Of a DNA stretch of 64,000 nucleotides, positions 1-64,000 are shown piece by piece. The number at the start of each line of letters is the position of its first letter. The first letter of the stretch is position 1. The stretch comes from Blastocatellia bacterium. Lineage in GTDB: Bacteria; Acidobacteriota; Blastocatellia; HR10. The notes beneath the pieces were generated by a model that saw only the letters and a program-made list of their open reading frames with translations, did no database searches and was not told the DNA's origin. Both the position numbers and the translations under genes were made by a program. The DNA is taken from NCBI GenBank assembly GCA_025055075.1, contig JANWYV010000053.1, forward strand, positions 62,001 through 126,000. The letters run 5' to 3'.

Positions 1-655
1 CTTCCAGGCGCGCTCGAATGCGCTCCAACTCCTGACGCAGATCCTCCACATCGAGGTTGGCCGCAATGGCCTTGAACTCCTTATCCGTGTAGGCACGTTG
101 GCCGGGCCCGCGGCGAGCGACGGCGATGACTTCTTCCACCTTGCGCGCGTGCACGAGATAATGCGCGATGTCCACCATCACGTTGCCGATGCCGATGATC
201 GCCACGCGTTGGCCGATGAGGAAAGTGCGCTGACTGAAAGGAGGGAGATTGTTGTAGTGGTAGACGAGATCCTTGGCATGATAGACGCCCGGCGCCTGTT
301 CGCCGGGAATCCCGAGGAACTTCGTCCCCTGAGCGCCCGTAGTGATCAAAACGGCCGCAGGTCGCAACAGCTCGCGCACTTCGTCCAGGGTGATGTCCCC
401 ATTCTTCCCCACGCGAACGTGCCCGAAGTAATGAACACGAGGATGGGCGAGAATGCGCCGGAATTGCTTCCGAATCCCTTCTTTCATCCGGTGCTTCGTG
501 AAATAGATGCCATATTCGGCGAGTCCGCCCGGCTTGATATCTCGATTCAAAAGGACAATATGATGGCCGGCTTCAACGAGCTTTCCCGCCGCATAGATTC
601 CCGCCGGGCCCGCGCCGATGATAGCGATCAGTCGAGAAGTCATTGGCGTCGTCAT
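1..655 (-). CDS. FAD/NAD(P)-dependent oxidoreductase, ferredoxin-NADP reductase / adrenodoxin reductase-like (partial)
   Basis: The gene runs off the left edge, so only the N-terminal 218 residues are present. An FAD dinucleotide-binding motif (IIGAGPAGIYAAG) lies at the N-terminus after MTTPMTSRL. A second nucleotide-binding motif, GIGNVMVDIAHYL, lies near residue 160 and matches the GxGNVxxD NADPH site of adrenodoxin reductase-type enzymes and of glutamate synthase small subunits. The product probably moves electrons between NADPH and a ferredoxin-like partner in the cytoplasm; the substrate cannot be named without the C-terminus. The ATG at 655 is chosen because AAGGAGGTGA sits 5 nt upstream; an in-frame ATG at 643 is less well placed. 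It is separated by 146 bp from the MBL hydrolase upstream on the same strand, so it may have its own promoter. Confidence 0.85.
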   Translation of the reverse strand, partial: MTTPMTSRLIAIIGAGPAGIYAAGKLVEAGHHIVLLNRDIKPGGLAEYGIYFTKHRMKEGIRKQFRRILAHPRVHYFGHVRVGKNGDITLDEVRELLRPAAVLITTGAQGTKFLGIPGEQAPGVYHAKDLVYHYNNLPPFSQRTFLIGQRVAIIGIGNVMVDIAHYLVHARKVEEVIAVARRGPGQRAYTDKEFKAIAANLDVEDLRQELERIRARLE

Positions 656-801
656 CGTTCTCACCTCCTTGGATGTCTCTGAAGCGAAAACCTGGGGAGC
701 GATCGGTGAAGAGACAGGCATCGCGTTGTGGTTCTCTCCGCATATGCACCGAATTCGCTCGCTACCGCAACTCCGATTCTAGGGGGGGAGGGACGTGGAC
801 G

Positions 802-1770
802 TCAACTCCCCGTGGGGATGGACCATGAAGCCCAGCGGTAGAATTCGATCCCATCGCGCCGCTCGCACTGAACCGCGCCTTCGGCGAGGGCGAAGTCCAA
901 ATGCGCGATCGTTTCCGAGAGCGCGAGAAATCGTTGATCGGCGCGGGCGTCGGGAAACAGACGCAAGGACAGTTCCCACGGCGTTAACGCTTGTGTGCCG
1001 AGAGCCGCACGCATGGCCTCTTGTCGCTGCCGGACATGACGATGGATGTCGCGCCAGTAGGTCTCGAAATCGTCGACCTCCTCCCCGTGGCCGGTGACGA
1101 CGAGCGTCGGGGCCAAGTCTCGCAATTGATCCACGCTCATGAGAAAACGGCGAAGGGAGGGGAAGCGTCGGTGTCCATCCCGAGGATCGGGATTCAACAC
1201 GGGATTCGGCGTGATGTGCTTCAAGACCGTATCTCCAGCAATAAGGATACGCCGACTTGGGGAGAAGAGGCCAATATGGCCAGGCGTATGTCCGGGGGTG
1301 TGCACGACGCGCCAGGATTCGCGCTCGAACGGGAGTTCGTCCCCATCCTCCAAAAGCGCGACTTCTGAAATCGGAGCGATCAATTCCCGAAGCTTCCAAC
1401 GCAGGACTTCGAATTGAGCGATGACCTCTTCCGGAACGCCGAGTTCGGCGAGCAGATGGCGATACGCCGCATAGTCGAAAGTAGGACGCAGGCGCTCGAC
1501 CTCCCAAGGATGAGCATAGACAGTGGCCCCTGAGAGCGCTTGCAACCGCGCTGCTTGTCCCGCGTGATCCTCGTGCGAGTGGGTGAGGACGATCCGGCGA
1601 ATTTGTTCCAGCGAGAAGCCACAAGCTCTCACTTGTTCGCGTAAGGCCGCGAAGGCCTCATCGGTTCGCGGACCAGAATCCACGAGCGTGATCGGATCTT
1701 CCGCAAGCAGGGTGACGTTGACCGGACCGACGGGGAATGGCGTCGGGATGCGCAGCCGATGGATCTTCAT
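802..1770 (-). CDS. MBL-fold metallo-hydrolase
   Basis: A 322-residue metallo-beta-lactamase-fold hydrolase. The zinc-binding HxHxDH motif is seen as THSHEDHAG (His64, His66, Asp68, His69). It is followed by a GHTPGH segment and a later VTGHG segment that supply the other metal ligands. The N-terminal PVGPVNV and LVDSGP stretches are typical of glyoxalase II-like and lactonase-like members, which hydrolyse thioesters or lactones. It lies 27 bp downstream of glcF on the same strand and is probably co-transcribed with glcDEF, which suggests a role in 2-hydroxyacid or methylglyoxal-type metabolism (inference). The C-terminal ~80 residues form a helical region resembling the winged-helix tail of LACTB2-like MBL proteins. 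The exact substrate is unknown. Confidence 0.85.
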   Translation of the reverse strand: MKIHRLRIPTPFPVGPVNVTLLAEDPITLVDSGPRTDEAFAALREQVRACGFSLEQIRRIVLTHSHEDHAGQAARLQALSGATVYAHPWEVERLRPTFDYAAYRHLLAELGVPEEVIAQFEVLRWKLRELIAPISEVALLEDGDELPFERESWRVVHTPGHTPGHIGLFSPSRRILIAGDTVLKHITPNPVLNPDPRDGHRRFPSLRRFLMSVDQLRDLAPTLVVTGHGEEVDDFETYWRDIHRHVRQRQEAMRAALGTQALTPWELSLRLFPDARADQRFLALSETIAHLDFALAEGAVQCERRDGIEFYRWASWSIPTGS

Positions 1771-1797
1771 CCTGTCCCTCCCGCCAAGGGCCCTCCT

Positions 1798-3090
1798 TCA
1801 TTCATACGTGAGCGCCAAAAGCTCGATCGGATGCATGACGCGAATCGGAAGGCCAGCGCGTCGCACGCCACGACGAAGATACATGAGGCAGCCGGCATTG
1901 CCCGTGAGCAACACGTCGGCACCCGTTCGGCGAAGATGTTCGAGCTTCCGTTGAAGCAGTCGCTCGGCGAGTTCGGGATGGCGCAGGTTGTAGATTCCGG
2001 CGCTCCCGCAGCACATCTCCGATTCGACCAATGGGACGAAAGTGATGCCGGGGATGCGTCGAATCACTTCAAGCGGCGCCGTCGTGACGCGCTGTGCGTG
2101 ATACAGGTGGCACGGGGCATCGTAGGTGACCGTGAGCTTCATCGGACGCGGTCCTGGGCGCAATCCGATCTCGACGAGATACTCCGAGATGTCGCGCACG
2201 CGCGCGGCGAAGGCTCGAGCGCGTGCGGCATATTCGGGATCCTCCGCGAGGAGTTCTCCATATTCTTTGAGCATGGCGCCGCAGCCTGCAACATTGACGA
2301 CGATAGCTTCGACGGTATGGCGTTCGAAGAGGCGAATGTTCCTTCGCGCCAAGGCGCGCGCCGTCTCGATTTCTCCAGCATGGGCGTGCAGAGCGCCACA
2401 GCATACCTGATCCGGCGGATCCTCGACAGCACAACCATGCGCGATCAGGACGTCTTTCGTCGCGCGGTTCGTCCATTCGAACAGCTCCCGGGCGACGCAT
2501 CCCGCGAAGAAGGCGACGCGCCGCTTTGCATCCCGCGGCAAGGGGGACGGGGATGCTCGCCGTTGGTTCGATGGCGAGAGAGCGGCATCGTCTTCGGAGG
2601 ACGTCGCCATCAGCAATTCCAGAGCGAGCTGTAGACGGGTCGGAAGGAATTCTCGTTCGAGAAGCTTCCGCATCGAGGCTCGGCGACGCAGCCATCGCGC
2701 CGGTGCGAGGAACCACTTCAAGCGTCTCGGCGACGTGAAGATGTGATTCAAGAGGAACCGCATGCTTCGCTCTCCGATGGTCACTCGTTGGCGCGCGAGA
2801 TCGGCACGCATCGCTTCCAGTATTCGCCCATAGTGCACGCCCGAGGGGCATACCGTCTCGCACGCGCGGCAGCCGAGGCACAGGTCTATGTGGCGAGTGA
2901 GCGCTTCGGAGGTCATCGGCAGGCGTCCTTCAGCCGCCGCTCGCATGAGATAGAGGCGCCCGCGCGGCGAATCGTTCTCATCGCCGAGCTGTAAATACGT
3001 CGGGCATGCGCTCACGCAGAGCCCGCAATGAATGCACGCGAGCAATTTCTCTGCCTCGCGATCCAGAGCGCGCACAACAGCCGTCATCAT
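1798..3090 (-). CDS. glcF: Glycolate oxidase iron-sulfur subunit GlcF
   Basis: A 430-residue electron-transfer subunit of the membrane-associated glycolate (or D-lactate) oxidase. Two ferredoxin-type [4Fe-4S] motifs are seen: C19-x2-C22-x2-C25-x3-CP and C71-x2-C74-x2-C77-x3-CP. Two cysteine-rich CCG domains follow (VCCGALHAH and MCCGSAGIYN), the heterodisulfide-reductase-type modules expected in this family. The length is normal. It is the third gene of a tight glcD-glcE-glcF cluster, starting 7 bp after glcE, and would take electrons from the two FAD subunits to the quinone pool. A GAGGAGAT ribosome binding site precedes the tandem ATG codons at 3090/3087. Confidence 0.93.
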   Translation of the reverse strand: MMTAVVRALDREAEKLLACIHCGLCVSACPTYLQLGDENDSPRGRLYLMRAAAEGRLPMTSEALTRHIDLCLGCRACETVCPSGVHYGRILEAMRADLARQRVTIGERSMRFLLNHIFTSPRRLKWFLAPARWLRRRASMRKLLEREFLPTRLQLALELLMATSSEDDAALSPSNQRRASPSPLPRDAKRRVAFFAGCVARELFEWTNRATKDVLIAHGCAVEDPPDQVCCGALHAHAGEIETARALARRNIRLFERHTVEAIVVNVAGCGAMLKEYGELLAEDPEYAARARAFAARVRDISEYLVEIGLRPGPRPMKLTVTYDAPCHLYHAQRVTTAPLEVIRRIPGITFVPLVESEMCCGSAGIYNLRHPELAERLLQRKLEHLRRTGADVLLTGNAGCLMYLRRGVRRAGLPIRVMHPIELLALTYE

Positions 3091-3097
3091 TATCTCC

Positions 3098-4429
3098 TCA
3101 TAAGCCCGCGACGAATCGGCCGGGGCTCAAAATGCGCTTCGGATCGAACGCGCGCTTGAGCGCTTGCATGAGCGGTAGGCTCGACCCTACGTCGCCCCAT
3201 ACGTCCACGTGCCGCTTCAGCTTCGGCGGCGCGTGTTCGACGATCACTTGTCCCCGGCGAGTCGCCCATGTCGTTCGTAAATCGGTGATCGAGTGCCCCA
3301 CTTGGGGCAGGTCAGCCTCGCTCTCAATCCCCAGCTTCCCTCCAATATGAACGATGCCCGTTCCCGGCTGCGCAAGGAGATATGGCAAATCGAGCCACTC
3401 GCTTAGCGCGCGTTCGCTCGTGTGCAGAGCTTCGACCGTGTGTGCGGGAAGCACGCTGAGCCGGAGCCGAAGGTCCGTCGGAATGAGTCGGTGAAGTCGG
3501 CTGAGCTTCTCCCATGTCGCGCGACTCGCTTCGTTCTCGAGTTCAATGAGCTCCAATGAGAGCGAGTGTGCGAGCGCTTTCGCACGCTCGACCTGATAGG
3601 CAACCGCCGGAGCCGTCTCCAGAAATCGCACGAGCAACGCTTTCTGCCCATGCCCCAACGGAGACATCGCTGCCTCGTTGGCCAGCAGCAAAGCGGCTGG
3701 GAGCAATTCCGATTGCAAGATCTCCCGCGCGCCGGACGCGAGCGTTTCCCAAGCCGCATCGAGGAAGAGAAGCGTCGCTTCGGCTTCGGGAAGCGGGCGG
3801 AGTTTGAAATTCACGCGGGTGATGATGCCCAACGTCCCAAAGCTGCCGACGAAGAGTTTGTTGAGATCGTATCCGGTGACATTTTTGACGACGCGTCCGC
3901 CTGCGCGGATGCGCGTTCCGTCTGCTTGTGCGACTTCCAGGCCGATGATCGCGTCGCGCGGTCGTCCGTAGCCATGGCGCAGAGGACCGAAGTCATCAGC
4001 TGCCGCGATGCCTCCCACGGTCGCGCGATCCGCATCGGGAGGATCGAAGGGCAACCATTGCCGGTATGGAAGGGCCACTCGATTGAACGTTTCCAACGGG
4101 CATCCGGCTTCGAGACTCGCCGTGAGATCGGCTGGTTCATACTCCAGGATGCGATTCATGCGGCGCGTCGAGAGCAAGATATCCACGCGTTCCGGAAGAT
4201 TGCCGAACGAGAGCCGCCGGCCCGATCCCATCGGCACGACCGCCAGGTCCTGCGCATGCGCCAAGCGTAGGACGGCCGCGACCTCCTCGCTCGTCTCCGG
4301 GAGGACGACAAACGATGGACGCCGATCATCAATGGCGTAGGCCTCGGGGGCCGGGCACAGAATGTTCGCCTCCCCCACGATGGAGATCAACGCTCGCTCT
4401 ACCTCGTTCGCTTTTTGAAGCGTCGTCAT
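3098..4429 (-). CDS. glcE: Glycolate oxidase FAD-binding subunit GlcE-like
   Basis: A 443-residue FAD-linked oxidase of the PCMH/FAD_binding_4 family. The N-terminal half carries the PCMH fold, with VVPMGSGRRLSFG for FAD pyrophosphate binding and the GRVVKNVTGYDLNKLFVGSFGTLG block typical of GlcE. The C-terminal part is an FAD-oxidase-type substrate domain ending in the conserved DPKRILSPGRF motif. It is somewhat longer than E. coli GlcE (about 350 residues), closer to GlcD-type domain size. It lies 6 bp after glcD and 7 bp before glcF, so the three are almost certainly one transcript and one complex. Confidence 0.9.
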   Translation of the reverse strand: MTTLQKANEVERALISIVGEANILCPAPEAYAIDDRRPSFVVLPETSEEVAAVLRLAHAQDLAVVPMGSGRRLSFGNLPERVDILLSTRRMNRILEYEPADLTASLEAGCPLETFNRVALPYRQWLPFDPPDADRATVGGIAAADDFGPLRHGYGRPRDAIIGLEVAQADGTRIRAGGRVVKNVTGYDLNKLFVGSFGTLGIITRVNFKLRPLPEAEATLLFLDAAWETLASGAREILQSELLPAALLLANEAAMSPLGHGQKALLVRFLETAPAVAYQVERAKALAHSLSLELIELENEASRATWEKLSRLHRLIPTDLRLRLSVLPAHTVEALHTSERALSEWLDLPYLLAQPGTGIVHIGGKLGIESEADLPQVGHSITDLRTTWATRRGQVIVEHAPPKLKRHVDVWGDVGSSLPLMQALKRAFDPKRILSPGRFVAGL

Positions 4430-4435
4430 GGACCT

Positions 4436-5839
4436 TCAAAACGCGCGGCAGCGTCGCACGGGAAGGACCTTTCCGGGATTGCAAAGCCCTTCCGGGTCGA
4501 ACACGGCGCGCACGCGCGCCATCGCCTCCAGGTCGTCCTCAGTGAAGACGAGAGGCATGTAGGCGATCTTGTCCAATCCGACGCCATGTTCGCCCGTGAG
4601 GGAACCGCCGACGCGAACGCAGAGTTCCATGATCTCGCGGCAGGCTTCCTTCACTCGCTGTACCTCATCGGGATTTCGCCCATCGAAGCAAATGTTGGGA
4701 TGCAGATTCCCATCGCCTGCGTGAAAGACGTTCGCCATGCGGAGACCATATCGCGCCGCGATGCGGTAAATCTCGGGTAGGACTTCGGGGAGTTTACTGC
4801 GTGGAATCACCGCGTCCTGCACCATGAGGTCAGGACTGATCCGCCCGAGCGCGCCGAACGCCCCCTTGCGGCCGGCCCATAAGCGGGCTCGTTCGCCCTC
4901 ATCGCGCGCGACGAGGATCTGACGCGCACCGTTTGCGCGACAGATCTCGAAAATGCGCCCAGCGTCGTATTCGACGCTCGCCGCTAGCCCATCCACCTCG
5001 ATGAGCAACACGGCCGCTGCGTCCGTTGGCAAGCCGGCCGCATAGACGGAAGCTTCGACGGCTTCGATCGTGGCGCGATCCATCATCTCCAAGGCCGAGG
5101 GCAAAATCCCAGCGGCGATGATCGCCGAGACGGCGCGGCTGGCGTCTTCCACGCTCAAGAAGTCGGCGAGCAGGGTCTTCACCGCTTGCGGTCGTCGCGT
5201 GAGACGAACGGTGATCTTCGTCGCGATCCCAAACGTCCCTTCGGAGCCGATGAAGAGGCCGAGCAGGTCATATCCTATGGCGTCCGTCCCATGACCGCCG
5301 AGCGTCACGATCTCTCCATCAGGCAAGACGACGTCGAGCCCCAGGATGTGATGTACGGTCATGCCATACTTCAAGCAGTGCGGACCGCCGGCATTCTCCG
5401 CGACGTTTCCACCCAACGTACAGGCCATCTGACTGGAAGGATCCGGGGCGTAGAAATATCCGGCGTCGGCCACCGCGCGCGTGAGCATCAGGTTGATCAC
5501 TCCGGGCTCCACGACCGCGAGCTGGTTCTCGTAATCGATCTCCAGAATGCGATTCATCCGAGCGAGTTCGAGGATTACGCCTCCTTCGACCGCGACGGCT
5601 CCGCCACTCAGTCCCGTGCCTGCTCCCCGCGCCAAGAAGGGAACGCGATGCCGCCACAGCACCTTGACGACGTTGGCGACCTCTTCCGCTGATTCCGGGA
5701 AGACGACGGCCGAAGGGAGGTGTTTATGAATGCTCAACCCGTCGCATTCATACACGAGGAGCTGTTCGGGATCGGTGATGACATCCTCGCTCCCCACGAT
5801 CTCCTTCAGTTCGGCAATCCACGAGGCCATACGAGGCAT
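4436..5839 (-). CDS. glcD: Glycolate/D-lactate oxidase FAD subunit GlcD
   Basis: A 467-residue FAD-linked oxidase, the catalytic subunit for glycolate or D-lactate oxidation to the 2-oxo acid. Visible family blocks are FLARGAGTGLSGGAVAVEGG (FAD-binding loop), GGNVAENAGGPHCLKYG, GYDLLGLFIGSEGTFGIAT, the FHAGDGNLHPNICFD metal/substrate block, and the C-terminal GEHGVGLDK and FDPEGLCNPGKV motifs. ATG 5839 (MPRM) is preferred because GGGGAGAGGGGA precedes it; an upstream in-frame start at 5884 would add 15 residues with no homology-like character. It follows pyrB by 94 bp on the same strand and heads the glcDEF cluster. Confidence 0.93.
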   Translation of the reverse strand: MPRMASWIAELKEIVGSEDVITDPEQLLVYECDGLSIHKHLPSAVVFPESAEEVANVVKVLWRHRVPFLARGAGTGLSGGAVAVEGGVILELARMNRILEIDYENQLAVVEPGVINLMLTRAVADAGYFYAPDPSSQMACTLGGNVAENAGGPHCLKYGMTVHHILGLDVVLPDGEIVTLGGHGTDAIGYDLLGLFIGSEGTFGIATKITVRLTRRPQAVKTLLADFLSVEDASRAVSAIIAAGILPSALEMMDRATIEAVEASVYAAGLPTDAAAVLLIEVDGLAASVEYDAGRIFEICRANGARQILVARDEGERARLWAGRKGAFGALGRISPDLMVQDAVIPRSKLPEVLPEIYRIAARYGLRMANVFHAGDGNLHPNICFDGRNPDEVQRVKEACREIMELCVRVGGSLTGEHGVGLDKIAYMPLVFTEDDLEAMARVRAVFDPEGLCNPGKVLPVRRCRAF

Positions 5840-5933
5840 TCCCCTCTCCCCACCGGGAGATGTCGTTCTCGAAGCGCGAAGCACTCAGCATAGCGTAGGA
5901 GGCGGAAGCTCGCCAAGCCCATGCCTCCATCGC

Positions 5934-6953
5934 TCACGCGGACGTTCCGCCCATGAGGAGATAGAGGACGGCCATGCGCACAGCGACACCATTGGCGACT
6001 TGATCGAGAATGAGCGAATGCGGACCATCGGCGACGTCGGAGGCGATCTCGATCCCGCGATTCATTGGTCCCGGATGTAAGACGAGGACATCCTCTTTCG
6101 CCAATCGCAATCGCTCGCGCGTCAGGCCGAACCGAAGGGCATATTCCTTCAGGGAGGGGAAGAAGCACTCCTTCTGCCGTTCGAGTTGGATGCGAAGCGC
6201 CATGACGACGTCAGCGCCTTCGAGCGCTTCTTCGAGCTTCGGCGTGACATACAGGCCATCGGGAACCAATTGCTCGTAATGCGGCGGCACGAGCGTCTGC
6301 GGGCCGCTCACCCACACGCTCGCTCCGAGCTTCGTCAGCAGATAGATGTTCGAGCGAGCGACGCGACTGTGCAAGAGATCGCCGACGATGGCGACTTTCA
6401 ATCCCGCGATCCGTCCCTTCCGTTCGCGGATCGTGAAGGCATCCAGGAGGGCTTGCGTGGGATGCTCGTGCGCGCCATCGCCCGCATTGATGACGGGGAT
6501 GGGAAGATGGCGCGCGAGTTGATGCGGGACGCCCGCCATCGAGTGGCGCACGACCAGCGCATCAATAGCCATCGCCTCCAGCGTCCGCACCGTATCGAGC
6601 AGCGTCTCTCCTTTCATCAGGCTGCTCGTCGTCGTGGCGATACTGACCGTATCCGCCGAGAGGCGTTTGGCCGCCAATTCGAAACTCGTGCGCGTGCGCG
6701 TCGAGGGCTCGAAGAAGAGGTTCACCACCGTCTTCCCGCGCAGCGTAGGGACTTTTTTGATCTCCCGCTCGGAGACTTCCTTGAACGCCTCAGCGGTATC
6801 CAAAATCAGGAGGATCTCTTCGGGATCGAGATCGCGAATTCCGAGCAGGTCTTTCCGCTTGAGATGCGCTCGCGGATGCGAGGGGGAAAGCCCAGTGCGC
6901 TCGGACAGCTCGCGCGACGCTTCTTGCCGCTCTCCCTCCAAATCAGGCATCAT
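5934..6953 (-). CDS. pyrB: Aspartate carbamoyltransferase catalytic subunit
   Basis: Condenses carbamoyl phosphate and aspartate in the second step of pyrimidine synthesis. The carbamoyl-phosphate motif [12 protein letters not shown] is intact, and [12 protein letters not shown] and the late [11 protein letters not shown] block are also present. From ATG 6953 the protein has 339 residues, about 30 more than E. coli PyrB, because of a polar N-terminal extension before [10 protein letters not shown]. The start overlaps the end of pyrR (pyrR stop at 6943-6945), giving translational coupling. No pyrI regulatory subunit follows, so the enzyme is probably an unregulated trimer or is controlled at the transcript level by PyrR (inference). 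Confidence 0.95.
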
Positions 6954-7503
6954 CGAATGATTCCCTCTCCAACAGAAGGACTCGGTCCTCTCCATCCACT
7001 TCGCGGAGCATGACTTTGATGATCTCGTTCCGCTCGGTCGGGATCACGCGCCCCACGAAATCCGCCTGAATGGGCAGCTCGCGATGGCCGCGATCCACGA
7101 GCACAGCCAGCCGCACGCGATCCGGTCGTCCGTAGTCCATGAGGTGATCGAGTGCTGCGCGAATCGTTCGCCCCGTGTAAAGCACGTCGTCCACGAGAAT
7201 GATCACGCGACCGGTGATGTCGCGCGGCAGCTCGCTCGTCTTCACGACGGGATTCGGCGCGATGCGACTCAGGTCATCTCGATAGAAAGTGATGTCCAAG
7301 GTGCCGACCGGGAGATCGCGGGCATATCGTTGCCGCAAGATCTCCGCCAAGCGGCGAGCGAGCGGCACGCCCCGCGTGCGAATGCCCACGAGCATCAGCT
7401 TGTCGGTCGCGGGCTCAGACGCCGCGATCTCTGCGGCCAATTGCTCGAGCGCTCGCTCGATCTCGTCCGCCGTCATCAACAGCGCTTTCTCTCGCGCGCT
7501 CAT
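6943..7503 (-). CDS. pyrR: PyrR bifunctional pyrimidine operon regulator / uracil phosphoribosyltransferase
   Basis: A 186-residue phosphoribosyltransferase-fold protein. The PRPP-binding loop [13 protein letters not shown] and the family-typical [17 protein letters not shown] are present. PyrR proteins bind pyr mRNA when UMP is abundant and also have weak UPRTase activity. It is directly upstream of and overlaps pyrB, the classical pyrRB order. It starts 6 nt after the stop of the DUF3108 gene, so no dedicated leader with a PyrR-binding attenuator fits immediately in front of it. Any attenuation site would have to lie inside an upstream gene or elsewhere, and none was recognised. Confidence 0.94.
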
Positions 7504-7508
7504 CGGGC

Positions 7509-8345
7509 TTACTCCAAAGAGGAGAGAATTGCCGGCGATCCCGTGCTCGACTCTTGGCTCACAGTAGCACCCGCCGCTATCTCGATCAGCTCGACTCGGA
7601 TCTCCCCGAGCCTTTCCTCGGCCGTGATCATCAACGGCACGCGTCGCTCATCAGCGGAGAGCCAGAGGCGCAGATGAGAGGTCTCGGTCGCTTTCCCCCC
7701 AACGGCCTCCACGCGTAATGCGATTTCAAGCGCCTCGAAGCGCCCGAGGCGCGTCTGGATCGAGGTGCGGGAGCCGACGTCCGCGTGAACGAGAAGACGC
7801 CTTCTCTCGCTCAGAAGGGAGAACTGATGACGGCTTCCCGGCCGAAGCGGGAGCGTGCGCAGATGATAGAGGAAGGCGACGACATCCCGCGTCTGCGGGG
7901 AAATCGGGATCGTTCGACCAGTGCTCAGGCGCGCGACTCCGCGCCGATGATCGAGCGTGATCGTGAGGTCCGTGCGCCGGTCTCCATCTCGCCGCGCGTG
8001 TTCTACTCGGTAGGGGAGCCACGTCTCCGGATCCACATAGGAGGTCCATTGTTCATCGAGCGATTTGAGGAGCGCGCGCACAGGGCCGACCGTGGAGGCG
8101 CGCAATTCGAGATGCACACCCGGACGGTCGAAGAAGCGCCCGCGCGCCTTCACCGCCAGCGTCATCTCTCCCGCGACCAGATACTGCGCCCATGAGATTG
8201 TATACGTCAGGCGTTCCCCGATGGGGAAGGGAAGTCCACCTGAAGGAGCGAAAGAACGTCCGGGCGTCACGAGCCCCCCCGAAAGGAGGAGCGCACCCAT
8301 CACAAGGACCAGTCCCCTCGCCCCCCTCTGTATGTGCGGTCTCAT
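7509..8345 (-). CDS. DUF3108 domain-containing exported protein
   Basis: A 278-residue protein with an N-terminal signal sequence (GLVLVMGALLLSGGLV). The DUF3108 signature then follows: FPIGERLTYTISWAQYLVAGEMTLAV. The rest is predicted beta-rich, with alternating hydrophobic strands. The family is periplasmic and of unknown function, and a bacterial lipocalin/LolA-like or OM-associated role is only a guess. It lies between pnp (27 bp upstream) and pyrR (5 bp downstream) and appears to be a passenger in that transcript. Its C-terminal ~15 residues after VELIEIAAGA are low-complexity. Confidence 0.8.
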   Translation of the reverse strand: MRPHIQRGARGLVLVMGALLLSGGLVTPGRSFAPSGGLPFPIGERLTYTISWAQYLVAGEMTLAVKARGRFFDRPGVHLELRASTVGPVRALLKSLDEQWTSYVDPETWLPYRVEHARRDGDRRTDLTITLDHRRGVARLSTGRTIPISPQTRDVVAFLYHLRTLPLRPGSRHQFSLLSERRRLLVHADVGSRTSIQTRLGRFEALEIALRVEAVGGKATETSHLRLWLSADERRVPLMITAEERLGEIRVELIEIAAGATVSQESSTGSPAILSSLE

Positions 8346-8372
8346 GCGCTCACTCCGGCGGAATCGCGCCTT

Positions 8373-10523
8373 TCACCGACGAGGCCGACGGGAGCGCTCT
8401 TCCGTTCGGGGCCGCTCTTCCACGCGCTTGCGCGTGGAGCGATCCTGCTCTAGAAGCAGTGCCTTGCGGCTCAGCCGAATGCGCCCCATGCCATCGTTGG
8501 CGATACACTTGACCTTGATGATGTCCCCCTCCTTGAGCACCTCGCGAACATCCCGCACGCGATGCGGAGCGATCTCCGAGATGTGTAAGAGCGCTTCCGT
8601 CCCCGGGACGATCTCGACGAAGGCGCCGAATTCGGTCAAGCGGGAGACGCGACCGACATAGGTCTTGCCCACCTCGATCTCCATCGTGAGATCGCGAATG
8701 AGCTGCATGGCCTGATCGGCCGCTTCCTTGTTCGTCGAGGCGATGTGTACGCGCCCATCGTCGAGGATGTCGATCTTGCACCCGGTCTTGTCGACGATGC
8801 TGCGGATGACCTTCCCCCCAGGGCCGATCACGTCGCGCACCTTCTCGGGCGGGATCTGCATAGTGAAGATACGCGGCGCGTAGGGGCTGATGTCCGAGCG
8901 CGGTCGAGCGATCGTCTGCTCCATCTTGTCCAGAATCACCAGGCGCGCTTCCTTCGCTTGCTCGAGCGCCTGCGAGAGGATCTCAGCATCCACGCCCTTG
9001 ATCTTGATGTCCATCTGCAGGGCTGTGATCCCCTCGCGCGTGCCGGCGACTTTGAAGTCCATGTCCCCGTAGTGATCCTCGGCCCCCGCGATGTCGGTCA
9101 GGATCGCGTACTTATCCTCCTCCATGACCAGGCCCATGGCGATCCCAGCGACGTGCGCTTTGATCGGTACGCCGGCGTCCATGAGGGAGAGGCTCCCGCC
9201 GCAAACGGTCGCCATGGAAGAGGACCCGTTGGACTCGGTGATCTCGGAGACGACGCGAATGATATAGGGCCAGGCGTCCTCCGATGGCAGGACTGGTTCC
9301 AACGCCCGATGAGCCAGCGCGCCGTGGCCGATCTCACGTCGGCTCGGTGCCCCTAAGCGCGCCACCTCGCCCACGCAGAACGGCGGGAAGTTGTAGTTGA
9401 GCATGAACCGCCGCTCAATCTCTCCGAACTCCAAGCTGTCCAGATACTGGATGTCCTCTCGGGTGCCGAGCGTCGTCGTCACCAGAGCCTGCGTCTCCCC
9501 GCGCGTGAAGAGCGCACTGCCATGCGTGCGCGGCAGTAATCCCACCTCGCATTCGATGGGACGAATCTCCGTGAACCGACGCCCGTCGGGGCGACGCCGA
9601 TGGATGAGGATGTCCTCGCGGAAGAAGCGCTCGCGCAGGAACTCGAAGGCACGCGCTGTCATCTCGCGCTGTTCTTCGGGCGTTGCTTCCAAGATCCGCT
9701 GCCGGAGACGCATCAAGGCATCCTGGCTCTCCCGCTTCGTCTTGTTGGTGACATCGAGCGCCTGACGCAGCTCCGCGCCCCAGGTCGCCTCCACCGCACG
9801 CACGACCTCGGCGTCGAGCACCGGTGGGACGACCTCGCGCTTGCGGATGCCCAGTTTCTCGCCGAGCGCTTTCTGCCACGCGCACAGCTTCTTGATCTCC
9901 GAGTGAGCGAAGACGAGCGCTTCGACGATGACCTCTTCGGGGACTTCCTTCGCGCCGCACTCCACCATCACGAGAGCATCTTCCGTCCCCGCAACGACAA
10001 GGTTCAACCGCGACTGTCGCGTCTGCTCATAGGTGGGGTTCAAGACATAGTGGTTGTCGATCAAGCCGACGCGAACGCCGCCGACCGGCTCGAAGAAGGG
10101 GATGTCCGAGAAGTAGAGCGCGGCCGAGGCCCCCGTGATCCCCAAGATGTCGGGATCATAGTCCGTATCAGCGGAGACGACCAGCGCGATGATTTGCGTC
10201 TCGCAGCGATAGCCTTCGGGGAAGAGCGGCCGCAGGGGCCGATCAATCAAACGACTGGTGAGAACCTCTTTCTCCGTCGGTCGCCCCTCGCGGCGATAGT
10301 AGTTGCCCGGGATTCGTCCCGCCGCATAGTTGTTCTCGCGGTAATCGACCGTGAGGGGGAGGAAATCCACTCCTTCGCGCGGTTCCTTCTCAGCTACCGC
10401 TGTCACGAGCACGATCGTCTCCCCCAAACGGATGAGCACGGCCCCATCAGCCTGTCGGGCAATCCGCCCCGTCTCCAGAGTGATTCGTTTTCCGCCGATC
10501 TCAATGGAATCGCTCAAAACCAT
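8373..10523 (-). CDS. pnp: Polyribonucleotide nucleotidyltransferase (PNPase)
   Basis: Phosphorolytic 3'-5' exoribonuclease of the RNA degradosome. The full architecture is visible: RNase PH-like domain 1 (from about residue 10), the helical linker, RNase PH-like domain 2 with the SEITESNGSSSMATVCGG active-site block, a KH domain (EKVRDVIGPGGKVIRSI) and a C-terminal S1 domain (VGKTYVGRVSRLTEFGAFVEI). The tail is rich in Arg. I prefer the ATG at 10523 (MVLSDSIEI), which has AGAGG 9 nt upstream; GTG 10541 and ATG 10532 are possible alternatives that add 3 to 6 residues. The rpsO-pnp order is conserved in most bacteria. A strong hairpin lies in the leader. Confidence 0.97.
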   Translation of the reverse strand: MVLSDSIEIGGKRITLETGRIARQADGAVLIRLGETIVLVTAVAEKEPREGVDFLPLTVDYRENNYAAGRIPGNYYRREGRPTEKEVLTSRLIDRPLRPLFPEGYRCETQIIALVVSADTDYDPDILGITGASAALYFSDIPFFEPVGGVRVGLIDNHYVLNPTYEQTRQSRLNLVVAGTEDALVMVECGAKEVPEEVIVEALVFAHSEIKKLCAWQKALGEKLGIRKREVVPPVLDAEVVRAVEATWGAELRQALDVTNKTKRESQDALMRLRQRILEATPEEQREMTARAFEFLRERFFREDILIHRRRPDGRRFTEIRPIECEVGLLPRTHGSALFTRGETQALVTTTLGTREDIQYLDSLEFGEIERRFMLNYNFPPFCVGEVARLGAPSRREIGHGALAHRALEPVLPSEDAWPYIIRVVSEITESNGSSSMATVCGGSLSLMDAGVPIKAHVAGIAMGLVMEEDKYAILTDIAGAEDHYGDMDFKVAGTREGITALQMDIKIKGVDAEILSQALEQAKEARLVILDKMEQTIARPRSDISPYAPRIFTMQIPPEKVRDVIGPGGKVIRSIVDKTGCKIDILDDGRVHIASTNKEAADQAMQLIRDLTMEIEVGKTYVGRVSRLTEFGAFVEIVPGTEALLHISEIAPHRVRDVREVLKEGDIIKVKCIANDGMGRIRLSRKALLLEQDRSTRKRVEERPRTEERSRRPRR

Positions 10524-10573
10524 CGTCTTCATCCTCTGCACTTCGGGTGAAAAATATCGAGTCAGCTCCCGAC

Positions 10574-10592
10574 CGCCCTCCTGAGGAGGGCG
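10574..10592 (-). promoter_or_regulatory. Leader hairpin between rpsO and pnp
   Basis: A perfect 8-bp inverted repeat (CGCCCTCC, loop of 3, GGAGGGCG) lies about 50 nt upstream of the pnp start in the 239-bp rpsO-pnp gap. There is no U-run directly after it, so it is not a standard terminator. In E. coli a leader hairpin of this kind is cut by RNase III and lets PNPase repress its own mRNA. That role here is inference from position only. Confidence 0.45.
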
Positions 10593-10762
10593 AGGAACTT
10601 ACTCCTGGCCAAGTTTGTATTGGGAAAGCCACGCTGACTCTTGAGGCGAAGAAGCCGCCGATAGGGACTTCCCGCGATCCGAAGGATCGCATGATCTTCC
10701 GGCCCGGATCGCGTCTCCCATCCGCCTCTTGTTGAGCGTGGCCGTACTGTCGTCGCGTCAAG

Positions 10763-11032
10763 TCACTTTCTCAACCCGAGCCGGTCAATGAGCTGGTAAT
10801 AGCGCCGACTGTCGGTCCGCTTCAGATACTCCAACAGTCGGCGGCGCTTGCTCACCAGCTTCAATAATCCCCGGCGCGAGTGATAGTCTTTCTTGTGCGT
10901 CTTGAAATGCTCAGTCAGTTGCGCGATCCGATACGTCAGGATCGCCACTTGCACCTCTGGCGATCCTGTGTCGTTCTCGTGCACGCGAAACTTCTCGATC
11001 AACTCCCGTTTGACGTCCTTCGTCAAAGCCAC
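10763..11032 (-). CDS. rpsO: 30S ribosomal protein S15
   Basis: From GTG 11032 the product is 89 residues, exactly the usual S15 length. It begins [14 protein letters not shown] and contains the conserved [32 protein letters not shown] and [10 protein letters not shown] segments that contact 16S rRNA helices and the S6/S18 platform. A longer reading frame extends upstream to 11194 but lacks family similarity, and the GTG has GAGGGAGGCGG upstream. It is the first gene of the rpsO-pnp run, with a plausible promoter at 11086-11114. Confidence 0.95.
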
Positions 11033-11085
11033 GGGCGATACCGCCTCCCTCGCACTCAAGTTTTTCTGCCTCTTCAAGTTAGAAA

Positions 11086-11114
11086 AGACTAGCACAGAAT
11101 GGACGGGAAGTAAA
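11086..11114 (-). promoter_or_regulatory. Putative rpsO promoter
   Basis: Reading on the minus strand, TTTACT (11109-11114) and TAGTCT (11086-11091) are separated by 17 nt, with an extended TGN element just before the -10. The match is moderate. Its position 54 nt upstream of the rpsO GTG and the divergent arrangement with the peptide transporter gene support it. Confidence 0.4.
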
Positions 11115-11193
11115 GCGGCCGCGTGCCCGAAAGTCCAAGGCCTTGCGCCCGCGTGTTGGGCATGGTAAGGTCTATCGCTCCTTTGCTCAGACA

Positions 11194-12990
11194 ATGAGGC
11201 GGATTGGGTATATCGGCATTGGACTCCTGTTGTTCAGCTCGTGCGCGCGTCCGACTGCGTACTTTGGGAAGATCGAGCCTCCGAGTGAGGCCATCCTCCG
11301 CGTGGGGAACGGCGCTGATCCTGCATCGCTCGATCCGCATCGAGCGCCCGGCAGCGTCGAGGAGCAGATTTTGATCAATCTCTTCGAAGGCCTGACCGAG
11401 TACGATCCGGTGACATTGGATCCGATCCCTGCCGTCGCCGAGGCCTGGGAGGTGAACGAGCGAGCCACGCGCTTCCGTTTCCGTTTGCGCCGCTCGGCCC
11501 GTTGGAGCAACGGGCGTCCGGTGACGGCATGGGATTTCGTCTACTCTTGGCGCCGCGCCCTGGCTCCGGAAACGGCCTCACCGAATGCGTACTTGCTGTA
11601 CTACATCAGGAACGCCGAGGCCTATAATACGGGAAAAGTGAAAGTGCGCGATCGGCGAACGGGACGATTTCTCACCGATGCCCTTGGGCGCGAACTGATG
11701 CTCGCGCCGGAAGAGCTGGAGCGCATTCGGCGCGGAGATGTACCTCCCGAGGCGCGACATCTTCATGAATTGCGCCGTCGTTTGAGCGCTCACTCTTGGG
11801 AGGCGGTGACCTTGAGCGCGGCGGATGTCGGCGTACGCGCGCTCGATGACGTCACGCTCGAAGTGGAGATGGAGGCATCGACGGCCTTCTTTCTCAAGCT
11901 CACAGCTATCGGAGTCTACCGACCGGTCCCCCGAGAAGTGGTCGAGCGCTACGGACGCGCGTGGACGCGCCCCGAGCATATCGTGAGCAATGGCCCTTTT
12001 CGGCTCGTGGAGTTCACGCCGGGGCGGCGCGTCGTCCTGGAGAAGAATCCGCTCTATTGGGACGCTGCACGCGTGCGACTCCAACGCGCGATCTTCTATC
12101 CGTATGACGAAGCGACGACGCTTTTGAATCTCTACAAGGCGGGCGAGCTGGATGTGTTGGTGAGCGGGTTGCTGCCTCCATACGCGCTTCGGCGACTGCG
12201 TCAGAAGCAGGATTATGTCTCCGGCCCATACCTGCTCAGTTACTTCCTTTTGGTGAATGTGCGCCGTTCCCCATTGAGCGATCGGCGCGTGCGGCGGGCC
12301 TTAGCGCTCGCCATTGATCGAGAGCGTCTCTGTCGGCGATTGCTCGCGGCAGGACAGCAACCATCGGGCACTTTCACCCCCTCGGATTTCCAAGGCGCGT
12401 ATCCGCGCCCATCGGGGATCGGCTATGATCCGGAGCGCGCACGGCAGCTTCTAGCGGCCGCGGGATACCCTGAGGGACGCGGTCTTCGCTTTCGATTCCT
12501 CTACAACACGGGCGCGCTACACGCCCAGATTGCCGAGGCTCTGCAAGCTGATTGGCGACGCATCTTCCCCTTCATTCGCGTCGAGCTGGTCAATCAGGAG
12601 TGGCAGGTCTACTTGAATACCGTGCGGCTTGGAGAGTTCGATATCGCGCGACGGAGTTTCTCAGCCGATTTCAGCGATCCGACGAGTTTCCTCGATTCTA
12701 TGCTCTCGACGAGTCCGAACAACCCGACCGGTTGGGCGAATCCCGAGTACGATCGGCTCGTCCAACAGGCGAATGCGGAACCTGACGTCCGTCAGCGAAT
12801 GGCGCTGCTAGCCCGCGCTGAAGAAGTGTTGCTTGACGACCTGCCGATCATTCCGATCTACAGTTCGGTCACCAGCTTCCTTCTGAAGCCCTATGTTCGC
12901 GGATGGTACGCTAATGTTCTCGATCGGCATCCACTGAAATTCGTCGCTATTGAGCGCGGGGAGATCGCGCTCGGCCTCTCAGGGCGATAG
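11194..12990 (+). CDS. Peptide ABC transporter substrate-binding lipoprotein (OppA/DppA-like)
   Basis: A 598-residue family 5 extracellular solute-binding protein. The start at ATG 11194 gives a lipoprotein signal [17 protein letters not shown], with the lipobox Cys at residue 17 predicted to be acylated after cleavage. The mature domain has the family blocks [71 protein letters not shown] and the C-terminal [22 protein letters not shown] region. The layout matches OppA (oligopeptide binding) more than nickel or dipeptide variants. It is the first gene of a three-gene importer operon with two permeases. No OppD/OppF ATPases follow, so these must be supplied from another locus. Confidence 0.93.
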
Positions 12991-12994
12991 GGCG

Positions 12995-13927
12995 ATGGGG
13001 AGGTATATCCTCAAACGCATCTTTTGGGCCCTTCCGCTACTCTGGCTCATCCTCACGCTCACGTTCTTCTTGGTGCGGTGGGCGCCCGGGAAGCCATTTC
13101 GTCGGGAGCGCGCTGTGCCGGTGGAGATCGAAGCGCATCTGGATCGTCACTATGGCTTGGACAAGCCTTGGTACGTCCAGTATGCGAACTACATGCGCGG
13201 GCTCATACGGTTGGATTTCGGGCCTTCCTATCGCTATCCCGATGCGACAGTGGGCGAGATCATGCGCCAAGGGCTTCGCGTCTCGGTGCCCATTGGATTG
13301 GCGGCATATGCGCTGGCCCTTAGCCTCGGCTTGCCATTAGGCATTCTGGCGGCCCTCCGCCCCCAATCGGCAGGAGTGCGCGCGTTGATGGGCCTGGCCG
13401 TCTTAGGCGTGGTGACGCCGAATTTCGTGCTTGGACCTCTTTTGGTCCTTCTCTTCAGTTTGACGCTCTACTGGCTCCCGCCGGCGGGATGGGGCGAAGG
13501 GCGACATCTCGTGCTGCCCGTGGTGACGCTCTCGGCTGCTTACGTCGCCTATATCGCGCGCTTGACGCAAAGCGGTGTGCAGCAAGCGCTCGCCCAAGAC
13601 TACATCCGAACGGCTCATGCCAAAGGCATTCCTCCGCGTACGATCCTGCTGCGGCATGCATTGCGTCCAGCGCTTCTGCCTGTCCTTTCATTCACCGGTC
13701 CATCGCTGGCATTTCTTTTGGCGGGGACCGTCGTCATCGAGAGGATCTTCGCCATCCCCGGCCTCGGCCATTTCTTCGTTCAAGCGGCCTTCAATCGCGA
13801 TTACACGCTGATCTTGGGGATCGTCTCCTTCACGGCGATCGCCCTGATCGTCCTCAATCTGCTCGTGGACATTGCGATCGCCCTTTTGGATCCGCGCGTC
13901 GCTGTCGGGAGAGGAGGGGAGGCGTGA
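12995..13927 (+). CDS. Peptide ABC transporter permease, DppB/OppB type
   Basis: A 310-residue inner-membrane permease starting at ATG 12995, 4 nt after the stop of the binding-protein gene. The N-terminal MGRYILKRIFWALPLLWLILTLTFFLVRW is the standard DppB first helix, followed by a periplasmic stretch with APGKPF and YGLDKPWYVQY. The EAA loop that docks the ATPase is seen as YIRTAHAKGIPPRTILLRHALRPALLPVL. Five to six membrane segments are evident. It overlaps the next gene by 4 nt (GTGA). Confidence 0.94.
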   Translation: MGRYILKRIFWALPLLWLILTLTFFLVRWAPGKPFRRERAVPVEIEAHLDRHYGLDKPWYVQYANYMRGLIRLDFGPSYRYPDATVGEIMRQGLRVSVPIGLAAYALALSLGLPLGILAALRPQSAGVRALMGLAVLGVVTPNFVLGPLLVLLFSLTLYWLPPAGWGEGRHLVLPVVTLSAAYVAYIARLTQSGVQQALAQDYIRTAHAKGIPPRTILLRHALRPALLPVLSFTGPSLAFLLAGTVVIERIFAIPGLGHFFVQAAFNRDYTLILGIVSFTAIALIVLNLLVDIAIALLDPRVAVGRGGEA

Positions 13928-14874
13928 ACAGCGTGCGATCGGAAGGCGAGAAATCATCGGGGATGCAGATGTGGCGACTTTTCCGAGAACGTCCTTCGGC
14001 GCTCTTGGCTGCCGGGTTCCTCGGCCTTGTGGGCATCGCCGTCTTGATCGGCCCGATGTGGCTCACATACGGCTACGATCAAACGGATTTGGAGCTTGGG
14101 CTCTCACCGCCGAGTTGGGCGAACGGACATTACCTGGGGACGGACATCTTGGGGCGCGATCTGTTGGCTCGCCTTCTTCATGGCGGGCGCCTCTCTCTGC
14201 TGGTGGCCCTCGTCGCGACGGCGATCTCGACGACCATTGGCGTGGTCTACGGCGCCATCTCCGGATATTTCGGCGGGCGCGTGGACGAAGTGATGATGCG
14301 CGTCGTGGATGTCTTGTTTTCGCTCCCGTATCTGTTCTTGGTGCTCGTGCTGATGGCATTGTTCGCCGATCCAGAGGTCGTGGATCCGGTGATCTATCTC
14401 CTTCGGCTCCGTCCGGATGGAGCGATCGCCGAGTGGCTTCGAGGGCCGGGCGTCCGCTTGGTGTTGCTCTTTGCCGCCTTGGGGGCGGTCTCATGGCTGA
14501 CGTTGGCGCGCATCGTGCGCGGACATGTCCTGGCGCTTAAGAACGAGCCTTTCATCGAAGCAGCGCGCGCGGCGGGCGCAGGAACAGGGACGATCCTCAT
14601 TCGGCATCTCCTTCCGAACGCGAGCGGGCCGATCGTCGCATATACCGTGCTCACCATCCCCTCGGTCATGTTGCAAGAGGCCTTCATCAGCTTCCTCGGG
14701 TTGGGGCTTCAAGCACCGCAGGCGAGTTGGGGAGCGCTCGTCTACGAGGGCGTGCAAGCGATGAGCGTCGCACCATGGCTGCTTGTCTTCCCAGCGGGGA
14801 TCATGGTGCTCACCCTCGTCTGCTTCTACATCGTCGGCGAAGCCTTACGCGAAGCCTATGAGAAGCGTCCCTGA
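13924..14874 (+). CDS. Peptide ABC transporter permease, DppC/OppC type
   Basis: A 316-residue inner-membrane permease. GTG 13924 is chosen because it overlaps the upstream stop (GTGA) and is preceded by GGAGAGGAGGGGAGGC. The N-terminal cytoplasmic tail (RLFRERPSALLAAGFLGL) is OppC-like; HYLGTDILGRDLLARLLHGGRLSL and the EAA loop FIEAARAAGAGTGTILIRHLLPNASGPI are family hallmarks. The ~35-residue stretch around LLRLRPDGAIAEWLRGPG enlarges one loop relative to short DppC proteins but is common in OppC. The operon ends here without ATPase genes. Confidence 0.94.
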   Translation: MNSVRSEGEKSSGMQMWRLFRERPSALLAAGFLGLVGIAVLIGPMWLTYGYDQTDLELGLSPPSWANGHYLGTDILGRDLLARLLHGGRLSLLVALVATAISTTIGVVYGAISGYFGGRVDEVMMRVVDVLFSLPYLFLVLVLMALFADPEVVDPVIYLLRLRPDGAIAEWLRGPGVRLVLLFAALGAVSWLTLARIVRGHVLALKNEPFIEAARAAGAGTGTILIRHLLPNASGPIVAYTVLTIPSVMLQEAFISFLGLGLQAPQASWGALVYEGVQAMSVAPWLLVFPAGIMVLTLVCFYIVGEALREAYEKRP

Positions 14875-15001
14875 AGGCATTGTTGTCGTCTCGCCATGGC
14901 GCTCCTCTTTCGCGAAACCGGCCAGAAATATGGGGCGCGGCCGCTTGACCATGTACGAACGGCGAGCGAGCCTGTAGAATTGAAACGTGTGAGGTGATGC
15001 G

Positions 15002-15865
15002 ATGATGAAGAAGGGAGTGCGAAATCGGGTGATGCTGAAGGCCATTGTCCTCACGGCGCTCCTCTTTAGCGTTCTCTCCGTTGCGCGCGGGACGCCGTCG
15101 CCGATTCCAGCCCAGCAGACTATAGACGGCGTCCCCGTCGAGGAGATCATCCGAAAGTTCGCCGCCAACGAGAGCCGATTGCGCCAGGAGTTCAAGAACT
15201 TCGTCTTCCGGCAGGACATCACCATCCAGACGCTCGGCCCGCGCGGACTCGTGACCGGAGAGTTTCGGCGCGTCTCCGAGATCATTGTGAACGATCGTGG
15301 CGAGCGCGAGGAACGCATCCTCTATTTCCCCGTCCCCACGCTTCGCGAGATCGTCATCACGCAATACGATTTCGCCGACTTCGCCGGGATTCAGCCTTTC
15401 GCGCTCGGCCTGGAAGACCTGCCCAAGTACACCGTCACCTATCTCGGGCGGGAACGCATTGATGAGATCGACACCTATGTCTTCGAGGTTCGCCCCCGGC
15501 GTCCGCCCGACCCGAAGAAGATGCACGAGCGTTATTTCCAGGGGCGCATTTGGGTGGATACGGTGGACCTGATGATCGTGAAGGTGCAAGGGAAGGGCTT
15601 GCCCGAAGATCGGGAGAACAAGTTCCCGCGCTTTGAGACGTATCGCGAGAACATCGAAGACAAGCTCTGGTTCCCAACCTACACGTATGCGGACGATGTC
15701 TTGGATTTCCCAGGACGATCCGTCCGCGTCCGCATGGTGATTCGCTATACGAACTATCGGCGGTTCAGCGGCAAAATCGAGATCGGGGATATCGAACCCG
15801 AGCCTGAGGGAAAAGAGAAGACGGAGAAGCCCGCCGGGAAGCCACCTGAGAGAAAGCCTGAATAG
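15002..15865 (+). CDS. Exported protein of LolA/outer-membrane lipoprotein-sorting-like type
   Basis: A 287-residue protein with a signal peptide (AIVLTALLFSVLSVARG, cleavage probably near residue 33). The mature part starts EEIIRKFAANESRLRQEFKNF and continues as a series of beta strands with YTVTYLGRERIDEIDTYVFEVRP and GRIWVDTVDLMIVKVQGKG. This pattern resembles the half-barrel LolA/LppX/outer-membrane lipoprotein-sorting fold, where a strand reports a V-D-x-x-x-x-V motif. The C-terminus (last ~30 residues) is a Glu/Lys/Pro tail. It is monocistronic or weakly linked to selB (49 bp away). Family membership is tentative; a periplasmic lipid- or hydrophobe-binding role is inference. Confidence 0.65.
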   Translation: MMKKGVRNRVMLKAIVLTALLFSVLSVARGTPSPIPAQQTIDGVPVEEIIRKFAANESRLRQEFKNFVFRQDITIQTLGPRGLVTGEFRRVSEIIVNDRGEREERILYFPVPTLREIVITQYDFADFAGIQPFALGLEDLPKYTVTYLGRERIDEIDTYVFEVRPRRPPDPKKMHERYFQGRIWVDTVDLMIVKVQGKGLPEDRENKFPRFETYRENIEDKLWFPTYTYADDVLDFPGRSVRVRMVIRYTNYRRFSGKIEIGDIEPEPEGKEKTEKPAGKPPERKPE

Positions 15866-15914
15866 GCATGCCTCGCATTTTGATCCCGCGTGACGCTTTC
15901 AGGAAGAGAAGACA

Positions 15915-17831
15915 ATGCGGCATATCATTGTCGGCACGGCCGGACATATTGATCATGGCAAGACAGCCCTGGTGAAGGCCCTGACGGGGATTGATACAGA
16001 TCGGCTGAAGGAGGAGAAGGAGCGGGGGATCACGATCGACATCGGCTTCGCCTTTTTGACCCTTGGGCAGACGCGCTTGGGCTTTGTGGACGTTCCCGGA
16101 CATGAGCGCTTCATCAAGAACATGCTCGCTGGTGCTCACGGGATTGATCTCGTGCTGCTCGTCGTAGCGGCCGACGAATCCGTGATGCCGCAGACGCGCG
16201 AGCATTTCGACATCTGCCGTCTCCTGCGCGTGAAGTCGGGATTGGTCGCGATCACCAAAGTGGATCTGGTGGACGAGGAGATGCTGGAGGTGGTGGAGGC
16301 GGAAGTGCGCGATCTGGTGGCCGGATCCTTTCTGGACGGGGCGCCGATCGTGCGCGTGAGCGCGCGCACCGGAGAGGGGATCGAAGAACTGAAAGCGGCG
16401 CTCGCCGGGATCGCAGCGACAGTGGCCGAGAAGCGACGCGATGCCGTCCCGCGCTTACCCATTGATCGCGTCTTCACTGTGCGAGGGTTCGGGACGGTCG
16501 TGACGGGGACTCTGATCGCCGGTCAATTCGCCATCGGCGACGAAGTGGATATTCTCCCCTCGCAGCGCCGCGCGACAATTCGCGGCCTTCAGGTGCATGG
16601 GCAGTCGGTATCGGTGGCCGTTGCTGGGGAGCGGACGGCGATGAATCTGCAAGGAGTCGCCGTCGAGGACCTCGAGCGCGGTCAGGTTGTCGTGTCGAGC
16701 CGTCGGTTCGTTCCCACATCTCGCATAGACGCCCGCTTGGAGCTTTTGCCAACAGCGCCGCAAGCGGTGCAAACGCGCACACGCCTGCGATTGCACGTCG
16801 GGACGGCAGAAATCCTGTCTCGCGTCGTGTTGCTCGATCGAACGGAATTGCGTCCGGGGGAGTCGGGACTCGTGCAATTTCGATTGGAGTCGCCGACGTT
16901 CGTCTTGCCGGGCGATCGCTTCATCGTCCGGCGATATTCGCCCCCATTGACCATCGGCGGGGGAGAAGTCCTAGATGCTTTGCCGGAGAAGCACCGCGCC
17001 TTTCGTCTCGGAGCAGGGGATCGAGAGGCGGTCGTCGCTGCGCTCCTCCAGGTCGAAGCGGCGGACGCGCGGGAACGGCTCGCGCTCTGGGTGGAGGGGG
17101 CCGGAAAACGCGGGATGAGTTATCCGGAACTCGTCGCGCGCACGGACTTGTTGGATTCGCATCTTCAAGACGCCCTGCGCGCGCACTGCATGGCGGGACG
17201 ACTCATTGAGCTTGCGAGCACTCCTCGGTATTTCCTCGCTCGCGCCGCGTATGAGGAAGTGAAGGCGACATTACAGCGTGCGCTCGCGGCGTTTCATCAA
17301 GAGTACCCCCTGAATCCAGGGATGCCACATCGCGATGTGCGCGCCTTACTCCTGCGCGATGTCCCCGAATTCGCTGCCACGGAGCTCTTGGCTCGACTCG
17401 GCCAAGAGCCCGAATTCCACGTCGAACGAGAGTGGGTGCGATTGGCAACGCATGCGATCCGACTCTCGGAAGAGGAGGCGGAGATCGAGCGGACGCTCCT
17501 CGAAATCTTTCGAGAAGCGAAATGGCAGCCTCCGACTTTGGAAGAGGTGATCCAGCGACGGCAGCTCGATCCTGAGAAAGCGCGAAAGCTCTATCAACTC
17601 CTGCTTCACCGTGGGGCGCTCGTGCGAGTAGGCGAACATACGTTCGCCGCCGAGGCACTGCAAGAATTGATCGAGCGTGTGCGCCAGCAGAAGTCCGTTA
17701 GCACGATGCTCGATGTCGGGACCTTCAAAGCGCTCACGGGGGTCTCGCGAAAATACGCCATCCCGCTCTTGGAATACCTCGATCGTCAGCACGTGACGCG
17801 CCGCGTAGGCGACGCGCGCATCATCTTGTGA
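15915..17831 (+). CDS. selB: Selenocysteine-specific translation elongation factor SelB
   Basis: A 638-residue GTPase that brings Sec-tRNA to in-frame UGA codons by binding the SECIS hairpin. GTPase motifs are intact: [14 protein letters not shown] (P-loop), [15 protein letters not shown] and TKVD. EF-Tu-like domains II and III follow, then about 270 C-terminal residues with the SelB winged-helix repeats. The last carries [14 protein letters not shown] and [11 protein letters not shown], the RNA-binding end typical of SelB. This separates it from EF-Tu and from eIF2-gamma-like proteins. No selA, selD or tRNA-Sec gene is in the window. It is convergent with the acyltransferase gene, with 6 bp between the two. 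Confidence 0.93.
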
Positions 17832-17837
17832 GAGTGA

Positions 17838-18596
17838 TCACCGCTGAAACCATCGGTCGCCGCGTTCGCGCAACGCATCGAGTGTGGCTTGAAGCTCCGC
17901 GTGCTTTTGCTGTAGGAGAGCATCATCGGCATCCGCAGGAACCGTGATCGGCGGGCCCAGCAGCACGACCGCGCGCGTGAATGGCTTAGGGACTTGAAAG
18001 CGGTCCCAGCTCGGCAGCTCCCAGAATGCTTCGGCCGAGATGTGAAACGGCAAGATCGCTTGCCCCGTGAGCTTAGCGAGCATCACGGCGCCCTTTTTGG
18101 CGACGTAGACCGGCCCGCGTGGCCCATCTATCGTGAAGGCGACGTCGAGCCCGCGATGCAGACACGCCGCCATGACCAAGAGAGCGCGGTTCCCACCACG
18201 CGTAGAGGATCCGCGCGCGGCCCCGTATCCGAATCGCTGGATGAAGCGGGCGATGTATTCTCCGTCGAAGCTCTGGCTCGTCATAACGACGATGCCGCGA
18301 TGCCGCCAGAACCATGTCGCCAGGAAGATGCGATTGTGCCAGAACGCGTAGATGATCCGTTTCCCCGCGCGCCGAATCTCCTCGTGATAGTGTCCATCTA
18401 CGACCGTCCATCGGATGGTCCGCCCGAACGCTGCAATCCACCAATAGCCGAGCCAACCGAGCGCTCGTATGCTCCACCGCTCCCAGAAGGAGTAAGACGA
18501 GAGATCGGCGAACTCATACACGCGACGACGTAGCTGGACGTCGTCGAGGGAACGCAAATGGGGATTGAGGAGAAGGCGAGGATGCTCGCCACTCAT
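17838..18596 (-). CDS. DUF374 / lysophospholipid acyltransferase-like protein
   Basis: A 252-residue protein of the DUF374 branch of the LPLAT (glycerol-phosphate acyltransferase-like) superfamily, related to lauroyl/lipid A-type acyltransferases. Visible are YAFWHNRIFLATWFW (the H-x-x-x-x-class catalytic segment), MTSQSFDGEYIARFIQRFGY, GSSTRGGNRALL and FTIDGPRGPVYVAKKGAV, the standard DUF374 blocks. A hydrophobic segment near residues 40-60 suggests membrane association. It probably acylates a cell-envelope lipid; the acceptor is unknown. It lies 24 bp downstream of the small coiled-coil gene on the same strand. Confidence 0.87.
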   Translation of the reverse strand: MSGEHPRLLLNPHLRSLDDVQLRRRVYEFADLSSYSFWERWSIRALGWLGYWWIAAFGRTIRWTVVDGHYHEEIRRAGKRIIYAFWHNRIFLATWFWRHRGIVVMTSQSFDGEYIARFIQRFGYGAARGSSTRGGNRALLVMAACLHRGLDVAFTIDGPRGPVYVAKKGAVMLAKLTGQAILPFHISAEAFWELPSWDRFQVPKPFTRAVVLLGPPITVPADADDALLQQKHAELQATLDALRERGDRWFQR

Positions 18597-18620
18597 CGGC
18601 CGATCCCTCTCGCCGAGAGA

Positions 18621-18836
18621 TCATCGAGACGCCGCCTCTTGGGCCTCCAGGTCTCGAATCCGCTCTTCGATCCCTTGCAGCTCTCGTTCGAGCTTCTCCT
18701 TGAGCCGCTTCAGGTATTCGATCTTCTCTCGGCGCGTGTAGAAGCGGCGACCGAAGAACCACACGTCCTCGATGTCTCTCCAGTCAATGTAAAAGCCGAA
18801 GCCGAAGGGGAAAACTCCCCACGCGCATCCTCTCAT
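18621..18836 (-). CDS. Small coiled-coil protein of unknown function
   Basis: A 71-residue protein starting at ATG 18836, with AGAGGAGGTGG 6 nt upstream. The first ~35 residues are aromatic-rich (WGVFPFGFGFYIDWRDIEDVWFFGRRFY). The remainder is a charged amphipathic helix (REKIEYLKRLKEKLERELQ) predicted to form a coiled coil. I do not recognise the family. The layout recalls short envelope-associated proteins such as DUF5320-type proteins in anaerobes, but the link is weak. It is upstream of and probably co-transcribed with the DUF374 acyltransferase. A TATAAT hexamer at 18872-18877 is a candidate -10. Confidence 0.7.
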   Translation of the reverse strand: MRGCAWGVFPFGFGFYIDWRDIEDVWFFGRRFYTRREKIEYLKRLKEKLERELQGIEERIRDLEAQEAASR

Positions 18837-19168
18837 CTTGACCACCTCCTCTCATCCGTGCTTTCAAAGCAATTATATCACAGCGGCGCGCCGAACCGTT
18901 CGAACTGAAAGGGGGATGAATTCGCCCCCAGCGAGGTCGCTGAAACGAATCGGCGGTTGTGGATGACCGTCGCGACGGCGGAGTGATTGTGAGGATCTAT
19001 GCGAACAGCAGAAGGGGAGAGAGCCGTCGGGTTGAAGGTCGAGCCCCGTTCGCCCGAGCGACCGAGGTCCTTCCCCGTCGAGGTGAATCGGGAGAGATCA
19101 CCTCATGAACGGGCCAACGTCCCGTGGGGGATGTCCTTCGCCGCCTCTGCTATGTCTGGCTCTTCACG
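18837..19168. other. Non-coding gap downstream of etfA
   Basis: A 332-bp stretch between the end of etfA and the start of the small coiled-coil gene, both on the minus strand. It contains a minus-strand TATAAT (18872-18877) suitable as the -10 of the small-protein gene, with no clear -35, and a 12-bp perfect palindrome CCGTCGCGACGG at 18967-18978. No convincing terminator, tRNA or conserved small gene was seen. Confidence 0.5.
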
Positions 19169-20167
19169 TCAAATGGATTGTTCCTTGAGCTGTTCGAGCG
19201 CCTTGATGAGAGCGGGGACGATTTCGAAGAGATCTCCGACGATCCCGTAGTCGGCAATGTCGAAGATCGGGGCTTCCGGGTCCTTATTGATGGCGACGAT
19301 GGTGCGAGAACCTTTCATCCCCACGACGTGTTGAATCGCTCCGGAGATGCCAATGGCGAGATATAACTTTGGGGAAACGGTCTGGCCGGAGCTGCCGATC
19401 TGCCGATCCATAGGTAGCCATCCGCTGTCGCACACAGGGCGAGAGGCCCCGATCTCCGCATCGAGAACTTCAGCGAGCTTCCGGATCAAGGCGAGATGTT
19501 CCTCGCTTTTGATCCCACGTCCGATAGCGACGATGCGCTCAGCCGAGCTGAGGTCCACAGCCTGCTTCGCTTCGCGAAACCGTTCCAGCGGACGCACCCG
19601 GATCGTCACCTGACTGAGGTCCACCGCGAGTGCGCGAATGGGAGCAGGTGTCGCCGCTGCTTCCACTTCATCGGCGCGAAAAGCGCCAGCTTGGAATGTG
19701 ACCAAATACGGCGGATCGTCGGCGAAGCGCACTTCGGCATTGAGCTTCCCCTGGAAGATCGGTCGCGTGTAGATGACCGTTCCGTTCTCAACGCGGTATC
19801 CGATGCAGTCGCTCACGAGCGCCTTGCCGAGGGCCGCGGCCAATTTCGGCGCGAAATCGCGCGCCTGATAGGTGTGACTCATGAAGACGAAGTCCGGCGC
19901 CTCCTGACGAAGCACCGGCACGAGTGCAGCCGTGTATCCATCGGGCGTATATTCGGCCAAGCGCTCGTCTTCGATGACGAGGACTTCCCGCAGCATCTTC
20001 GAGGCCAGCTCATTGGCCAGCGTCGCGACCCCTTGTCCGAGCAGAACAGCCGATACCGTTCCGTTCACTTGCGCGGCCAGACGTTGTCCGGCCACGAGCG
20101 CTTCCCACGTCCCTTTGTCGAGCTTTCCCTCACGGTGTTCAGCGATGACAAGAATCGAAGAGCCCAT
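19169..20167 (-). CDS. etfA: Electron transfer flavoprotein alpha subunit
   Basis: A 332-residue ETF alpha subunit. The C-terminal FAD-binding domain is well preserved: LYLAIGISGAIQHVVGMKGS and AINKDPEAPIFDIADYGIVGD. The N-terminal domain opens with SSILVIAEHREGKL. With EtfB it accepts electrons from acyl-CoA or related dehydrogenases and passes them to the quinone pool via an ETF dehydrogenase, which is not in this window. It lies 22 bp after etfB at the distal end of the fatty-acid synthesis operon. Confidence 0.96.
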   Translation of the reverse strand: MGSSILVIAEHREGKLDKGTWEALVAGQRLAAQVNGTVSAVLLGQGVATLANELASKMLREVLVIEDERLAEYTPDGYTAALVPVLRQEAPDFVFMSHTYQARDFAPKLAAALGKALVSDCIGYRVENGTVIYTRPIFQGKLNAEVRFADDPPYLVTFQAGAFRADEVEAAATPAPIRALAVDLSQVTIRVRPLERFREAKQAVDLSSAERIVAIGRGIKSEEHLALIRKLAEVLDAEIGASRPVCDSGWLPMDRQIGSSGQTVSPKLYLAIGISGAIQHVVGMKGSRTIVAINKDPEAPIFDIADYGIVGDLFEIVPALIKALEQLKEQSI

Positions 20168-20189
20168 CGCGTTCGCTCCTTGTGGAGGC

Positions 20190-20969
20190 TCACAAGACCT
20201 TCGCTTCGTAGCGTAATTTCTCGATGAGCTGGGCGGCGACCTCTTCCGGCGAGCCCTCGAGGAACTCCGTGCGCTTCACCTTCGTGGGGAAGAAGACGCG
20301 CACCAGCTCCTGTTTGTTGCGCAGCTCATCGGCCGCGAGGCCGAGATCGGCGAGCGTCAGGCGGCGAATCTCCTTCTTCTTCGCGCCCATGATGCCTTTG
20401 AGCGTCGCGTAACGCGGTTGATTGATCCCGGATTGAATCGTCAAGAGCGCCGGCAGGGGGAGTTCGACCCATTGGAACCATCCCGCCTCCAATTCCCGCT
20501 TCACCTTCACGCGCCCGTCGAGCATCTCGATCTGCATGACGATCGTCGCGTGCGGCAGCCCGAGCAGCTCAGCGAGCAAGACGCCCGTTTGCGCGTAGCC
20601 ATAGTCGTCCGACTGCAGCCCCGTGAGGATGAGATCGAACGATTCGCGGCGCAGCGCTTCGGCCAGCACGCGGGCCGCGTTGAACGCGTCCAGTCCTTCG
20701 AAGGCCTGATCTACAAGATGCAGCGCCCGGTCCGCGCCCTTGGCGAGCGCTTCTCGAATGAGCTGCTCTACGCGCGCCGGTCCGAGCGAGCAAACGACGA
20801 CTTCCCCTCCGAACCGCTCCTTCAACCGCAGGGCCTCTTCGAGCGCATACGTGTCCGGTTCGTTGGCCTCCCAGCTCAAGTCCGCTTCCCTGATCCAAGT
20901 CCCGGCCTCATTGAGGCGCAGGGCGAGATCGCGTTTGGGGACTTGCTTCATGCAAACGATGATCCGCAT
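20190..20969 (-). CDS. etfB: Electron transfer flavoprotein beta subunit
   Basis: A 259-residue ETF beta subunit beginning MRIIVCMKQVPKRD, the family N-terminus. ATG 20969 lies 4 nt after the fabF stop; longer in-frame extensions overlap fabF and lack similarity. The AMP-binding region is visible around DLILTGLQSDDYGYAQTGVLLAELLGLPHAT. The C-terminus includes the family segment KKKEIRRLTLADLG, which corresponds to the recognition loop contacting partner dehydrogenases. Its placement directly after fabF implies co-transcription of ETF with fatty-acid synthesis. Confidence 0.95.
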   Translation of the reverse strand: MRIIVCMKQVPKRDLALRLNEAGTWIREADLSWEANEPDTYALEEALRLKERFGGEVVVCSLGPARVEQLIREALAKGADRALHLVDQAFEGLDAFNAARVLAEALRRESFDLILTGLQSDDYGYAQTGVLLAELLGLPHATIVMQIEMLDGRVKVKRELEAGWFQWVELPLPALLTIQSGINQPRYATLKGIMGAKKKEIRRLTLADLGLAADELRNKQELVRVFFPTKVKRTEFLEGSPEEVAAQLIEKLRYEAKVL

Positions 20970-20973
20970 ACGC

Positions 20974-22215
20974 TCATTCCTCGTAGCGTTTGAAGAGAAG
21001 GGCGGCATTGGTGCCGCCGAAGCCGAAGGAGTTCGAGAGGGCATATCGGATTTCGGCTCGACGCGCCCGGTTCGGGACGTAATCGAGATCGCATTCGGGA
21101 TCGGGATTCTCGTAGTTGATCGTCGGGGGAAGAGTCTGGTGGTAAATGGCCAATACGGTGATGCCCGCCTCCAATCCCCCGGCAGCGCCGAGCAGGTGCC
21201 CTGTCATGGATTTCGTCGAGCTGACGGCGAGCCGATACGCATGTTCGCCGAAGACGCGCTTGATCGCATAGGTCTCCAGCTTGTCATTGTAATAGGTCGA
21301 GGTCCCATGCGCGTTGATGTAGTCCACTTGATCGGGCGCGATGCCGGCGTCCCGCAGCGCGTACTGCATGACGCGGATGGCGCCGTTGGCGTCCTCCGGT
21401 GGCTGGGTGATGTGGTAGGCATCGGCGGACATCCCATAACCGACGATCTCCGCGTAGATCCGCGCCCCTCGCGCCTGCGCGTGTTCGAGGGCTTCCAAGA
21501 CGAGAATCCCCGCGCCCTCGCCGATGACGAACCCATCGCGATCGCGGTCGAAGGGACGGCTGGCACGCTGCGGTTCCTCGTTACGGGTCGAGAGCGCGCG
21601 CATGGCGGCGAAACCACCCACGCCCATCGGCGTGACGGCTGCTTCCGCCCCGCCGCAGATCATGACGTCAGCATCCCCCCGCTCGATGATCTTGAATGCA
21701 TCGCCGATGGCGTGCGCTCCCGCCGAGCAGGCTGTGCACGTGGCGCTGTTGGGCCCGCGTGCGCCAAACCGAATTGAAACCTGACCAGCCGCGAGATTCG
21801 CGATCGCCGCCGGAATGAAGAAGGGGGAGATCTTCCCCGGTCCGCCTTCCAAAAACTTCTGGTGCTCGCGTTCGATCACCGAGAAGCCTCCGATCCCCGA
21901 ACCGATGTACACGCCGACGCGCTCGGCGTTCTCCGGCGTGATCTTCAATCCGGCATCGTCCACGGCCTCTTGAGCCGCGGCGATGGCGAAGTGAATGAAC
22001 GGGTCCATCTTCTTGACATCCTTCTTCTCGATGTACTTCAGCGGATCGAAGTTCTTCACCTCCGCCGCGAAGCGAACGGGGAATCCGGAGGCGTCGAAGT
22101 GCGTGATGTAATCCACACCGCTACGCCCTTCGATCAGCCCGCGCCATGTCTCTTCGGTCGTATTGCCGAGGCCGCAGATCAAACCGATTCCCGTCACTAC
22201 GACTCGTCGCTTCAC
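20974..22215 (-). CDS. fabF: Beta-ketoacyl-ACP synthase II
   Basis: A 413-residue condensing enzyme for chain elongation in type II fatty-acid synthesis. GTG 22215 is chosen as the start ([10 protein letters not shown] follows) because GGGAGGGAAAC precedes it. The Cys-His-His triad is visible: [24 protein letters not shown] and [10 protein letters not shown]. The end of the protein has the [14 protein letters not shown] motif. It lies 57 bp after acpP and 4 bp before etfB. Confidence 0.97.
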
Positions 22216-22272
22216 GTTTCCCTCCCGTTGTCTCCTCTTCCGCTCGCCCACGCGCGAGCGGAAGAGGCCTCC

Positions 22273-22515
22273 TCATTTCTTGTGCTTCTCGATGTACTCA
22301 ATAGCATCCCGGACGCTGACGATCTTCTCCGCGTCCTCGTCCGGAATCTCGATGCCGAACTCCTCCTCAAAGCGCATGACCAGTTCCACCGTATCGAGCG
22401 AGTCCGCTCCCAAGTCATCGACAAAGCGCGCGTTCGGCGTGACCTCGGACTCGTCCACCCCCAATTCGTCCACGATGATTTGCTTCACCTTTTCCTCAAT
22501 CGTTGGATCCGCCAT
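22273..22515 (-). CDS. acpP: Acyl carrier protein
   Basis: An 80-residue ACP starting at ATG 22515. The phosphopantetheine attachment site is seen as [12 protein letters not shown], with the Ser as the modified residue. The acidic recognition helix II follows ([20 protein letters not shown]). It is preceded by GGAGGGACGAC and lies between fabG and fabF, the classical order. Confidence 0.97.
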
Positions 22516-22588
22516 ACGTCGTCCCTCCTTGTCCAATGGTTGAAGCGTAATTTTACGCCGCCTGTGCCAAGCGATCAACGGAGCGGCA

Positions 22589-23332
22589 TCACATGTAGAG
22601 CCCTCCATTGATGTTGAGGACGTGGCCGGTGATGTAACCGGCCTCCTCCGACGCGAGGAAGACGACACCAGCCGCCACATCCGCGCCGGTGCCCATTCGT
22701 TGAAGGGGGATGAGAGCGAGCATCTGTCGGCGCACATCTTCGTTCAAGACGCGCGTCATATCCGTATCAATGAATCCCGGCGCGATAGCATTGACCGTGA
22801 CGTTGCGAGAGGCGACCTCGCGCGCGAGCGCTTTCGTGAATCCGATAATCCCTGCCTTTGAGGCCGCGTAGTTGGAGACGCCCGCGTTCCCCATCTGCCC
22901 CATGACCGAGGTGATGTTGATGATCCGGCCATAGCGTGCCCGCAGCATCGTCGGCAGAACGGCCTGACAGCAAAGGAAGACGCTCGTCAGATTCGTGTGC
23001 AAGACCAAGTCCCAATCTTCGCGCTTCATGCGCAGCAGGAGGGCGTCGCGCGTGATGCCCGCGTTGTTCACCAGGATGTCAATGCGCCCCCATTCGTCGA
23101 GCACGCGCGCGACGGCCGCTTTCACCTGCTCGGCCTCGGTCACGTCCGTTGGAAGAGCTAGCGCGCGTTGCCCTCGTTGGCGAATTTCCTCAGCGACGGC
23201 CTCCAGTTTCTCGCGCGTTCGCGCCAAGAGCGCCACATCGGCGCCATGTTCGGCCAACGCGAGAGCACAATCGCGACCAATGCCTCGCGAAGCTCCCGTC
23301 ACGATGGCGACGCGTCCCTCCAAGCGAATCAT
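22589..23332 (-). CDS. fabG: 3-oxoacyl-ACP reductase
   Basis: A 247-residue short-chain dehydrogenase. The NADPH motif [12 protein letters not shown], the NNAG motif ([11 protein letters not shown]) and the catalytic Ser-Tyr-Lys set ([22 protein letters not shown]) are all present. The C-terminal GFIDTDMT and [15 protein letters not shown]-type endings are FabG-like. Its start overlaps the end of fabD by 4 nt (ATGA). Confidence 0.96.
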
Positions 23333-24264
23333 GCTCGTAACTCCTTAAGCGTCTCTTCGAGCGAATCGGGATCCTCGACGGCGAGCGTCCGGACCGAGCG
23401 ATCGATCTGTCGAATGAGGCCCGAGAGCACGCGCCCAGGGCCAACCTCAATGAACGTCGTGACCCCTTCGGCCAACAATCGCCGGACCGACTCCTCCCAT
23501 CGCACTGGACGCGAGACCTGACGGCGCAATCCTTCACGAGCGGCCTCCCCCGAGGTGACGATCGCTGCCTCCACATTGTTCACAAGCGGAATCTTCAGAT
23601 CGGCAAAAGCTACGCGAGCGAGATCTGCAGCCAAGCGCTCTTCGGCCGGTTGCATGAGGGCGCAGTGAAACGGCGCGCTCACCGGAAGGAGGACGACGCG
23701 TCGCGCTCCGCGCTCTCGGGCCAGCGCGATAGCTCGTTCGACAGCCTCCTTGTGGCCGGCGATCACGATCTGCTGCGGCGAATTGAAATTGGCTGGAGCG
23801 CAGACCTGCCCCTCGGCCGCTTCTCGGCAGACCTGCTCGACGACCTCCACCGAAGCGCCGAGGATCGCCGCCATCGCCCCCTGTCCGATGGGAACGGCCT
23901 CTTGCATATATTGGCCGCGCCGCCGCACTAGCCCGACAGCATCTTCGAAAGCGAGGGAATCAGCGGCCACGAGCGCCGTATATTCACCCAGGCTATGTCC
24001 GGCGACGAAGTCAGGGCGCACGCCCGCTTGCTCCAGGACGCGATAGCACGCCACCGAGGTGGTCAAGATCGCCGGCTGCGTGTTTTCCGTTCGCTTCAAC
24101 TCCTCCTCGTCGCCTTCGAAGCACAACCGACTGATGGGGAATCCAAGCGCAGCATCAGCGCGCTCGAAAACCTCCCGCGCGGACGCATACGCTTCGGCCA
24201 TCCGGTGGCCCATCCCGCTATATTGCGAACCTTGACCGGGAAAGACGCAGGCAATCCGACTCAT
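23329..24264 (-). CDS. fabD: Malonyl-CoA:ACP transacylase
   Basis: A 311-residue acyltransferase. It starts with CVFPGQGSQYSGMG and has the catalytic serine in GHSLGEYTALVAA and the catalytic His in VSAPFHCALM. It loads malonyl units onto ACP. It is 12 bp downstream of fabH and overlaps fabG. Confidence 0.96.
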   Translation of the reverse strand: MSRIACVFPGQGSQYSGMGHRMAEAYASAREVFERADAALGFPISRLCFEGDEEELKRTENTQPAILTTSVACYRVLEQAGVRPDFVAGHSLGEYTALVAADSLAFEDAVGLVRRRGQYMQEAVPIGQGAMAAILGASVEVVEQVCREAAEGQVCAPANFNSPQQIVIAGHKEAVERAIALARERGARRVVLLPVSAPFHCALMQPAEERLAADLARVAFADLKIPLVNNVEAAIVTSGEAAREGLRRQVSRPVRWEESVRRLLAEGVTTFIEVGPGRVLSGLIRQIDRSVRTLAVEDPDSLEETLKELRA

Positions 24265-24276
24265 ACGACAGCCCCC

Positions 24277-25263
24277 TCACCACCGAAGAACGGCCGCGCC
24301 GAAGGTGACGCCCGCGCCAAAGCTCGCCATCATGAGCAGATCGCCCGGCTTCACCCGGCCCGCGCGCACGCACTCGTCGAGCGCGATGGGGATGGAGGCC
24401 GAAGAGGTATTCCCCACGCGATGAATGTTCGAGTAGACCTTCTCCGCAGGCAATCCCAAGCGCTCGGCCACCGCTTCGGTGATCCGCTGGTTTGCTTGGT
24501 GCGGGATGAAGAGATCAATGTCATTGGGCGACATGCGCAGGTCATCGAGCACTTGCCGAGAGATCTCCTCCATGCTGCGCACGGCGACCTTGAAAAGCTC
24601 GTTCCCTCGCATCTTGATGTAGTGCAGGCGATTGGTCACGGTCTCGATAGAGGCCGGATAGCGCGTCCCTCCGCCAGGCGTATACAGGTAGTCCACGTAA
24701 TCACCATCGCTTTGAATCCGCGCGGCCAGCAGCCCCCGCCCATCCTCCACCGGTTGGACGATCGCCGCGCCAGCTCCATCTCCGAAGATGACGCACGTCG
24801 AGCGATCCGTATAATCCACATATCGGGTGAGCAGCTCCGCACCGATGAGCAGGATCGTGCGCGCGCGTCCCGCCTTGATCATCCCCTCGGCGAGCGTCAG
24901 GCCATAAATGAAGCCCGAGCAGGCGGCGGCGAGGTCAAAGGCCGCCGCCCGCTTCGCGCCCAAAAGCGACTGGATGATGCACGCCGTCGCCGGCAAGGTC
25001 ATGTCCGGGCAGACCGTCGCGCAGATGATGATGTCGAGGTCTTTGGCCTCTACGCCCGCCATCTCCATGGCATGACGCGCCGCGCGCGCGGCCAGCGTCG
25101 ACGTGTATTCGTCCGGACGCGCCTTGCGCCGCTCCTTGATCCCCGTGCGCGTGGAGATCCACTCATCGGAGGTATCTACCATCTTCTCCAAGTCGGCGTT
25201 AGTGATGACCTCCTCCGGGAGCGCATGCCCAGTTCCCGTGATCCCTGCGTTCACCGTCTTCAT
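24277..25263 (-). CDS. fabH: Beta-ketoacyl-ACP synthase III
   Basis: A 328-residue initiating condensing enzyme. Catalytic residues are visible: Cys in AAACSGFIYGL, His in PHQANQRI, and Asn in GNTSSASIP. ATG 25263 is chosen; upstream in-frame sequence to 25503 overlaps plsX and lacks family similarity. It lies 52 bp after plsX. Confidence 0.96.
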   Translation of the reverse strand: MKTVNAGITGTGHALPEEVITNADLEKMVDTSDEWISTRTGIKERRKARPDEYTSTLAARAARHAMEMAGVEAKDLDIIICATVCPDMTLPATACIIQSLLGAKRAAAFDLAAACSGFIYGLTLAEGMIKAGRARTILLIGAELLTRYVDYTDRSTCVIFGDGAGAAIVQPVEDGRGLLAARIQSDGDYVDYLYTPGGGTRYPASIETVTNRLHYIKMRGNELFKVAVRSMEEISRQVLDDLRMSPNDIDLFIPHQANQRITEAVAERLGLPAEKVYSNIHRVGNTSSASIPIALDECVRAGRVKPGDLLMMASFGAGVTFGAAVLRW

Positions 25264-25315
25264 GATCCTCCCCCTCGGATGAACATCCATGACCGACAAC
25301 GTCTCCGTCAAAAGC

Positions 25316-26344
25316 TCACGACTTGGCTTCGATGCGTTCGCCGTCGGCCTCTTGCACTCTCGCGATTTCTCGTTCGATTTGCTCAGGAGCGCGACGCTCG
25401 ACCAACTCCTTCGCGATGCGAATCGCATTCTTGATGGCCCGACTATCGGAGCGACCGTGACAGATGAGGCATACCTGTCGAACGCCCAGAAGCGGTGCCC
25501 CACCGGATTCGAAATAATCGAAGCGTCGGCGAAAACGCTCGAACGCCTGACGCGCCAACCACGCTCCGAGCCGTGTCCGAAACGTGCGCCGCAATTCCTG
25601 TTGCAGCGCCGCGCGGAGCAGGTCGAAGACGCCTTCGCTTGTCTTCAAAATGACGTTGCCCGTGAATCCATCGCAGACGATGACGTCCACATCCCCCATG
25701 TAGATGTGCTGTCCCTCGACATTCCCGACGAAGTGAAGGCCCGAGCGCTCCAATTGCTTATAGGCTTCGCGCGTCAATTCATTTCCTTTGGCCTCTTCCT
25801 CGCCGATGGAAACCAAACCGATCCGTGGGGACGCGATGCCCAGGATCAAGCGGGCATAAATGTCCCCCATGATGGCGAACTGCACCAGATGCGAGGGACG
25901 GCATTCGGCATTCGCCCCGACGTCGATGAGAACAGCCCTTTTTCCGGCGAATGTCGGCAGGACGGCGGCCAGCGCCGGACGATCAATCGAGCCGAGCGTC
26001 TTCAAGATCATTTTCGCCGCCGCCATGATCGCTCCCGTGTTGCCCGCGCTCACGAACGCGTGCGCATATCCCTCATGAACGAGTCGCAACCCCACATGAA
26101 TTGTCGAGTCGCGCTTCTTTCGAATAGCTTGGGCCACCGGTTCGTCGGGCGTGATCACCTCGGAGGCATTCACGATCTCGATGCGCGCGTCCGCACCTTG
26201 CCGCCGCACCCGTTCGCGAAGCGCGGCTTCCGGCCCCACAAGCACGATCGTCAGATCCTGCTCTCGCGCCGCGCACACGGCCCCTTCCACCTCGGGCTCC
26301 GGCGCACGATCGCTCCCCATGGCATCGAGCGCGATGCGCAACAT
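25316..26344 (-). CDS. plsX: Phosphate acyltransferase PlsX
   Basis: A 342-residue enzyme that makes acyl-phosphate from acyl-ACP, feeding PlsY-type phospholipid synthesis. The N-terminal RIALDAMGSDRAPEPEVEGAV and the HVGLRLVHEGYAHAFVSAGNTGA block are characteristic, as are VLIDVGANAECRP and VCDGFTGNVILKTSEG. It starts 1 nt after the rpmF stop; the rpmF-plsX-fabH order is widely conserved. Confidence 0.96.
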   Translation of the reverse strand: MLRIALDAMGSDRAPEPEVEGAVCAAREQDLTIVLVGPEAALRERVRRQGADARIEIVNASEVITPDEPVAQAIRKKRDSTIHVGLRLVHEGYAHAFVSAGNTGAIMAAAKMILKTLGSIDRPALAAVLPTFAGKRAVLIDVGANAECRPSHLVQFAIMGDIYARLILGIASPRIGLVSIGEEEAKGNELTREAYKQLERSGLHFVGNVEGQHIYMGDVDVIVCDGFTGNVILKTSEGVFDLLRAALQQELRRTFRTRLGAWLARQAFERFRRRFDYFESGGAPLLGVRQVCLICHGRSDSRAIKNAIRIAKELVERRAPEQIEREIARVQEADGERIEAKS

Positions 26345-26345
26345 A

Positions 26346-26525
26346 TCACTCTTTCACGGGAATGACCTCGCGCCCGTTATAATACCCGCAGCGAGGACAC
26401 ACGCGGTGCGGCAGCACCGGTTCTCGACACTGCGAGCACGTGGTGAGGTTCGGAGGGGTCAGGGCATCGTGCGCCCGCCGTTTCCCCCGACGCGATTTCG
26501 AGTGACGACGCTTCGGATTTGGCAT
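26346..26525 (-). CDS. rpmF: 50S ribosomal protein L32
   Basis: A 59-residue protein. It begins MPNPKRRHSKSRRGKRRAHD, followed by the zinc-ribbon pair CSQC and CPRCGYYNG and ends with IPVKE. All features match zinc-type L32 (C+ form). It lies between yceD (42 bp upstream) and plsX (1 nt downstream), the conserved order in many bacteria. Confidence 0.95.
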   Translation of the reverse strand: MPNPKRRHSKSRRGKRRAHDALTPPNLTTCSQCREPVLPHRVCPRCGYYNGREVIPVKE

Positions 26526-26567
26526 CGTCGTAGACCTCCCGAAAGAATTCCCGCTGTGCGGCCGTCC

Positions 26568-27095
26568 TCAGGAATCTTCCATCCGCCGCTTCAGTTCCCA
26601 AAGGGCCGCCCAACGGACATCCACTGGCGGCGCACAGCGACAAACCTCGTGATTCAGATCCGCTCCGCACTGCGGACACAGTCCGCGACAGTTCTCTCGG
26701 CAGAGCAGACGAAACGGAAGGGCCAGGCGAATCTGCTCCCGCACGAGGGCATCAATATCAATCAGCTCGTTCTGGTAGAAGCCAAATCGGAGATCGCGTT
26801 CGGTCAACTGAACCTCCTCTTCCGGCGTGAGTACAGCCAGCGGGGCGTAGAGGACGTCAAAATCCGGAGTCACCGTGAATCGAAACGCCCTCAAACACCG
26901 ATCGCATTGCGCCTCGACTTCCGCTTCGATCCGTCCCTCAATGCGGATCTCCAGACCAAGCCGCTGGAGTCGAAAGCGCACACGCGGCGGGGCGCAGAGC
27001 GCAATCTCCGTATCCTCCAGTTCCAATTCTCCGGCCGCGTATTCGTGCTCGACACACAGCTCGTCGTGTTCAAGCTGTGCCAGATCCACGTACAT
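26568..27095 (-). CDS. yceD: YceD/DUF177 family protein (23S rRNA accumulation)
   Basis: A 175-residue DUF177 protein. The EAQCDRCLRAF motif and the C-terminal LLCRENCRGLCPQCGADLN, with paired cysteines, are the family signature. The E. coli homologue is required for normal 23S rRNA accumulation, and the gene is nearly always upstream of rpmF, as here. It starts at ATG 27095 only about 9 nt from the predicted transcript start and has no Shine-Dalgarno sequence, so translation is probably leaderless. Confidence 0.9.
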   Translation of the reverse strand: MYVDLAQLEHDELCVEHEYAAGELELEDTEIALCAPPRVRFRLQRLGLEIRIEGRIEAEVEAQCDRCLRAFRFTVTPDFDVLYAPLAVLTPEEEVQLTERDLRFGFYQNELIDIDALVREQIRLALPFRLLCRENCRGLCPQCGADLNHEVCRCAPPVDVRWAALWELKRRMEDS

Positions 27096-27110
27096 GTTCG
27101 AAAGCCCCGA

Positions 27111-27138
27111 ATTATACTCGCCCCTTTTCTCGTGTCAA
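27111..27138 (-). promoter_or_regulatory. Promoter of the yceD-rpmF-plsX-fab-etf operon
   Basis: On the minus strand TTGACA (27133-27138) and TATAAT (27111-27116) are separated by 16 nt, a near-perfect sigma-70 promoter. The -10 ends 15 nt before the yceD ATG, so the 5' leader would be about 9 nt. Confidence 0.75.
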
Positions 27139-27245
27139 TGCACCGGCGTCCACCTGCAGGTCTGCCCCTTGCTTGTGACCGCTCCGGCGACGGCCTTTAG
27201 GTTACCAGAAAAGGCGGAGAAGTTCAACCGGAAAGCGCGAATGTC

Positions 27246-27274
27246 TTGACCGAGGCATCGGTTCCCCCTATCAT
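27246..27274 (+). promoter_or_regulatory. Promoter of pyrC
   Basis: TTGACC (27246-27251), 17-nt spacer, TATCAT (27269-27274). The pyrC ATG is at 27283, so the expected transcript start (about 27281) almost coincides with the start codon. No Shine-Dalgarno precedes it. Confidence 0.65.
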
Positions 27275-27282
27275 TTCTGCCG

Positions 27283-28566
27283 ATGCGGGTGCTGATCAAG
27301 TCTGGGATCATTGTGGATCCCTCCGAGCGCTTGGAGATGAAAGGGGATCTCCTCATCGAAGATGGAATCATCCGGGAGATCGCCCCAGAAATCTCAGTCC
27401 CCGACGCACAGGTCCTCGACGCGAGCGGATGCATCGTCGCCCCGGGATTCATTGATCTTCACGTCCATTTGCGCGAGCCCGGTCGCGAGGACGTCGAGAC
27501 CATTGAGACCGGCACGCAAGCGGCTGCAGCAGGAGGCTTCACCGCCGTCTGCGCGATGCCCAACACGCAGCCAGTCAACGATAATCGGGCCGTGACGCGC
27601 TTCATCCTCGAGCGAGCCCGTGAGGTCGGTGCCGTGCGCGTCTATCCCATTGGTGCTATCACACAGGGATCAAAGGGAGAAACTCTGGCCGAGATCGGCG
27701 AGATGCGGGAAGCCGGCATCGTCGCCATCAGCGACGATGGCCAACCCGTCATGAATGCTCAGATCCTACGTCGGGCCATGGAGTACGCTCGGCAGTTGGA
27801 TATCCCCGTCATTGATCACTGCGAGGACAAGCATCTCTCAGCCGGAGGCGTCATGAACGAGGGGTTGTGGTCCCTACGCCTTGGGTTGAAGGGGATTCCC
27901 GCCGCGGCCGAAGAGGTGCACGTGGCGCGAGATATCATCTTGGCCGAGCTGACGGGCGCTCATGTACATCTGGCCCATTTGAGCACCGCCTTCTCCATCG
28001 AGTTGGTGCGCCAAGCGAAACGTCGCGGCGTCCGAATCAGTTGCGAAGTCACGCCCCATCACTTCACCCTCACGGAAGAAGCGGTCTGCACCTACAATAC
28101 CAACGCCAAGATGAATCCCCCCTTACGAACGGAGCGAGATGTCCAAGCGATCCATGAGGCCCTCGCCGATGGAACCATTGACGCCATTGCGACGGATCAT
28201 GCCCCGCATCATCCCGATGAAAAAGCCCTCGAATTCGAGCGCGCCCCCTTCGGCGTCGTGGGGCTGGAGACGGCCGTCAGCCTCGCACTTGACCGCCTCG
28301 TCCATCGGGGCATCATCGGATGGATGCGCTTGGTGGAGCTCTTCTCGACAAATCCTGCCCGTATCATGAACCTCCCCGGGGGGACATTGAGGTCAGGCGC
28401 CACCGCCGATATCACCATCTTGGATCCGACGCGCCCGTTCATCGTCCGGGCTGAACAGTTTCGCTCGAAGGGCCGCAATACACCCTTTGAGGGATGGCAT
28501 CTCACCGGGACCATACGGGCAACCTTGGTCGCTGGTCGGGTGGTCTACCACGCGGACTTCCCATGA
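27283..28566 (+). CDS. pyrC: Dihydroorotase (class I)
   Basis: A 427-residue amidohydrolase that interconverts carbamoyl-aspartate and dihydroorotate. The metal-binding residues are intact: HVHLREPG near the N-terminus, the Asp in [20 protein letters not shown] and [11 protein letters not shown]. This makes it a catalytically competent class I enzyme rather than the inactive PyrC-like (PyrX) partner of ATCase. It is separate from pyrRB in the window (20 kb away) and lies convergent with the ECF sigma gene (13 bp). Confidence 0.95.
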
Positions 28567-28579
28567 GCCGATCGCGCAT

Positions 28580-29140
28580 TTAACGCCGCCGCTTCAAAAG
28601 CCGTCGGAGTCGCAGCCGCGCCTTGTGAAGCTGAGATTTCGTCGTCCCGACAGTGACCCCCAGCATTTGGGCGATCTCCTCGTGCCCGTAGCCTTCAATA
28701 TCGTGCAGCACCAAGATCGTCCGATAGCCGATGGGTAAGGCCATTAGCGCGCGCTCCAATGCAATACGGTCTACGATCTGAGACATCCCTTCATCGGCTC
28801 GGCGAGTCTCCAGGAGAGCCTTCACCTCGGTATCCTCCATCGGCTCGTAGCTCGGTCGTCGCCTCCGAAGATGCATCAGGACGAGGTTCGTCGTCAGCCG
28901 GTGCAACCACGTCGTGAAGGCTGCATCTCCTCGGAAACTCCCGATCTTTCGATAGAGGTGGAGGAAGACTTCCTGGGTCAAATCCTCCGCATCAGTAACG
29001 TTGCCAACAAGTCGCAGGCACAACGAATACACTCGCCGGTGGTACATTCGATAAATTCGCTCGAACGCTTCCATCTTCCCCTGGGCTGAAGCTCGAGCCA
29101 ATTCCAAATCTGACATAACCTGAGCCGCCGCCGTTGCCAT
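28580..29140 (-). CDS. RNA polymerase ECF sigma factor (RpoE/SigW type)
   Basis: A 186-residue extracytoplasmic-function sigma factor. Region 2 is RVYSLCLRLVGNVTDAEDLTQEVFLHLYRK and region 4 is LPIGYRTILVLHDIEGYGHEEIAQMLGVTVGTTKSQLHKARLRLRRLL, with no region 1.1 or 3, as expected. It has TTTAGGAGGGCGAAGG upstream of ATG 29140. No anti-sigma gene follows; pyrC converges 13 bp beyond. Upstream, on the same strand, are two tiny hydrophobic peptide genes and a strong hairpin. The sigma gene may therefore be read as the third gene of that unit. Confidence 0.9.
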   Translation of the reverse strand: MATAAAQVMSDLELARASAQGKMEAFERIYRMYHRRVYSLCLRLVGNVTDAEDLTQEVFLHLYRKIGSFRGDAAFTTWLHRLTTNLVLMHLRRRRPSYEPMEDTEVKALLETRRADEGMSQIVDRIALERALMALPIGYRTILVLHDIEGYGHEEIAQMLGVTVGTTKSQLHKARLRLRRLLKRRR

Positions 29141-29180
29141 ATCCCTTCGCCCTCCTAAATAGATTCTCTTGCTTGAAGGT

Positions 29181-29203
29181 GGGGACCTCCATCGGAGGTC
29201 CCC
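29181..29203 (-). other. Strong hairpin between peptide genes and ECF sigma gene
   Basis: A perfect 10-bp inverted repeat (GGGGACCTCC, loop of 3, GGAGGTCCCC) lies about 40 nt upstream of the sigma ATG. No U-run follows it on the minus strand, so a partial terminator, an mRNA stability element or an RNA-level switch is possible. A second stem (7 bp) lies upstream at 29227-29254, formed by GACGCTG and CAGCGTC. Confidence 0.5.
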
Positions 29204-29271
29204 GGAGGAGGTTTATGAAGAAGCTCGACGCTGTACGCGTCGGCACGCAGCGTCCTCAAATGAGAGACGCC

Positions 29272-29370
29272 CTACGGGATCGGACATTGTCCGGATCCCA
29301 ACAGCGCGGCCAACGCCAGCAGAGCCAAAAGGAGCGTTGCTAAGTCAAGTTGTCCGAATTGGGTCCGCAT
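29272..29370 (-). CDS. Small hydrophobic peptide of a twin family (copy 1)
   Basis: A 32-residue peptide encoded at 29272-29370, too short for usual gene finders. It consists of an N-terminal MRTQFGQLD, a leucine/alanine-rich segment (LATLLLALLALAALLG) long enough for a membrane helix, and a GSGQCPIP tail with one cysteine. AAAGGAGG lies 8 nt upstream of the ATG. It aligns with the neighbouring 36-residue peptide at 23 of 27 positions. I do not recognise the family; a small membrane peptide is likely. Confidence 0.72.
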   Translation of the reverse strand: MRTQFGQLDLATLLLALLALAALLGSGQCPIP

Positions 29371-29419
29371 AGTCTTTGCCTCCTTTCCTTAGAAAGTGTC
29401 ACGAGCCCATTGGGCCTCA

Positions 29420-29530
29420 TCATCGTGTCACTCCTGGGATGGGGCATGAGCCGCTTCCCAGAAGCTGCAAAGCAGCGAGCAACGCTAGAAGTAGCGTCGC
29501 CAGATCGAGCTGTCCATTCTCTCCTCTCAT
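29420..29530 (-). CDS. Small hydrophobic peptide of a twin family (copy 2)
   Basis: A 36-residue peptide: MRGENGQLD, hydrophobic LATLLLALLAALQLLG, then GSGSCPIP and a GVTR tail. It is preceded by GAAGGAGGAG 5 nt before the ATG and by a good promoter at 29572-29599. The aligned 27-residue core shares 23 residues with copy 1 while 18 of those 23 codons differ. This indicates old duplication and selection on the peptide sequence. Function unknown. Confidence 0.74.
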   Translation of the reverse strand: MRGENGQLDLATLLLALLAALQLLGSGSCPIPGVTR

Positions 29531-29571
29531 GCGCTCTCCTCCTTCGTTTCATTTTTTCAAACTGCACCCAT

Positions 29572-29599
29572 AGTATATCATACTTTCTCAGAAAGTCAA
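29572..29599 (-). promoter_or_regulatory. Promoter with operator-like inverted repeat, upstream of the twin peptide genes
   Basis: On the minus strand TTGACT (29594-29599), 16-nt spacer, TATACT (29572-29577). The spacer and -35 are overlapped by a perfect 7-bp inverted repeat with a 1-nt centre (ACTTTCT, AGAAAGT at 29582-29596), a position typical of a repressor operator. The expected leader to the peptide ATG at 29530 is about 35 nt. Confidence 0.68.
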
Positions 29600-29690
29600 G
29601 ATGTAAAATTTAATCAAGCCATAGTAAATTATATTTAACAAACCTTGACACGGGAATCGAGCTTATACGAGGGATGACGATGGGCGCATC

Positions 29691-29719
29691 TTGACAGTAA
29701 GACACGCAGATTATATAAT
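29691..29719 (+). promoter_or_regulatory. groESL promoter
   Basis: Exact consensus TTGACA (29691-29696), 17-nt spacer, TATAAT (29714-29719). No CIRCE repeat and no sigma-32-like promoter were seen near it. The leader to groES ATG 29772 would be about 46 nt. Confidence 0.8.
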
Positions 29720-29771
29720 CTCAACTGAATCAAGTTTGAAAGGTGCGAAAACTTTAATGCAGGAGGTGGGT

Positions 29772-30095
29772 ATGGCTTTGAATATTCGTCCCTTGCACGA
29801 TCGTGTGGTGGTGAAACGGTTGGAAGAGGAGGAGCAAGTCCGCGGAGGGATTATCATCCCGGACACGGCGAAGGAGAAGCCCCAGCAAGGGGAAGTCGTC
29901 GCTGTTGGGAATGGGAAGATTCTAGAGAATGGCACGAAGATTCCCCTTGATGTGAAGGTCGGAGATCGGGTGCTTTTCGGCAAATATGCCGGGACCGAAG
30001 TTCGAATTGATGACGAGGAGTACCTGATCATGCGCGAGGATGAGATCCTCGCGGTGATCGAAACGGCCTCGAAGGCCAAGTCGGCCAGCAAATGA
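29772..30095 (+). CDS. groES: Co-chaperonin GroES
   Basis: A 107-residue GroES. The N-terminal [34 protein letters not shown] includes the mobile loop that contacts GroEL (RGGIIIPD). The rest, with [10 protein letters not shown] and [15 protein letters not shown], is standard. ATG 29772 follows AGGAGGTGGGT. It is a little longer than the usual ~95-97 residues, with a C-terminal SKAKSASK tail. Confidence 0.96.
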
Positions 30096-30106
30096 AAAAC
30101 TTTTGA

Positions 30107-31747
<1,641 letters not shown>

Positions 31748-31759
31748 GGCGGAAGGGCT

Positions 31760-31804
31760 AACGGGGGCGGGGCTCTCAGGAGAAGAGCCCTGTCCCCGTT
31801 TTTT
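31760..31804 (+). terminator. Rho-independent terminator after groEL
   Basis: A two-part stem (AACGGGG with CCCCGTT, and inner GGGCTCT with AGAGCCC) is followed directly by a T6 run ending at about 31804. It lies 12 bp after the groEL stop and may also separate this operon from the convergent acyl-CoA synthetase gene. Confidence 0.85.
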
Positions 31805-31821
31805 CGTTGTGGGCCAGGATC

Positions 31822-33936
31822 CTATTTCAGCCGGATGCGAGCATCCACAGCCTTGCTGGCCCCTGGGACGGAGGACGCGAGGAAGGGATTCACGTCTAGT
31901 TCCGCGATCTCGGGAAAGTCCCCGGCTAATTGCGAGAGGCGCATCAGGGCTTCTTCCAGTGCGAGGAAATCCACGGGGGATTCCCCTCTGGTCCCTTTAA
32001 GGATGGGGAAACTGCGAATCGAGCGGATCATCTCACGGGCATCGCGATCGGTAATCGGCCAGACGCGGAAGACGACATCGGCCAAAGATTCCACGTAGAT
32101 GCCTCCGAGTCCGAACATGATCAGCGGCCCGAACTGGGGATCTTGGAGGACGCCCAGGATGACCTCGCGACCGCCGCGGATCATCTCTTGGACGAGCACT
32201 CCATAAAGCGCCTCGTTCAACCCATGGCGCTCGACGCGTTCCATGAGTGTTTGGAAGCTACGAATGAGCTCCTCGTCCGTGCGCACGTCCACGATGACGC
32301 CACCGATCTCCGACTTGTGCGTCAGGGTGCGGGCGAGGACTTTCAGAACGACCGGGTATCCGATCTCGTGAGCGGCGGTCAGCGCATCTTTCAGCGTGCG
32401 CGCAAAGCCGAAGCGGCAGACGGGCACGCCGTAGGCGTCCAAGACAGTGAGCGCTTCGGCGGAGTTCAACTCCGTTCGTCCTTCTCGGCGAACGGTTGCG
32501 AAGATATGCTCGACGATCTCCCGTCCGACCTCGAAGGTGCGGATCTCTCCGTCCTCCCGATCGCGACGCTCTCGGTACGCGACTAAGGCTGAGAGCGCGC
32601 GGGCGGCGGATTCCGGGAACTGATAGATGGGGAAGGTGCGGCTCGGACGTTGGTGCATCTGGCGGAAGAAGTCCTCCGGCGCCATGAAGACGCCGAGCAC
32701 CGGTTTCTCATGTTGGGCCGTGACGTCGGCGATTGCGTCGGCGATTTCGTGTGGATTCACCATGATCGGGGGGACGAAGATGACGATCGCGGCGTCCACG
32801 TTCTCGTCCGCGAGCAGGAGATCGAGGGCGAAGCGATAGGTCGTCGCATCGGCGCTCGCGATGAGATCAACGGGGTTCTCGACCGTGCATTCTTCGGGCA
32901 AGCGCGCGCGCAATTGCGCACGGGTGCGTGGCGCCAGCTCGGCGATCTTCAAGCCGAAGTTGACGCATGCGTCCGTCGCCATGATGGCCGGGCCCCCGGC
33001 ATTGGTGAGGATGGCCACGCGGTTCCCGCTCGGGATCGGGCAATGGACGAAGGCCATCGCCAGGTCGAACAGATCTTCGATCGAGAGCGCGCGCAGTACC
33101 CCACATTGTTCAAGCAACGCCTCGGTCGCGATGTCGAGCCCAGCGAGAGCCCCGGTATGGGAAGAAGCCGCGCGCGCGCCAGCGGCCGTACGTCCCGCTT
33201 TCACGGCGATGATCGGTTTCTTCTTCGTCACGCGTCGTGCCAGTTGCGTGAACTTTCGGGGATTTCCGAAGGACTCCAAGTACATGAGGATGACGTCCGT
33301 GTGGGGGTCGTCCTCCCAATACTCGAGTAGGTCATTGCCGGAGACATCGGCCTTATTGCCCATCGAGACGAACATAGAGAAGCCGAGACCAAGACGTTCC
33401 GCCACATTCAGGATAGCTGCCCCGAGGGCACCCGATTGCGACGTGAATCCGATGCGTCCAGGCAGAGGACGCGTCGGCGCAAAAGTCGCGTTCAATCGCA
33501 CGGTCGGATCTGTGTTGATGATCCCCATGCAGTTTGGACCGATCATGCGCATGCCATACTGTCGGATCTTCTCGACGAGCTTCTGCTCGCGTTCGAACCC
33601 TATGGGACCGGTCTCTTTGAAACCGGCCGTGATGACGACCAAGCCGCGCACGCCCTTCCGCCCACATTCCTCTACGACCCGAAGGACCTCCTCTTTCGGG
33701 ACGACGATGATCGCCAAGTCCACCGGATCCGGGATGTCGAGAACGCTGGGGAAGCATTTGATGGAGTGAATGACCTCGGCGTGGGGGTTCACGGGAAAGA
33801 CCTTGCCGTTGAACTCGTACTCGACAATATTGTGGAGGATCTCCCATCCGATGGATCCCTTCTTTCGGGAAGCGCCGATGACGGCGATGGAGCGCGGCTT
33901 GAAGATCGGATCGAGCGGATGTCGCTTTTCCGTCAT
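31822..33936 (-). CDS. ADP-forming acetyl/acyl-CoA synthetase (fused alpha and beta subunits)
   Basis: A 704-residue NDP-forming acyl-CoA synthetase. The N-terminal ~460 residues form the alpha part: CoA-binding Rossmann domain (SIAVIGASRKKGSIGWEIL) and succinyl-CoA ligase-like domains, with the phosphohistidine site SSHTGALAG. The C-terminal ~230 residues form the ATP-grasp beta part (YPVVLKVLARTLTHKSEIGGV and VQEMIRGGREVILGVLQDPQFGPLIMFGLGG). The reaction couples acyl-CoA hydrolysis to ATP formation from ADP. In archaea and some bacteria the two parts are separate; here they are fused. It is monocistronic. Confidence 0.93.
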   Translation of the reverse strand: MTEKRHPLDPIFKPRSIAVIGASRKKGSIGWEILHNIVEYEFNGKVFPVNPHAEVIHSIKCFPSVLDIPDPVDLAIIVVPKEEVLRVVEECGRKGVRGLVVITAGFKETGPIGFEREQKLVEKIRQYGMRMIGPNCMGIINTDPTVRLNATFAPTRPLPGRIGFTSQSGALGAAILNVAERLGLGFSMFVSMGNKADVSGNDLLEYWEDDPHTDVILMYLESFGNPRKFTQLARRVTKKKPIIAVKAGRTAAGARAASSHTGALAGLDIATEALLEQCGVLRALSIEDLFDLAMAFVHCPIPSGNRVAILTNAGGPAIMATDACVNFGLKIAELAPRTRAQLRARLPEECTVENPVDLIASADATTYRFALDLLLADENVDAAIVIFVPPIMVNPHEIADAIADVTAQHEKPVLGVFMAPEDFFRQMHQRPSRTFPIYQFPESAARALSALVAYRERRDREDGEIRTFEVGREIVEHIFATVRREGRTELNSAEALTVLDAYGVPVCRFGFARTLKDALTAAHEIGYPVVLKVLARTLTHKSEIGGVIVDVRTDEELIRSFQTLMERVERHGLNEALYGVLVQEMIRGGREVILGVLQDPQFGPLIMFGLGGIYVESLADVVFRVWPITDRDAREMIRSIRSFPILKGTRGESPVDFLALEEALMRLSQLAGDFPEIAELDVNPFLASSVPGASKAVDARIRLK

Positions 33937-33988
33937 AGCCGAGGATAATCGTATCCGAAGGGACGAGTCATGAGCAAGCGAGGGGGGA

Positions 33989-34017
33989 TTGCCTGCACCT
34001 GGGGGCGTTGATACAAT
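33989..34017 (+). promoter_or_regulatory. Promoter of the Wzz/BY-kinase gene
   Basis: TTGCCT (33989-33994), 17-nt spacer, TACAAT (34012-34017), a reasonable sigma-70 promoter. The transcript would start near 34024, which rules out the upstream in-frame start codon at 33989 and leaves a short leader. Confidence 0.5.
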
Positions 34018-34033
34018 TCCCCCTGTGTCGGGA

Positions 34034-36574
34034 ATGGAGAAGCTCGGCGAGAGCGTAGATTATCGCTATTATCTCGACCTCCTTCGTCGAGGCAAGTGGA
34101 CGATTCTGGCATCGGCCCTGCTGTGTCTTGGTCTCGCCTTCCTCTCGGGATTTTTGCGGACGCCGCTCTATCAAGCGCAGGCAACGGTATCGGTCGAACT
34201 TCCTCCGGCGCCGGTTGACCCTACGCAAGCTCTGATGGCCCCACAGTACAATAGCTACTTCGACTACGAGTACTACTTTCAGACGCAGCTTCGCATTCTC
34301 TCCGGCAATACGCTAGCGCTGCGCGCCGCCGATGCGCTCGCGCGGTTGCCGCAGTATCAAGGGCGGCGGCGAGAGGAGCTAGCGGCGGAGCTTCAAGCTT
34401 CGGTCACGCCACGCCAGGTGGAGAACACGCGGATCATCGCCATCGCCGTGACGCGTGAATCGCCGGAGGAGGCGGCCTTGTGGGCGAACACAATCGCTGA
34501 AACATACATTGAGGCCAATCTCGAGGAGCGGAAGAAGAGCTTTCAGGAGACGATCGCCGCCTTGAAAGCTCTGCTCGAGCGAGCGGAAGCGAACCAGGCG
34601 CAAGTGATCGAGCGATTGCAACAGGTCGCTTGGGAGTTCGGCCTTGTCCCGACCGAGGCGACCGGAGGGAAAGTCGATACCAGTGCCCTAGAGGCGGCGA
34701 CGCGGATTCTCTCAGAGGCGCAGCGGGAGCGACAGCAAGCTGAAGCGCGATATCAGCAGGCCTTGGCGGCGCGGGAGACTCCTCAACGTATCGCCGCTTT
34801 GCTCTCCGGTCCGAACGAACTCAGCGGACTTCTGGAGCGAAAGGCAGCACTAGAGCGGGAGCTGCGCGAATTGGAGCGAAGAGGATTCCTGGAACGGAAC
34901 CCGCGCGTCGTTCAGCTCCGCGCGCAGTTGAGCGCGTTAGAGGAGCAGATCGCGCGAGCGACTGATGCCGCTTTGGAAGCACTCCGAAACGAGTTGGAGG
35001 TAGCCCGTCAAAAAGAGGCAGAGGCCCGACGCGCGCGCGATCTCGAGCAACGGCGCGTGCAAAGTGCCAGCACCGACCCACGGTTCCTCGATCAAATCCT
35101 ACAGCAAGCGATCACTTCGGAAATCGCGCGTGAGCTGAAGCAGACGTTGAACCGCGTCGAGTTAGGGGGACAGCTCCTTCGCAATAACATCGCCCTCGTG
35201 GATCGCGCCATACCGCCGCGAGTCCCGCTCAATCGTCAAAGCCCGCGCGTCTTGCTGTTGGGGCTGCTCGGCGGACTCGTGCTCGGCGTGGGGATTGTGC
35301 TCGCCAAGGACTTCATGGATCCCACGATTCGAGATTCGGAGGAGATCGAGCGGCTTCTGGAACGGCCCGTGCTCGGAGAGATCCCCCATTCCGCCCGCAC
35401 GGAGGAATTCGCTTGGCGCGAGGCCTTTCATGAGTTATGGACGAATCTCAAGCTTTTCCATCGCGGGCTCTCAGCGCCTGCGATTTTGATCACCAGCTCG
35501 GCGATGGAGGAGGGCAAGACGGCGGTCGCGTGCGAATTGGCGCGAACGGCAGCGGCGCTTGGCGCGCGCACGGTCCTTGTGGATTTGGACCTGCGTCGTC
35601 CGGATGTGCATCGTCGGTTCCCCGGACTCAAGCGTCGGGGACCCCAGCTTGGGGCCGTCTTGATCGTTGATGATGAGCCGGCGATGCGGCAGCTTCTCGC
35701 AGAAGGACTTGTGCTCCTTCAGCGTCGCGGGATCGGAAATGGATGGACGCTCGGCCCGCTTTTGATGGCGAAAGATGGAGAGGAAGCGCTGGCGAAAGTT
35801 CGCGACAATGAGGTCGCGGTTGCCATCGTGGACATCAAGTTGCCGGGGATGGATGGCACCGAGCTGCTGGAACGCATCAAGGGATTGAGCCCGCAGACGG
35901 AAGTCGTGATGATCACGGGACACGCGTGCTTGGAGACGGCCATCGAGGCCGTTCGTCAGGGGGCTGCCGATTATCTCACAAAGCCATTCGACATAGATGC
36001 CTTACGGGAAGCGGTCGAACGCGCGTTGCAGAAGCGCGTGCGACGAACTTTTCCGCCTTCGCCTCCGGAGGACAATGGGATCGTAGCTTATCTGACGGGC
36101 GAAGCCGAACTATCGGCGCTTATCTGCGAGACCGATGTGCCGAACCTGTATGTCATCCCTGTCGGTCGTCCTCCGCAAAACCCGTTCCTATTGCTCGATC
36201 GGACGATCTTGCAAGAGTTGGTCCGGGGACTTAAGGCGCAATTCGAGTGGATCGTCATTGATTCCCCACCGCTCACCGCGGTGAGCGATCCTATGGTGAT
36301 CGCCTCCGTCGTGGATGGGGTCCTTTTCGTCGTTCGGTTCAATCACACGGATCGAAAGGTCGTACGGCGAGCCATGCAGCGGCTCACGCGGGCGGGCGTC
36401 CACATCTGGGGCGTGATCTTCAACGCCATTCGCCCAGAGGAGAGCCGATACGAGCGCTACTATTCCCGCTACGAGTATCATCCGCGCGAAGAAGGGGAAT
36501 TGAGGAAGCCAGCGTGGCGTCAAGGGGTGGAGAGGATCTGGGCCGTTCGGCGAAAATGGCGCGCAGGGGGGTGA
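34034..36574 (+). CDS. Wzz/BY-kinase polysaccharide co-polymerase with an inserted response-regulator receiver domain
   Basis: An 846-residue inner-membrane protein (start ATG 34034). Residues are numbered from this Met. Domain order: Wzz N-terminal domain with a membrane helix near residues 23-41; a long coiled-coil periplasmic region (about 160-375); a GNVR/second helix (about 405-425); then a BY-type tyrosine kinase. The kinase has Walker A SSAMEEGKT (about 488-496), Walker A' VLVDLDLRRP (514-523), Walker B WIVIDSPP (739-746) and a C-terminal tyrosine cluster (YERYYSRYEY). Between A' and the GIVAYLTGEAELS block sits a complete receiver domain at about 541-667, with acidic pair D546/D547, phosphoacceptor D600, T628 and K650. 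This replaces only the short loop normally present there. It probably controls exopolysaccharide chain length and export. The insert suggests control by a histidine kinase (inference). Confidence 0.9.
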   Translation: MEKLGESVDYRYYLDLLRRGKWTILASALLCLGLAFLSGFLRTPLYQAQATVSVELPPAPVDPTQALMAPQYNSYFDYEYYFQTQLRILSGNTLALRAADALARLPQYQGRRREELAAELQASVTPRQVENTRIIAIAVTRESPEEAALWANTIAETYIEANLEERKKSFQETIAALKALLERAEANQAQVIERLQQVAWEFGLVPTEATGGKVDTSALEAATRILSEAQRERQQAEARYQQALAARETPQRIAALLSGPNELSGLLERKAALERELRELERRGFLERNPRVVQLRAQLSALEEQIARATDAALEALRNELEVARQKEAEARRARDLEQRRVQSASTDPRFLDQILQQAITSEIARELKQTLNRVELGGQLLRNNIALVDRAIPPRVPLNRQSPRVLLLGLLGGLVLGVGIVLAKDFMDPTIRDSEEIERLLERPVLGEIPHSARTEEFAWREAFHELWTNLKLFHRGLSAPAILITSSAMEEGKTAVACELARTAAALGARTVLVDLDLRRPDVHRRFPGLKRRGPQLGAVLIVDDEPAMRQLLAEGLVLLQRRGIGNGWTLGPLLMAKDGEEALAKVRDNEVAVAIVDIKLPGMDGTELLERIKGLSPQTEVVMITGHACLETAIEAVRQGAADYLTKPFDIDALREAVERALQKRVRRTFPPSPPEDNGIVAYLTGEAELSALICETDVPNLYVIPVGRPPQNPFLLLDRTILQELVRGLKAQFEWIVIDSPPLTAVSDPMVIASVVDGVLFVVRFNHTDRKVVRRAMQRLTRAGVHIWGVIFNAIRPEESRYERYYSRYEYHPREEGELRKPAWRQGVERIWAVRRKWRAGG

Positions 36575-36577
36575 GAG

Positions 36578-37753
36578 ATGAGTGCTTCCATCGTGACGGC
36601 ATTACTCAGCAGCATTTTCGCATCGGTGGTCGTTCTCTCGACCGTCGTGATTCGACCTTCAGAGACGAGGCCGCCACTTGGGCCTCAAGGCGATCTGCAG
36701 CCCGTTCTCGCAGAGGATGAATGTTGCGGGGGGATCTCGCAAGGCGAATTCGCGCTTCAATTGGCGTGGGCCTTAGGTCTGGCCGAGCCACCCGAGGGGT
36801 GGACAGCCGCACGGGCGGCGCGCGAGTTGGAACGCTTGGGGCATCGTCCCGAAGGAGGATGGCGGCTTGCGGCCCCCTTGCGCGAAGACGATCTGATGCA
36901 AATGCTTCGCGGGACGCGCTTCGCTCAGCATCCGGCGGCGCAATCGGGGCAAGGGGCTGTCACACGCGCGCGCGTGCGCGCGATCTTTCGCGACGGGATG
37001 CCCGTCACTCAAGGACGATTCGCGCAAATGCTCGCGCGCGCACTGGCGCCCGATCGGCTCTTCACGGTCGAAGAAGCGGTCGCTTGGCTGCGCGCGCGAG
37101 GGCTTGCGCCGGCCGAAGGATGGGAGCCCGACGAATGGATGAGCGAGCGCAAGATGTGGGATGTCCTCTCGCGAGCGGGTTGGCCGGTCTCCTCCATCGT
37201 GCGAGTGATGCCGGAGATCGGCGAGCTTCCGGTTGATCACGCGCGCGCACACGCGCTCCTTTTCGAGCGGCGCGATCTGCCGACGCAGGCGATGCTCGCC
37301 ATGCTCTTGGTGAAAATCTCCGGACTCGCTGCTCCTGCCCAAGGATGGACGTTAGCGGCGGCGCTCGCCGAGTTGGAGCGGTGGAATGCGCGCCCGGAGT
37401 ATGGATGGACTCCATTGGCCCCCGTTTGCGAAGCCGATCTCGTGCGACTCTTGCGGCGCGCGGGCATCATCATAGAGCCTGTGAATCGGTGCCGCGCCGT
37501 CACGGCCGTGGAGGTCGAAGGGGAGGCTTCAGTTCTCGATTTCATGCGCGCGCTGAGCCCAGTGCCCCAGAGGCTGCGCGTGATCGAGGGTCCGATCTTT
37601 CGACCGCTCTCGGCGACTTCGTTGATCGTCCCATTGGCGCCGAGCACATTGGCGGGAAATGTTCCCGCACCGGCGACGCCTGTTCCACCGGAGATCGTCG
37701 GCCCGGCGATTCCCAGCGTCTATTCCGTCTCGCGGCCGAGGGCGGGATTTTAG
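36578..37753 (+). CDS. Exported protein with three SLH-like repeats
   Basis: A 391-residue protein starting 3 nt after the BY-kinase stop, so almost certainly in its operon. A hydrophobic N-terminus (residues 4-25) forms a signal or anchor. Three imperfect ~60-residue repeats follow at about 53-111, 143-200 and 234-296. Each has a helix of the type QGEFALQLAWALGL, a W-T-A-A...L-E-R-L-G helix, and a G-W-x-P/L-...-L-x-x-M/L-L-R ending. This resembles a degenerate S-layer homology (SLH) pattern. A C-terminal region rich in proline (about 340-390) follows. I do not recognise the family. Its position suggests a role with the exopolysaccharide, perhaps binding it (inference). Confidence 0.72.
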   Translation: MSASIVTALLSSIFASVVVLSTVVIRPSETRPPLGPQGDLQPVLAEDECCGGISQGEFALQLAWALGLAEPPEGWTAARAARELERLGHRPEGGWRLAAPLREDDLMQMLRGTRFAQHPAAQSGQGAVTRARVRAIFRDGMPVTQGRFAQMLARALAPDRLFTVEEAVAWLRARGLAPAEGWEPDEWMSERKMWDVLSRAGWPVSSIVRVMPEIGELPVDHARAHALLFERRDLPTQAMLAMLLVKISGLAAPAQGWTLAAALAELERWNARPEYGWTPLAPVCEADLVRLLRRAGIIIEPVNRCRAVTAVEVEGEASVLDFMRALSPVPQRLRVIEGPIFRPLSATSLIVPLAPSTLAGNVPAPATPVPPEIVGPAIPSVYSVSRPRAGF

Positions 37754-37778
37754 ACGGCGCTCTCTTTGAGAGGCGAAG

Positions 37779-38891
37779 ATGAGGATTCAGCGCGTCGAGC
37801 TTCGGGAGATCCGCATGCGACTTCGCGCTCCGTTCGAGACGAGTTTCGGGCGCACCGACTGGCGGCGTATCTTGCTCGTTCGCATCTTCGATACCGAAGG
37901 AGAGCAAGGGTGGGGCGAGTGCACGGCTTCCGAAGAGCCATTTTACAATCACGAATTCGTGGATGGCGCGTGGTTGGTGATGCGCGATTTTCTCATCCCA
38001 ATGTTGCTGAGACGCGAGTTCGCAACGGTTGACGAAGTTCCCGCGTTCTTCCGCGCCGTTCGCGGGCATAATATGGCCAAGGGGGCATTGGAGGCCGCGT
38101 GTTGGGACCTACAAGCGCGACGAGAAGGAAAACCGCTGTGGCAACTCCTCGGCGGCACGCGCGCGGAGATCGAATGCGGCGTCTCCATTGGCATTCAGCC
38201 TTCGCTCTCGGATTTGGTGAAAGCGGTTGAACGAGAGCTAGCGGCTGGCTATCGGCGGATCAAGGTGAAGATCAAACCGGGCCTGGAGCGAGAGATCGTG
38301 GGAGCTGTGCGCGCGGCTTTCCCCGATATCCCGCTTATGGCGGATGCCAATGCGGCCTACACGCTCGAGAACGCGGAGGTGCTCCGCGCGCTCGATGACT
38401 TCAACCTGATGATGCTCGAGCAGCCGCTGGCTCACGATGATCTCTTGGACCATGCGGAGCTGCAGCGGCGGATGCGCACTCCCATCTGCTTGGACGAATC
38501 GATCACGAGTGCCGAGAAAGCCCGGAAGGCGCTGGCGATCGGGGCATGTCGGATCATCAACGTCAAGCTCGGGCGCGTTGGGGGGTATACCGAAGCGCGA
38601 CGCCTGCACGATCTCTGCTCCGCGCAGGGCATACCTCTCTGGTGCGGCGGGATGTTGGAGTCGGGCGTCGGGCGAGCGCACAACATTGCGCTCTCGACTT
38701 TGGAAGGTTTTTCTCTGCCGGGCGATGTCTCGGCGAGCCGGCGCTATTGGGAGCAGGACATTATCGAACCTGAGGTCGAAGTCACGCCGCGAGGGACGAT
38801 TCGAGCGCCAATGGAAGCCGGGATCGGTTTCGCAGTGAACGAACGACTCATCGAACGATGGACCGTGCGCCGGGAGGTGATCGCGTCATGA
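37779..38891 (+). CDS. menC: Enolase-superfamily o-succinylbenzoate synthase / N-succinylamino acid racemase
   Basis: A 370-residue MR/OSBS-subgroup enolase-superfamily enzyme. Catalytic Lys164 in the KVK motif, metal ligands D189, E214 and D239, and the second Lys263 (INVKLGRVGG) are all present. N-terminal capping segment RLRAPFETSFGRT and late CGGMLESGVGRAHNIAL are typical of MenC2/NSAR. The function could be menaquinone synthesis or N-acylamino acid racemisation, because the two cannot be distinguished by sequence alone; no other men gene is in the window. It overlaps the next gene by 4 nt (ATGA). Confidence 0.87.
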   Translation: MRIQRVELREIRMRLRAPFETSFGRTDWRRILLVRIFDTEGEQGWGECTASEEPFYNHEFVDGAWLVMRDFLIPMLLRREFATVDEVPAFFRAVRGHNMAKGALEAACWDLQARREGKPLWQLLGGTRAEIECGVSIGIQPSLSDLVKAVERELAAGYRRIKVKIKPGLEREIVGAVRAAFPDIPLMADANAAYTLENAEVLRALDDFNLMMLEQPLAHDDLLDHAELQRRMRTPICLDESITSAEKARKALAIGACRIINVKLGRVGGYTEARRLHDLCSAQGIPLWCGGMLESGVGRAHNIALSTLEGFSLPGDVSASRRYWEQDIIEPEVEVTPRGTIRAPMEAGIGFAVNERLIERWTVRREVIAS

Positions 38892-41518
38892 AGGGGGATT
38901 CGCGTCAGAGGGTGCTTGGCCTTCTTCTGGTCTTCATCGCAGGAATGCCGTGGCGTTGGAGCGTCCGCGGTGAGCGAACTGAAGAGCTGTGGCTCCTGAC
39001 GGATCGCGCGGTGTTGGTGAGCGATGATCGTGGGCAGACATGGAAGGGGGTATCTCTAGGGAACGGTCGACGGCGCCTTCATGCGCTGCGCAAGCGAGCG
39101 AGCGAGGGAGCATGGGTTGCAACTAGCGACGGGCTCTTCCGCATCGCCATGGTGGGCCGACGCGCTGAACGGTTGCTGTGGGAGGAAACGTTCTCCATAG
39201 CGGAGAGTCAAGGACGCCTTTTCGCCGGGACTCGGCGAGGGCTCTTGGTGAGCGATGACGGAGGGCGGCGCTGGCAACGCATCTCGGCTTTGCCCGATGG
39301 GCTCGTTCCCATAGCGATTGAGGTAGCACCGTCACATCCCGAGGTGATCTACATCGGGACGGTGCGACACGGCGTGTATCGCAGCGACGATGGAGGGAGA
39401 AGCTGGAAGTCGGCGAGCGTGGGGCTGCCTCCAGCCATCGGCGCGGCACCGTATACTCCCGTGCGGCAATTGGTCGTCCATCCGAGCGATTCGCGCACCG
39501 CGTATCTCGGGAGCGAAGCGCACGGCGTCTACAAGACGACCGATGGGGGAGAGACATGGCATCCTGTGAACGTGGGCTTGTCCTGGCGGTCCGCCTATCC
39601 CACGTTGCCACCGCTTCTCGCCATCAACCCAGAAGATCCCGAAATCGTCTACGCGCTTATCCGGCGCCGCCTCGATTCAGCGCGCGTCGAGAACGCTCTT
39701 TATAAGAGCGCGACCGGAGGCCAATTCTGGCGCGAACTCACTGGGCTCTCGGCGCACCACATCTTCCGCGGGCTGACCATTGATCCTCGACAACCGCGTC
39801 GGTTGCTGCTGACGCATACTGAGGGCGTCATCGAAGTCTTTGACCATCCCGCGTGGGACGTCTTCTTCAAGACCCCTGCGCCGGAGATCCGCGCGCTCGA
39901 TGTTTCGCGCGCCACTGCCTCAAGGAGCTTGGTCGAGATCGTCGGCCAGATCTCAGTCATGACGGCCGATCGTGAAGTCTTTCATGAATTCGATCTGGAT
40001 CGCCGGAGCCTTCAGTTCACCCCCGTTTTCGACACGAGGCGACGGTTTCTCGGCTACGACGTCTCTTTCGTCCCCTTGGCCTTTATCCTTGAGGGGGAGC
40101 GGGTTCGGATTGAGGACGAGGGATTTCTCGAGCGATCGCTACCCTTCGCCTTCTCTTTTTACGGTCAGACCTTCACAAGCGTCTTCCTCAATGCCAATGG
40201 GAACCTGACCTTCGGGAGTCCCGATCCCGATCCGACGCCAACCGAATTGGAGTTCGTGACGAAGCAGCCGCGGATTGCTCCACTTTGGCTGGATCTCGCC
40301 CCTTCTAGGGGCACCGTTCTCATCTGGGAGGAGTTCGACCGCGTCGTTATCACATGGCGCGATGTGCCGGAAGTACCAGAAGTGGAGATCGCCGAGGCGC
40401 TCCTTCCACGAAACACGTTCCAAGTGGCGCTCTTTCGCGATGGACGAATTCTGTTCAGCTACAACGGCGTCGAGTCGGTGAGAGGGCTTGTGGGGATTTC
40501 GTCGGGCAATCGCCAAGCATTCTGGCGCGTGAAGTTCACCGCGGACATCTCGGCGGATCCTCTGCGGCCGACGTCCTTTCGTCCACCATGGCGTCAGGGC
40601 GACCTGCCGATCGGCGAGCTGTTCCGCGCGGGACTCCTGCTCCGAGAGGTCGCGCGGCGCTTCTTCACCCGGCATCCCGATGCGTTCGATCTCTTGATCA
40701 TCTATGGAGCGAGCACCTTCGAACGTTTGACGATCACCGGACGCGTCGTCCAAAGAGGAGCCTTCACGCTTCCCGTCGCCGCGTGGGTGAAGAATGAGAT
40801 CGAGGGGCTTGGGCTCCCCATCTTCGACGACGCAGCGACGTTCGGCAGTGCGGGCCGATTGCGACTGGTTGTGAATATGGACCTGCTGCGATCCTATCCG
40901 GCGGATCCGTTGGAGGAATTTCTCGGCACGAAATCGGCCATGGACATCCTCGCCCAGATGGTCGGACATGCCTGGGGAGCATATGTGCGCTTCGATGACG
41001 GCGGCGTGTCCAGCGATGCTCTGCTTGCTGGAACGGAGAGGTTCACCTGGAGTTTCTTCCTCGACACGGATGCGTCGGAACTGGACGGGCATGATTGGGA
41101 GATCCTTTCGGGGAACCGCTTCCGCTCCGTGGCGGCGAACGAGCGATACAGCCCCCTCGATCAATACCTGATGGGGCTTCGCCCGCCGGAGGAGGTCCCT
41201 CCCTTCTTCTTGATCGAGAACCCGACGGAGACGGAAGGACGCACGCGGGGAAGCCCGCCCGAACTCGAAGTGGTCGTAAGGGGTTCGGCCCGCACGATCA
41301 CGCTCACCGATATTCTGCGGGTTGAAGGCCCGCGACGGCCGGCCTATGTGGAAGCGCCGAAGGTCTTTCGCGCGGCGTTCATCCTCATCGTCCCAGAGGG
41401 ATTTCCGGTGACGGCCATTGATTTGAACAAAGTCGAGCTTTTTCGTCGCACCTTCGAACTGTTCTTCAAGCAGGCGACCGAGGGACGGGGACGCCTTGAG
41501 ACGGAAGTGATCTTTTGA
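38888..41518 (+). CDS. Large secreted Asp-box/sortilin-like protein with degenerate metalloprotease-like C-terminus
   Basis: An 876-residue protein with an N-terminal signal (LGLLLVFIAGM). Residues 30-320 contain BNR/Asp-box repeats: SDDRGQTW (45-52), SDDGGRRW (122-129), SDDGGRSW (166-173) and TDGGETW (218-224), expected to form a beta-propeller like Ycf48/VPS10 domains. Residues 410-550 (FAFSFYGQTFTSVFLNANGNLTFG) look like a nidogen-like domain. The C-terminal part (about 660-800) has ILAQMVGHAWGAYVRFDD followed by YSPLDQYLMGLRPPEEVPPFF. In related proteins, as I recall them, the first segment reads as an HExxH zinc site; here it is QMVGH, so activity is doubtful. Start ATG overlaps menC. 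Function unknown. Confidence 0.8.
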   Translation: MKGDSRQRVLGLLLVFIAGMPWRWSVRGERTEELWLLTDRAVLVSDDRGQTWKGVSLGNGRRRLHALRKRASEGAWVATSDGLFRIAMVGRRAERLLWEETFSIAESQGRLFAGTRRGLLVSDDGGRRWQRISALPDGLVPIAIEVAPSHPEVIYIGTVRHGVYRSDDGGRSWKSASVGLPPAIGAAPYTPVRQLVVHPSDSRTAYLGSEAHGVYKTTDGGETWHPVNVGLSWRSAYPTLPPLLAINPEDPEIVYALIRRRLDSARVENALYKSATGGQFWRELTGLSAHHIFRGLTIDPRQPRRLLLTHTEGVIEVFDHPAWDVFFKTPAPEIRALDVSRATASRSLVEIVGQISVMTADREVFHEFDLDRRSLQFTPVFDTRRRFLGYDVSFVPLAFILEGERVRIEDEGFLERSLPFAFSFYGQTFTSVFLNANGNLTFGSPDPDPTPTELEFVTKQPRIAPLWLDLAPSRGTVLIWEEFDRVVITWRDVPEVPEVEIAEALLPRNTFQVALFRDGRILFSYNGVESVRGLVGISSGNRQAFWRVKFTADISADPLRPTSFRPPWRQGDLPIGELFRAGLLLREVARRFFTRHPDAFDLLIIYGASTFERLTITGRVVQRGAFTLPVAAWVKNEIEGLGLPIFDDAATFGSAGRLRLVVNMDLLRSYPADPLEEFLGTKSAMDILAQMVGHAWGAYVRFDDGGVSSDALLAGTERFTWSFFLDTDASELDGHDWEILSGNRFRSVAANERYSPLDQYLMGLRPPEEVPPFFLIENPTETEGRTRGSPPELEVVVRGSARTITLTDILRVEGPRRPAYVEAPKVFRAAFILIVPEGFPVTAIDLNKVELFRRTFELFFKQATEGRGRLETEVIF

Positions 41519-41527
41519 GGAAAGGGC

Positions 41528-41989
41528 GTGAGGACGCTTCGTCAAGTCTCGGCCGGAGGGGTCGTCTATCGCTGGACCCAGTCGCGTCCGGAAGTCATCC
41601 TGATCGCGCGGGACCATGGGAAGGTCTGGTGCTTACCTAAGGGATTGGTGGAACGCGGAGAGGGGGTGCAAGAGGCAGCACTTCGCGAAGTGCGAGAGGA
41701 AACCGGTGTGCGCGGCGAGATCGTCGGGAAGCTGGGTCAGATCAATTATTGGTACGTCGGTCGAGAGGGGGAAGAACCCGTTCGGTTCTTCAAGACGGTC
41801 CATTTCTATCTCATGCGGTATCTCGAAGGGGATGTGCAGCGGCATGATTGGGAAGTGGAAGATGCGCGATGGTTTCCTCTGGAAGAAGCCATTGCGCGCG
41901 CCACATACAAAGGCGAGCGAGAGATTCTGGAGAAAGCCCGACGGATGATCATGGAGCGCCCTCCCGTCGCCGTGCGGTCATCGAAGTGA
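41528..41989 (+). CDS. Nudix hydrolase
   Basis: A 153-residue Nudix protein with an intact Nudix box (G39-x5-E45-x7-R53-E54-V-x-E57-E58-T-G60-V). N-terminal QVSAGGVVYRW is typical of Ap4A/diadenosine-type or 8-oxo-dGTP-type members; the substrate is not determined. GTG 41528 follows TTGAGGAAAGG. It begins 9 bp after the Asp-box protein. Confidence 0.9.
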   Translation: MRTLRQVSAGGVVYRWTQSRPEVILIARDHGKVWCLPKGLVERGEGVQEAALREVREETGVRGEIVGKLGQINYWYVGREGEEPVRFFKTVHFYLMRYLEGDVQRHDWEVEDARWFPLEEAIARATYKGEREILEKARRMIMERPPVAVRSSK

Positions 41990-42014
41990 CCTCGTGCCTC
42001 TTGAGGACAGCGAG

Positions 42015-42953
42015 ATGACGGAACCTATTCTTGTCGTCGAGCACCTCACACATCAGTACGGAGCGCGCATTGCCTTAGACGATGTGACGCTGCAGGTATG
42101 TGAGGGGGAGATCTTCGCCTTGCTCGGACCCAACGGTGGGGGGAAGACGACGCTCTTTCGAATCCTGGCGACTCTGATGAGACCGACCTCGGGGTGCGTC
42201 CGCCTATTCGGGGACGACGCCCTGGCGCACCCGGAGCGCGTGCGACGGCACTTGGGCATCGTCTTCCAATCGCCGAGCGTGGATGGGAAGCTCACGGTGC
42301 GAGAGAACCTGCGCCACCAGGGACATCTCTACGACCTTTGGGGGGCGAACTTGCGCCGGCGGATCGAGGCGTTGCTCGAACGTTTCGATCTTCGGGATCG
42401 GGCGGATGAACCTGTGGAGCGGCTCTCGGGAGGGTTGCGACGCCGCGTGGAGATCGCGAAGGCGCTTCTGCATGAACCCCCACTTTTGCTTCTGGATGAG
42501 CCGACGGCTGGGCTCGATGTGCGCGCGCGTCTGGAGCTGTGGTCGTATCTGCGGACCCTTCGCGAGCAGCGATCGCTCACTATCGTCTTCACGACGCATT
42601 ATCTGGAGGAGGGGGAGCAGTGCGATCGGGTAGCCATTTTGGATCGGGGACGGTTGGTGGCGCTTGAGGATCCGGAGACCTTGAAGGCGGAGATCGGGGG
42701 CGATGTGATCTTCGTCGAGGGGCGCGAACTCGAATCTTTGTGCGCGGAGATTCGGGCCCGATGGGGGATCGAAGCGACGCTCGTGGATGGCAAGCTTTGT
42801 TTTCGTCACGAGCGCGGACATGAATTCCTCGCGCGCTTGGTTGAGGCGTTTCCCGGACGCATCGTCTCGCTCATGGTGCGGCGGCCAACCTTGGAAGATG
42901 TCTTCATCCATCGAACGGGCCATCGGTTCGAAGAGGGCGCGCACTTGCGGTGA
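42015..42953 (+). CDS. ABC-2-type ABC transporter ATP-binding protein
   Basis: A 312-residue ATPase of the DrrA/NodI/CcmA family. Motifs: Walker A GPNGGGKTT, Q-loop IVFQSPSVDGKLT, signature LSGGLRRR, Walker B LLLLDEPTAGLD and H-loop TTHYLEEGE. Such ATPases work with an ABC-2 membrane permease, but none follows: the next element is a remnant of a different permease class on the opposite strand. ATG 42015 follows TTGAGGACAG. Confidence 0.92.
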   Translation: MTEPILVVEHLTHQYGARIALDDVTLQVCEGEIFALLGPNGGGKTTLFRILATLMRPTSGCVRLFGDDALAHPERVRRHLGIVFQSPSVDGKLTVRENLRHQGHLYDLWGANLRRRIEALLERFDLRDRADEPVERLSGGLRRRVEIAKALLHEPPLLLLDEPTAGLDVRARLELWSYLRTLREQRSLTIVFTTHYLEEGEQCDRVAILDRGRLVALEDPETLKAEIGGDVIFVEGRELESLCAEIRARWGIEATLVDGKLCFRHERGHEFLARLVEAFPGRIVSLMVRRPTLEDVFIHRTGHRFEEGAHLR

Positions 42954-42956
42954 GTG

Positions 42957-43299
42957 TCATCGCTCTCGGCGCAGGGCCTCGACCGGATCCAAACGAGCGG
43001 CTCGGAGAGCTGGAATGAGCTCGGCGATCAGACCCACGCCACTGAGGATCAGCAGCGTCGCGGCGAGCATCGGAAGCGACAGCCCGAGCTGAATATCTCC
43101 CTGACCCGATGGATCCTCAAACAGTGGGCCGAGAAGCGGCAGCGTGCCGATCCCGCGAATGAGCGCGACGGCCACGAGCGCGCCGAACATTCCATCGCTG
43201 AAGACGATCATCAACCCTTCAAGGGTGAACTGCCTGAGGATATATCGGTGCCATGCTCGAATCGTTTTGCGAATGACGCTTGTAGGAGGGTCTAAAGGA
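42957..43299 (-). pseudogene. C-terminal remnant of a MacB/FtsX-type ABC permease
   Basis: An open frame with no natural start encodes about 110 residues. It includes RKTIRAWHRYILRQFTLEG, hydrophobic segments, and the ending PALRAARLDPVEALRRE, the standard C-terminus of FtsX/MacB-like permeases. The N-terminal several hundred residues (MacB-type core and periplasmic domain) are missing, and the frame starts at or just inside the rimI stop. It is probably a decayed fragment. The absence of the partner ATPase gene of this class supports that. Confidence 0.72.
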
Positions 43300-43782
43300 T
43301 CACATCCATTCGTCGTAGAGGGAAACGGGAAGCGGTTTCGTCATCAGAAGCGCGTCCTCCCCATTGGTGTAGTAGCGCGGCAGCCGTTGGGTGACCGTGT
43401 AGCCCAACTTCTTGTACAAGGCTTGGGCGGCATAATTGTCCGCACGGACTTCCAATCGAGCGATCGTCGCCCCATGCTCGCAAAAGGCGTCCTCGATGGC
43501 TTCCATGAGTAAACGTCCGAAGCCACGCCGTCGCCACTGCGGATCGACACCGAGCGCGATCACGTGACCGACGCCACCGGACTCGATGCTCCCGATGACG
43601 AAGCCGACCATGCGCCCATCGGGCAATTCGGTCTTTCGCGCGATGACCAGGGGATTGGTCAGGAGATAGTGAAGCGTGTCACGATCATACGCCTCTCCAT
43701 CAGCAAAACAGCGTTGATCGAGCTCCCAACACTGATCGAGATCGCGAATCGTCATCGGTCGAATGGAGACCTCGCACACCAT
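43300..43782 (-). CDS. rimI: Ribosomal protein S18-alanine N-acetyltransferase (RimI)
   Basis: A 160-residue GNAT acetyltransferase. The start at ATG 43782 gives CEVSIRPMTIRDLDQCWELDQRCF. The acetyl-CoA-binding block is LGVDPQWRRRGFGRLLMEAIEDAF (R/Q-x-x-G-x-G/A). The C-terminal RADNYAAQALYKKLGYTVTQRLPRYY is typical of RimI. It could be a paralogue in the same GNAT subfamily. Ribosome binding sequence GGAAGGGAGAGA precedes it. Confidence 0.87.
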   Translation of the reverse strand: MVCEVSIRPMTIRDLDQCWELDQRCFADGEAYDRDTLHYLLTNPLVIARKTELPDGRMVGFVIGSIESGGVGHVIALGVDPQWRRRGFGRLLMEAIEDAFCEHGATIARLEVRADNYAAQALYKKLGYTVTQRLPRYYTNGEDALLMTKPLPVSLYDEWM

Positions 43783-43888
43783 CTCGTCTCTCCCTTCCGG
43801 CCCATCCGCGCGATCGGACGAAGATCTTCGCGTGGCCGTTCCACCACGCGGAGACAATCATACGCTTCGGATCGAGATGGAGCAAGCA

Positions 43889-44932
43889 TCAACGAATGAA
43901 CATAGCGTCGCCGTAGCTGTAGAATCGGTAGCGCATGGCGACGGCATGCTCATAGGCACGCAGGACATTCTCGCGGCCGGCAAAAGCGCACACGAGCATG
44001 AGCAAGGTCGAGCGCGGCAGATGGAAATTCGTCACCAAGCCATCCACGACCTTGAAGCGATAACCCGGGTAGATGAACAACTCCGTCCACCCGGCTCCCG
44101 CGCGTACGAAACCTTCCGAATCGGCAGCGGATTCCAACGCTCGGACACTTGTCGTTCCCACGGCGATGACTGGGCGTCCGCTCCGTCGCGCTTCATTGAT
44201 GGCTTCGGCCGTCTCCGGAGGGATGAAGAACTCTTCGCCCTCCATGCGATGCTTTTCGATTTCTTCCACGCGCACTGGCTTGAACGTCCCGTAGCCAACA
44301 TGAAGCGTCAGCTCGACGATCTGAACGCCGCGCTCCCGAAGGGCCGCGAAGACGCGCTCCGTGAAGTGGAATCCCGCCGTTGGTGCGGCGACCGATCCAC
44401 GATGTTTCGCGTAGATGGTTTGGTAGCGGAGCAGATCCCGCGCGAACGAGGTCGGATCCGATCGTTTGATGTATGGGGGCAGCGGCGCGACACCAATGCG
44501 GTCAATCCACGCGTCCAACTCCTGCTCGGGGCAGAGGAATTCGAGGAGGCGCTTCCCCTCCGCTTCAACAGCGAGGATACGCGCTTCCAAGCGACCTTCG
44601 TCGAACACCAACTCGGTCCCCGGTCGGGCGACGCGCCCCGGCTTGATCAAGGCTTCCCACCGCGTCTTCTCACGTCGTCTCAGGAGCAGCACCTCGACAT
44701 GGCCCGTGAAGCCCTTTCGCTTTCCGAAAAGGCGCGCCGGGAAGACGCGCGTGTTGTTCAGGACCAGGACGCTCCCTGGGGCGACTTCCTCCGGGAACTG
44801 ATAGAAGTATCTGTCCCAATAGGCTCCCGTCCTCCGATCCAGGACGAGCAGGCGCGAGTGATCGCGCTCCGGAAGCGGCTCCTGCGCGATCAGCTCTTCG
44901 GGCAAGGTGTAATCGAACTCCGAGAGTTTCAT
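43889..44932 (-). CDS. queA: S-adenosylmethionine:tRNA ribosyltransferase-isomerase
   Basis: A 347-residue enzyme of queuosine synthesis, adding the cyclopentenediol from SAM to 7-aminomethyl-7-deazaguanine in tRNA. It starts MKLSEFDYTLPEELIAQEP. It has conserved VLVLNNTRVFPARLFG, KHRGSVAAPTAGFHFT and VVDGLVTNFHLPRSTLLMLVCAF. ATG 44932 is chosen; a long upstream frame to 45223 overlaps the methyltransferase gene. It lies 46 bp after that gene. Confidence 0.95.
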   Translation of the reverse strand: MKLSEFDYTLPEELIAQEPLPERDHSRLLVLDRRTGAYWDRYFYQFPEEVAPGSVLVLNNTRVFPARLFGKRKGFTGHVEVLLLRRREKTRWEALIKPGRVARPGTELVFDEGRLEARILAVEAEGKRLLEFLCPEQELDAWIDRIGVAPLPPYIKRSDPTSFARDLLRYQTIYAKHRGSVAAPTAGFHFTERVFAALRERGVQIVELTLHVGYGTFKPVRVEEIEKHRMEGEEFFIPPETAEAINEARRSGRPVIAVGTTSVRALESAADSEGFVRAGAGWTELFIYPGYRFKVVDGLVTNFHLPRSTLLMLVCAFAGRENVLRAYEHAVAMRYRFYSYGDAMFIR

Positions 44933-44978
44933 AGGCACTCCTTTGGCGAAAAGTGCTCGCTTTTTGAGACCACCGATC

Positions 44979-45797
44979 TCATCCCTTTCGACCGAGGGCG
45001 AGCGTCGCCTTGACGGAGAAATTAAATTCGGCACGATGCCGCTCGCGCTCAATGATCCGCGCCATCTGGCGCTGAACGCGTTGGCGTGTGATCGCGTCAG
45101 GTAGGAAGGTGAGCCACTGCGGGAGGAAGTAATCCTCGATGAGCGGCGACTCAAAGAAATCCGTGGCCGTCTCGAACAGGAACTCCTCGCGCTCGACGAA
45201 ACAATGCGGATAGCGAAGCCCACAACGAGCGAAGATCTCCTGAACCTCCGTCACTGTCGGCCATCGTGTGCTGAGCGCTTCGACGTGCGCCGCATATTCA
45301 TCGAGCCCACAACGATGGAGCGCTTCCCAGAGGATCGAGTAGCACTCGTCGAAGCTGCCTCGCGTGATCAACTTCAGAGCAACTGTCGCTTGATATTCGG
45401 CGACGCGCGCCATTTCGGACACCATCGGCGCGATGTATGGGGGAGGAAGCAGCGTAGCATCGCCGATGACCAATCCGTAAGACTCCGCCTCAAGCCCGAG
45501 GTTCGTGGGATCTTTCTCCAGGAACGTGAGGTTCTGCAGTCGCTTGATCGCCGCCTTCGCGCGCGCGATCTCCACCATGATGGCGTTGCGCTCGGTCGCG
45601 ACGACTTCTCCCCTCATCCCGATCCGAGATGCTAAATCGAGCGCCAAGCCTCCCGTTCCACTGTTGACTTCGAGTATCGTCCCTTTCGTCGGAAGGGGGA
45701 CGTGCTTCTCGACCATCTCATCGAAGGGCTCGCGCCAGATCGGGGCGATGTACACATCATACCGATACGCGAGTTCCCTCGGCGATCGGTTCATCAT
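44979..45797 (-). CDS. SAM-dependent methyltransferase (class I-like)
   Basis: A 272-residue protein with the motif I GTILEVNSGTGGLALDLASRIG (glycine-rich SAM loop), followed by VVATERNAIMVEIARAKA and LGLEAESYGLVIGDATLLP. It is a generic Rossmann methyltransferase. The C-terminal ~100 residues resemble no subfamily I recognise. It is upstream of queA on the same strand, so a tRNA or small-molecule substrate is possible but unproven. Confidence 0.72.
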   Translation of the reverse strand: MMNRSPRELAYRYDVYIAPIWREPFDEMVEKHVPLPTKGTILEVNSGTGGLALDLASRIGMRGEVVATERNAIMVEIARAKAAIKRLQNLTFLEKDPTNLGLEAESYGLVIGDATLLPPPYIAPMVSEMARVAEYQATVALKLITRGSFDECYSILWEALHRCGLDEYAAHVEALSTRWPTVTEVQEIFARCGLRYPHCFVEREEFLFETATDFFESPLIEDYFLPQWLTFLPDAITRQRVQRQMARIIERERHRAEFNFSVKATLALGRKG

Positions 45798-45821
45798 ACG
45801 GCTCCCGAAGCTGAAATGGAA

Positions 45822-47006
45822 TCAGATCATGCGTCCGTAGGAGAAGACCAGGCGTAATCCCAGCTTACGCGCATGCTCCTGCACTTCCGGACGAGCGCGC
45901 CGGCAGAAGCAGACGGGGAAGATCTCACCAATGAGATGCTTCCTGGCTCGTTCCACCAGCTTCGCGAACCGCTCGACCTCGCGGATCGTGAGGTTGTATT
46001 TGGCTTCGCCCACGATCCAGATCACTCGGCCCGGACGCGCCGGATCCGTCGCCCGGCCGAAGACGTTGATCTCCTCCACCCGATCGTTCCACCGCTGCCA
46101 TGTACGCTCCAAGGGCCCTACGTCCCATCCGAACTCGCGCTTCAGGACGTCGTGCAAGACAATATAAGCAAGGTCTTCGAGGTCTGCTCCGAGTGTCTCG
46201 CTCAATCCTCCGACTTGCTTGGCCAGATGCCGCAGTTCCTTTTGCATACGGGCTTGCTCTTCGGCAAGCGCTTTCATCGCTTCCCGCAACTCAGCCTGTC
46301 CCCGCGCCAATTCCGCCGTGAGCTCTTCCAGCCGTCCTACGCGTTCTTCGGTGCGTGCTTGAGCCTCAGCCAACTGTTGAACGATGGCTTCCAATCGCCC
46401 CATCCGTTCTTCCGCCCGCGCTTGCGCTTGAGCTAACTCCTGTACAATGGCCTCCAATCGTCCCACGCGCTCTTCGGTGCGGGCTTGAGCTTGGGCGAGT
46501 TGCTTGACGATGGCCTCCAATCGGGCGACCCGCTCTTCAGTTCGGACTTGAGCTTGGGCGAGCTGCTCGATGGCGGTCTCCAATCGTCCCACGCGCTCTT
46601 CGGTGCGGGCTTGAGCTTGAGCGAGTTGCTCGACGATGGCCTCCAATCGGGCGACCCGCTCCTCGGTGCGGGCTTGAGCTTGGGCGAGCTGCTCGATGAT
46701 ACCCACGAGCTGCTCCGCTGCGTGAGCCAATCGTTCGATGACGATCTCCGACTGCTCCACGCGTCCTTCCGTTCGAGCTTGCGCCTCGGTCAATTGAGCG
46801 AGAACGCCCTGGGTTCGCTCAAGAAGTGTAATGACTCCCTCGACGGCTTCGCGCAGAGCGTGAAGTGATTCAGAGAGCGCTCGCTCCGCTTCCCGTGCGA
46901 TGAGCCGTTCGATCGTATCAATCAACATCTCGGCCGCGGCTGTCCCCATCGCTTCTTCGAGACGCTTTCGCAACTCTTCGCGTTCTTCTGGCCTCAGGGT
47001 CCCCAT
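45822..47006 (-). CDS. Coiled-coil repeat protein with C-terminal PD-(D/E)xK nuclease-like domain
   Basis: A 394-residue protein. Residues 1-104 are an acidic helix-rich region. Residues 105-230 are six 21-residue tandem repeats (EQLAQAQARTEERVGRLE type), giving a long charged coiled coil. The last ~120 residues (from about 275) include VLHDVLKREFGWDV, EEINVFGRATDP and VIWIVGEAKYNLTIREVERFAKLV. The E...GEAK spacing resembles the E-x-K core of PD-(D/E)xK nuclease-like domains (DUF3782-type). The function is unknown; a DNA-processing or structural role is a guess. A 16-bp gap separates it from the methyltransferase gene. Confidence 0.68.
   Translation of the reverse strand: MGTLRPEEREELRKRLEEAMGTAAAEMLIDTIERLIAREAERALSESLHALREAVEGVITLLERTQGVLAQLTEAQARTEGRVEQSEIVIERLAHAAEQLVGIIEQLAQAQARTEERVARLEAIVEQLAQAQARTEERVGRLETAIEQLAQAQVRTEERVARLEAIVKQLAQAQARTEERVGRLEAIVQELAQAQARAEERMGRLEAIVQQLAEAQARTEERVGRLEELTAELARGQAELREAMKALAEEQARMQKELRHLAKQVGGLSETLGADLEDLAYIVLHDVLKREFGWDVGPLERTWQRWNDRVEEINVFGRATDPARPGRVIWIVGEAKYNLTIREVERFAKLVERARKHLIGEIFPVCFCRRARPEVQEHARKLGLRLVFSYGRMI
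46317..46694 (-). repeat. Six in-frame 63-bp tandem repeats
   Basis: Six consecutive units of 63 bp each encode the 21-residue coiled-coil repeat of the gene at 45822-47006. Units are near-identical at nucleotide level for long stretches (recurring TCTTCGGTGCGGGCTTGAGC), suggesting recent expansion and likely copy-number variation. Confidence 0.85.
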
Positions 47007-47085
47007 CCGTCTCCTCCTCTTTGGGGGATTTTATCATGTCGTGTTCGGGCTCGCCATCATGCCCACGCAGCAGAAGAATGGAGAG

Positions 47086-47922
47086 TCACTCGTTAAAAGC
47101 ATATCCGCTCAAGATCAGGAAGGCCCCGATGGCATTGTAAATCAGGTGCGTGACCACGCATGGCAACAGTTGTCCCGTGTAGGCTCGAATCAGCGTGATG
47201 ACGAAGCTGAGCACGGTCACGGCGACCAAGATGAGCGTGCTGGCGCTATACTGTGGATAATGCACGACAGCGAACAGAATCGTAACGAACGCGATGGCGC
47301 GCGGACGTCCCAGGCGAACCTGGAGCGCCGGGTAAAGGACGCCACGATAAACCAATTCCTCCACAAGGGGAGCCGTCCCCACGGCCAGAAGAGCGATGAC
47401 CACGCGCACATGGGGTGAGATTTGCAGCAGGCGATCGAAGGCCGTCTCCCGCGAAGGCAATAGCAGCGAGAGCGCGAAAATGAATCCATAGAGACCTCCG
47501 ACCGTCAGCACGACGTGACGAAAGCGAAATCGTGGATGCCAGCCCCAACCGAGCGTCCGGAGGAAGGGTCGGCGTCGCCCTTGGGTGACGACAACCCAGC
47601 CGATCAATAGCGTGAGCAGATGAGCGAAGAAGAGCATGGAGACTTGGACGAGCGTTCCTTCCGGGCCATGCAGGCGGTCCAAGTCCGCTGGCGAATAGCC
47701 GCGCGCCGTCGCCCAGAAGAAGACCCCGAGGGCCGGAAGGAGCGTGATCGCGAAGATGAAGAAGATCCAGAGCGCGAGTGCGGCTGCGAGTCCCCAGGGG
47801 AGAGGTTCCGAGGGGGAATGAGGCGGTTGCGCCTCACGCTGCAGGCAGATCGGGCAAAGCGTTTCCGCCTCGGCCTGAGCGAGAGGCCGTCCACAAAGAG
47901 CGCAAACCCGTGCCTCCATCAT
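47086..47922 (-). CDS. CPBP-family intramembrane metalloprotease with N-terminal zinc ribbon
   Basis: A 278-residue membrane protein. An N-terminal zinc ribbon (C-A-L-C-G ... C-P-I-C-L) is followed by seven or so membrane segments. The CPBP/CAAX abortive-infection-type motifs are visible: EELVYRGVLYPALQ (EExxxR) and FAVVHYPQ (FxxxH), then LPCVVTHLIYNAIG. The family includes CAAX proteases and bacteriocin-immunity-type proteins. The substrate is unknown. It is upstream of the coiled-coil nuclease-like gene on the same strand. Confidence 0.85.
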   Translation of the reverse strand: MMEARVCALCGRPLAQAEAETLCPICLQREAQPPHSPSEPLPWGLAAALALWIFFIFAITLLPALGVFFWATARGYSPADLDRLHGPEGTLVQVSMLFFAHLLTLLIGWVVVTQGRRRPFLRTLGWGWHPRFRFRHVVLTVGGLYGFIFALSLLLPSRETAFDRLLQISPHVRVVIALLAVGTAPLVEELVYRGVLYPALQVRLGRPRAIAFVTILFAVVHYPQYSASTLILVAVTVLSFVITLIRAYTGQLLPCVVTHLIYNAIGAFLILSGYAFNE

Positions 47923-48038
47923 CTTCGTGAACGAAGCTAAATCTTAGACGGGAAGGCCTGCAGCTTCAAGAAGACGGCGCTTCGGGCCAGCATCCACGAG
48001 CCCGCAAGCCGATCCCTTAGGGGGCTTGGCAAGAGGGA

Positions 48039-48764
48039 TCAGTAAATTCGCGGGATGAGGCGTGCCGTTCGGCGTTTGTATGCGGCATATTCTGGGAACG
48101 TACTTTCCAGGATCTGCTCTTCATACCGCATGCGCATGAGTTGGGCGAAAAGGAAGAGGACAAATAGCAACAGCGCGAACCCGGAGAATGCCTGCAAGAT
48201 CAAGCCGAATCCGGCGAGGATCTCGCCGAGATACATCGGATGCCGGACAATGCCGTAAGGACCGCACGTAACGAGTCTCCGCGCCTCGGGGAAGATACTG
48301 AAGGAGCGTCCGAGCGCGAGGAGGGCCGCGATGGTGATGGCGCTGCCGGAAACCATCAAGATCGTGGCGCCCATCGTTTGGAGCAGCGTCGGCTCGGTAT
48401 TCGGGAAAACCGCGATGAACGTCAGGAGGAAAGAACCGAACAAAGCCATCAGGCGAGGTCGCACACCTGCGCTCTTCCGGATCGGTTGCGGGCGCGAGAT
48501 GAAGAGCACGGTGATGAGCAGCAAGAAGAAGATGACCGAGAGGTGATAAGCGATCTGCGCGAGCGCGGTCGCTCGAGCGAGCGCTCCAGCATCGCTCGGC
48601 GGAAGAGGGAAGAGATTCGGGAGCTTCAATAGGCGCGCCAGCGCGACCGTGAGGAAGAAGGTCGCCGGGAGTATCCGCGTGATCAACAGGATCCGCACCC
48701 CCTCGTCCAAAGGGCCAAGGGGCGCCACGCGCGTGGGCATCGAGGAGGTTGGAGGCGAGCTCAT
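48039..48764 (-). CDS. Isoprenylcysteine carboxyl methyltransferase family membrane protein
   Basis: A 241-residue integral membrane protein with about five helices. The ICMT/PEMT motif is CGPYGIVRHPMYLGEILAGFG near residue 160; the conserved Arg-His-Pro and the following E are the SAM-binding segment of this family. The late EEQILESTFPEYAAYKRRT is also typical. It could methylate a lipid or quinone. The start overlaps the histidine kinase stop (ATGA), so the pair is one transcription unit. Confidence 0.82.
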   Translation of the reverse strand: MSSPPTSSMPTRVAPLGPLDEGVRILLITRILPATFFLTVALARLLKLPNLFPLPPSDAGALARATALAQIAYHLSVIFFLLLITVLFISRPQPIRKSAGVRPRLMALFGSFLLTFIAVFPNTEPTLLQTMGATILMVSGSAITIAALLALGRSFSIFPEARRLVTCGPYGIVRHPMYLGEILAGFGLILQAFSGFALLLFVLFLFAQLMRMRYEEQILESTFPEYAAYKRRTARLIPRIY

Positions 48765-50119
48765 AGTGGGAGAAAGATCGTCACAGTCGTCCCTTTGCCC
48801 GGGCTGTTTTGAACGGTGATCTCCCCGTTGTGCGCTTCGATGATACGGCGCGCCGAAGCCAGTCCGAGACCAGTTCCGAAAGGCTTCGTCGTGAAAAATG
48901 GGTCGAAAAGCCTCTCCATATTGCCGGAAGCGATACCTACACCGGAATCGCGGATGGCGATGCGCACGAATCGTTGGTGTGAACGGTGGGGAATCTCACC
49001 GAGATCGGTAGTGACGACGAGCTCCCCCGCTTCGGGCATCGCTTGCACCGCGTTGAGCAGGAGGTTCCACAGGACTTCCTTGATCAAGTCGGGATCGACG
49101 GAGCACAACGTGACGGACGGGGAGAATTCCTTACGGATGCGGATGCGCGGATTAAACTGCGGGTCTTTCTGAAGCAGATCGAGCGCTTGCTCGATCACAT
49201 CATGAATAGGGGTGAGGACGGGCTCCGGATCCGGCATGCGCGCGTAGGTCAGGACCTGTCGAGTGAAATCGTTCAAGCGCTGCGCTTCCGAAGAGATGAG
49301 CCGCAAGAGCTCGCGCTCGTTCTCGTCGGCGTGGGGGCGGAGTTGCAACAACAGTTCTGCTGCGTTAGCGATCGCGCCCAAGGGATTTCGAATCTCATGG
49401 GCGAGGATCGCGGTCATCTGGCCGATGTTCGAAAGCTGGTGCGCTTGCATCAGCTTCCGTTCCGTTATCATGAGCCGTCCCCTGAGCTTCTCCACTTCGC
49501 GCGTCAACTCCTGAATGCGCGCTTCGTAGGCCTCTTCTTTTTTATGGGCATCGGTCTTGTCGAAGAAAGCCGTCACGACGCCGATGATCTCGCCCGCATA
49601 GCCGCGCAGAGGCGCTGCCCACCCGATTAGCAGCCGTCGTTCGCCTTCGGGCGTCAGAGCGCGCAGATCCTCAACGAGGACGGGCGCACCGCTTTTGACG
49701 GCCCGCAAGGAGGGGAACCATTCGGTAGGATAGATGCCGATGTCCGGGTGGTAGAAGCCATAGAAGTCCGTGCAGTTGAAAAGCGTCGAACGCGGCTCCA
49801 ACCGTCGGCCGAGCAATTCTTGTAAAGCGCGGTTCATTGAACGAATCCTCCCCGACGGCCATTCGGCGATCCAAACGGGAATGGGAAAATCACTCATGAG
49901 GGCGTCCAGACCACTGAGCAACAACTCGTTCGCCTGATAATGGACATGCGAGCGATCTGTGGGCTGCTCCCCCTCTTTCTGTGTTTCTGAATCCGAACGG
50001 TGTTGGAGCAATTCCTCCTTGAAGAACGATCTCCCAGCAAGGAGAAGGAAGGGCACCAGTGCCCAGAGGCCCTGACCCGCGTTCCCCAGCAAGAGACACC
50101 CCTCTTGTGCGATGCTCAT
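48761..50119 (-). CDS. PAS-domain sensor histidine kinase
   Basis: A 452-residue kinase. A short hydrophobic N-terminal segment (LWALVPFLLLAG) gives one possible membrane helix. A PAS domain follows (about 90-210: IPVWIAEWPSGRIRSMNRALQEL). Then come a coiled coil, the H-box (TAILAHEIRNPLGAIANAAELL), and an ATPase domain with the N-box LLNAVQAM, DSGVGIAS and GLGLASARRIIEAHNG motifs. It resembles NtrB-type kinases. No response regulator is adjacent; the receiver domain in the BY-kinase 12 kb away is a possible but unproven partner. Confidence 0.92.
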   Translation of the reverse strand: MSIAQEGCLLLGNAGQGLWALVPFLLLAGRSFFKEELLQHRSDSETQKEGEQPTDRSHVHYQANELLLSGLDALMSDFPIPVWIAEWPSGRIRSMNRALQELLGRRLEPRSTLFNCTDFYGFYHPDIGIYPTEWFPSLRAVKSGAPVLVEDLRALTPEGERRLLIGWAAPLRGYAGEIIGVVTAFFDKTDAHKKEEAYEARIQELTREVEKLRGRLMITERKLMQAHQLSNIGQMTAILAHEIRNPLGAIANAAELLLQLRPHADENERELLRLISSEAQRLNDFTRQVLTYARMPDPEPVLTPIHDVIEQALDLLQKDPQFNPRIRIRKEFSPSVTLCSVDPDLIKEVLWNLLLNAVQAMPEAGELVVTTDLGEIPHRSHQRFVRIAIRDSGVGIASGNMERLFDPFFTTKPFGTGLGLASARRIIEAHNGEITVQNSPGKGTTVTIFLPL

Positions 50120-50394
50120 CCCCCATCCTCCCCACTGTAAGCTCCGCGGCTCTCAACGGCTATTTGGCCCTATTTTCTCCTTCCCGTCAATGCGGCGAAT
50201 GCCGTATTTTCGATAAGGCGAGCATCCGATGGTAAAGCTCACGCGCGTTGTGGGGACGTCTCGATAGGCTTACTCGACGAAGGGCCAGAGCTGAGCTAAG
50301 ATTGAGGGGGTTTTCCCGTAGCCCTTGCGCGTTGGGAGCGCGCAAGAGAAAACTCGGCCTTTTCGCACATGCGGAAGGGAGGAAGGAAGGACTT

Positions 50395-51582
50395 ATGGGA
50401 AATCAACGACGTGATGTGGTCATCGTCGGAGCAGCGCGCACACCGATCGGCTCGTTTCTGGGAGCGCTCAGCGGGCTATCGGCGCCAAGGCTCGGAGCCG
50501 TAGCCATTCGCGAAGCGTTGCATCGCGCCAGCGTGGCGCCAGACCTGGTGGACGAAGTCATCATGGGGAATGTGCTTCAGGCAGGTGTTGGGCAAGCGCC
50601 TGCGCGACAGGCCGCGCTCTTCGCTGGATTGCCAACCAAGGTCGAGTGTCTGACGATTAACAAGGTCTGCGGATCCGGGTTGAAAGCCGTGATGCTCGCT
50701 GAACAAGCGATCGCTCTTGGTGATGCGGAGATCATCGTCGCCGGGGGAATGGAGAGCATGAGTAATGCCCCGTATCTTTTGGAGCGCGCGCGCACGGGCT
50801 ATCGGCTCGGACATGGAGAGATCGTGGACAGCATGATCAAGGACGGGCTTTGGGACGTCTACAATGACTTCCACATGGGAAACGCCGGAGAGTTATGTGC
50901 GCGTCGGCTCAATATCTCCCGCGAGGAGCAAGATGAGTATGCCGCCGAGAGTTATCGGCGCGCATTGCGGGCTCAGGAGCAAGGACTCTTGGCCGAAGAG
51001 ATCGTACCCATCGAAGTCCCACAGGCGAAGGGGGGGACAGTCTTGGTGACGGAGGACGAAGAGCCCAAGCGCGCGAACTTCGAGAAGATGAAGACGCTCA
51101 AGCCCGCGTTTGAGCCGGAGGGGACGATCACTCCCGCCAATGCTTCGAAGATCAACGATGGTGCGGCAGCCGTCGTCCTCATGTCGTACGAGCGAGCAAA
51201 CGCCATGGGCGTGACCCCACTGGCGCGCATCGTAACGGCGGTCGCTGCGGCGCGTCAGCCAGAGGAGTTCACAGTCGCTCCGGTGGATGCGATTCAGAAG
51301 GTCTTGAAGAGGGCGGGGCTCTCGCTCTCGGATATTGATTTGTTCGAGATCAACGAGGCGTTCGCAGTGGTGGCGTTGGCGGCGATCCGGCTGTTGGAGC
51401 TGGATCCGAAGAAGGTGAACGTCAACGGAGGGGCGGTCGCCTTCGGCCATCCGATTGGCGCTAGCGGCGCGCGATTGCTCACGACGCTTCTCTACGAGAT
51501 GAAGCGGCGCCAGGCCCGTCGGGGCTTGGTCACGCTCTGCATCGGAGGAGGAGAAGCCGTCGCCATGGTCGTGGAGCGGTAA
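50395..51582 (+). CDS. Acetyl-CoA C-acetyltransferase (thiolase)
   Basis: A 395-residue thiolase. The nucleophile Cys92 lies in NKVCGSGLKAVMLAEQAI, NVNGGAVAFGHPIGASGARLL carries the catalytic His, and CIGGGEAVAM carries the second Cys. It has the start ATG 50395 with GGAAGGAAGG upstream. It condenses or cleaves acetoacetyl-CoA; whether it works in ketone-body, isoprenoid or beta-oxidation metabolism is not shown by context. It is divergent from the histidine kinase, with a 275-bp gap in which I found no clear promoter. Confidence 0.93.
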   Translation: MGNQRRDVVIVGAARTPIGSFLGALSGLSAPRLGAVAIREALHRASVAPDLVDEVIMGNVLQAGVGQAPARQAALFAGLPTKVECLTINKVCGSGLKAVMLAEQAIALGDAEIIVAGGMESMSNAPYLLERARTGYRLGHGEIVDSMIKDGLWDVYNDFHMGNAGELCARRLNISREEQDEYAAESYRRALRAQEQGLLAEEIVPIEVPQAKGGTVLVTEDEEPKRANFEKMKTLKPAFEPEGTITPANASKINDGAAAVVLMSYERANAMGVTPLARIVTAVAAARQPEEFTVAPVDAIQKVLKRAGLSLSDIDLFEINEAFAVVALAAIRLLELDPKKVNVNGGAVAFGHPIGASGARLLTTLLYEMKRRQARRGLVTLCIGGGEAVAMVVER

Positions 51583-51589
51583 CCATTCC

Positions 51590-52627
51590 GTGGTGTGCGA
51601 CGAGCGGTGTGACCTTCAGACGGAAATCGTGCGCGTCACGCCCGATGCGCCGGAACCGGAGGCCATTGCGCGGGCAGCGGCCGTGTTGCGACGTGGGGGG
51701 CTTGTGGCCTTCCCGACGGAGACGGTTTACGGGCTTGGAGCGGATGCGTTGAATCCTCGGGCGGTCGCGCGCATCTTCGCCGTCAAGGGGCGTCCGGCCG
51801 ATAATCCGCTCATCGTGCACATCGCGTGGAAGGAGCAGCTTCATGAGGTCGCGCGTGCGATCCCAGAGTCCGCATGGCACTTGGCTGAGCGTTTCTGGCC
51901 CGGCCCGCTGACGCTCGTCCTACCGCGGCAGGAGCAGGTGCCCTTGGAGACGACGGGAGGATTGGAGACGGTCGCCGTGCGCATGCCTGATAGCGCGATC
52001 GCGCTCGCACTCATTCGCGCTTTGGGACGTCCGATCGCCGCACCGAGCGCAAATCTCTCTGGGCGTCCGAGCCCGACGGCCGCCGAGCACGTCTATGAGG
52101 ACTTGCATGGGCGCATCGAGCTGATCCTCGACGGCGGCCCGACGCGGATCGGCGTCGAATCAACAGTCTTGGACCTGACGACGATTCCGCCGACCATTCT
52201 TCGTCCGGGAGGGGTATCCCCTGAACAGCTTCGACCAATCCTCGGCGAGGTTCGGTTGGGCGCCGAAGCCACGGAAGCACGACGCTCGCCCGGCACACGG
52301 TATCGGCATTATCGTCCGCGTGCCGAAGTGATCCTTATCGAGCGGTGGGAGGAAGCGAAACATCGGCCGCTTGTTGAGCGATTGGCCGCGAGCGTGCGTC
52401 GTCTCGGATACATCGGACGCGATCGCGGGCTCTCGTTCGGAGATGTCGAGGTCCGGCTCGTGGAACTGCCGCCCGACCCACAAGAGTACGCGCGGCGGTT
52501 GTTCGCGATCTTTCGCGAGATGGACCAATGCGGGACGGAGCTGATCATCGTCGAGGGAATTGAAGAGACGGATTTGGGCCTCGCCGTAATGGATCGGCTC
52601 CGTCGCGCGGCCTCACGCGTTCTGTAG
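51590..52627 (+). CDS. tsaC: L-threonylcarbamoyladenylate synthase (Sua5/TsaC type)
   Basis: A 345-residue protein making threonylcarbamoyl-AMP for t6A37 tRNA modification. The YrdC domain is seen as LVAFPTETVYGLGADAL, AVKGRPADNPLIVHI and GRPIAAPSANLSGRPSPT. A C-terminal Sua5 domain follows (from about 200: RSPGTRYRHYRPRAEVILI), making it the two-domain Sua5 form. GTG 51590 is 7 nt after the thiolase stop. Confidence 0.92.
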   Translation: MVCDERCDLQTEIVRVTPDAPEPEAIARAAAVLRRGGLVAFPTETVYGLGADALNPRAVARIFAVKGRPADNPLIVHIAWKEQLHEVARAIPESAWHLAERFWPGPLTLVLPRQEQVPLETTGGLETVAVRMPDSAIALALIRALGRPIAAPSANLSGRPSPTAAEHVYEDLHGRIELILDGGPTRIGVESTVLDLTTIPPTILRPGGVSPEQLRPILGEVRLGAEATEARRSPGTRYRHYRPRAEVILIERWEEAKHRPLVERLAASVRRLGYIGRDRGLSFGDVEVRLVELPPDPQEYARRLFAIFREMDQCGTELIIVEGIEETDLGLAVMDRLRRAASRVL

Positions 52628-52740
52628 AAAGCAAGCCAACGACCAATCCGTTCGATGCTTCTAATGGGCGTTTGGGGCCTCGATGGTCTCAAGTCGCTGC
52701 GAGATCCAGGCGAATCAGGTGAGGAGGATTTGGCGAGGTC

Positions 52741-53190
52741 ATGTGGAAGAAGGTGCTCCGCTTCGTCCGTCGTGCGCTTCGGAGTCGAGCCTCCCCTCGG
52801 GAGATCGCCGGAGGCTTAGCGCTCGGTCTGGTCATTAACTTCACACCGACGCTGGGCTTTCAAATTCCTCTCGCGATCTCGCTCTCGACGCTCTTTCGCG
52901 TCAATTCGCTGGCGGCGCTTGCGGGAATTCAGATCACGAACCCGCTGACGGCGCCGTTCGTCTATACGATGACCTATCGCGTTGGGACGTGGCTCCTCGG
53001 TCAGCGCAATCACCGTTTTGAGTGGCGGGAGCTGGACGCTATGGATCTGATACGGGCGGGAGCAGCGCTTTGGGCCGGGGGATTAGTCGTGGGCGGGGCG
53101 TTCGCTCTGCTGGCCTACTTTGCCGTGCTCTGGTTCCTCACCCGATGGCGCACGCGACGCGCGCTGCAGGAGAGCGGGAGCATTGGATGA
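52741..53190 (+). CDS. DUF2062 membrane protein
   Basis: A 149-residue protein with the DUF2062 signature SPREIAGGLALGLVINFTPTLGFQIPLAISLSTLFRVN and two to three helices, including a C-terminal GGLVVGGAFALLAYFAVLW. The family is of unknown function and often lies near lipid A or glycosyltransferase genes. ATG 52741 has GTGAGGAGG within 15 nt upstream. It is convergent with the aminotransferase gene. Confidence 0.83.
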   Translation: MWKKVLRFVRRALRSRASPREIAGGLALGLVINFTPTLGFQIPLAISLSTLFRVNSLAALAGIQITNPLTAPFVYTMTYRVGTWLLGQRNHRFEWRELDAMDLIRAGAALWAGGLVVGGAFALLAYFAVLWFLTRWRTRRALQESGSIG

Positions 53191-53251
53191 ACCCTGTGTC
53201 GCGCCTTCTCCCTCCTGCGGGATCGTGCAAAGGCGTCCTTGTTCAGGATCT

Positions 53252-54520
53252 TCACCTCAGCGCGCGAGAGAGCACGCGGAAGAATGTTGCGATCTCCGCC
53301 GGTTGCGTGAAGATATGCGTGGAGATGCGAAGACGCGGCCCTCCTCCTCCCACGCGGATGCGATGCTCGGCGAGTGCTCGGCGCGCGCGTTCGGCCTCCG
53401 CTTCGCCGAATTCGACCGTTGTCATCGCTCCCCATAACTCCGGGTGATCCGGGGTGAGCAGTTTCGCTTGCGGGAGACGTTGAAACCCCTCATACACAAG
53501 ACGGGCCAACTGACGTTGTCGAGCGAAGATGCGTTCGGGCCCGATCTGCTGATGAAAGCGAAGGGCGGCCAACAGGCCTTTCAATAGAGAGAGATTGCAC
53601 GTCCCCAGGTTGCTGAAGCGATAGGCCTTCAGCGCCTTGTTGTTCCATTCGCCACTGGCAATGTTGACCCACAGGCGATCCTGAACGGTCTCGCGCAAAT
53701 AGAGAATGCCCGTGCCTTTGGGCGCGAGCAGCCACTTGTGCGGGCTCGTCCCATAGAAGTCACAGCCGAGCTCTCGCAAATTGAGGGGGAGTTGACCGAT
53801 CGCATGCGCTCCATCCACGACCGAAAGGATTCCTCGTTCGCGCGCCATGGCGCAGATCTCTTTTGCTGGGAGGACGAGCCCCGTTGTCGTCGTGATGTGG
53901 CTGAAGCTGACGACGCGCACTTCGGGCGTGAGCGCTCGATCGAAGAGTTCGAGGAGTTGCTCTTTGGATGCCGGCGGGAGCGGTAGCCTCACATATCGGA
54001 GCCGAATGCCAAAGCGCGCCTCCTTTTGCTGCCAACAGCAGAGGCCTCCCGGATGCTCCTGATCCGTCGTCACCACAACGTCCCCTCGGGCGAGGTCCAA
54101 GCCATTGCAGACTGTATTCATGGCTTCCGTCGCATTGCGCACCAAGGCGATCTCATCCCGGGAGACGCCCAGGAATCGAGCCATCTCCTCGCGCACCTCA
54201 CGAATGTGCTCATTCTCCCCGTAGCCCCACCACGGATAATCGGGCTCATTGAACGCCTCTGAGGTGAACAGATGCTCGGCGACGGCGCGGATCACCGGCA
54301 GTGGGCAAACGCCCAAAGAGCCGCAATTGAGATTGATGTGATTGGGATCGAGGAGAAACTGGCGTCGCATTTCCGCCCAGTACCATTCGGGATCGCGCTC
54401 ATAAAGCGCGTCCGAGGGGAGCGGCGGCGCTTCCACTCGCAGTAAGTGCATCGCTTGCTCCCACGAGAGGCCGAGCACGGCCGCCGCCATCGCCTGTTGC
54501 ATGAAATCGCGCCGCTTCAT
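53252..54520 (-). CDS. Class V aminotransferase with N-terminal Tat-type signal
   Basis: A 422-residue PLP enzyme of the isopenicillin-N-epimerase/cysteine desulfurase-like class V fold. The PLP Lys is in FYGTSPHKWLLAPKGTGILYL, and VVDGAHAIGQLPL, the D-x-A-H-x-x-G block, is preserved. The N-terminus MKRRDFMQQAMAAAVLGLSW has a twin-arginine signal pattern (RRDFMQ plus a hydrophobic stretch). Export of a PLP enzyme is unusual, though precedents exist. The substrate is unknown. It starts 12 bp after the nucleotidyltransferase gene, in the same orientation. Confidence 0.88.
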   Translation of the reverse strand: MKRRDFMQQAMAAAVLGLSWEQAMHLLRVEAPPLPSDALYERDPEWYWAEMRRQFLLDPNHINLNCGSLGVCPLPVIRAVAEHLFTSEAFNEPDYPWWGYGENEHIREVREEMARFLGVSRDEIALVRNATEAMNTVCNGLDLARGDVVVTTDQEHPGGLCCWQQKEARFGIRLRYVRLPLPPASKEQLLELFDRALTPEVRVVSFSHITTTTGLVLPAKEICAMARERGILSVVDGAHAIGQLPLNLRELGCDFYGTSPHKWLLAPKGTGILYLRETVQDRLWVNIASGEWNNKALKAYRFSNLGTCNLSLLKGLLAALRFHQQIGPERIFARQRQLARLVYEGFQRLPQAKLLTPDHPELWGAMTTVEFGEAEAERARRALAEHRIRVGGGGPRLRISTHIFTQPAEIATFFRVLSRALR

Positions 54521-54532
54521 AAGAAGCCTCCC

Positions 54533-55315
54533 TCACTCGTGGGGAGAAGGCTGCACCGATTCTGACGCCGCGCGCGTTCGTCGCCGTTCCCGTTCGGCGA
54601 CGAGTTGATTGGCTAAGAGCAAGCTCTCGAACGTCCCCGCGTCGGTCCACCATCCATCTAAGATGTCGTAGGTCAATTCCCCGCGTTCCAGGTAGGCGTT
54701 GTTGACATCGGTGATCTCCAGCTCTCCGCGCGCGCTCGGTTTGAGCGTGCGGATGATGTCGAAGACTTTCTCGTCGTAGAAGTAAATTCCAGTGACGGCG
54801 TAGGGGGACCCCGGGACCTTCGGCTTCTCCTCGATGCGCACGATGCGCCCATTCTCGATCACCGGGACGCCGAAGCGCGTCGGATCGGGGACTTCCTTGA
54901 GCAAAATCTTGGCTCCCGATCCCTGCTCCAGGTACCGCTGGACATAGGGCGCAATGGATTTCTCGATGATGTTGTCGCCGAGGATAACGCAGATCAAATG
55001 TCCATCGGCGAAATGCTCGGCCAGGCTGAGCGCCGCCGCAATACCTCCTTCGCCTTGTTGATACGTGTAGTGCAAGTGCTTCAGCCCGAACTCCGCACCG
55101 TTGCCGAGCAATCTGAGGAAGTCGCCGGCATTATTCCCCCCCGTCACGATCATGATGTCGCGAATGCCCGCCTGCACGAGCGTCTCTAGCGGATAGTAGA
55201 TCATCGGTTTGTTGTAGACAGGTAGCAGGTGCTTATTTGTCACCTTCGTCAATGGATAAAGCCGCGTTCCTAATCCGCCGGCCAAAATCACACCTTTGAT
55301 CGTCCGCTTCCCCAT
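54533..55315 (-). CDS. Sugar-phosphate nucleotidyltransferase (glucose-1-phosphate thymidylyltransferase-like)
   Basis: A 260-residue nucleotidyltransferase of the RfbA/RmlA type. GVILAGGLGTRLYPLTKVTNKHLLPVYNKPMI is the nucleotide-binding signature; VILGDNIIE carries the metal Asp, and ITDVNNAYLERGEL is typical of dTDP-sugar enzymes. It is shorter than RmlA (about 290). Likely role is activation of a sugar for exopolysaccharide or O-antigen synthesis. ATG 55315 is the usual start. Confidence 0.88.
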   Translation of the reverse strand: MGKRTIKGVILAGGLGTRLYPLTKVTNKHLLPVYNKPMIYYPLETLVQAGIRDIMIVTGGNNAGDFLRLLGNGAEFGLKHLHYTYQQGEGGIAAALSLAEHFADGHLICVILGDNIIEKSIAPYVQRYLEQGSGAKILLKEVPDPTRFGVPVIENGRIVRIEEKPKVPGSPYAVTGIYFYDEKVFDIIRTLKPSARGELEITDVNNAYLERGELTYDILDGWWTDAGTFESLLLANQLVAERERRRTRAASESVQPSPHE

Positions 55316-55428
55316 AGCTTAGCCCTCTCCCGCTCGATTCTTTGTCGGGGGAGATTTTGGCATGGTTCCGGATCAAAGGTAAAGGGGGAAGTCGCGAGCC
55401 TTTCAGGGGGGGCATAGGATCTTTCAAC

Positions 55429-55457
55429 TTGACTCTTCCTCGAAGGGCGGCTATACT
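55429..55457 (+). promoter_or_regulatory. Promoter of the TonB-dependent receptor gene
   Basis: TTGACT (55429-55434), 17-nt spacer, TATACT (55452-55457). It lies about 50 nt upstream of ATG 55507, giving a leader of about 43 nt with AAGGAGG near the start. Confidence 0.72.
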
Positions 55458-55506
55458 GTGGCCGACCTTTTTGAAGGAGTGACCGAAACTAAGGAGGGAT
55501 TCGGTT

Positions 55507-58500
55507 ATGCGTAAGACGTGTAGGCTGCTAGTGGTGGTCCTTCCCCTTGGGTTCTCCCTGGCAGTGGCAGTCCTGGCTCAGACGGCCACGAGTCGGATCA
55601 CGGGCACAGTTGTAGATCCGACAGGGGCGGTGATTCAGGACGCCGTCGTCATTGCTCGAAACGAGGCCACAGGGGTTGAGTATAAGACGACAACGACGTC
55701 GGCCGGCACCTATGCGTTGGAGTCGTTGCCGGTCGGTACCTATACGATCACGGTGGAGTATCCGGGATTCCGAAAATACGTGGGGACGAACAACGTTCTG
55801 ACCGTCGGGGCTCCTCTCGTGGTGAATGTAACGCTGGAGGTTGGACAGCCGACGGAGATCGTCGAGGTGACCGGCGCCTACGAACGCATCGCGACGACGC
55901 ATGCGATGCTGGGCGGGGTTGTGACCCGGCGCGAGATCGTCGAGCTACCGCTCAACGGACGCAATCCCTTGAGCTTGATCATCTTGGAGCCGGGACTCGT
56001 GCAGCGCACGACGGGGGCTCTCGGTTCGGGGACGCACGTCTTTGGCTCGCGCGATCGCGCGCACAACGTGACCATTGACGGTATTGATGCGAACGAATCT
56101 TCGGTGCCGAATCCGCAGAGTAATATCTATCGGCTCAATCCCGACAACGTGCAGGAGTATCGTGTGGTCACGCACAATGCGACGCCGGAATTCGGGCGCA
56201 ACAGTGGGGCTAACGTCAACATCGTGACGCGCTCGGGCACGAACGAGTTCCACGGAGATCTCTTCTGGTTCCATCGGAACACGGTGCTCAATGCCAACGA
56301 GTGGTTCAATAATGCAGCGGGGTTGGAGAAACCGGTGCTGCTGCTTCATCAGTTTGGTGCTTCCGGAGGTGGGCCGATCGTCAAGAACAAGACGTTCTTC
56401 TTCGCGAGCTGGCAGGGGAATCGCATCAAGCAGACGATGCCCATCGCGCAGTCCTTTGGCGTGCCGCTCGTTTACACGGACACGTTGAAGAAGCAAGGCA
56501 TCTTCCGCTACTTCGTCCCCGATCCAGCGAACCCGCTTATCCTCGATGGGGTGGTCATCACACGGAATTCCCCGCGGCTGGTGGACCCAGTCACAGGTGC
56601 GTTGCGACCGGGCGTGCGCATGTGCGCGACGCCGACCGAAGTGGGGTGCATTCGCACGTACAATATCTTCGCGAACGATCCGGCCGGCATCGGTCCCGAT
56701 CCCCTCATGCGAGATATGCTCGCGAAGTTCCCATCGCCCAATACGTTCAACGTGGGCGATGGCTTGAACACGGCGGGCTTCATCTGGAATCCGCCTTCGG
56801 AATTCAAGGGCCCGCACCTGATGTTCCGCGTGGATCACAAGTTCGACGAGAATAATAGCATGTTCGGGCGGTTGCTGCTCTCGAATTGGGACACGCGCGA
56901 GGGCGATTTCCTGAATGCGCGTCCGGCGATTTTCCCTGGTTTTGCTCCACTTGGAGAGGTGACTCGAGAATCGCAAGGGTTGGCACTCAACTACCGACGC
57001 GTCATCTCTCCCAGGTTGGTCAACGAGTTCACGACTGGATTCAGTCGCTTCATGTTCACCTTCCTCCTGCGCGAAGCCAATACGAAACTTGGGGTCGAAC
57101 CTCCACCCTACGGACAGGAATGCTTCGGCGATAATTCTCTCTCACTTGTGGACACACCCTTCTGCAACACGCCCTTCACGCGTCGCGCAGTGAGCACAAT
57201 CCAGTTCATTGATAACCTGAGCTACATGCGGGGGGCGCATAACATCCGCACGGGGATCAACTTCCGGTTCTACCGGCATAACGACAATCGGGGCGTGCCG
57301 GGTGGGTTCAACATGTGGCCGACGATCATCTTTAGCCAGAGCGTGCGTCCGCCGACAGCCAATACGGCGCCGGGGGTTGCCGCAGGGTTCCCTGGAGCTC
57401 CGGGGATCAACGCGACCGACAACGTGAACCTCCTGCAGGCGATCGTTGAGTTGATGGGCATCCCGGCGCGCGTGCAGCAGGCGTTCGTCGCTGATTTCAA
57501 GCGCGACCAGTATCTCTTCGCTCCCTTTGTCGCGGGTACTCGCGTCAAGCAGTACAACTTCTACGCTCAAGATGAATGGCGCGTGCGGCGGAACTTCACG
57601 TTGACCTACGGGTTCCGATGGGAGATCAATGCGCCGCCCAAGGACTGCTGCGATCGCGTCTTCGTGCCGGATCGCTCGTTGGATGGGAGTCAAGGTCCGG
57701 TGACGTATGTCCCTGCGGATAAGTGGTTCAAGCGGATGAACTGGACGACGATCGCCCCACGGGTGAGCTTCGCGTGGGATCCGCGCGCGTCGGGTAAGAT
57801 GGCGATTCGCGCCGGGTACGGGATCGCTTTCGACACGATCTCAACGTTCCAGGTGACGGCGATCTCCGGGATGGTTCCCGGCAGTGTCCTCCGCTGCATC
57901 GTGAACGTGCAAGATCCGCCTACTGGTCCCTGTCGAGATATTCCAAACGACGTGCGATTGAGCCAGCTCATGGCCGCTTTGAGACCGCTCGATCTCGGGC
58001 CACCGACGCAGAAGCCGTCGGAGCAACTGCGACTTCCAGAGCGGCCGCTCGGTCTGGCGCCACAAGTCGGTGCGTTCGAGCCGAACCTCAAGGTCCCGAC
58101 CGTCCACGAGTGGAGCTTAACCATTCAGCGTGAGTTACCTTATGCGTTTGTGGGGCAGGTCGGCTACATCGGCAAGCGCGGGATGCGCCTCTATCGTGCC
58201 TACGATCTGAATCAGTTCCGCTACCCGCCAGAGTTCCTGCAGGAGTTCCTGAAGGCGCAGAAGAACATCATGATCTGCAAGCTCAATCCGGATGCTTGCC
58301 TGGCCGCGCAAGCGGCAGCGGGCATTCCGGCCGCGAGCCGTACGGTGGATAATTTCGCCTATTTCGGATTGCCGGGACAGGAGCCCTTGCCCTTGCTCAG
58401 CCGATTGCTCAATGCGCCGTCACCGACGTCGGCGCGCTATCGCGGGGCCTTCGCGACCGACGTGCTCAATGGCGGCGTAGGTGATCTCGCAGTCCGAATT

Positions 58501-59487
58501 GATCAGCTCTCGGGGGCGGACTGGATCGTCAATCGTGGCTTCCCGGCCAACTACTTCCGACCCAATGCGCAGTTCGGGCAGATCTTCTACTTCGATTCCG
58601 GAGGCAGCTCGAGCTATCACGGCATGATCGTGCAACTGCAACGTCGCTATGAGAAGGGGCTGACGTTCGGCTTGGCCTATACGCTCTCGAAGTCCATTGA
58701 TGACATGTCGGTGGATCCAGTGGCGGCGACTTCTGGTGGCGGTTTGAGCACGACCAATTCGCGCACGCCGACCGATGTGCGGAACTTCAAGCTCGATCGC
58801 GCGCGCTCGGACTTCGATAATCGGCACGTGCTCGTCGTCAATTGGCTCTACGATCTGCCCTTCGGACGCGGGCAGAGGTGGGGGAGCGCCTGGCCAGGCG
58901 TCCTGCAGCACATTTTGGGCGGCTGGACCGTCACGGGCATTTACATCTATCAGAGCGGCGAGCCGTACACGATCAATTCGGGCGTGCGCACCGTTCATCA
59001 AACCAAGCAATCGCGCGCCGAAGTGCGCGGGCCGATGCCCAAGTCCAAGCTCCAGTTCGTTCCCGGAATCCAAGGGCCTGTGGTCTTCCACGTTGGTGAT
59101 CGCATCGTGGATCCGGCCAGCCCCTTCTTCAACTGCCGGCAAGTGATCGGGACCGAGAGCTACTTCTGCATTCCGGCTCCCGGGCAGGCGGGGATGGGTC
59201 GGAACGCTGTGCAGGGGCCTGGCTTCTGGAACGTGGACATGGGGCTCATCAAGAAGTTCCAGCTCACCGAGCGCGTGAAGCTCGACTTTCGCACAGAGCT
59301 CTTCAACGTCTTCAATCACCCGAACTTCGAGAACCCGCGGAATGCGAGCGTGGGATCGCCGACGCTCACAAGCGCTCTCTTTGGACAGACCTGCTGCGTG
59401 ACGGCGGCTGTGCCCAGCTCGGCGACGATCATCGCCAGGGGCGAGCCCAATCGCGTGATCCAATTCGCCTTGAAGCTCAGCTTCTGA
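55507..59487 (+). CDS. TonB-dependent receptor (Oar-like, CarboxypepD_reg-like domain)
   Basis: A 1,326-residue outer-membrane receptor. Signal peptide (LLVVVLPLGFSLAVAVLAQ); then a carboxypeptidase regulatory-like domain at about 28-125 (TSRITGTVVDPTGAVIQDAVV, GTYALESLPVGTYTI); a plug domain with GVVTRREIVELPLNGRNPLSLIILEPG; and a long beta-barrel ending in VIQFALKLSF with a C-terminal Phe, as expected for BAM recognition. It is longer than ordinary siderophore receptors. No TonB or SusD gene is adjacent. Similar proteins are numerous in Acidobacteriota, so the substrate cannot be assigned. Confidence 0.94.
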   Translation: MRKTCRLLVVVLPLGFSLAVAVLAQTATSRITGTVVDPTGAVIQDAVVIARNEATGVEYKTTTTSAGTYALESLPVGTYTITVEYPGFRKYVGTNNVLTVGAPLVVNVTLEVGQPTEIVEVTGAYERIATTHAMLGGVVTRREIVELPLNGRNPLSLIILEPGLVQRTTGALGSGTHVFGSRDRAHNVTIDGIDANESSVPNPQSNIYRLNPDNVQEYRVVTHNATPEFGRNSGANVNIVTRSGTNEFHGDLFWFHRNTVLNANEWFNNAAGLEKPVLLLHQFGASGGGPIVKNKTFFFASWQGNRIKQTMPIAQSFGVPLVYTDTLKKQGIFRYFVPDPANPLILDGVVITRNSPRLVDPVTGALRPGVRMCATPTEVGCIRTYNIFANDPAGIGPDPLMRDMLAKFPSPNTFNVGDGLNTAGFIWNPPSEFKGPHLMFRVDHKFDENNSMFGRLLLSNWDTREGDFLNARPAIFPGFAPLGEVTRESQGLALNYRRVISPRLVNEFTTGFSRFMFTFLLREANTKLGVEPPPYGQECFGDNSLSLVDTPFCNTPFTRRAVSTIQFIDNLSYMRGAHNIRTGINFRFYRHNDNRGVPGGFNMWPTIIFSQSVRPPTANTAPGVAAGFPGAPGINATDNVNLLQAIVELMGIPARVQQAFVADFKRDQYLFAPFVAGTRVKQYNFYAQDEWRVRRNFTLTYGFRWEINAPPKDCCDRVFVPDRSLDGSQGPVTYVPADKWFKRMNWTTIAPRVSFAWDPRASGKMAIRAGYGIAFDTISTFQVTAISGMVPGSVLRCIVNVQDPPTGPCRDIPNDVRLSQLMAALRPLDLGPPTQKPSEQLRLPERPLGLAPQVGAFEPNLKVPTVHEWSLTIQRELPYAFVGQVGYIGKRGMRLYRAYDLNQFRYPPEFLQEFLKAQKNIMICKLNPDACLAAQAAAGIPAASRTVDNFAYFGLPGQEPLPLLSRLLNAPSPTSARYRGAFATDVLNGGVGDLAVRIDQLSGADWIVNRGFPANYFRPNAQFGQIFYFDSGGSSSYHGMIVQLQRRYEKGLTFGLAYTLSKSIDDMSVDPVAATSGGGLSTTNSRTPTDVRNFKLDRARSDFDNRHVLVVNWLYDLPFGRGQRWGSAWPGVLQHILGGWTVTGIYIYQSGEPYTINSGVRTVHQTKQSRAEVRGPMPKSKLQFVPGIQGPVVFHVGDRIVDPASPFFNCRQVIGTESYFCIPAPGQAGMGRNAVQGPGFWNVDMGLIKKFQLTERVKLDFRTELFNVFNHPNFENPRNASVGSPTLTSALFGQTCCVTAAVPSSATIIARGEPNRVIQFALKLSF

Positions 59488-59495
59488 TTCTCCGG

Positions 59496-59526
59496 AAGCG
59501 GCCGGGCTGTGACGGCCCGGCTGCTT
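59496..59526 (+). other. Strong hairpin after the TonB receptor gene
   Basis: Left arm AAGCGGCCGGGC (59496-59507) pairs with GCCCGGCTGCTT (59515-59526), 12 bp including one G-U, loop 7 nt. No T-run follows. It may stabilise the long mRNA. A smaller 5-bp stem (59527-59540) sits next to it. Confidence 0.6.
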
Positions 59527-59546
59527 CTCGTCCTCACGAGTGGTAG

Positions 59547-59574
59547 AACGCCGGGGGATGGCCCCTGGCGTTTT
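59547..59574 (+). terminator. Rho-independent terminator after the TonB receptor gene
   Basis: An 11-bp stem (AACGCCGGGGG pairing with CCCCTGGCGTT, one G-U) with a 4-nt loop, followed by T4 and more T residues (TTTTCGTTTG). It lies 60 bp after the receptor stop. Confidence 0.78.
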
Positions 59575-59703
59575 CGTTTGCGCAGTAAGCCGTTTTGAAA
59601 TCATCTCCGCGCTCATTTCGATCCGTGAGGGGGGAAGTCCTCTCCATTGAGAAAACGCCTTGCTCGTGGTATCTTCCATCCCTTGGATACGGGGAACAGG
59701 GCG

Positions 59704-60561
59704 ATGATCCGCGTCGGGCCAGCCGGATGGTCGTACGAAGATTGGAAAGGGACGGTGTATCCGGATCCCCCGCCGCGTGGATTCGATCCGCTCCCATACA
59801 TCGCCGAGTACTTCGACACCGTCGAGGTCAACAGTAGCTTCTATCGTCCTCCGACGGAGAGGATGACCCGCAGTTGGGTGCGGCGCGTCGCACATAACCC
59901 CTGCTTCAAGTTCACGGCGAAGCTCTATCAGCGGTTCACGCACGAACGTGGAGCGGCCAGCGCCGAGGATGAACATCTCGTCAAGCGCGGAATGGAACCG
60001 CTCTTGGACGCTGATCGGCTCGGTGCCTTGCTCGTGCAATTCCCCTGGTCGTTCAAGAACACACCCGACGCGCGCGCCTACTTGCGGGAGCTTCTGGAGC
60101 GGTTTCGCGAATATCCGCTCGTCGTCGAAGTGCGTCACGGCTCTTGGAACGTCGAAGATGTGTATCAGTTCCTCGCTGAGCGCGGCGTTGGATTTTGCAA
60201 TATTGATCAGCCCCTCTTTCATCGCTCCCTGCCGCCGACGTCGCGAGTGACGGCCGCCGTCGGATATGTGCGCCTGCACGGTCGAAATTACGAGAATTGG
60301 TTTGCGGAGAATGCTGATCCCGGGGCTCGTTATGATTATCTCTATTCGCCCGAGGAGTTGGAGCCATGGATCGAGAAGATCCGGCAGATCGGCGAGATCG
60401 CCCGCGAGGTCTACGTGATCACGAATAATCACGTGCAGGGGAAGGGAGCCGTCAACGCCTTGGAATTGAGAGCGACCTTAGAAGGGCAGAAAGTCGCTGT
60501 TCCACCGCCGCTCCTGCAGCATTATCCCCGCTTGCAGGCGATCGCGCGTCCATCGGTATGA
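59704..60561 (+). CDS. DUF72 family protein
   Basis: A 285-residue DUF72 (YecE-like) protein with a TIM-barrel-like fold. MIRVGPAGWSYEDWKGTVYP at the start, VEVNSSFYRPP, FKFTAKLYQRFTHE and VRLHGRNYENWF are family blocks. ATG 59704 is chosen because family members start at the RVGPAGW segment; an in-frame upstream start at 59647 is less likely. The function of DUF72 is unknown. The stop overlaps the start of the glycosyltransferase gene (ATGA). Confidence 0.9.
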   Translation: MIRVGPAGWSYEDWKGTVYPDPPPRGFDPLPYIAEYFDTVEVNSSFYRPPTERMTRSWVRRVAHNPCFKFTAKLYQRFTHERGAASAEDEHLVKRGMEPLLDADRLGALLVQFPWSFKNTPDARAYLRELLERFREYPLVVEVRHGSWNVEDVYQFLAERGVGFCNIDQPLFHRSLPPTSRVTAAVGYVRLHGRNYENWFAENADPGARYDYLYSPEELEPWIEKIRQIGEIAREVYVITNNHVQGKGAVNALELRATLEGQKVAVPPPLLQHYPRLQAIARPSV

Positions 60562-62072
60562 GAGAGCGCCTCACCATCGTGATCAGCTATGAGGATGAGG
60601 CGATCTTCGAGCGACAGAGGGCGCATTGTCAGCAGCTCGGCGAGCCGCTGCCGATTCGCGGCCTGCGACTGGATCCCGGATTCTCCGGTGCGGCCCTGAA
60701 CGCACTTCTCGATTCGCTGAAGACCGATTATCTCTTGCTCCTTCAGGCGGGAGCGTTCATTGAGATCGGCGAACGATCGCTCGCGCGGTTTCTTCAAGTC
60801 GCCGAGGAGAGTGAGGCCGGGATCGTCTACGCCGATTATTTCGAGGACAGCGCCGGCGAGTTGCGCGCATGTCCGCTGAACGACTACCAGATGGGGAGCG
60901 TCAGCGAGGAATTCGATTTCGGACCGCTCCTGCTCTTGTCGCATCGGATCGCGCGTCAAGCGATCGCGCGATGTGGACCGATCCCCGTGGATCTCAAATG
61001 GGGCGGACTCTATGATCTGCGGCTGAAGATCGCGACTGTCGGTGACATCGTGCGCATTCCCGAATGTCTCTACTCCTATCGTCGCGAAATTCGGATGTCG
61101 AGCGCGGAGCCTCCGCTGGAAGCGATCTTCCGCTACGTGGATCCCAGGAATCGCCCGGCGCAGCAGGAGATGGAGCGCGTCTTCACCGAGCACCTTCGGC
61201 GCGTGGGCGCCTATTTGGCGCCGACGTTCGCTCCGATCCCCCCGCCCGACGACGAGTATCCGGTGCTGGCGAGCGTGATCATCCCTGTGCGAAATCGCGA
61301 ACGAACGATCGCCGATGCGTTGCGCAGCGCGCTCTCGCAGCGCACATCCTTTCCCTACAACGTGATCGTCGTGGATAATCATTCGGCGGATCAGACGACG
61401 GAGATCGTGCGACAGTGGGCGAGCGCGTTCCCGCATCTCATCCATCGGATTCCCCAACGTCGCGATTTGGGAATCGGGGGATGTTGGAACGAAGCCATCT
61501 TCTCTCCGGAGTGCGGGCTGTTCGCCGTGCAATTGGATTCGGATGATCTCTACGCGGATGAGACGACGTTGGAGACGATCGTGCGCGCGTTCTTCGATTT
61601 CGATCCAGAAGTCTTCGCTCAGGCGGTGGGGGAGCGATCGCGTCGAGAGGGGCCGACGCCCCGCTACGCGGCGGTCATTGGGGCTTATCGCACGGTGAAT
61701 TTTCGTTTGGAGGAGATTCCGCCTGGCGTCGTGGATCATCGCGAATGGACGCGCGAGAACGGGCGCAATAACGCCCTGCGCGTGAAAGGCCTGGGAGCCC
61801 CTCGCGCTTACTACGTGCCGCTCCTGCGGCGCATCGGATTTCCCAACGTGAGCTATGGCGAGGATTACGCCGTCTGCTTGCGCCTCAGCCGCGAGTACGA
61901 AATCGGTCGCCTCTTTGAGCCGATTTATCTGGTGCGCCGATGGGAGGAGAACACAGATCACGCTGTATCGCGGGAAGTGTGGAATCGGTACGAGGCGTAC
62001 AAGGATTGGGTGCGAACGGTAGAGATCCGAGCGCGGCAGCGGCGAAATCGCGAGATCGGGGAGGGACCATGA
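60558..62072 (+). CDS. Tandem-domain family 2 glycosyltransferase
   Basis: A 504-residue protein. The C-terminal half (from about 233) is a clear GT2/GT-A domain: VLASVIIPVRNRERTIADALRSALSQ, VIVVDNHSADQTTEIVRQW, and the DxD segment QLDSDDLYAD. The N-terminal ~225 residues also look GT-A-like (SLKTDYLLLLQAGAFIEIGERS, GIVYADYFED) but lack the usual VSVVIPVYN start, so this may be a degenerate first domain. The acceptor is unknown. It overlaps DUF72 (ATGA) upstream and hutH (ATGA) downstream. Confidence 0.83.
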   Translation: MRERLTIVISYEDEAIFERQRAHCQQLGEPLPIRGLRLDPGFSGAALNALLDSLKTDYLLLLQAGAFIEIGERSLARFLQVAEESEAGIVYADYFEDSAGELRACPLNDYQMGSVSEEFDFGPLLLLSHRIARQAIARCGPIPVDLKWGGLYDLRLKIATVGDIVRIPECLYSYRREIRMSSAEPPLEAIFRYVDPRNRPAQQEMERVFTEHLRRVGAYLAPTFAPIPPPDDEYPVLASVIIPVRNRERTIADALRSALSQRTSFPYNVIVVDNHSADQTTEIVRQWASAFPHLIHRIPQRRDLGIGGCWNEAIFSPECGLFAVQLDSDDLYADETTLETIVRAFFDFDPEVFAQAVGERSRREGPTPRYAAVIGAYRTVNFRLEEIPPGVVDHREWTRENGRNNALRVKGLGAPRAYYVPLLRRIGFPNVSYGEDYAVCLRLSREYEIGRLFEPIYLVRRWEENTDHAVSREVWNRYEAYKDWVRTVEIRARQRRNREIGEGP

Positions 62073-63565
62073 TCGCGATTGATGGAAATTCGCTCACGCT
62101 GGAGCAACTCGAGGCCGTGGCTGTGGATCGAGAGCCGGTGGAGATCGCCCCAGAGGCATTCGCCCGCATGGAGGCCTCGCGCCGCGTGGTCGAGGAGATT
62201 TTACGAAGCGGGCGCGTCGTCTACGGCGTGAACACGGGCTTCGGAAAATTGAGCGGGGTGACGATCCCACAGGAGGCGACGCGCCGATTGCAACTGAACC
62301 TCGTGCGCAGTCACGCCGCGGGCGTCGGTGAGCCACTCGGCGAAGCTGAGACGCGGGCGATGATGCTGGCGCGGGCCAACGTCCTGGCCAAGGGATATTC
62401 GGGCGTGCGCCCGGTCGTTGTGGAGACGCTCGTGGGCATGTTGAACGCGGGGATTCATCCCATCGTCCCTTCGCGCGGATCCGTGGGGGCTAGTGGCGAT
62501 CTCGCTCCGCTCGCCCATCTGGCGCTGGCGATGATCGGCGAAGGAGAGGTCTTATATCGCGGAGAACGCCGAAAGGCTCATGAAGCGCTCATGGAAGCGG
62601 GGATCGCGCCCCTGCAGTTAGAGGCAAAGGAGGGGATCGCCCTTTTGAATGGCACGCAGGCGATGGTCGCCGTCGGCGCGCTTTGCTTGCAACGTGCCAA
62701 ACGCCTAGCCGATATCGCCGACGTCGCCGGCGCCATGTCTCTGGAGGCCTTGCATGGCACAAATGCTGCCTGCGATCCGCGTCTGCAGGCCGTGCGGCCA
62801 CATCCCGGACAGCGCGAGGTCGCCGAGCGCATCCTCCGACTCACCGAGGGGAGCGAGATCATGCTCTCGCACAAGGACTGCCCGCGCGTGCAGGATGCGT
62901 ACAGTTTGCGCTGCATGCCTCAAGTGCATGGAGCCGTGCGCGATGTCATCCGTCATGTCGAGAACGTCGTGAGCATCGAGTTGAACAGCGCCACGGATAA
63001 TCCCCTAGTTTTCGCCGAGACGGGCGACGTGCTCCTTGGAGGGAATTTCCATGGCGAGATCCTCGCGCTCGCGTTCGACTATCTGGCGATGGCGCTCGCG
63101 GAGCTAGGGGCGATTTCCGAGCGTCGGATCGAACGACTCGTGAATCCGGATTTGAGCGAACTGCCGCCGTTTCTGACGACGAATCCGGGCATGTGCTCCG
63201 GAATGATGCTCTTGCAGATCGTCGCTGTCTCGCTCGTCGGGGAGAACAAGGTCCTTGCGCATCCGGCATCCGTGGATTCGCTGCCGACGTCGGGGAATAA
63301 GGAAGATCACGTCAGCATGGGGATGACATCCGCCTTGAAACTCCGGCAAGTGCTTGACAATGTCGAGTACATCCTGGCCATCGAGCTGCTCTGCGCAGCT
63401 CAAGGGTTGGACTATCTGAGCCCCTTGCGTCCCGGACGGGGGGTGCAAATGGCTTATGAGCGCCTTCGCGCGTTGGTCTCACCGTTGACCGAAGATCGAG
63501 TCTTGGCGTCTGATGTCGAGCGCGTGCGCGCGCACCTCATGGATTTCGCCACCATCCCGATCTGA
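62069..63565 (+). CDS. hutH: Histidine ammonia-lyase
   Basis: A 498-residue aromatic amino acid lyase. The MIO-forming Ala141-Ser142-Gly143 is in SRGSVGASGDLAPLAHLAL. Catalytic Tyr53 is in VVYGVNTGFGKLSG, and His82 (RSHAAGVGEPL) favours histidine or tyrosine over phenylalanine. Late active-site segments (NSATDNPLVF, GGNFHGE) are present. It converts histidine to urocanate. No hutU, hutI or hutG is nearby, so it may be a stand-alone enzyme in this locus. ATG 62069 has GGAGGGACC upstream and overlaps the glycosyltransferase stop. Confidence 0.94.
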   Translation: MIAIDGNSLTLEQLEAVAVDREPVEIAPEAFARMEASRRVVEEILRSGRVVYGVNTGFGKLSGVTIPQEATRRLQLNLVRSHAAGVGEPLGEAETRAMMLARANVLAKGYSGVRPVVVETLVGMLNAGIHPIVPSRGSVGASGDLAPLAHLALAMIGEGEVLYRGERRKAHEALMEAGIAPLQLEAKEGIALLNGTQAMVAVGALCLQRAKRLADIADVAGAMSLEALHGTNAACDPRLQAVRPHPGQREVAERILRLTEGSEIMLSHKDCPRVQDAYSLRCMPQVHGAVRDVIRHVENVVSIELNSATDNPLVFAETGDVLLGGNFHGEILALAFDYLAMALAELGAISERRIERLVNPDLSELPPFLTTNPGMCSGMMLLQIVAVSLVGENKVLAHPASVDSLPTSGNKEDHVSMGMTSALKLRQVLDNVEYILAIELLCAAQGLDYLSPLRPGRGVQMAYERLRALVSPLTEDRVLASDVERVRAHLMDFATIPI

Positions 63566-63648
63566 CGCGGTCATGGCTCCGTCTCTTGTGGGAAAGAACG
63601 CATCGGCTTGCAGCGCGCCTTGCGGCAGTGGCGGTCAAAGTCCCTCCC

Positions 63649-63677
63649 TTGAAACGCCGAGGATGGCTTCTTATCAT
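63649..63677 (+). promoter_or_regulatory. Promoter upstream of the right-edge membrane protein
   Basis: TTGAAA (63649-63654), 17-nt spacer, TATCAT (63672-63677). It lies 120 bp before the ATG at 63798, leaving a leader of about 115 nt. Confidence 0.5.
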
Positions 63678-63797
63678 ATACTGCTCATGCGAGGACTCTC
63701 ATGCGGTTCTCCGCAAAGCGAGGTCGCGAGAGCATAATGCCGTGGGACACGTCCGGATGAGCAACAGGAAGTCACCACAGCAAAGGAGGGGCCTTCG

Positions 63798-64000
63798 ATG
63801 TGGGATGCGATCAAGGAAATGCTGCTCATTAATGTCATCTCTCTGGTGATCGCCCTGGTCTCATTGGGCTTGGCGATTTGGGCGGCGGTGAGCGATCGCT
63901 TCAAGGGAGGCATTGATGACCTTTTCCTTGTATTGGCGGGCGCGCTCTTAGCCTTGCTCTTCTTGATCCCCCCGATCCTAACGCTCAAGCGCAGCGGCGT
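63798..64000 (+). CDS. Small two-helix membrane protein (partial, cut by window edge)
   Basis: The first 67 codons of a gene with AAAGGAGG 9 nt upstream of ATG 63798. The product begins MWDAIKEMLLINVISLVIALVSLG, with a first helix at about 10-30 (ISLVIALVSLGLAIWAAV) and a second at about 42-62 (LFLVLAGALLALLFLIPPILTL). I do not recognise the family. The C-terminus lies outside the window. Confidence 0.75.
   Translation, partial: MWDAIKEMLLINVISLVIALVSLGLAIWAAVSDRFKGGIDDLFLVLAGALLALLFLIPPILTLKRSG

Follow-up and report, generated by a model that had tools for sequence, protein, structure and literature searches.

A conserved operon of small hydrophobic peptides and an ECF sigma factor in Blastocatellia, with a candidate TPR-HTH regulator and octapeptide ligand

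Gene content and conservation of the peptide-sigma unit

The window, by which we mean the whole 64,000-nucleotide stretch of DNA that was analyzed, comes from a Blastocatellia genome of 3.0 Mb that is 98.8% complete. It belongs to the HR10 lineage, and we take the habitat of the HR bins (HR08 and HR10) to be hot springs. On the minus strand, a σ70-type promoter is followed by two genes for short hydrophobic peptides (P1 and P2), a structured leader, and a gene for an ECF sigma factor. These elements are co-directional and lie where the first-pass annotation had placed them (Table 1), and P1 and P2 each have a Shine-Dalgarno sequence of their own.

Table 1. Window coordinates of the peptide-sigma unit and of other genes discussed in the text
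Feature	Position	Strand	Remarks
oppA-oppB-oppC-like genes	11143-14874	+	Binding-protein gene at 11143-12990, then oppB/oppC-like genes
pyrC	27283-28566	+	Convergent; bounds the unit; ends 13 bp from the ECF sigma gene
ECF sigma gene, 186 aa	28580-29140	-	Regions 2 and 4; DAED kept; no adjoining anti-sigma gene
GC-rich hairpin, GGGGACCTCC-GAT-GGAGGTCCCC	29181-29203	-	In the leader; not a terminator
Anti-Shine-Dalgarno, CCTCCT	29206-29211	-	Can pair with the sigma ribosome-binding site AGGAGG at 29156-29151
Peptide P2, 32 aa, MRTQFGQLDLATLLLALLALAALLGSGQCPIP	29272-29370	-	Paralogue of P1 (78% identity); pN/pS 0.22
Peptide P1, 36 aa, MRGENGQLDLATLLLALLAALQLLGSGSCPIPGVTR	29420-29530	-	Kept in genus, family, and order; pN/pS 0.28
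σ70-type promoter, TTGACT-16-TATACT	29572-29599	-	10/12 matches; extended TG; 15-bp palindrome ACTTTCTGAGAAAGT overlaps the spacer
AT-rich element, ATTAAATTTTACATC	29600-29614	-	Adjoins the -35 upstream; candidate regulator site or UP element

P1 and P2 are paralogous members of a single peptide family, which is found in longer tandem arrays elsewhere. Their pairing exceeds chance, since they are the only similar same-strand pair lying within 1 kb of each other among the 587 window open reading frames of 25 to 100 amino acids (E = 1.6e-13). Judged by their pN/pS values (Table 1), summed over pairs, both peptides are very probably translated and constrained. In each of the genus's four other species, the sigma orthologue is preceded by orthologues of both, and the peptide family also precedes it in other genera and in one other taxonomic family. 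Credible members occur in 10 of the 162 genomes of the class, every one within the window's order, with two copies in the window's genus, three in genome G005, five in G006, and one each in G007, G008, and G009.

The comparison of sigma gene neighborhoods that the first-pass annotation had proposed found the sigma gene next after the peptides in 9 of the 10 peptide-bearing genomes. The exception is G007, where a peptide lies at the pyrC locus with no sigma gene between the two. The order of promoter, peptide(s), hairpin, and sigma gene is kept in nine genomes that span four genera and two families, and pyrC is the neighbor across the window's genus and in G005 and G007. We are nearly certain from this gene order that the peptides, the hairpin, and the sigma gene make up a real conserved co-directional unit. 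The sample consists of 10 genomes, mostly MAGs, from one order, and co-occurrence within it therefore counts as few independent events.

The peptides are 32 to 37 residues long, with one to five paralogous copies per operon. A usually basic N terminus is followed by GQxD, a hydrophobic span of about 17 to 20 residues, and a short C-terminal tail that starts at an invariant cysteine, usually with a proline after it. The motifs G-Q-x-D before the span and G-x-C after it are invariant or near-invariant. The span and the basic residues that precede it suggest, from composition, that the peptides are most likely single-pass, N-in proteins of the inner membrane. There was no accepted match to the peptides in Pfam, NCBIfam, or PHROG. 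A RiPP or methanobactin-like precursor was rejected on that ground and because none of the locus copies whose surroundings were read had modifying enzymes beside it. Weak matches in the rest of the class and phylum (E values of 0.004 to 0.08) were dismissed as chance, being short pieces that mostly fall within larger open frames; the five weak matches left over from the first class-wide peptide search are likewise short pieces.

As a separate observation on the window, the plus-strand gene at 33989-36574 encodes a Wzc/CpsD-like protein in which a response-regulator receiver domain (motifs VLIVDDEP...VDIKLPGMDG...TKPFD) is, as judged by eye, apparently inserted inside the BY-kinase domain.

Sigma factor, promoter, and leader

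The sigma protein contains Sigma70_r2 (PF04542, 8e-21) and Sigma70_r4_2 (PF08281, 3e-17) domains and scores above the cut-off of TIGR02937. Regions 2 and 4 are present and regions 1.1 and 3 are missing, as expected of an ECF (group IV σ70) factor. The DAED motif of region σ2.2, which serves in binding core RNA polymerase and whose loss marks ECF43 (PMC8999054), is intact (NVTDAEDLTQ). The first-pass annotation had drawn attention to the lack of a downstream anti-sigma gene, with the convergent pyrC so close by, and this is borne out: none of the nine peptide-linked sigma loci has a zinc-finger anti-sigma gene downstream. Among 24 homologous sigma loci, such a gene lies just downstream in 18, and a hydrophobic peptide lies upstream in none. 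The absence is real but by itself ordinary, because an anti-sigma gene is likewise missing from several related sigma subfamilies of these genomes, and ECF sigma factors under purely transcriptional control, through their own synthesis, are an accepted class (PMC8999054). In a phylogenetic tree, the nine peptide-linked sigma factors fall into two well-supported groups, one per family, and an AU test does not reject a single clade (p = 0.51). Together, the intact DAED motif and the absence of an anti-sigma gene suggest that the sigma factor would probably be active once made, autonomously and with no anti-sigma partner, and that the operon would be controlled at its promoter.

That promoter follows the pattern TTGAC(A/T)-16-TATAC(T/A), with the same 16-bp spacer in all nine peptide-sigma loci, and its -35 element sits at roughly -65 to -72 relative to the first start codon. 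The palindrome in the spacer was discarded as a general operator, being perfect in the window's genome only and imperfect or lost in the others. An element similar to the AT-rich sequence of Table 1 (TTAA-TTTT) lies beside the -35 in eight of the nine genomes, representing two families, and is absent in G008; it has been kept while much of the intergenic region diverged. Genome-wide, the AT-rich element gave one exact match, and a wider regulon acting through it was rejected, as there was just one other weak match. The divergent neighbor of the peptide promoter is groES in the window's genus only, and the groES promoter itself (29691-29719, plus strand) is a perfect TTGACA-17-TATAAT match.

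The leader between the peptides and the sigma gene is 131 nucleotides long in the window, and in all nine genomes it folds 2.0 to 4.5 standard deviations below shuffled sequences. CCTCCT pairs with AGGAGG across the hairpin in the window, where the pairing is part of the minimum-energy fold, and in two relatives; G002 and G004 fold differently. Both sides of this pairing are unchanged in all five members of the genus, so covariation is uninformative for it. The hairpin itself has undergone one two-sided and one one-sided change within the genus, with pairing kept, and G005, G006, G008, and G009 have a strong leader hairpin made from quite different sequences. An intrinsic terminator or attenuator was dismissed for want of a U-run or any terminator-like site at the hairpin, as was a known riboswitch or thermometer, since there was no Rfam match in the window. 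The natural reading is that the leader hides the sigma ribosome-binding site and that sigma output would be lower than peptide output. Just before the hairpin, the noncoding sequence AGCTTCTTCATA (29210-29225, minus strand) is shared without change by six genomes from two genera, and could be a small-RNA target or an alternative pairing partner of the sigma ribosome-binding site.

A candidate TPR-HTH regulator and an exported repeat protein

The first-pass annotation had named the two peptides as the only other genes next to the sigma gene. The peptide-sigma unit stands, but there is a probable third partner, consisting of a TPR-HTH protein and an exported repeat protein. Each of the five genomes from outside the genus of the window (G005 to G009) has, divergent to its peptide gene or genes, a gene for a TPR protein whose C-terminal HTH shows weak Fis/HTH_8 similarity. 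In the window's genus, the orthologue lies on another contig (G000:C9:26280-27689), and the proteins of genus members show 64 to 68% identity to that of G005. G007 keeps both the TPR-HTH regulator and a peptide at its pyrC locus. Directly downstream of the TPR-HTH gene, all 10 genomes have a gene for an exported protein of about 110 amino acids (105 to 126) with a signal-peptide-like N terminus, and this adjoining pair is present in the same 10 genomes as the peptides. The pair can be seen at L112:6269-8074 (G000:C9), as well as at loci L055, L056, L057, L110, L111, and L113 to L116. Confident homologues of the exported protein were found only in these 10 of the 162 genomes, and Pfam gave no match for the four exported proteins examined.

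In 9 of the 10 genomes, the exported protein contains two copies of an octapeptide with the sequence GVTAGG(R/K)P, GQTHGGRP, REGHTGRP, or RESHAG(R/K)P; in G007 there is a single copy. Of the two copies, the first lies at the predicted mature N terminus, and the second starts 18 to 19 residues later. Within a protein, the two copies match except for, at most, one R/K exchange, yet 4 to 9 of their 24 nucleotides differ, which argues for selection on the peptide and not on the DNA. Exact repeats as long arose in 0 to 11 of 3,000 shuffled mature parts. The octapeptide differs between genera, with both copies changing together, and this is the pattern expected of a receptor-matched ligand. The neighborhoods read for other TPR-HTH paralogues contained no repeat protein downstream. 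We also considered whether other TPR-HTH paralogues have peptide arrays of their own, and none is divergent from those checked.

Modeled with AlphaFold2 (pLDDT 88.7), the TPR-HTH protein gave its best structural alignment with the phage phi3T Rap protein in complex with RGHTS (Z 29.4, rmsd 4.1, 345 residues), followed by Rap with competence and sporulation factor (Z 29.3); NprR scored 27.1. The TPR folds of LGN (Z 28.1) and MalT (Z 26.1) come close behind Rap, and because they do, the fold alone does not establish pheromone binding; the predicted fold permits peptide binding and does not prove it. The genome encodes two oligopeptide-binding proteins of the Opp type (SBP_bac_5), one of them in the window, and the oppA-oppB-oppC-like transporter of the window is a possible importer of the octapeptide. 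We consider it reasonably likely, from gene order, that the TPR-HTH protein controls the peptide-sigma operon, although no binding site common to that operon and the promoter of the TPR-HTH gene itself was identified and the two loci are physically separate in the window's own genus. As to whether the exported octapeptide is the ligand of the TPR-HTH protein, we judge the chances to be evenly balanced.

Proposed function, alternatives, and comparison with known systems

The picture that we propose is of a single operon, running from a σ70-type promoter through paralogous peptides (two here) to the ECF sigma gene, that would be the output of the TPR-HTH regulator. An octapeptide would come from the exported protein, presumably re-imported by the Opp transporter, and bound by the TPR-Fis-HTH regulator, which would act on the shared intergenic region. 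The operon would then switch, giving membrane peptides at a high level and the sigma factor at a low one, the hairpin leader lowering the latter by hiding its ribosome-binding site. The sigma factor, controlled by its synthesis, would turn on a further regulon, and the peptides would be co-regulated membrane effectors rather than regulators of the sigma factor. We give this model as a whole a probability of roughly 0.45. The function of the peptides is held with lower confidence than either the regulator link or the octapeptide ligand.

Other functions can be imagined for the peptides. The first-pass annotation had suggested that they might regulate the sigma factor, and as small membrane proteins that replaced a lost zinc-finger anti-sigma factor they would tether or titrate it and release it upon envelope stress. 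Such a role would fit their position beside the sigma gene in 9 of the 10 genomes and the frequency of zinc-finger anti-sigma genes among relatives of the peptide-linked sigma factors. However, the predicted cytoplasmic part of the peptides amounts to only about 5 to 10 residues, G007 keeps its peptide and the regulator with no sigma gene in between peptide and pyrC, and other related sigma factors that lack anti-sigma genes also lack such peptides. Tandem growth to five copies moreover suggests a matter of dosage or product and not a stoichiometric partner, and we find sigma regulation unlikely. The Cys-Pro tails might alternatively be the signal, released or lipidated and then sensed, and the array would then serve as a pheromone cassette that supplies the divergent TPR regulator. 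The copies in G006 are nearly constant over their first 28 or so residues and vary in their tails, and 15 of the 21 peptides fit the looser PROSITE lipoprotein rule; the strict lipobox [LVI][ASTVI][GAS]C, however, is found in none of the 21. Tails such as CPIPGISQ, CPISF, and CPPVQ occur in the family, but the P2 tail in the window's genus is just CPIP, CPTP, or CPMP, and the exported octapeptide protein beside the TPR gene is a better candidate for the ligand. A signal in the tails seems to us quite improbable.

A toxin-like function, in the style of type I systems such as the tandem Ldr and Ibs loci, or an antimicrobial one would have the sigma factor switch on a protective response. In size and tandem arrangement, the peptides do resemble short hydrophobic type I toxins, a class that has been reviewed (PMC8309996), and a hairpin leader ahead of the sigma gene would suit such a scheme. 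Against it, no antisense RNA was identified, the window having no Rfam match and the plus strand of the promoter region having one weak promoter-like site, and the invariant GQxD and cysteine are more specific than is usual for such toxins. The obligate link to an ECF sigma factor and a TPR regulator also speaks against a toxin; to our knowledge, no such obligate linkage is known for type I loci. We regard this explanation as unlikely too, and prefer to see the peptides as membrane effectors expressed together with the sigma factor.

Many ECF sigma factors lack an anti-sigma gene and have unexplained control. For those described here, the conserved gene order across families names a candidate controller and a candidate ligand of known sequence, and so makes the question testable. 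At its fullest, the reading would describe a three-part system of thermophilic Acidobacteriota, comprising a secreted protein with two octapeptide pheromones, a TPR-Fis-HTH receptor with an independent arrangement of domains, and, divergent to it, an output operon of membrane peptides and an autonomous ECF sigma factor; we offer this tentatively, and with more doubt than the model itself. If proven, it would be a peptide-signaling system new for Acidobacteriota, and it would give a context to a family of tandem membrane peptides that had not been described before. Our search of the open-access literature found no published account of the peptide family or of the whole module, nothing relevant on peptide-linked ECF sigma factors or TPR peptide signaling in Acidobacteriota, and no Rap/NprR-like pathway outside Bacillota that controls a sigma factor.

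The closest relatives of the peptide-linked sigma factors, at about 53 to 62% identity, are the zinc-finger anti-sigma (ZAS)-linked ECF sigma factors of the same class, from which they differ in having no anti-sigma gene downstream and in having peptides upstream. The arrays of paralogous short hydrophobic peptides recall the tandem Ldr and Ibs loci; unlike those, they are polycistronic with an ECF sigma gene, have the conserved GQxD and cysteine, and come with no identified antisense RNA. Among ECF sigma factors with no anti-sigma factor and under transcriptional control, HrpL/ECF32 and SigQ are known examples (PMC8999054). The present sigma factor is like them in its intact σ2.2 DAED motif, in its lack of an anti-sigma gene, and in having, in relatives of the window, a separate regulator gene nearby. 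It is unlike them in that the proposed controller is a TPR-Fis-HTH protein, in place of a two-component system or a second sigma factor, and in the membrane-peptide array that precedes it in the same operon.

In RRNPPA receptors such as NprR, PlcR, and Rgg, any HTH precedes the TPR domain. The protein described here has a Fis-like HTH at its C terminus and its peptide binding is putative, and for these reasons we do not class it as an RRNPPA receptor. The exported protein differs as well, with its length of about 110 amino acids, its hydrophobic C terminus, and its occurrence in the phylum Acidobacteriota. The likeness lies elsewhere. RRNPPA quorum sensing pairs Rap, NprR, or PlcR with Phr-type propeptides (PMC9765709), and duplicated pheromones are known in such systems (PMC11343458). 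Here, too, a TPR receptor-like gene adjoins, in all 10 genomes, a gene for an exported propeptide-like protein with an 8-residue motif that is doubled in most of them, and the predicted TPR fold aligns best with Rap, with LGN, NprR, and MalT scoring nearly as high. One of the octapeptides, REGHTGRP, recalls the Rap-phi3T pheromone SRGHTS. If the proposed model is true, the sensing of peptides in the cytoplasm by TPR proteins would reach into a phylum of the Gram-negative type.

Follow-up and report, generated by a model that had tools for sequence, protein, structure and literature searches.

How does a complete response-regulator receiver (REC) come to lie inside a bacterial tyrosine (BY) kinase, and what might it do there? 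The question is raised by one gene in the window, the 64,000-nucleotide stretch of DNA analysed here, whose 846-residue product we call the REC-kinase. The signals controlling BY-kinase activity are described as largely unexplored (PMC5035731). We favor the reading, at a probability of roughly one half, that the protein is a PCP-2a BY-kinase/co-polymerase in which phosphorylation of the receiver aspartate gates assembly or activity.

Domain architecture of the REC-kinase

The reading frame is open throughout and encodes a Wzz/PCP-2a BY-kinase with a complete receiver that separates Walker A' from the GIVAYLTG block (Table 1). Specifically, Pfam places Wzz at residues 9-98 (PF02706, E 1.6e-8, above cut-off), GNVR at 383-426 (PF13807, detected below cut-off), CbiA split across 484-805, and Response_reg at 542-662 (E 2.1e-25); thus, a co-polymerase half is fused to a kinase. 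With the NCBIfam model for polysaccharide biosynthesis tyrosine autokinases (TIGR01007), the protein reaches 129.2 bits, above the cut-off of 108.05, although the match is split. A Wzz/GNVR half, Walker A, A' and B motifs, and a C-terminal tyrosine cluster (YERYYSRYEYHP, with equivalents in the orthologues) together place the protein among the PCP-2a BY-kinases. In a phmmer search of PDB chains, residues 469-531 and 682-819 align to residues 23-83 and 90-228 of VpsO (6u1q), and therefore the receiver, whose L539 begins at nt 35648, occupies the position of a VpsO loop of ~6 residues. This short loop follows Walker A' and adjoins the nucleotide-binding DxD motif.

The receiver has its full set of five active-site residues (DD, D, T and K, as defined in PMC12632262), namely D546, D547, the phospho-acceptor D600, T628 and K650, with Tyr647 at the switch position; this is the DD, D, T/S, K set of a phosphorylation-competent PF00072 receiver. 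AlphaFold2 models the receiver with pLDDT blocks mostly at 89-98, and Foldseek matches it to the NtrX, DctD and CheY receivers (TM to the NtrX receiver up to 0.91), consistent with a (beta-alpha)5 fold. The kinase halves are modeled poorly (below 62) because only three alignment rows covered them, and viral contigs screened for further kinase rows yielded no relatives. The receiver is thus predicted to be an independently folded domain with a fast-evolving linker on its C-terminal side, and we infer its position relative to the active site and the ring from sequence.

Table 1. Features of the REC-kinase gene and the genes downstream, in window coordinates.
Feature	Position	Strand	Basis
REC-inserted Wzz/PCP-2a BY-kinase gene, 846 aa	34034..36574	+	open frame, Pfam, TIGR01007, orthologues in three further genomes
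Wzz/GNVR co-polymerase half, residues 9-426: two TM segments, long periplasmic region, proline motif before TM2	34058..35311	+	Pfam PF02706, PF13807; sequence
Degenerate ring-interface motif REAFHELW replacing EX2RX2R, both Arg substituted	35417..35440	+	motif counts in REC-kinases vs canonical
Walker A SAMEEGKT, residues 489-496	35498..35521	+	alignment with canonical paralogues
Walker A' VLVDLDLRRP, residues 514-523	35573..35602	+	alignment with canonical paralogues
Inserted receiver, residues ~539-668; long alpha1-beta2 loop	35648..36037	+	Pfam, AlphaFold2, Foldseek, dN/dS
Flexible linker from REC back to kinase, residues 669-680, fast-evolving	36038..36073	+	identity to other species
C-terminal kinase half, Walker B WIVIDSPP at residues 739-746	36074..36493	+	aligns to VpsO, Etk, Wzc, CapB
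Tyrosine-rich tail YERYYSRYEYHP	36449..36484	+	sequence; tail tyrosines in 4/4 orthologues
Companion gene, 391 aa, hydrophobic N-terminus, starts 3 bases after kinase stop	36578..37753	+	no Pfam match; orthologues in G001, G003, G005
Enolase-superfamily (MR/MLE) gene, same run	37779..38891	+	Pfam; retained in G002, G004
Large BNR/Sortilin-repeat gene, signal-like N-terminus	38858..41518	+	Pfam; absent with kinase in G002/G004

Conservation, loss and ancestry

An artefact of assembly or binning that fused two genes might be suspected, since those genomes that have named records were assembled from metagenomes. However, two congeners encode full-length orthologues with 79-80% identity, and one other genus of the same family encodes one with 58%, such that identical architecture and insertion site recur, at 58-80% identity, in four assemblies made independently and covering two genera of this single family, a small lineage within the Acidobacteriota (Blastocatellia). 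The same junctions and conserved synteny in all four, together with an insert that resembles the remainder of the gene in GC and GC3, refute an artefact. An assembly join is likewise excluded, because the insertion is conserved across two genera under purifying selection: between congeners, dN/dS is 0.17-0.20 for the receiver and 0.10-0.21 for the kinase halves. A recent foreign insertion is ruled out by the matching composition and by an insertion older than the split of the two genera.

Both modules have been kept intact. The receiver residues DD, D, T and K, and likewise the switch tyrosine, are retained in four of four REC-kinases at insert identities as low as ~55%, as are Walker A, Walker A' (DxDxR) and Walker B (DSPP), with GKT, VIDSPP and the tail tyrosines also found in every orthologue. 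Walker A' and Walker B are separated by 219-225 residues in REC-kinases; in 37 BY-kinases of the ordinary kind from Acidobacteriota, the spacing is 72-76. Fast evolution is confined to the 12-residue linker that follows the receiver, where identity to other species is 8-25% against 71-78% for its flanks (G000 versus G001/G003). An earlier note on this DNA had described a complete receiver inside a Wzz/BY-kinase, with an uninterrupted frame and both kinase halves intact, including Walker B and the tyrosine tail. Pfam, TIGR01007, the VpsO alignment and the motifs held in four orthologues bear out this description, and the five receiver residues that it named are exact. The note had also proposed looking for the insertion in related genomes, where close relatives lacking the insert would count against it; all four REC-kinase assemblies, from two genera, retain it, and relatives show either a complete REC-kinase or loss of the gene.

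Within the family, the REC-kinase is encoded in each of the four most complete genomes. In G001, G003 and G005, the order of kinase, 391-residue gene, enolase-superfamily gene and BNR gene is preserved. In two less complete congeners, G002 and G004, synteny is intact and the enolase gene stays, but the kinase gene is absent, and so are the 391-residue gene and the BNR gene on either side of the enolase gene, both of which encode putative exported proteins. The C-terminal part of the 391-residue gene remains in G002, as do two BNR remnants in G004, which indicates past loss of these two genes, as opposed to their never having been acquired, and parsimony extends this to the kinase. These remnants lie at L112 7457-7582 and L113 8230-8457. 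Because the three genes were lost together, the data suggest that the REC-kinase, the 391-residue protein and the BNR protein act jointly. Such deletions with remnants might also be taken as the endpoint of decay, in which the kinase was disabled by the insertion and its gene has since been drifting to loss. Intact frames and purifying selection on the receiver and both kinase halves, in four genomes from two genera, disfavor this account and make it improbable.

The genes around the REC-kinase encode an acyl-CoA synthetase-like protein, GroEL, an enolase-superfamily protein and the BNR protein, with no polysaccharide cluster among them. A canonical 769-residue BY-kinase paralogue with an intact EX2RX2R motif is encoded in the same genome (L083 9031-11340) at an exopolysaccharide-type locus, and its orthologues in G001, G003 and G005 occupy similar loci, alongside a PHP-type phosphatase-like gene in G003 and G005. 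Since the ordinary paralogue holds such a locus while the REC-kinase gene lies outside any polysaccharide cluster, the case for the REC-kinase governing polysaccharide chain length is weaker. No histidine kinase adjoins the gene. A histidine kinase with a GAF-like sensor region lies ~12 kb away (window 48761-50119, minus strand), with no adjacent response regulator noticed beside it; it is a possible candidate phosphodonor.

How widespread is this arrangement? Profile searches combining kinase and receiver were designed to detect the same insertion site and scored 5-7 candidates per genome, such that terminal fusions and other insertion points escape them. Among 396 Acidobacteriota genomes, joint matches (>600 bits) occur only in this family, and the next best are single-domain matches at no more than 163 bits. 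The same-site profile, again with few candidates per genome, gave no joint match in ~1,350 genomes from four other phyla and assorted taxa: 299 from the phylum of Hyphomicrobium, 345 from that of a deltaproteobacterial record, 343 from that of a Phycisphaerae record, 339 from that of Pleurocapsa, and 27 assorted. Among plasmids, none of 2,448 matching records reaches 80% coverage of the kinase-plus-receiver query, and in a literature search of partial coverage we found no paper describing a receiver inside a BY-kinase. A putative fusion of His-Asp and tyrosine phosphorylation of this kind was not seen in any other BY-kinase sampled by these same-site searches. BY-kinase and receiver modules are each known; as far as tested, their combination and the insertion site are new.

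The earlier note had likened the receiver to the NtrC/AtoC type, but tree and sequence place it elsewhere. It is most closely related to receivers at the N-terminus of a hybrid histidine kinase (REC-GAF-PAS-HisKA-HATPase-REC) present in three congeners. The inserts group with these receivers in a single clade (support 98-100/94) in trees built from 26-32 receivers, and both possess a long alpha1-beta2 loop, showing by sequence a common ancestry. Clean copying of the receiver from the hybrid kinase is not upheld: in the tree, the hybrid-kinase receivers even fall closest to the kinase receiver of G005, but monophyly of the kinase receivers stays allowed (p-AU 0.08), so that copying may have run either way. 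The hybrid kinase was not found in G005, although that genome has a REC-kinase; the place beside rsmA where it was sought holds other genes. When co-loss of the hybrid kinase was checked, the neighboring HEAT gene in G002 ran off its contig end, and the sole long synteny match in G004 lay on a 5.5-kb contig. At L080 3036-8593, the hybrid kinase gene overlaps by 4 bp a gene for a 1064-residue protein made almost entirely of HEAT repeats, and the two proteins may form a signaling unit.

The lost ring motif and a proposed receiver gate

If the receiver does regulate the kinase, how might phosphorylation be communicated? Of 37 canonical Acidobacteriota BY-kinases, 34 carry the EX2RX2R motif, whereas all four REC-kinases lack it and read EAFHELW, EAFHGLW or EAYHAVW at this site, with both arginines replaced. 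In CapB, this motif of helix alpha2 provides half of the octamer interface, and the contact area is reported to be essential for trans-autophosphorylation and polysaccharide synthesis (PMC3795738). Given these motif counts, we do not file the REC-kinase with the octameric-ring (Wzc/CapAB-type) members, which are also marked by a place in a polysaccharide biosynthesis or export cluster that the REC-kinase gene lacks. The segment preceding the motif position (the 'RK-cluster' region of Wzc), which is usually long, is very short, and the P and G of Walker A are replaced by M/V and E.

We hypothesize that a phosphorylation-competent receiver, placed within the brief loop that follows Walker A', allows a histidine kinase to set the state of the tyrosine kinase. 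The donor would probably be a sensor kinase, soluble or hybrid, whose gene lies elsewhere; by receiver ancestry, the related hybrid kinase is a candidate. Phosphorylation of Asp600 would alter contacts between receivers, or between the receiver and its neighbors, and these contacts would take over from those of the lost EX2RX2R motif in controlling assembly of the cytoplasmic ring. The change in assembly would switch trans-autophosphorylation of the tyrosine tail on or off, and the state of the tail would then set the membrane co-polymerase or exporter. Receiver phosphorylation, the direction of control, oligomerization and the exported cargo are all points that we infer.

Several observations argue for such gating: the ring motif is lost only in REC-kinases while receiver residues, kinase motifs and tyrosine tail are all kept, receiver dN/dS is near that of the kinase halves, the insertion adjoins the DxD motif, the nearest receivers belong to a GAF-PAS hybrid histidine kinase, and EpsW~P/EpsZ offers a precedent (PMC12802240). 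Against it, the flexible C-terminal linker speaks against tight mechanical coupling, the gene has no histidine kinase neighbor and lies outside a polysaccharide cluster, and the related hybrid kinase was not found in G005. On balance, one phosphorylation system probably controls another within this single protein, and it is plausible that His-Asp signaling acts on the tyrosine kinase. A more specific version, in which phosphorylation of the built-in receiver directly switches the kinase by replacing the ring-assembly interface, is tentative and leans toward doubtful.

Loss of EX2RX2R could equally signify an inactive kinase. The main rival to a receiver-gated BY-kinase is a receiver-gated scaffold, in which a pseudokinase or near-pseudokinase fold no longer has tyrosine phosphorylation as its main output and the receiver alone drives assembly and disassembly of the co-polymerase. 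The missing ring motif, the short segment before Walker A, the altered Walker A and the precedent of EcpK, a BY pseudokinase scaffold (PMC12004946), would all fit; yet GKT, DxDxR, VIDSPP and the tail tyrosines persist in all four orthologues, whereas EcpK has lost its Walker motifs and tail. We consider the scaffold unlikely. Less likely again is a receiver that does not regulate the kinase, and serves the hybrid kinase as a phosphorelay way-station or phosphate sink, or acts only as a dimerization or localization module. Its clade membership with the N-terminal receiver of the hybrid kinase and the flexible linker are compatible with this role, but a sink need not be placed within a catalytic domain, conservation of the receiver goes together with that of the kinase motifs, and G005 has a REC-kinase where the hybrid kinase was not found.

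With a receiver beside the DxD motif and a lost ring interface, the receiver-gated kinase would offer a natural, directly testable two-component input into tyrosine phosphorylation. The same case bears on a membrane export machine driven by tyrosine phosphorylation, and the REC-kinase would represent a natural design for placing a tyrosine kinase under histidine kinase command.

Comparison with known systems

The PCP-2a BY-kinases Wzc, Etk, VpsO and BceF resemble the REC-kinase in having a Wzz/PCP half with two transmembrane segments, a P-loop kinase with Walker A, A' and B motifs, and a tyrosine tail. Unlike them, the REC-kinase has a receiver of ~125 residues after Walker A', has lost EX2RX2R, has a short segment before the motif position, and is not surrounded by a polysaccharide cluster. 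In TadZ/CpaE pilus ATPases, a single chain joins an N-terminal, often atypical receiver-like domain to a P-loop domain of the MinD/ParA type. These proteins lack a Wzz half and function in pilus assembly, whereas the receiver of the REC-kinase sits inside the P-loop domain, and no pilus genes were found among its neighbors. EcpK likewise employs a BY-kinase fold to control a PCP-2 protein, but is without the Walker motifs, tyrosine tail and receiver that the REC-kinase possesses.

The hybrid histidine kinase of the same genus (L080 6227-8593) supplies the nearest receiver, with 51-53% identity to the inserts, the same loop and the same clade; there the domain is N-terminal in a histidine kinase, whereas here it lies within a tyrosine kinase. 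In Myxococcus xanthus, the phosphorylated receiver EpsW~P acts on EpsZ to control polysaccharide export post-translationally by altering oligomeric state (PMC12802240). EpsW and EpsZ are separate proteins, and the target is a phosphoglycosyl transferase rather than a BY-kinase, but the system resembles the one proposed here in that phosphorylation of a receiver acts on an enzyme of a polysaccharide pathway through its oligomeric state.
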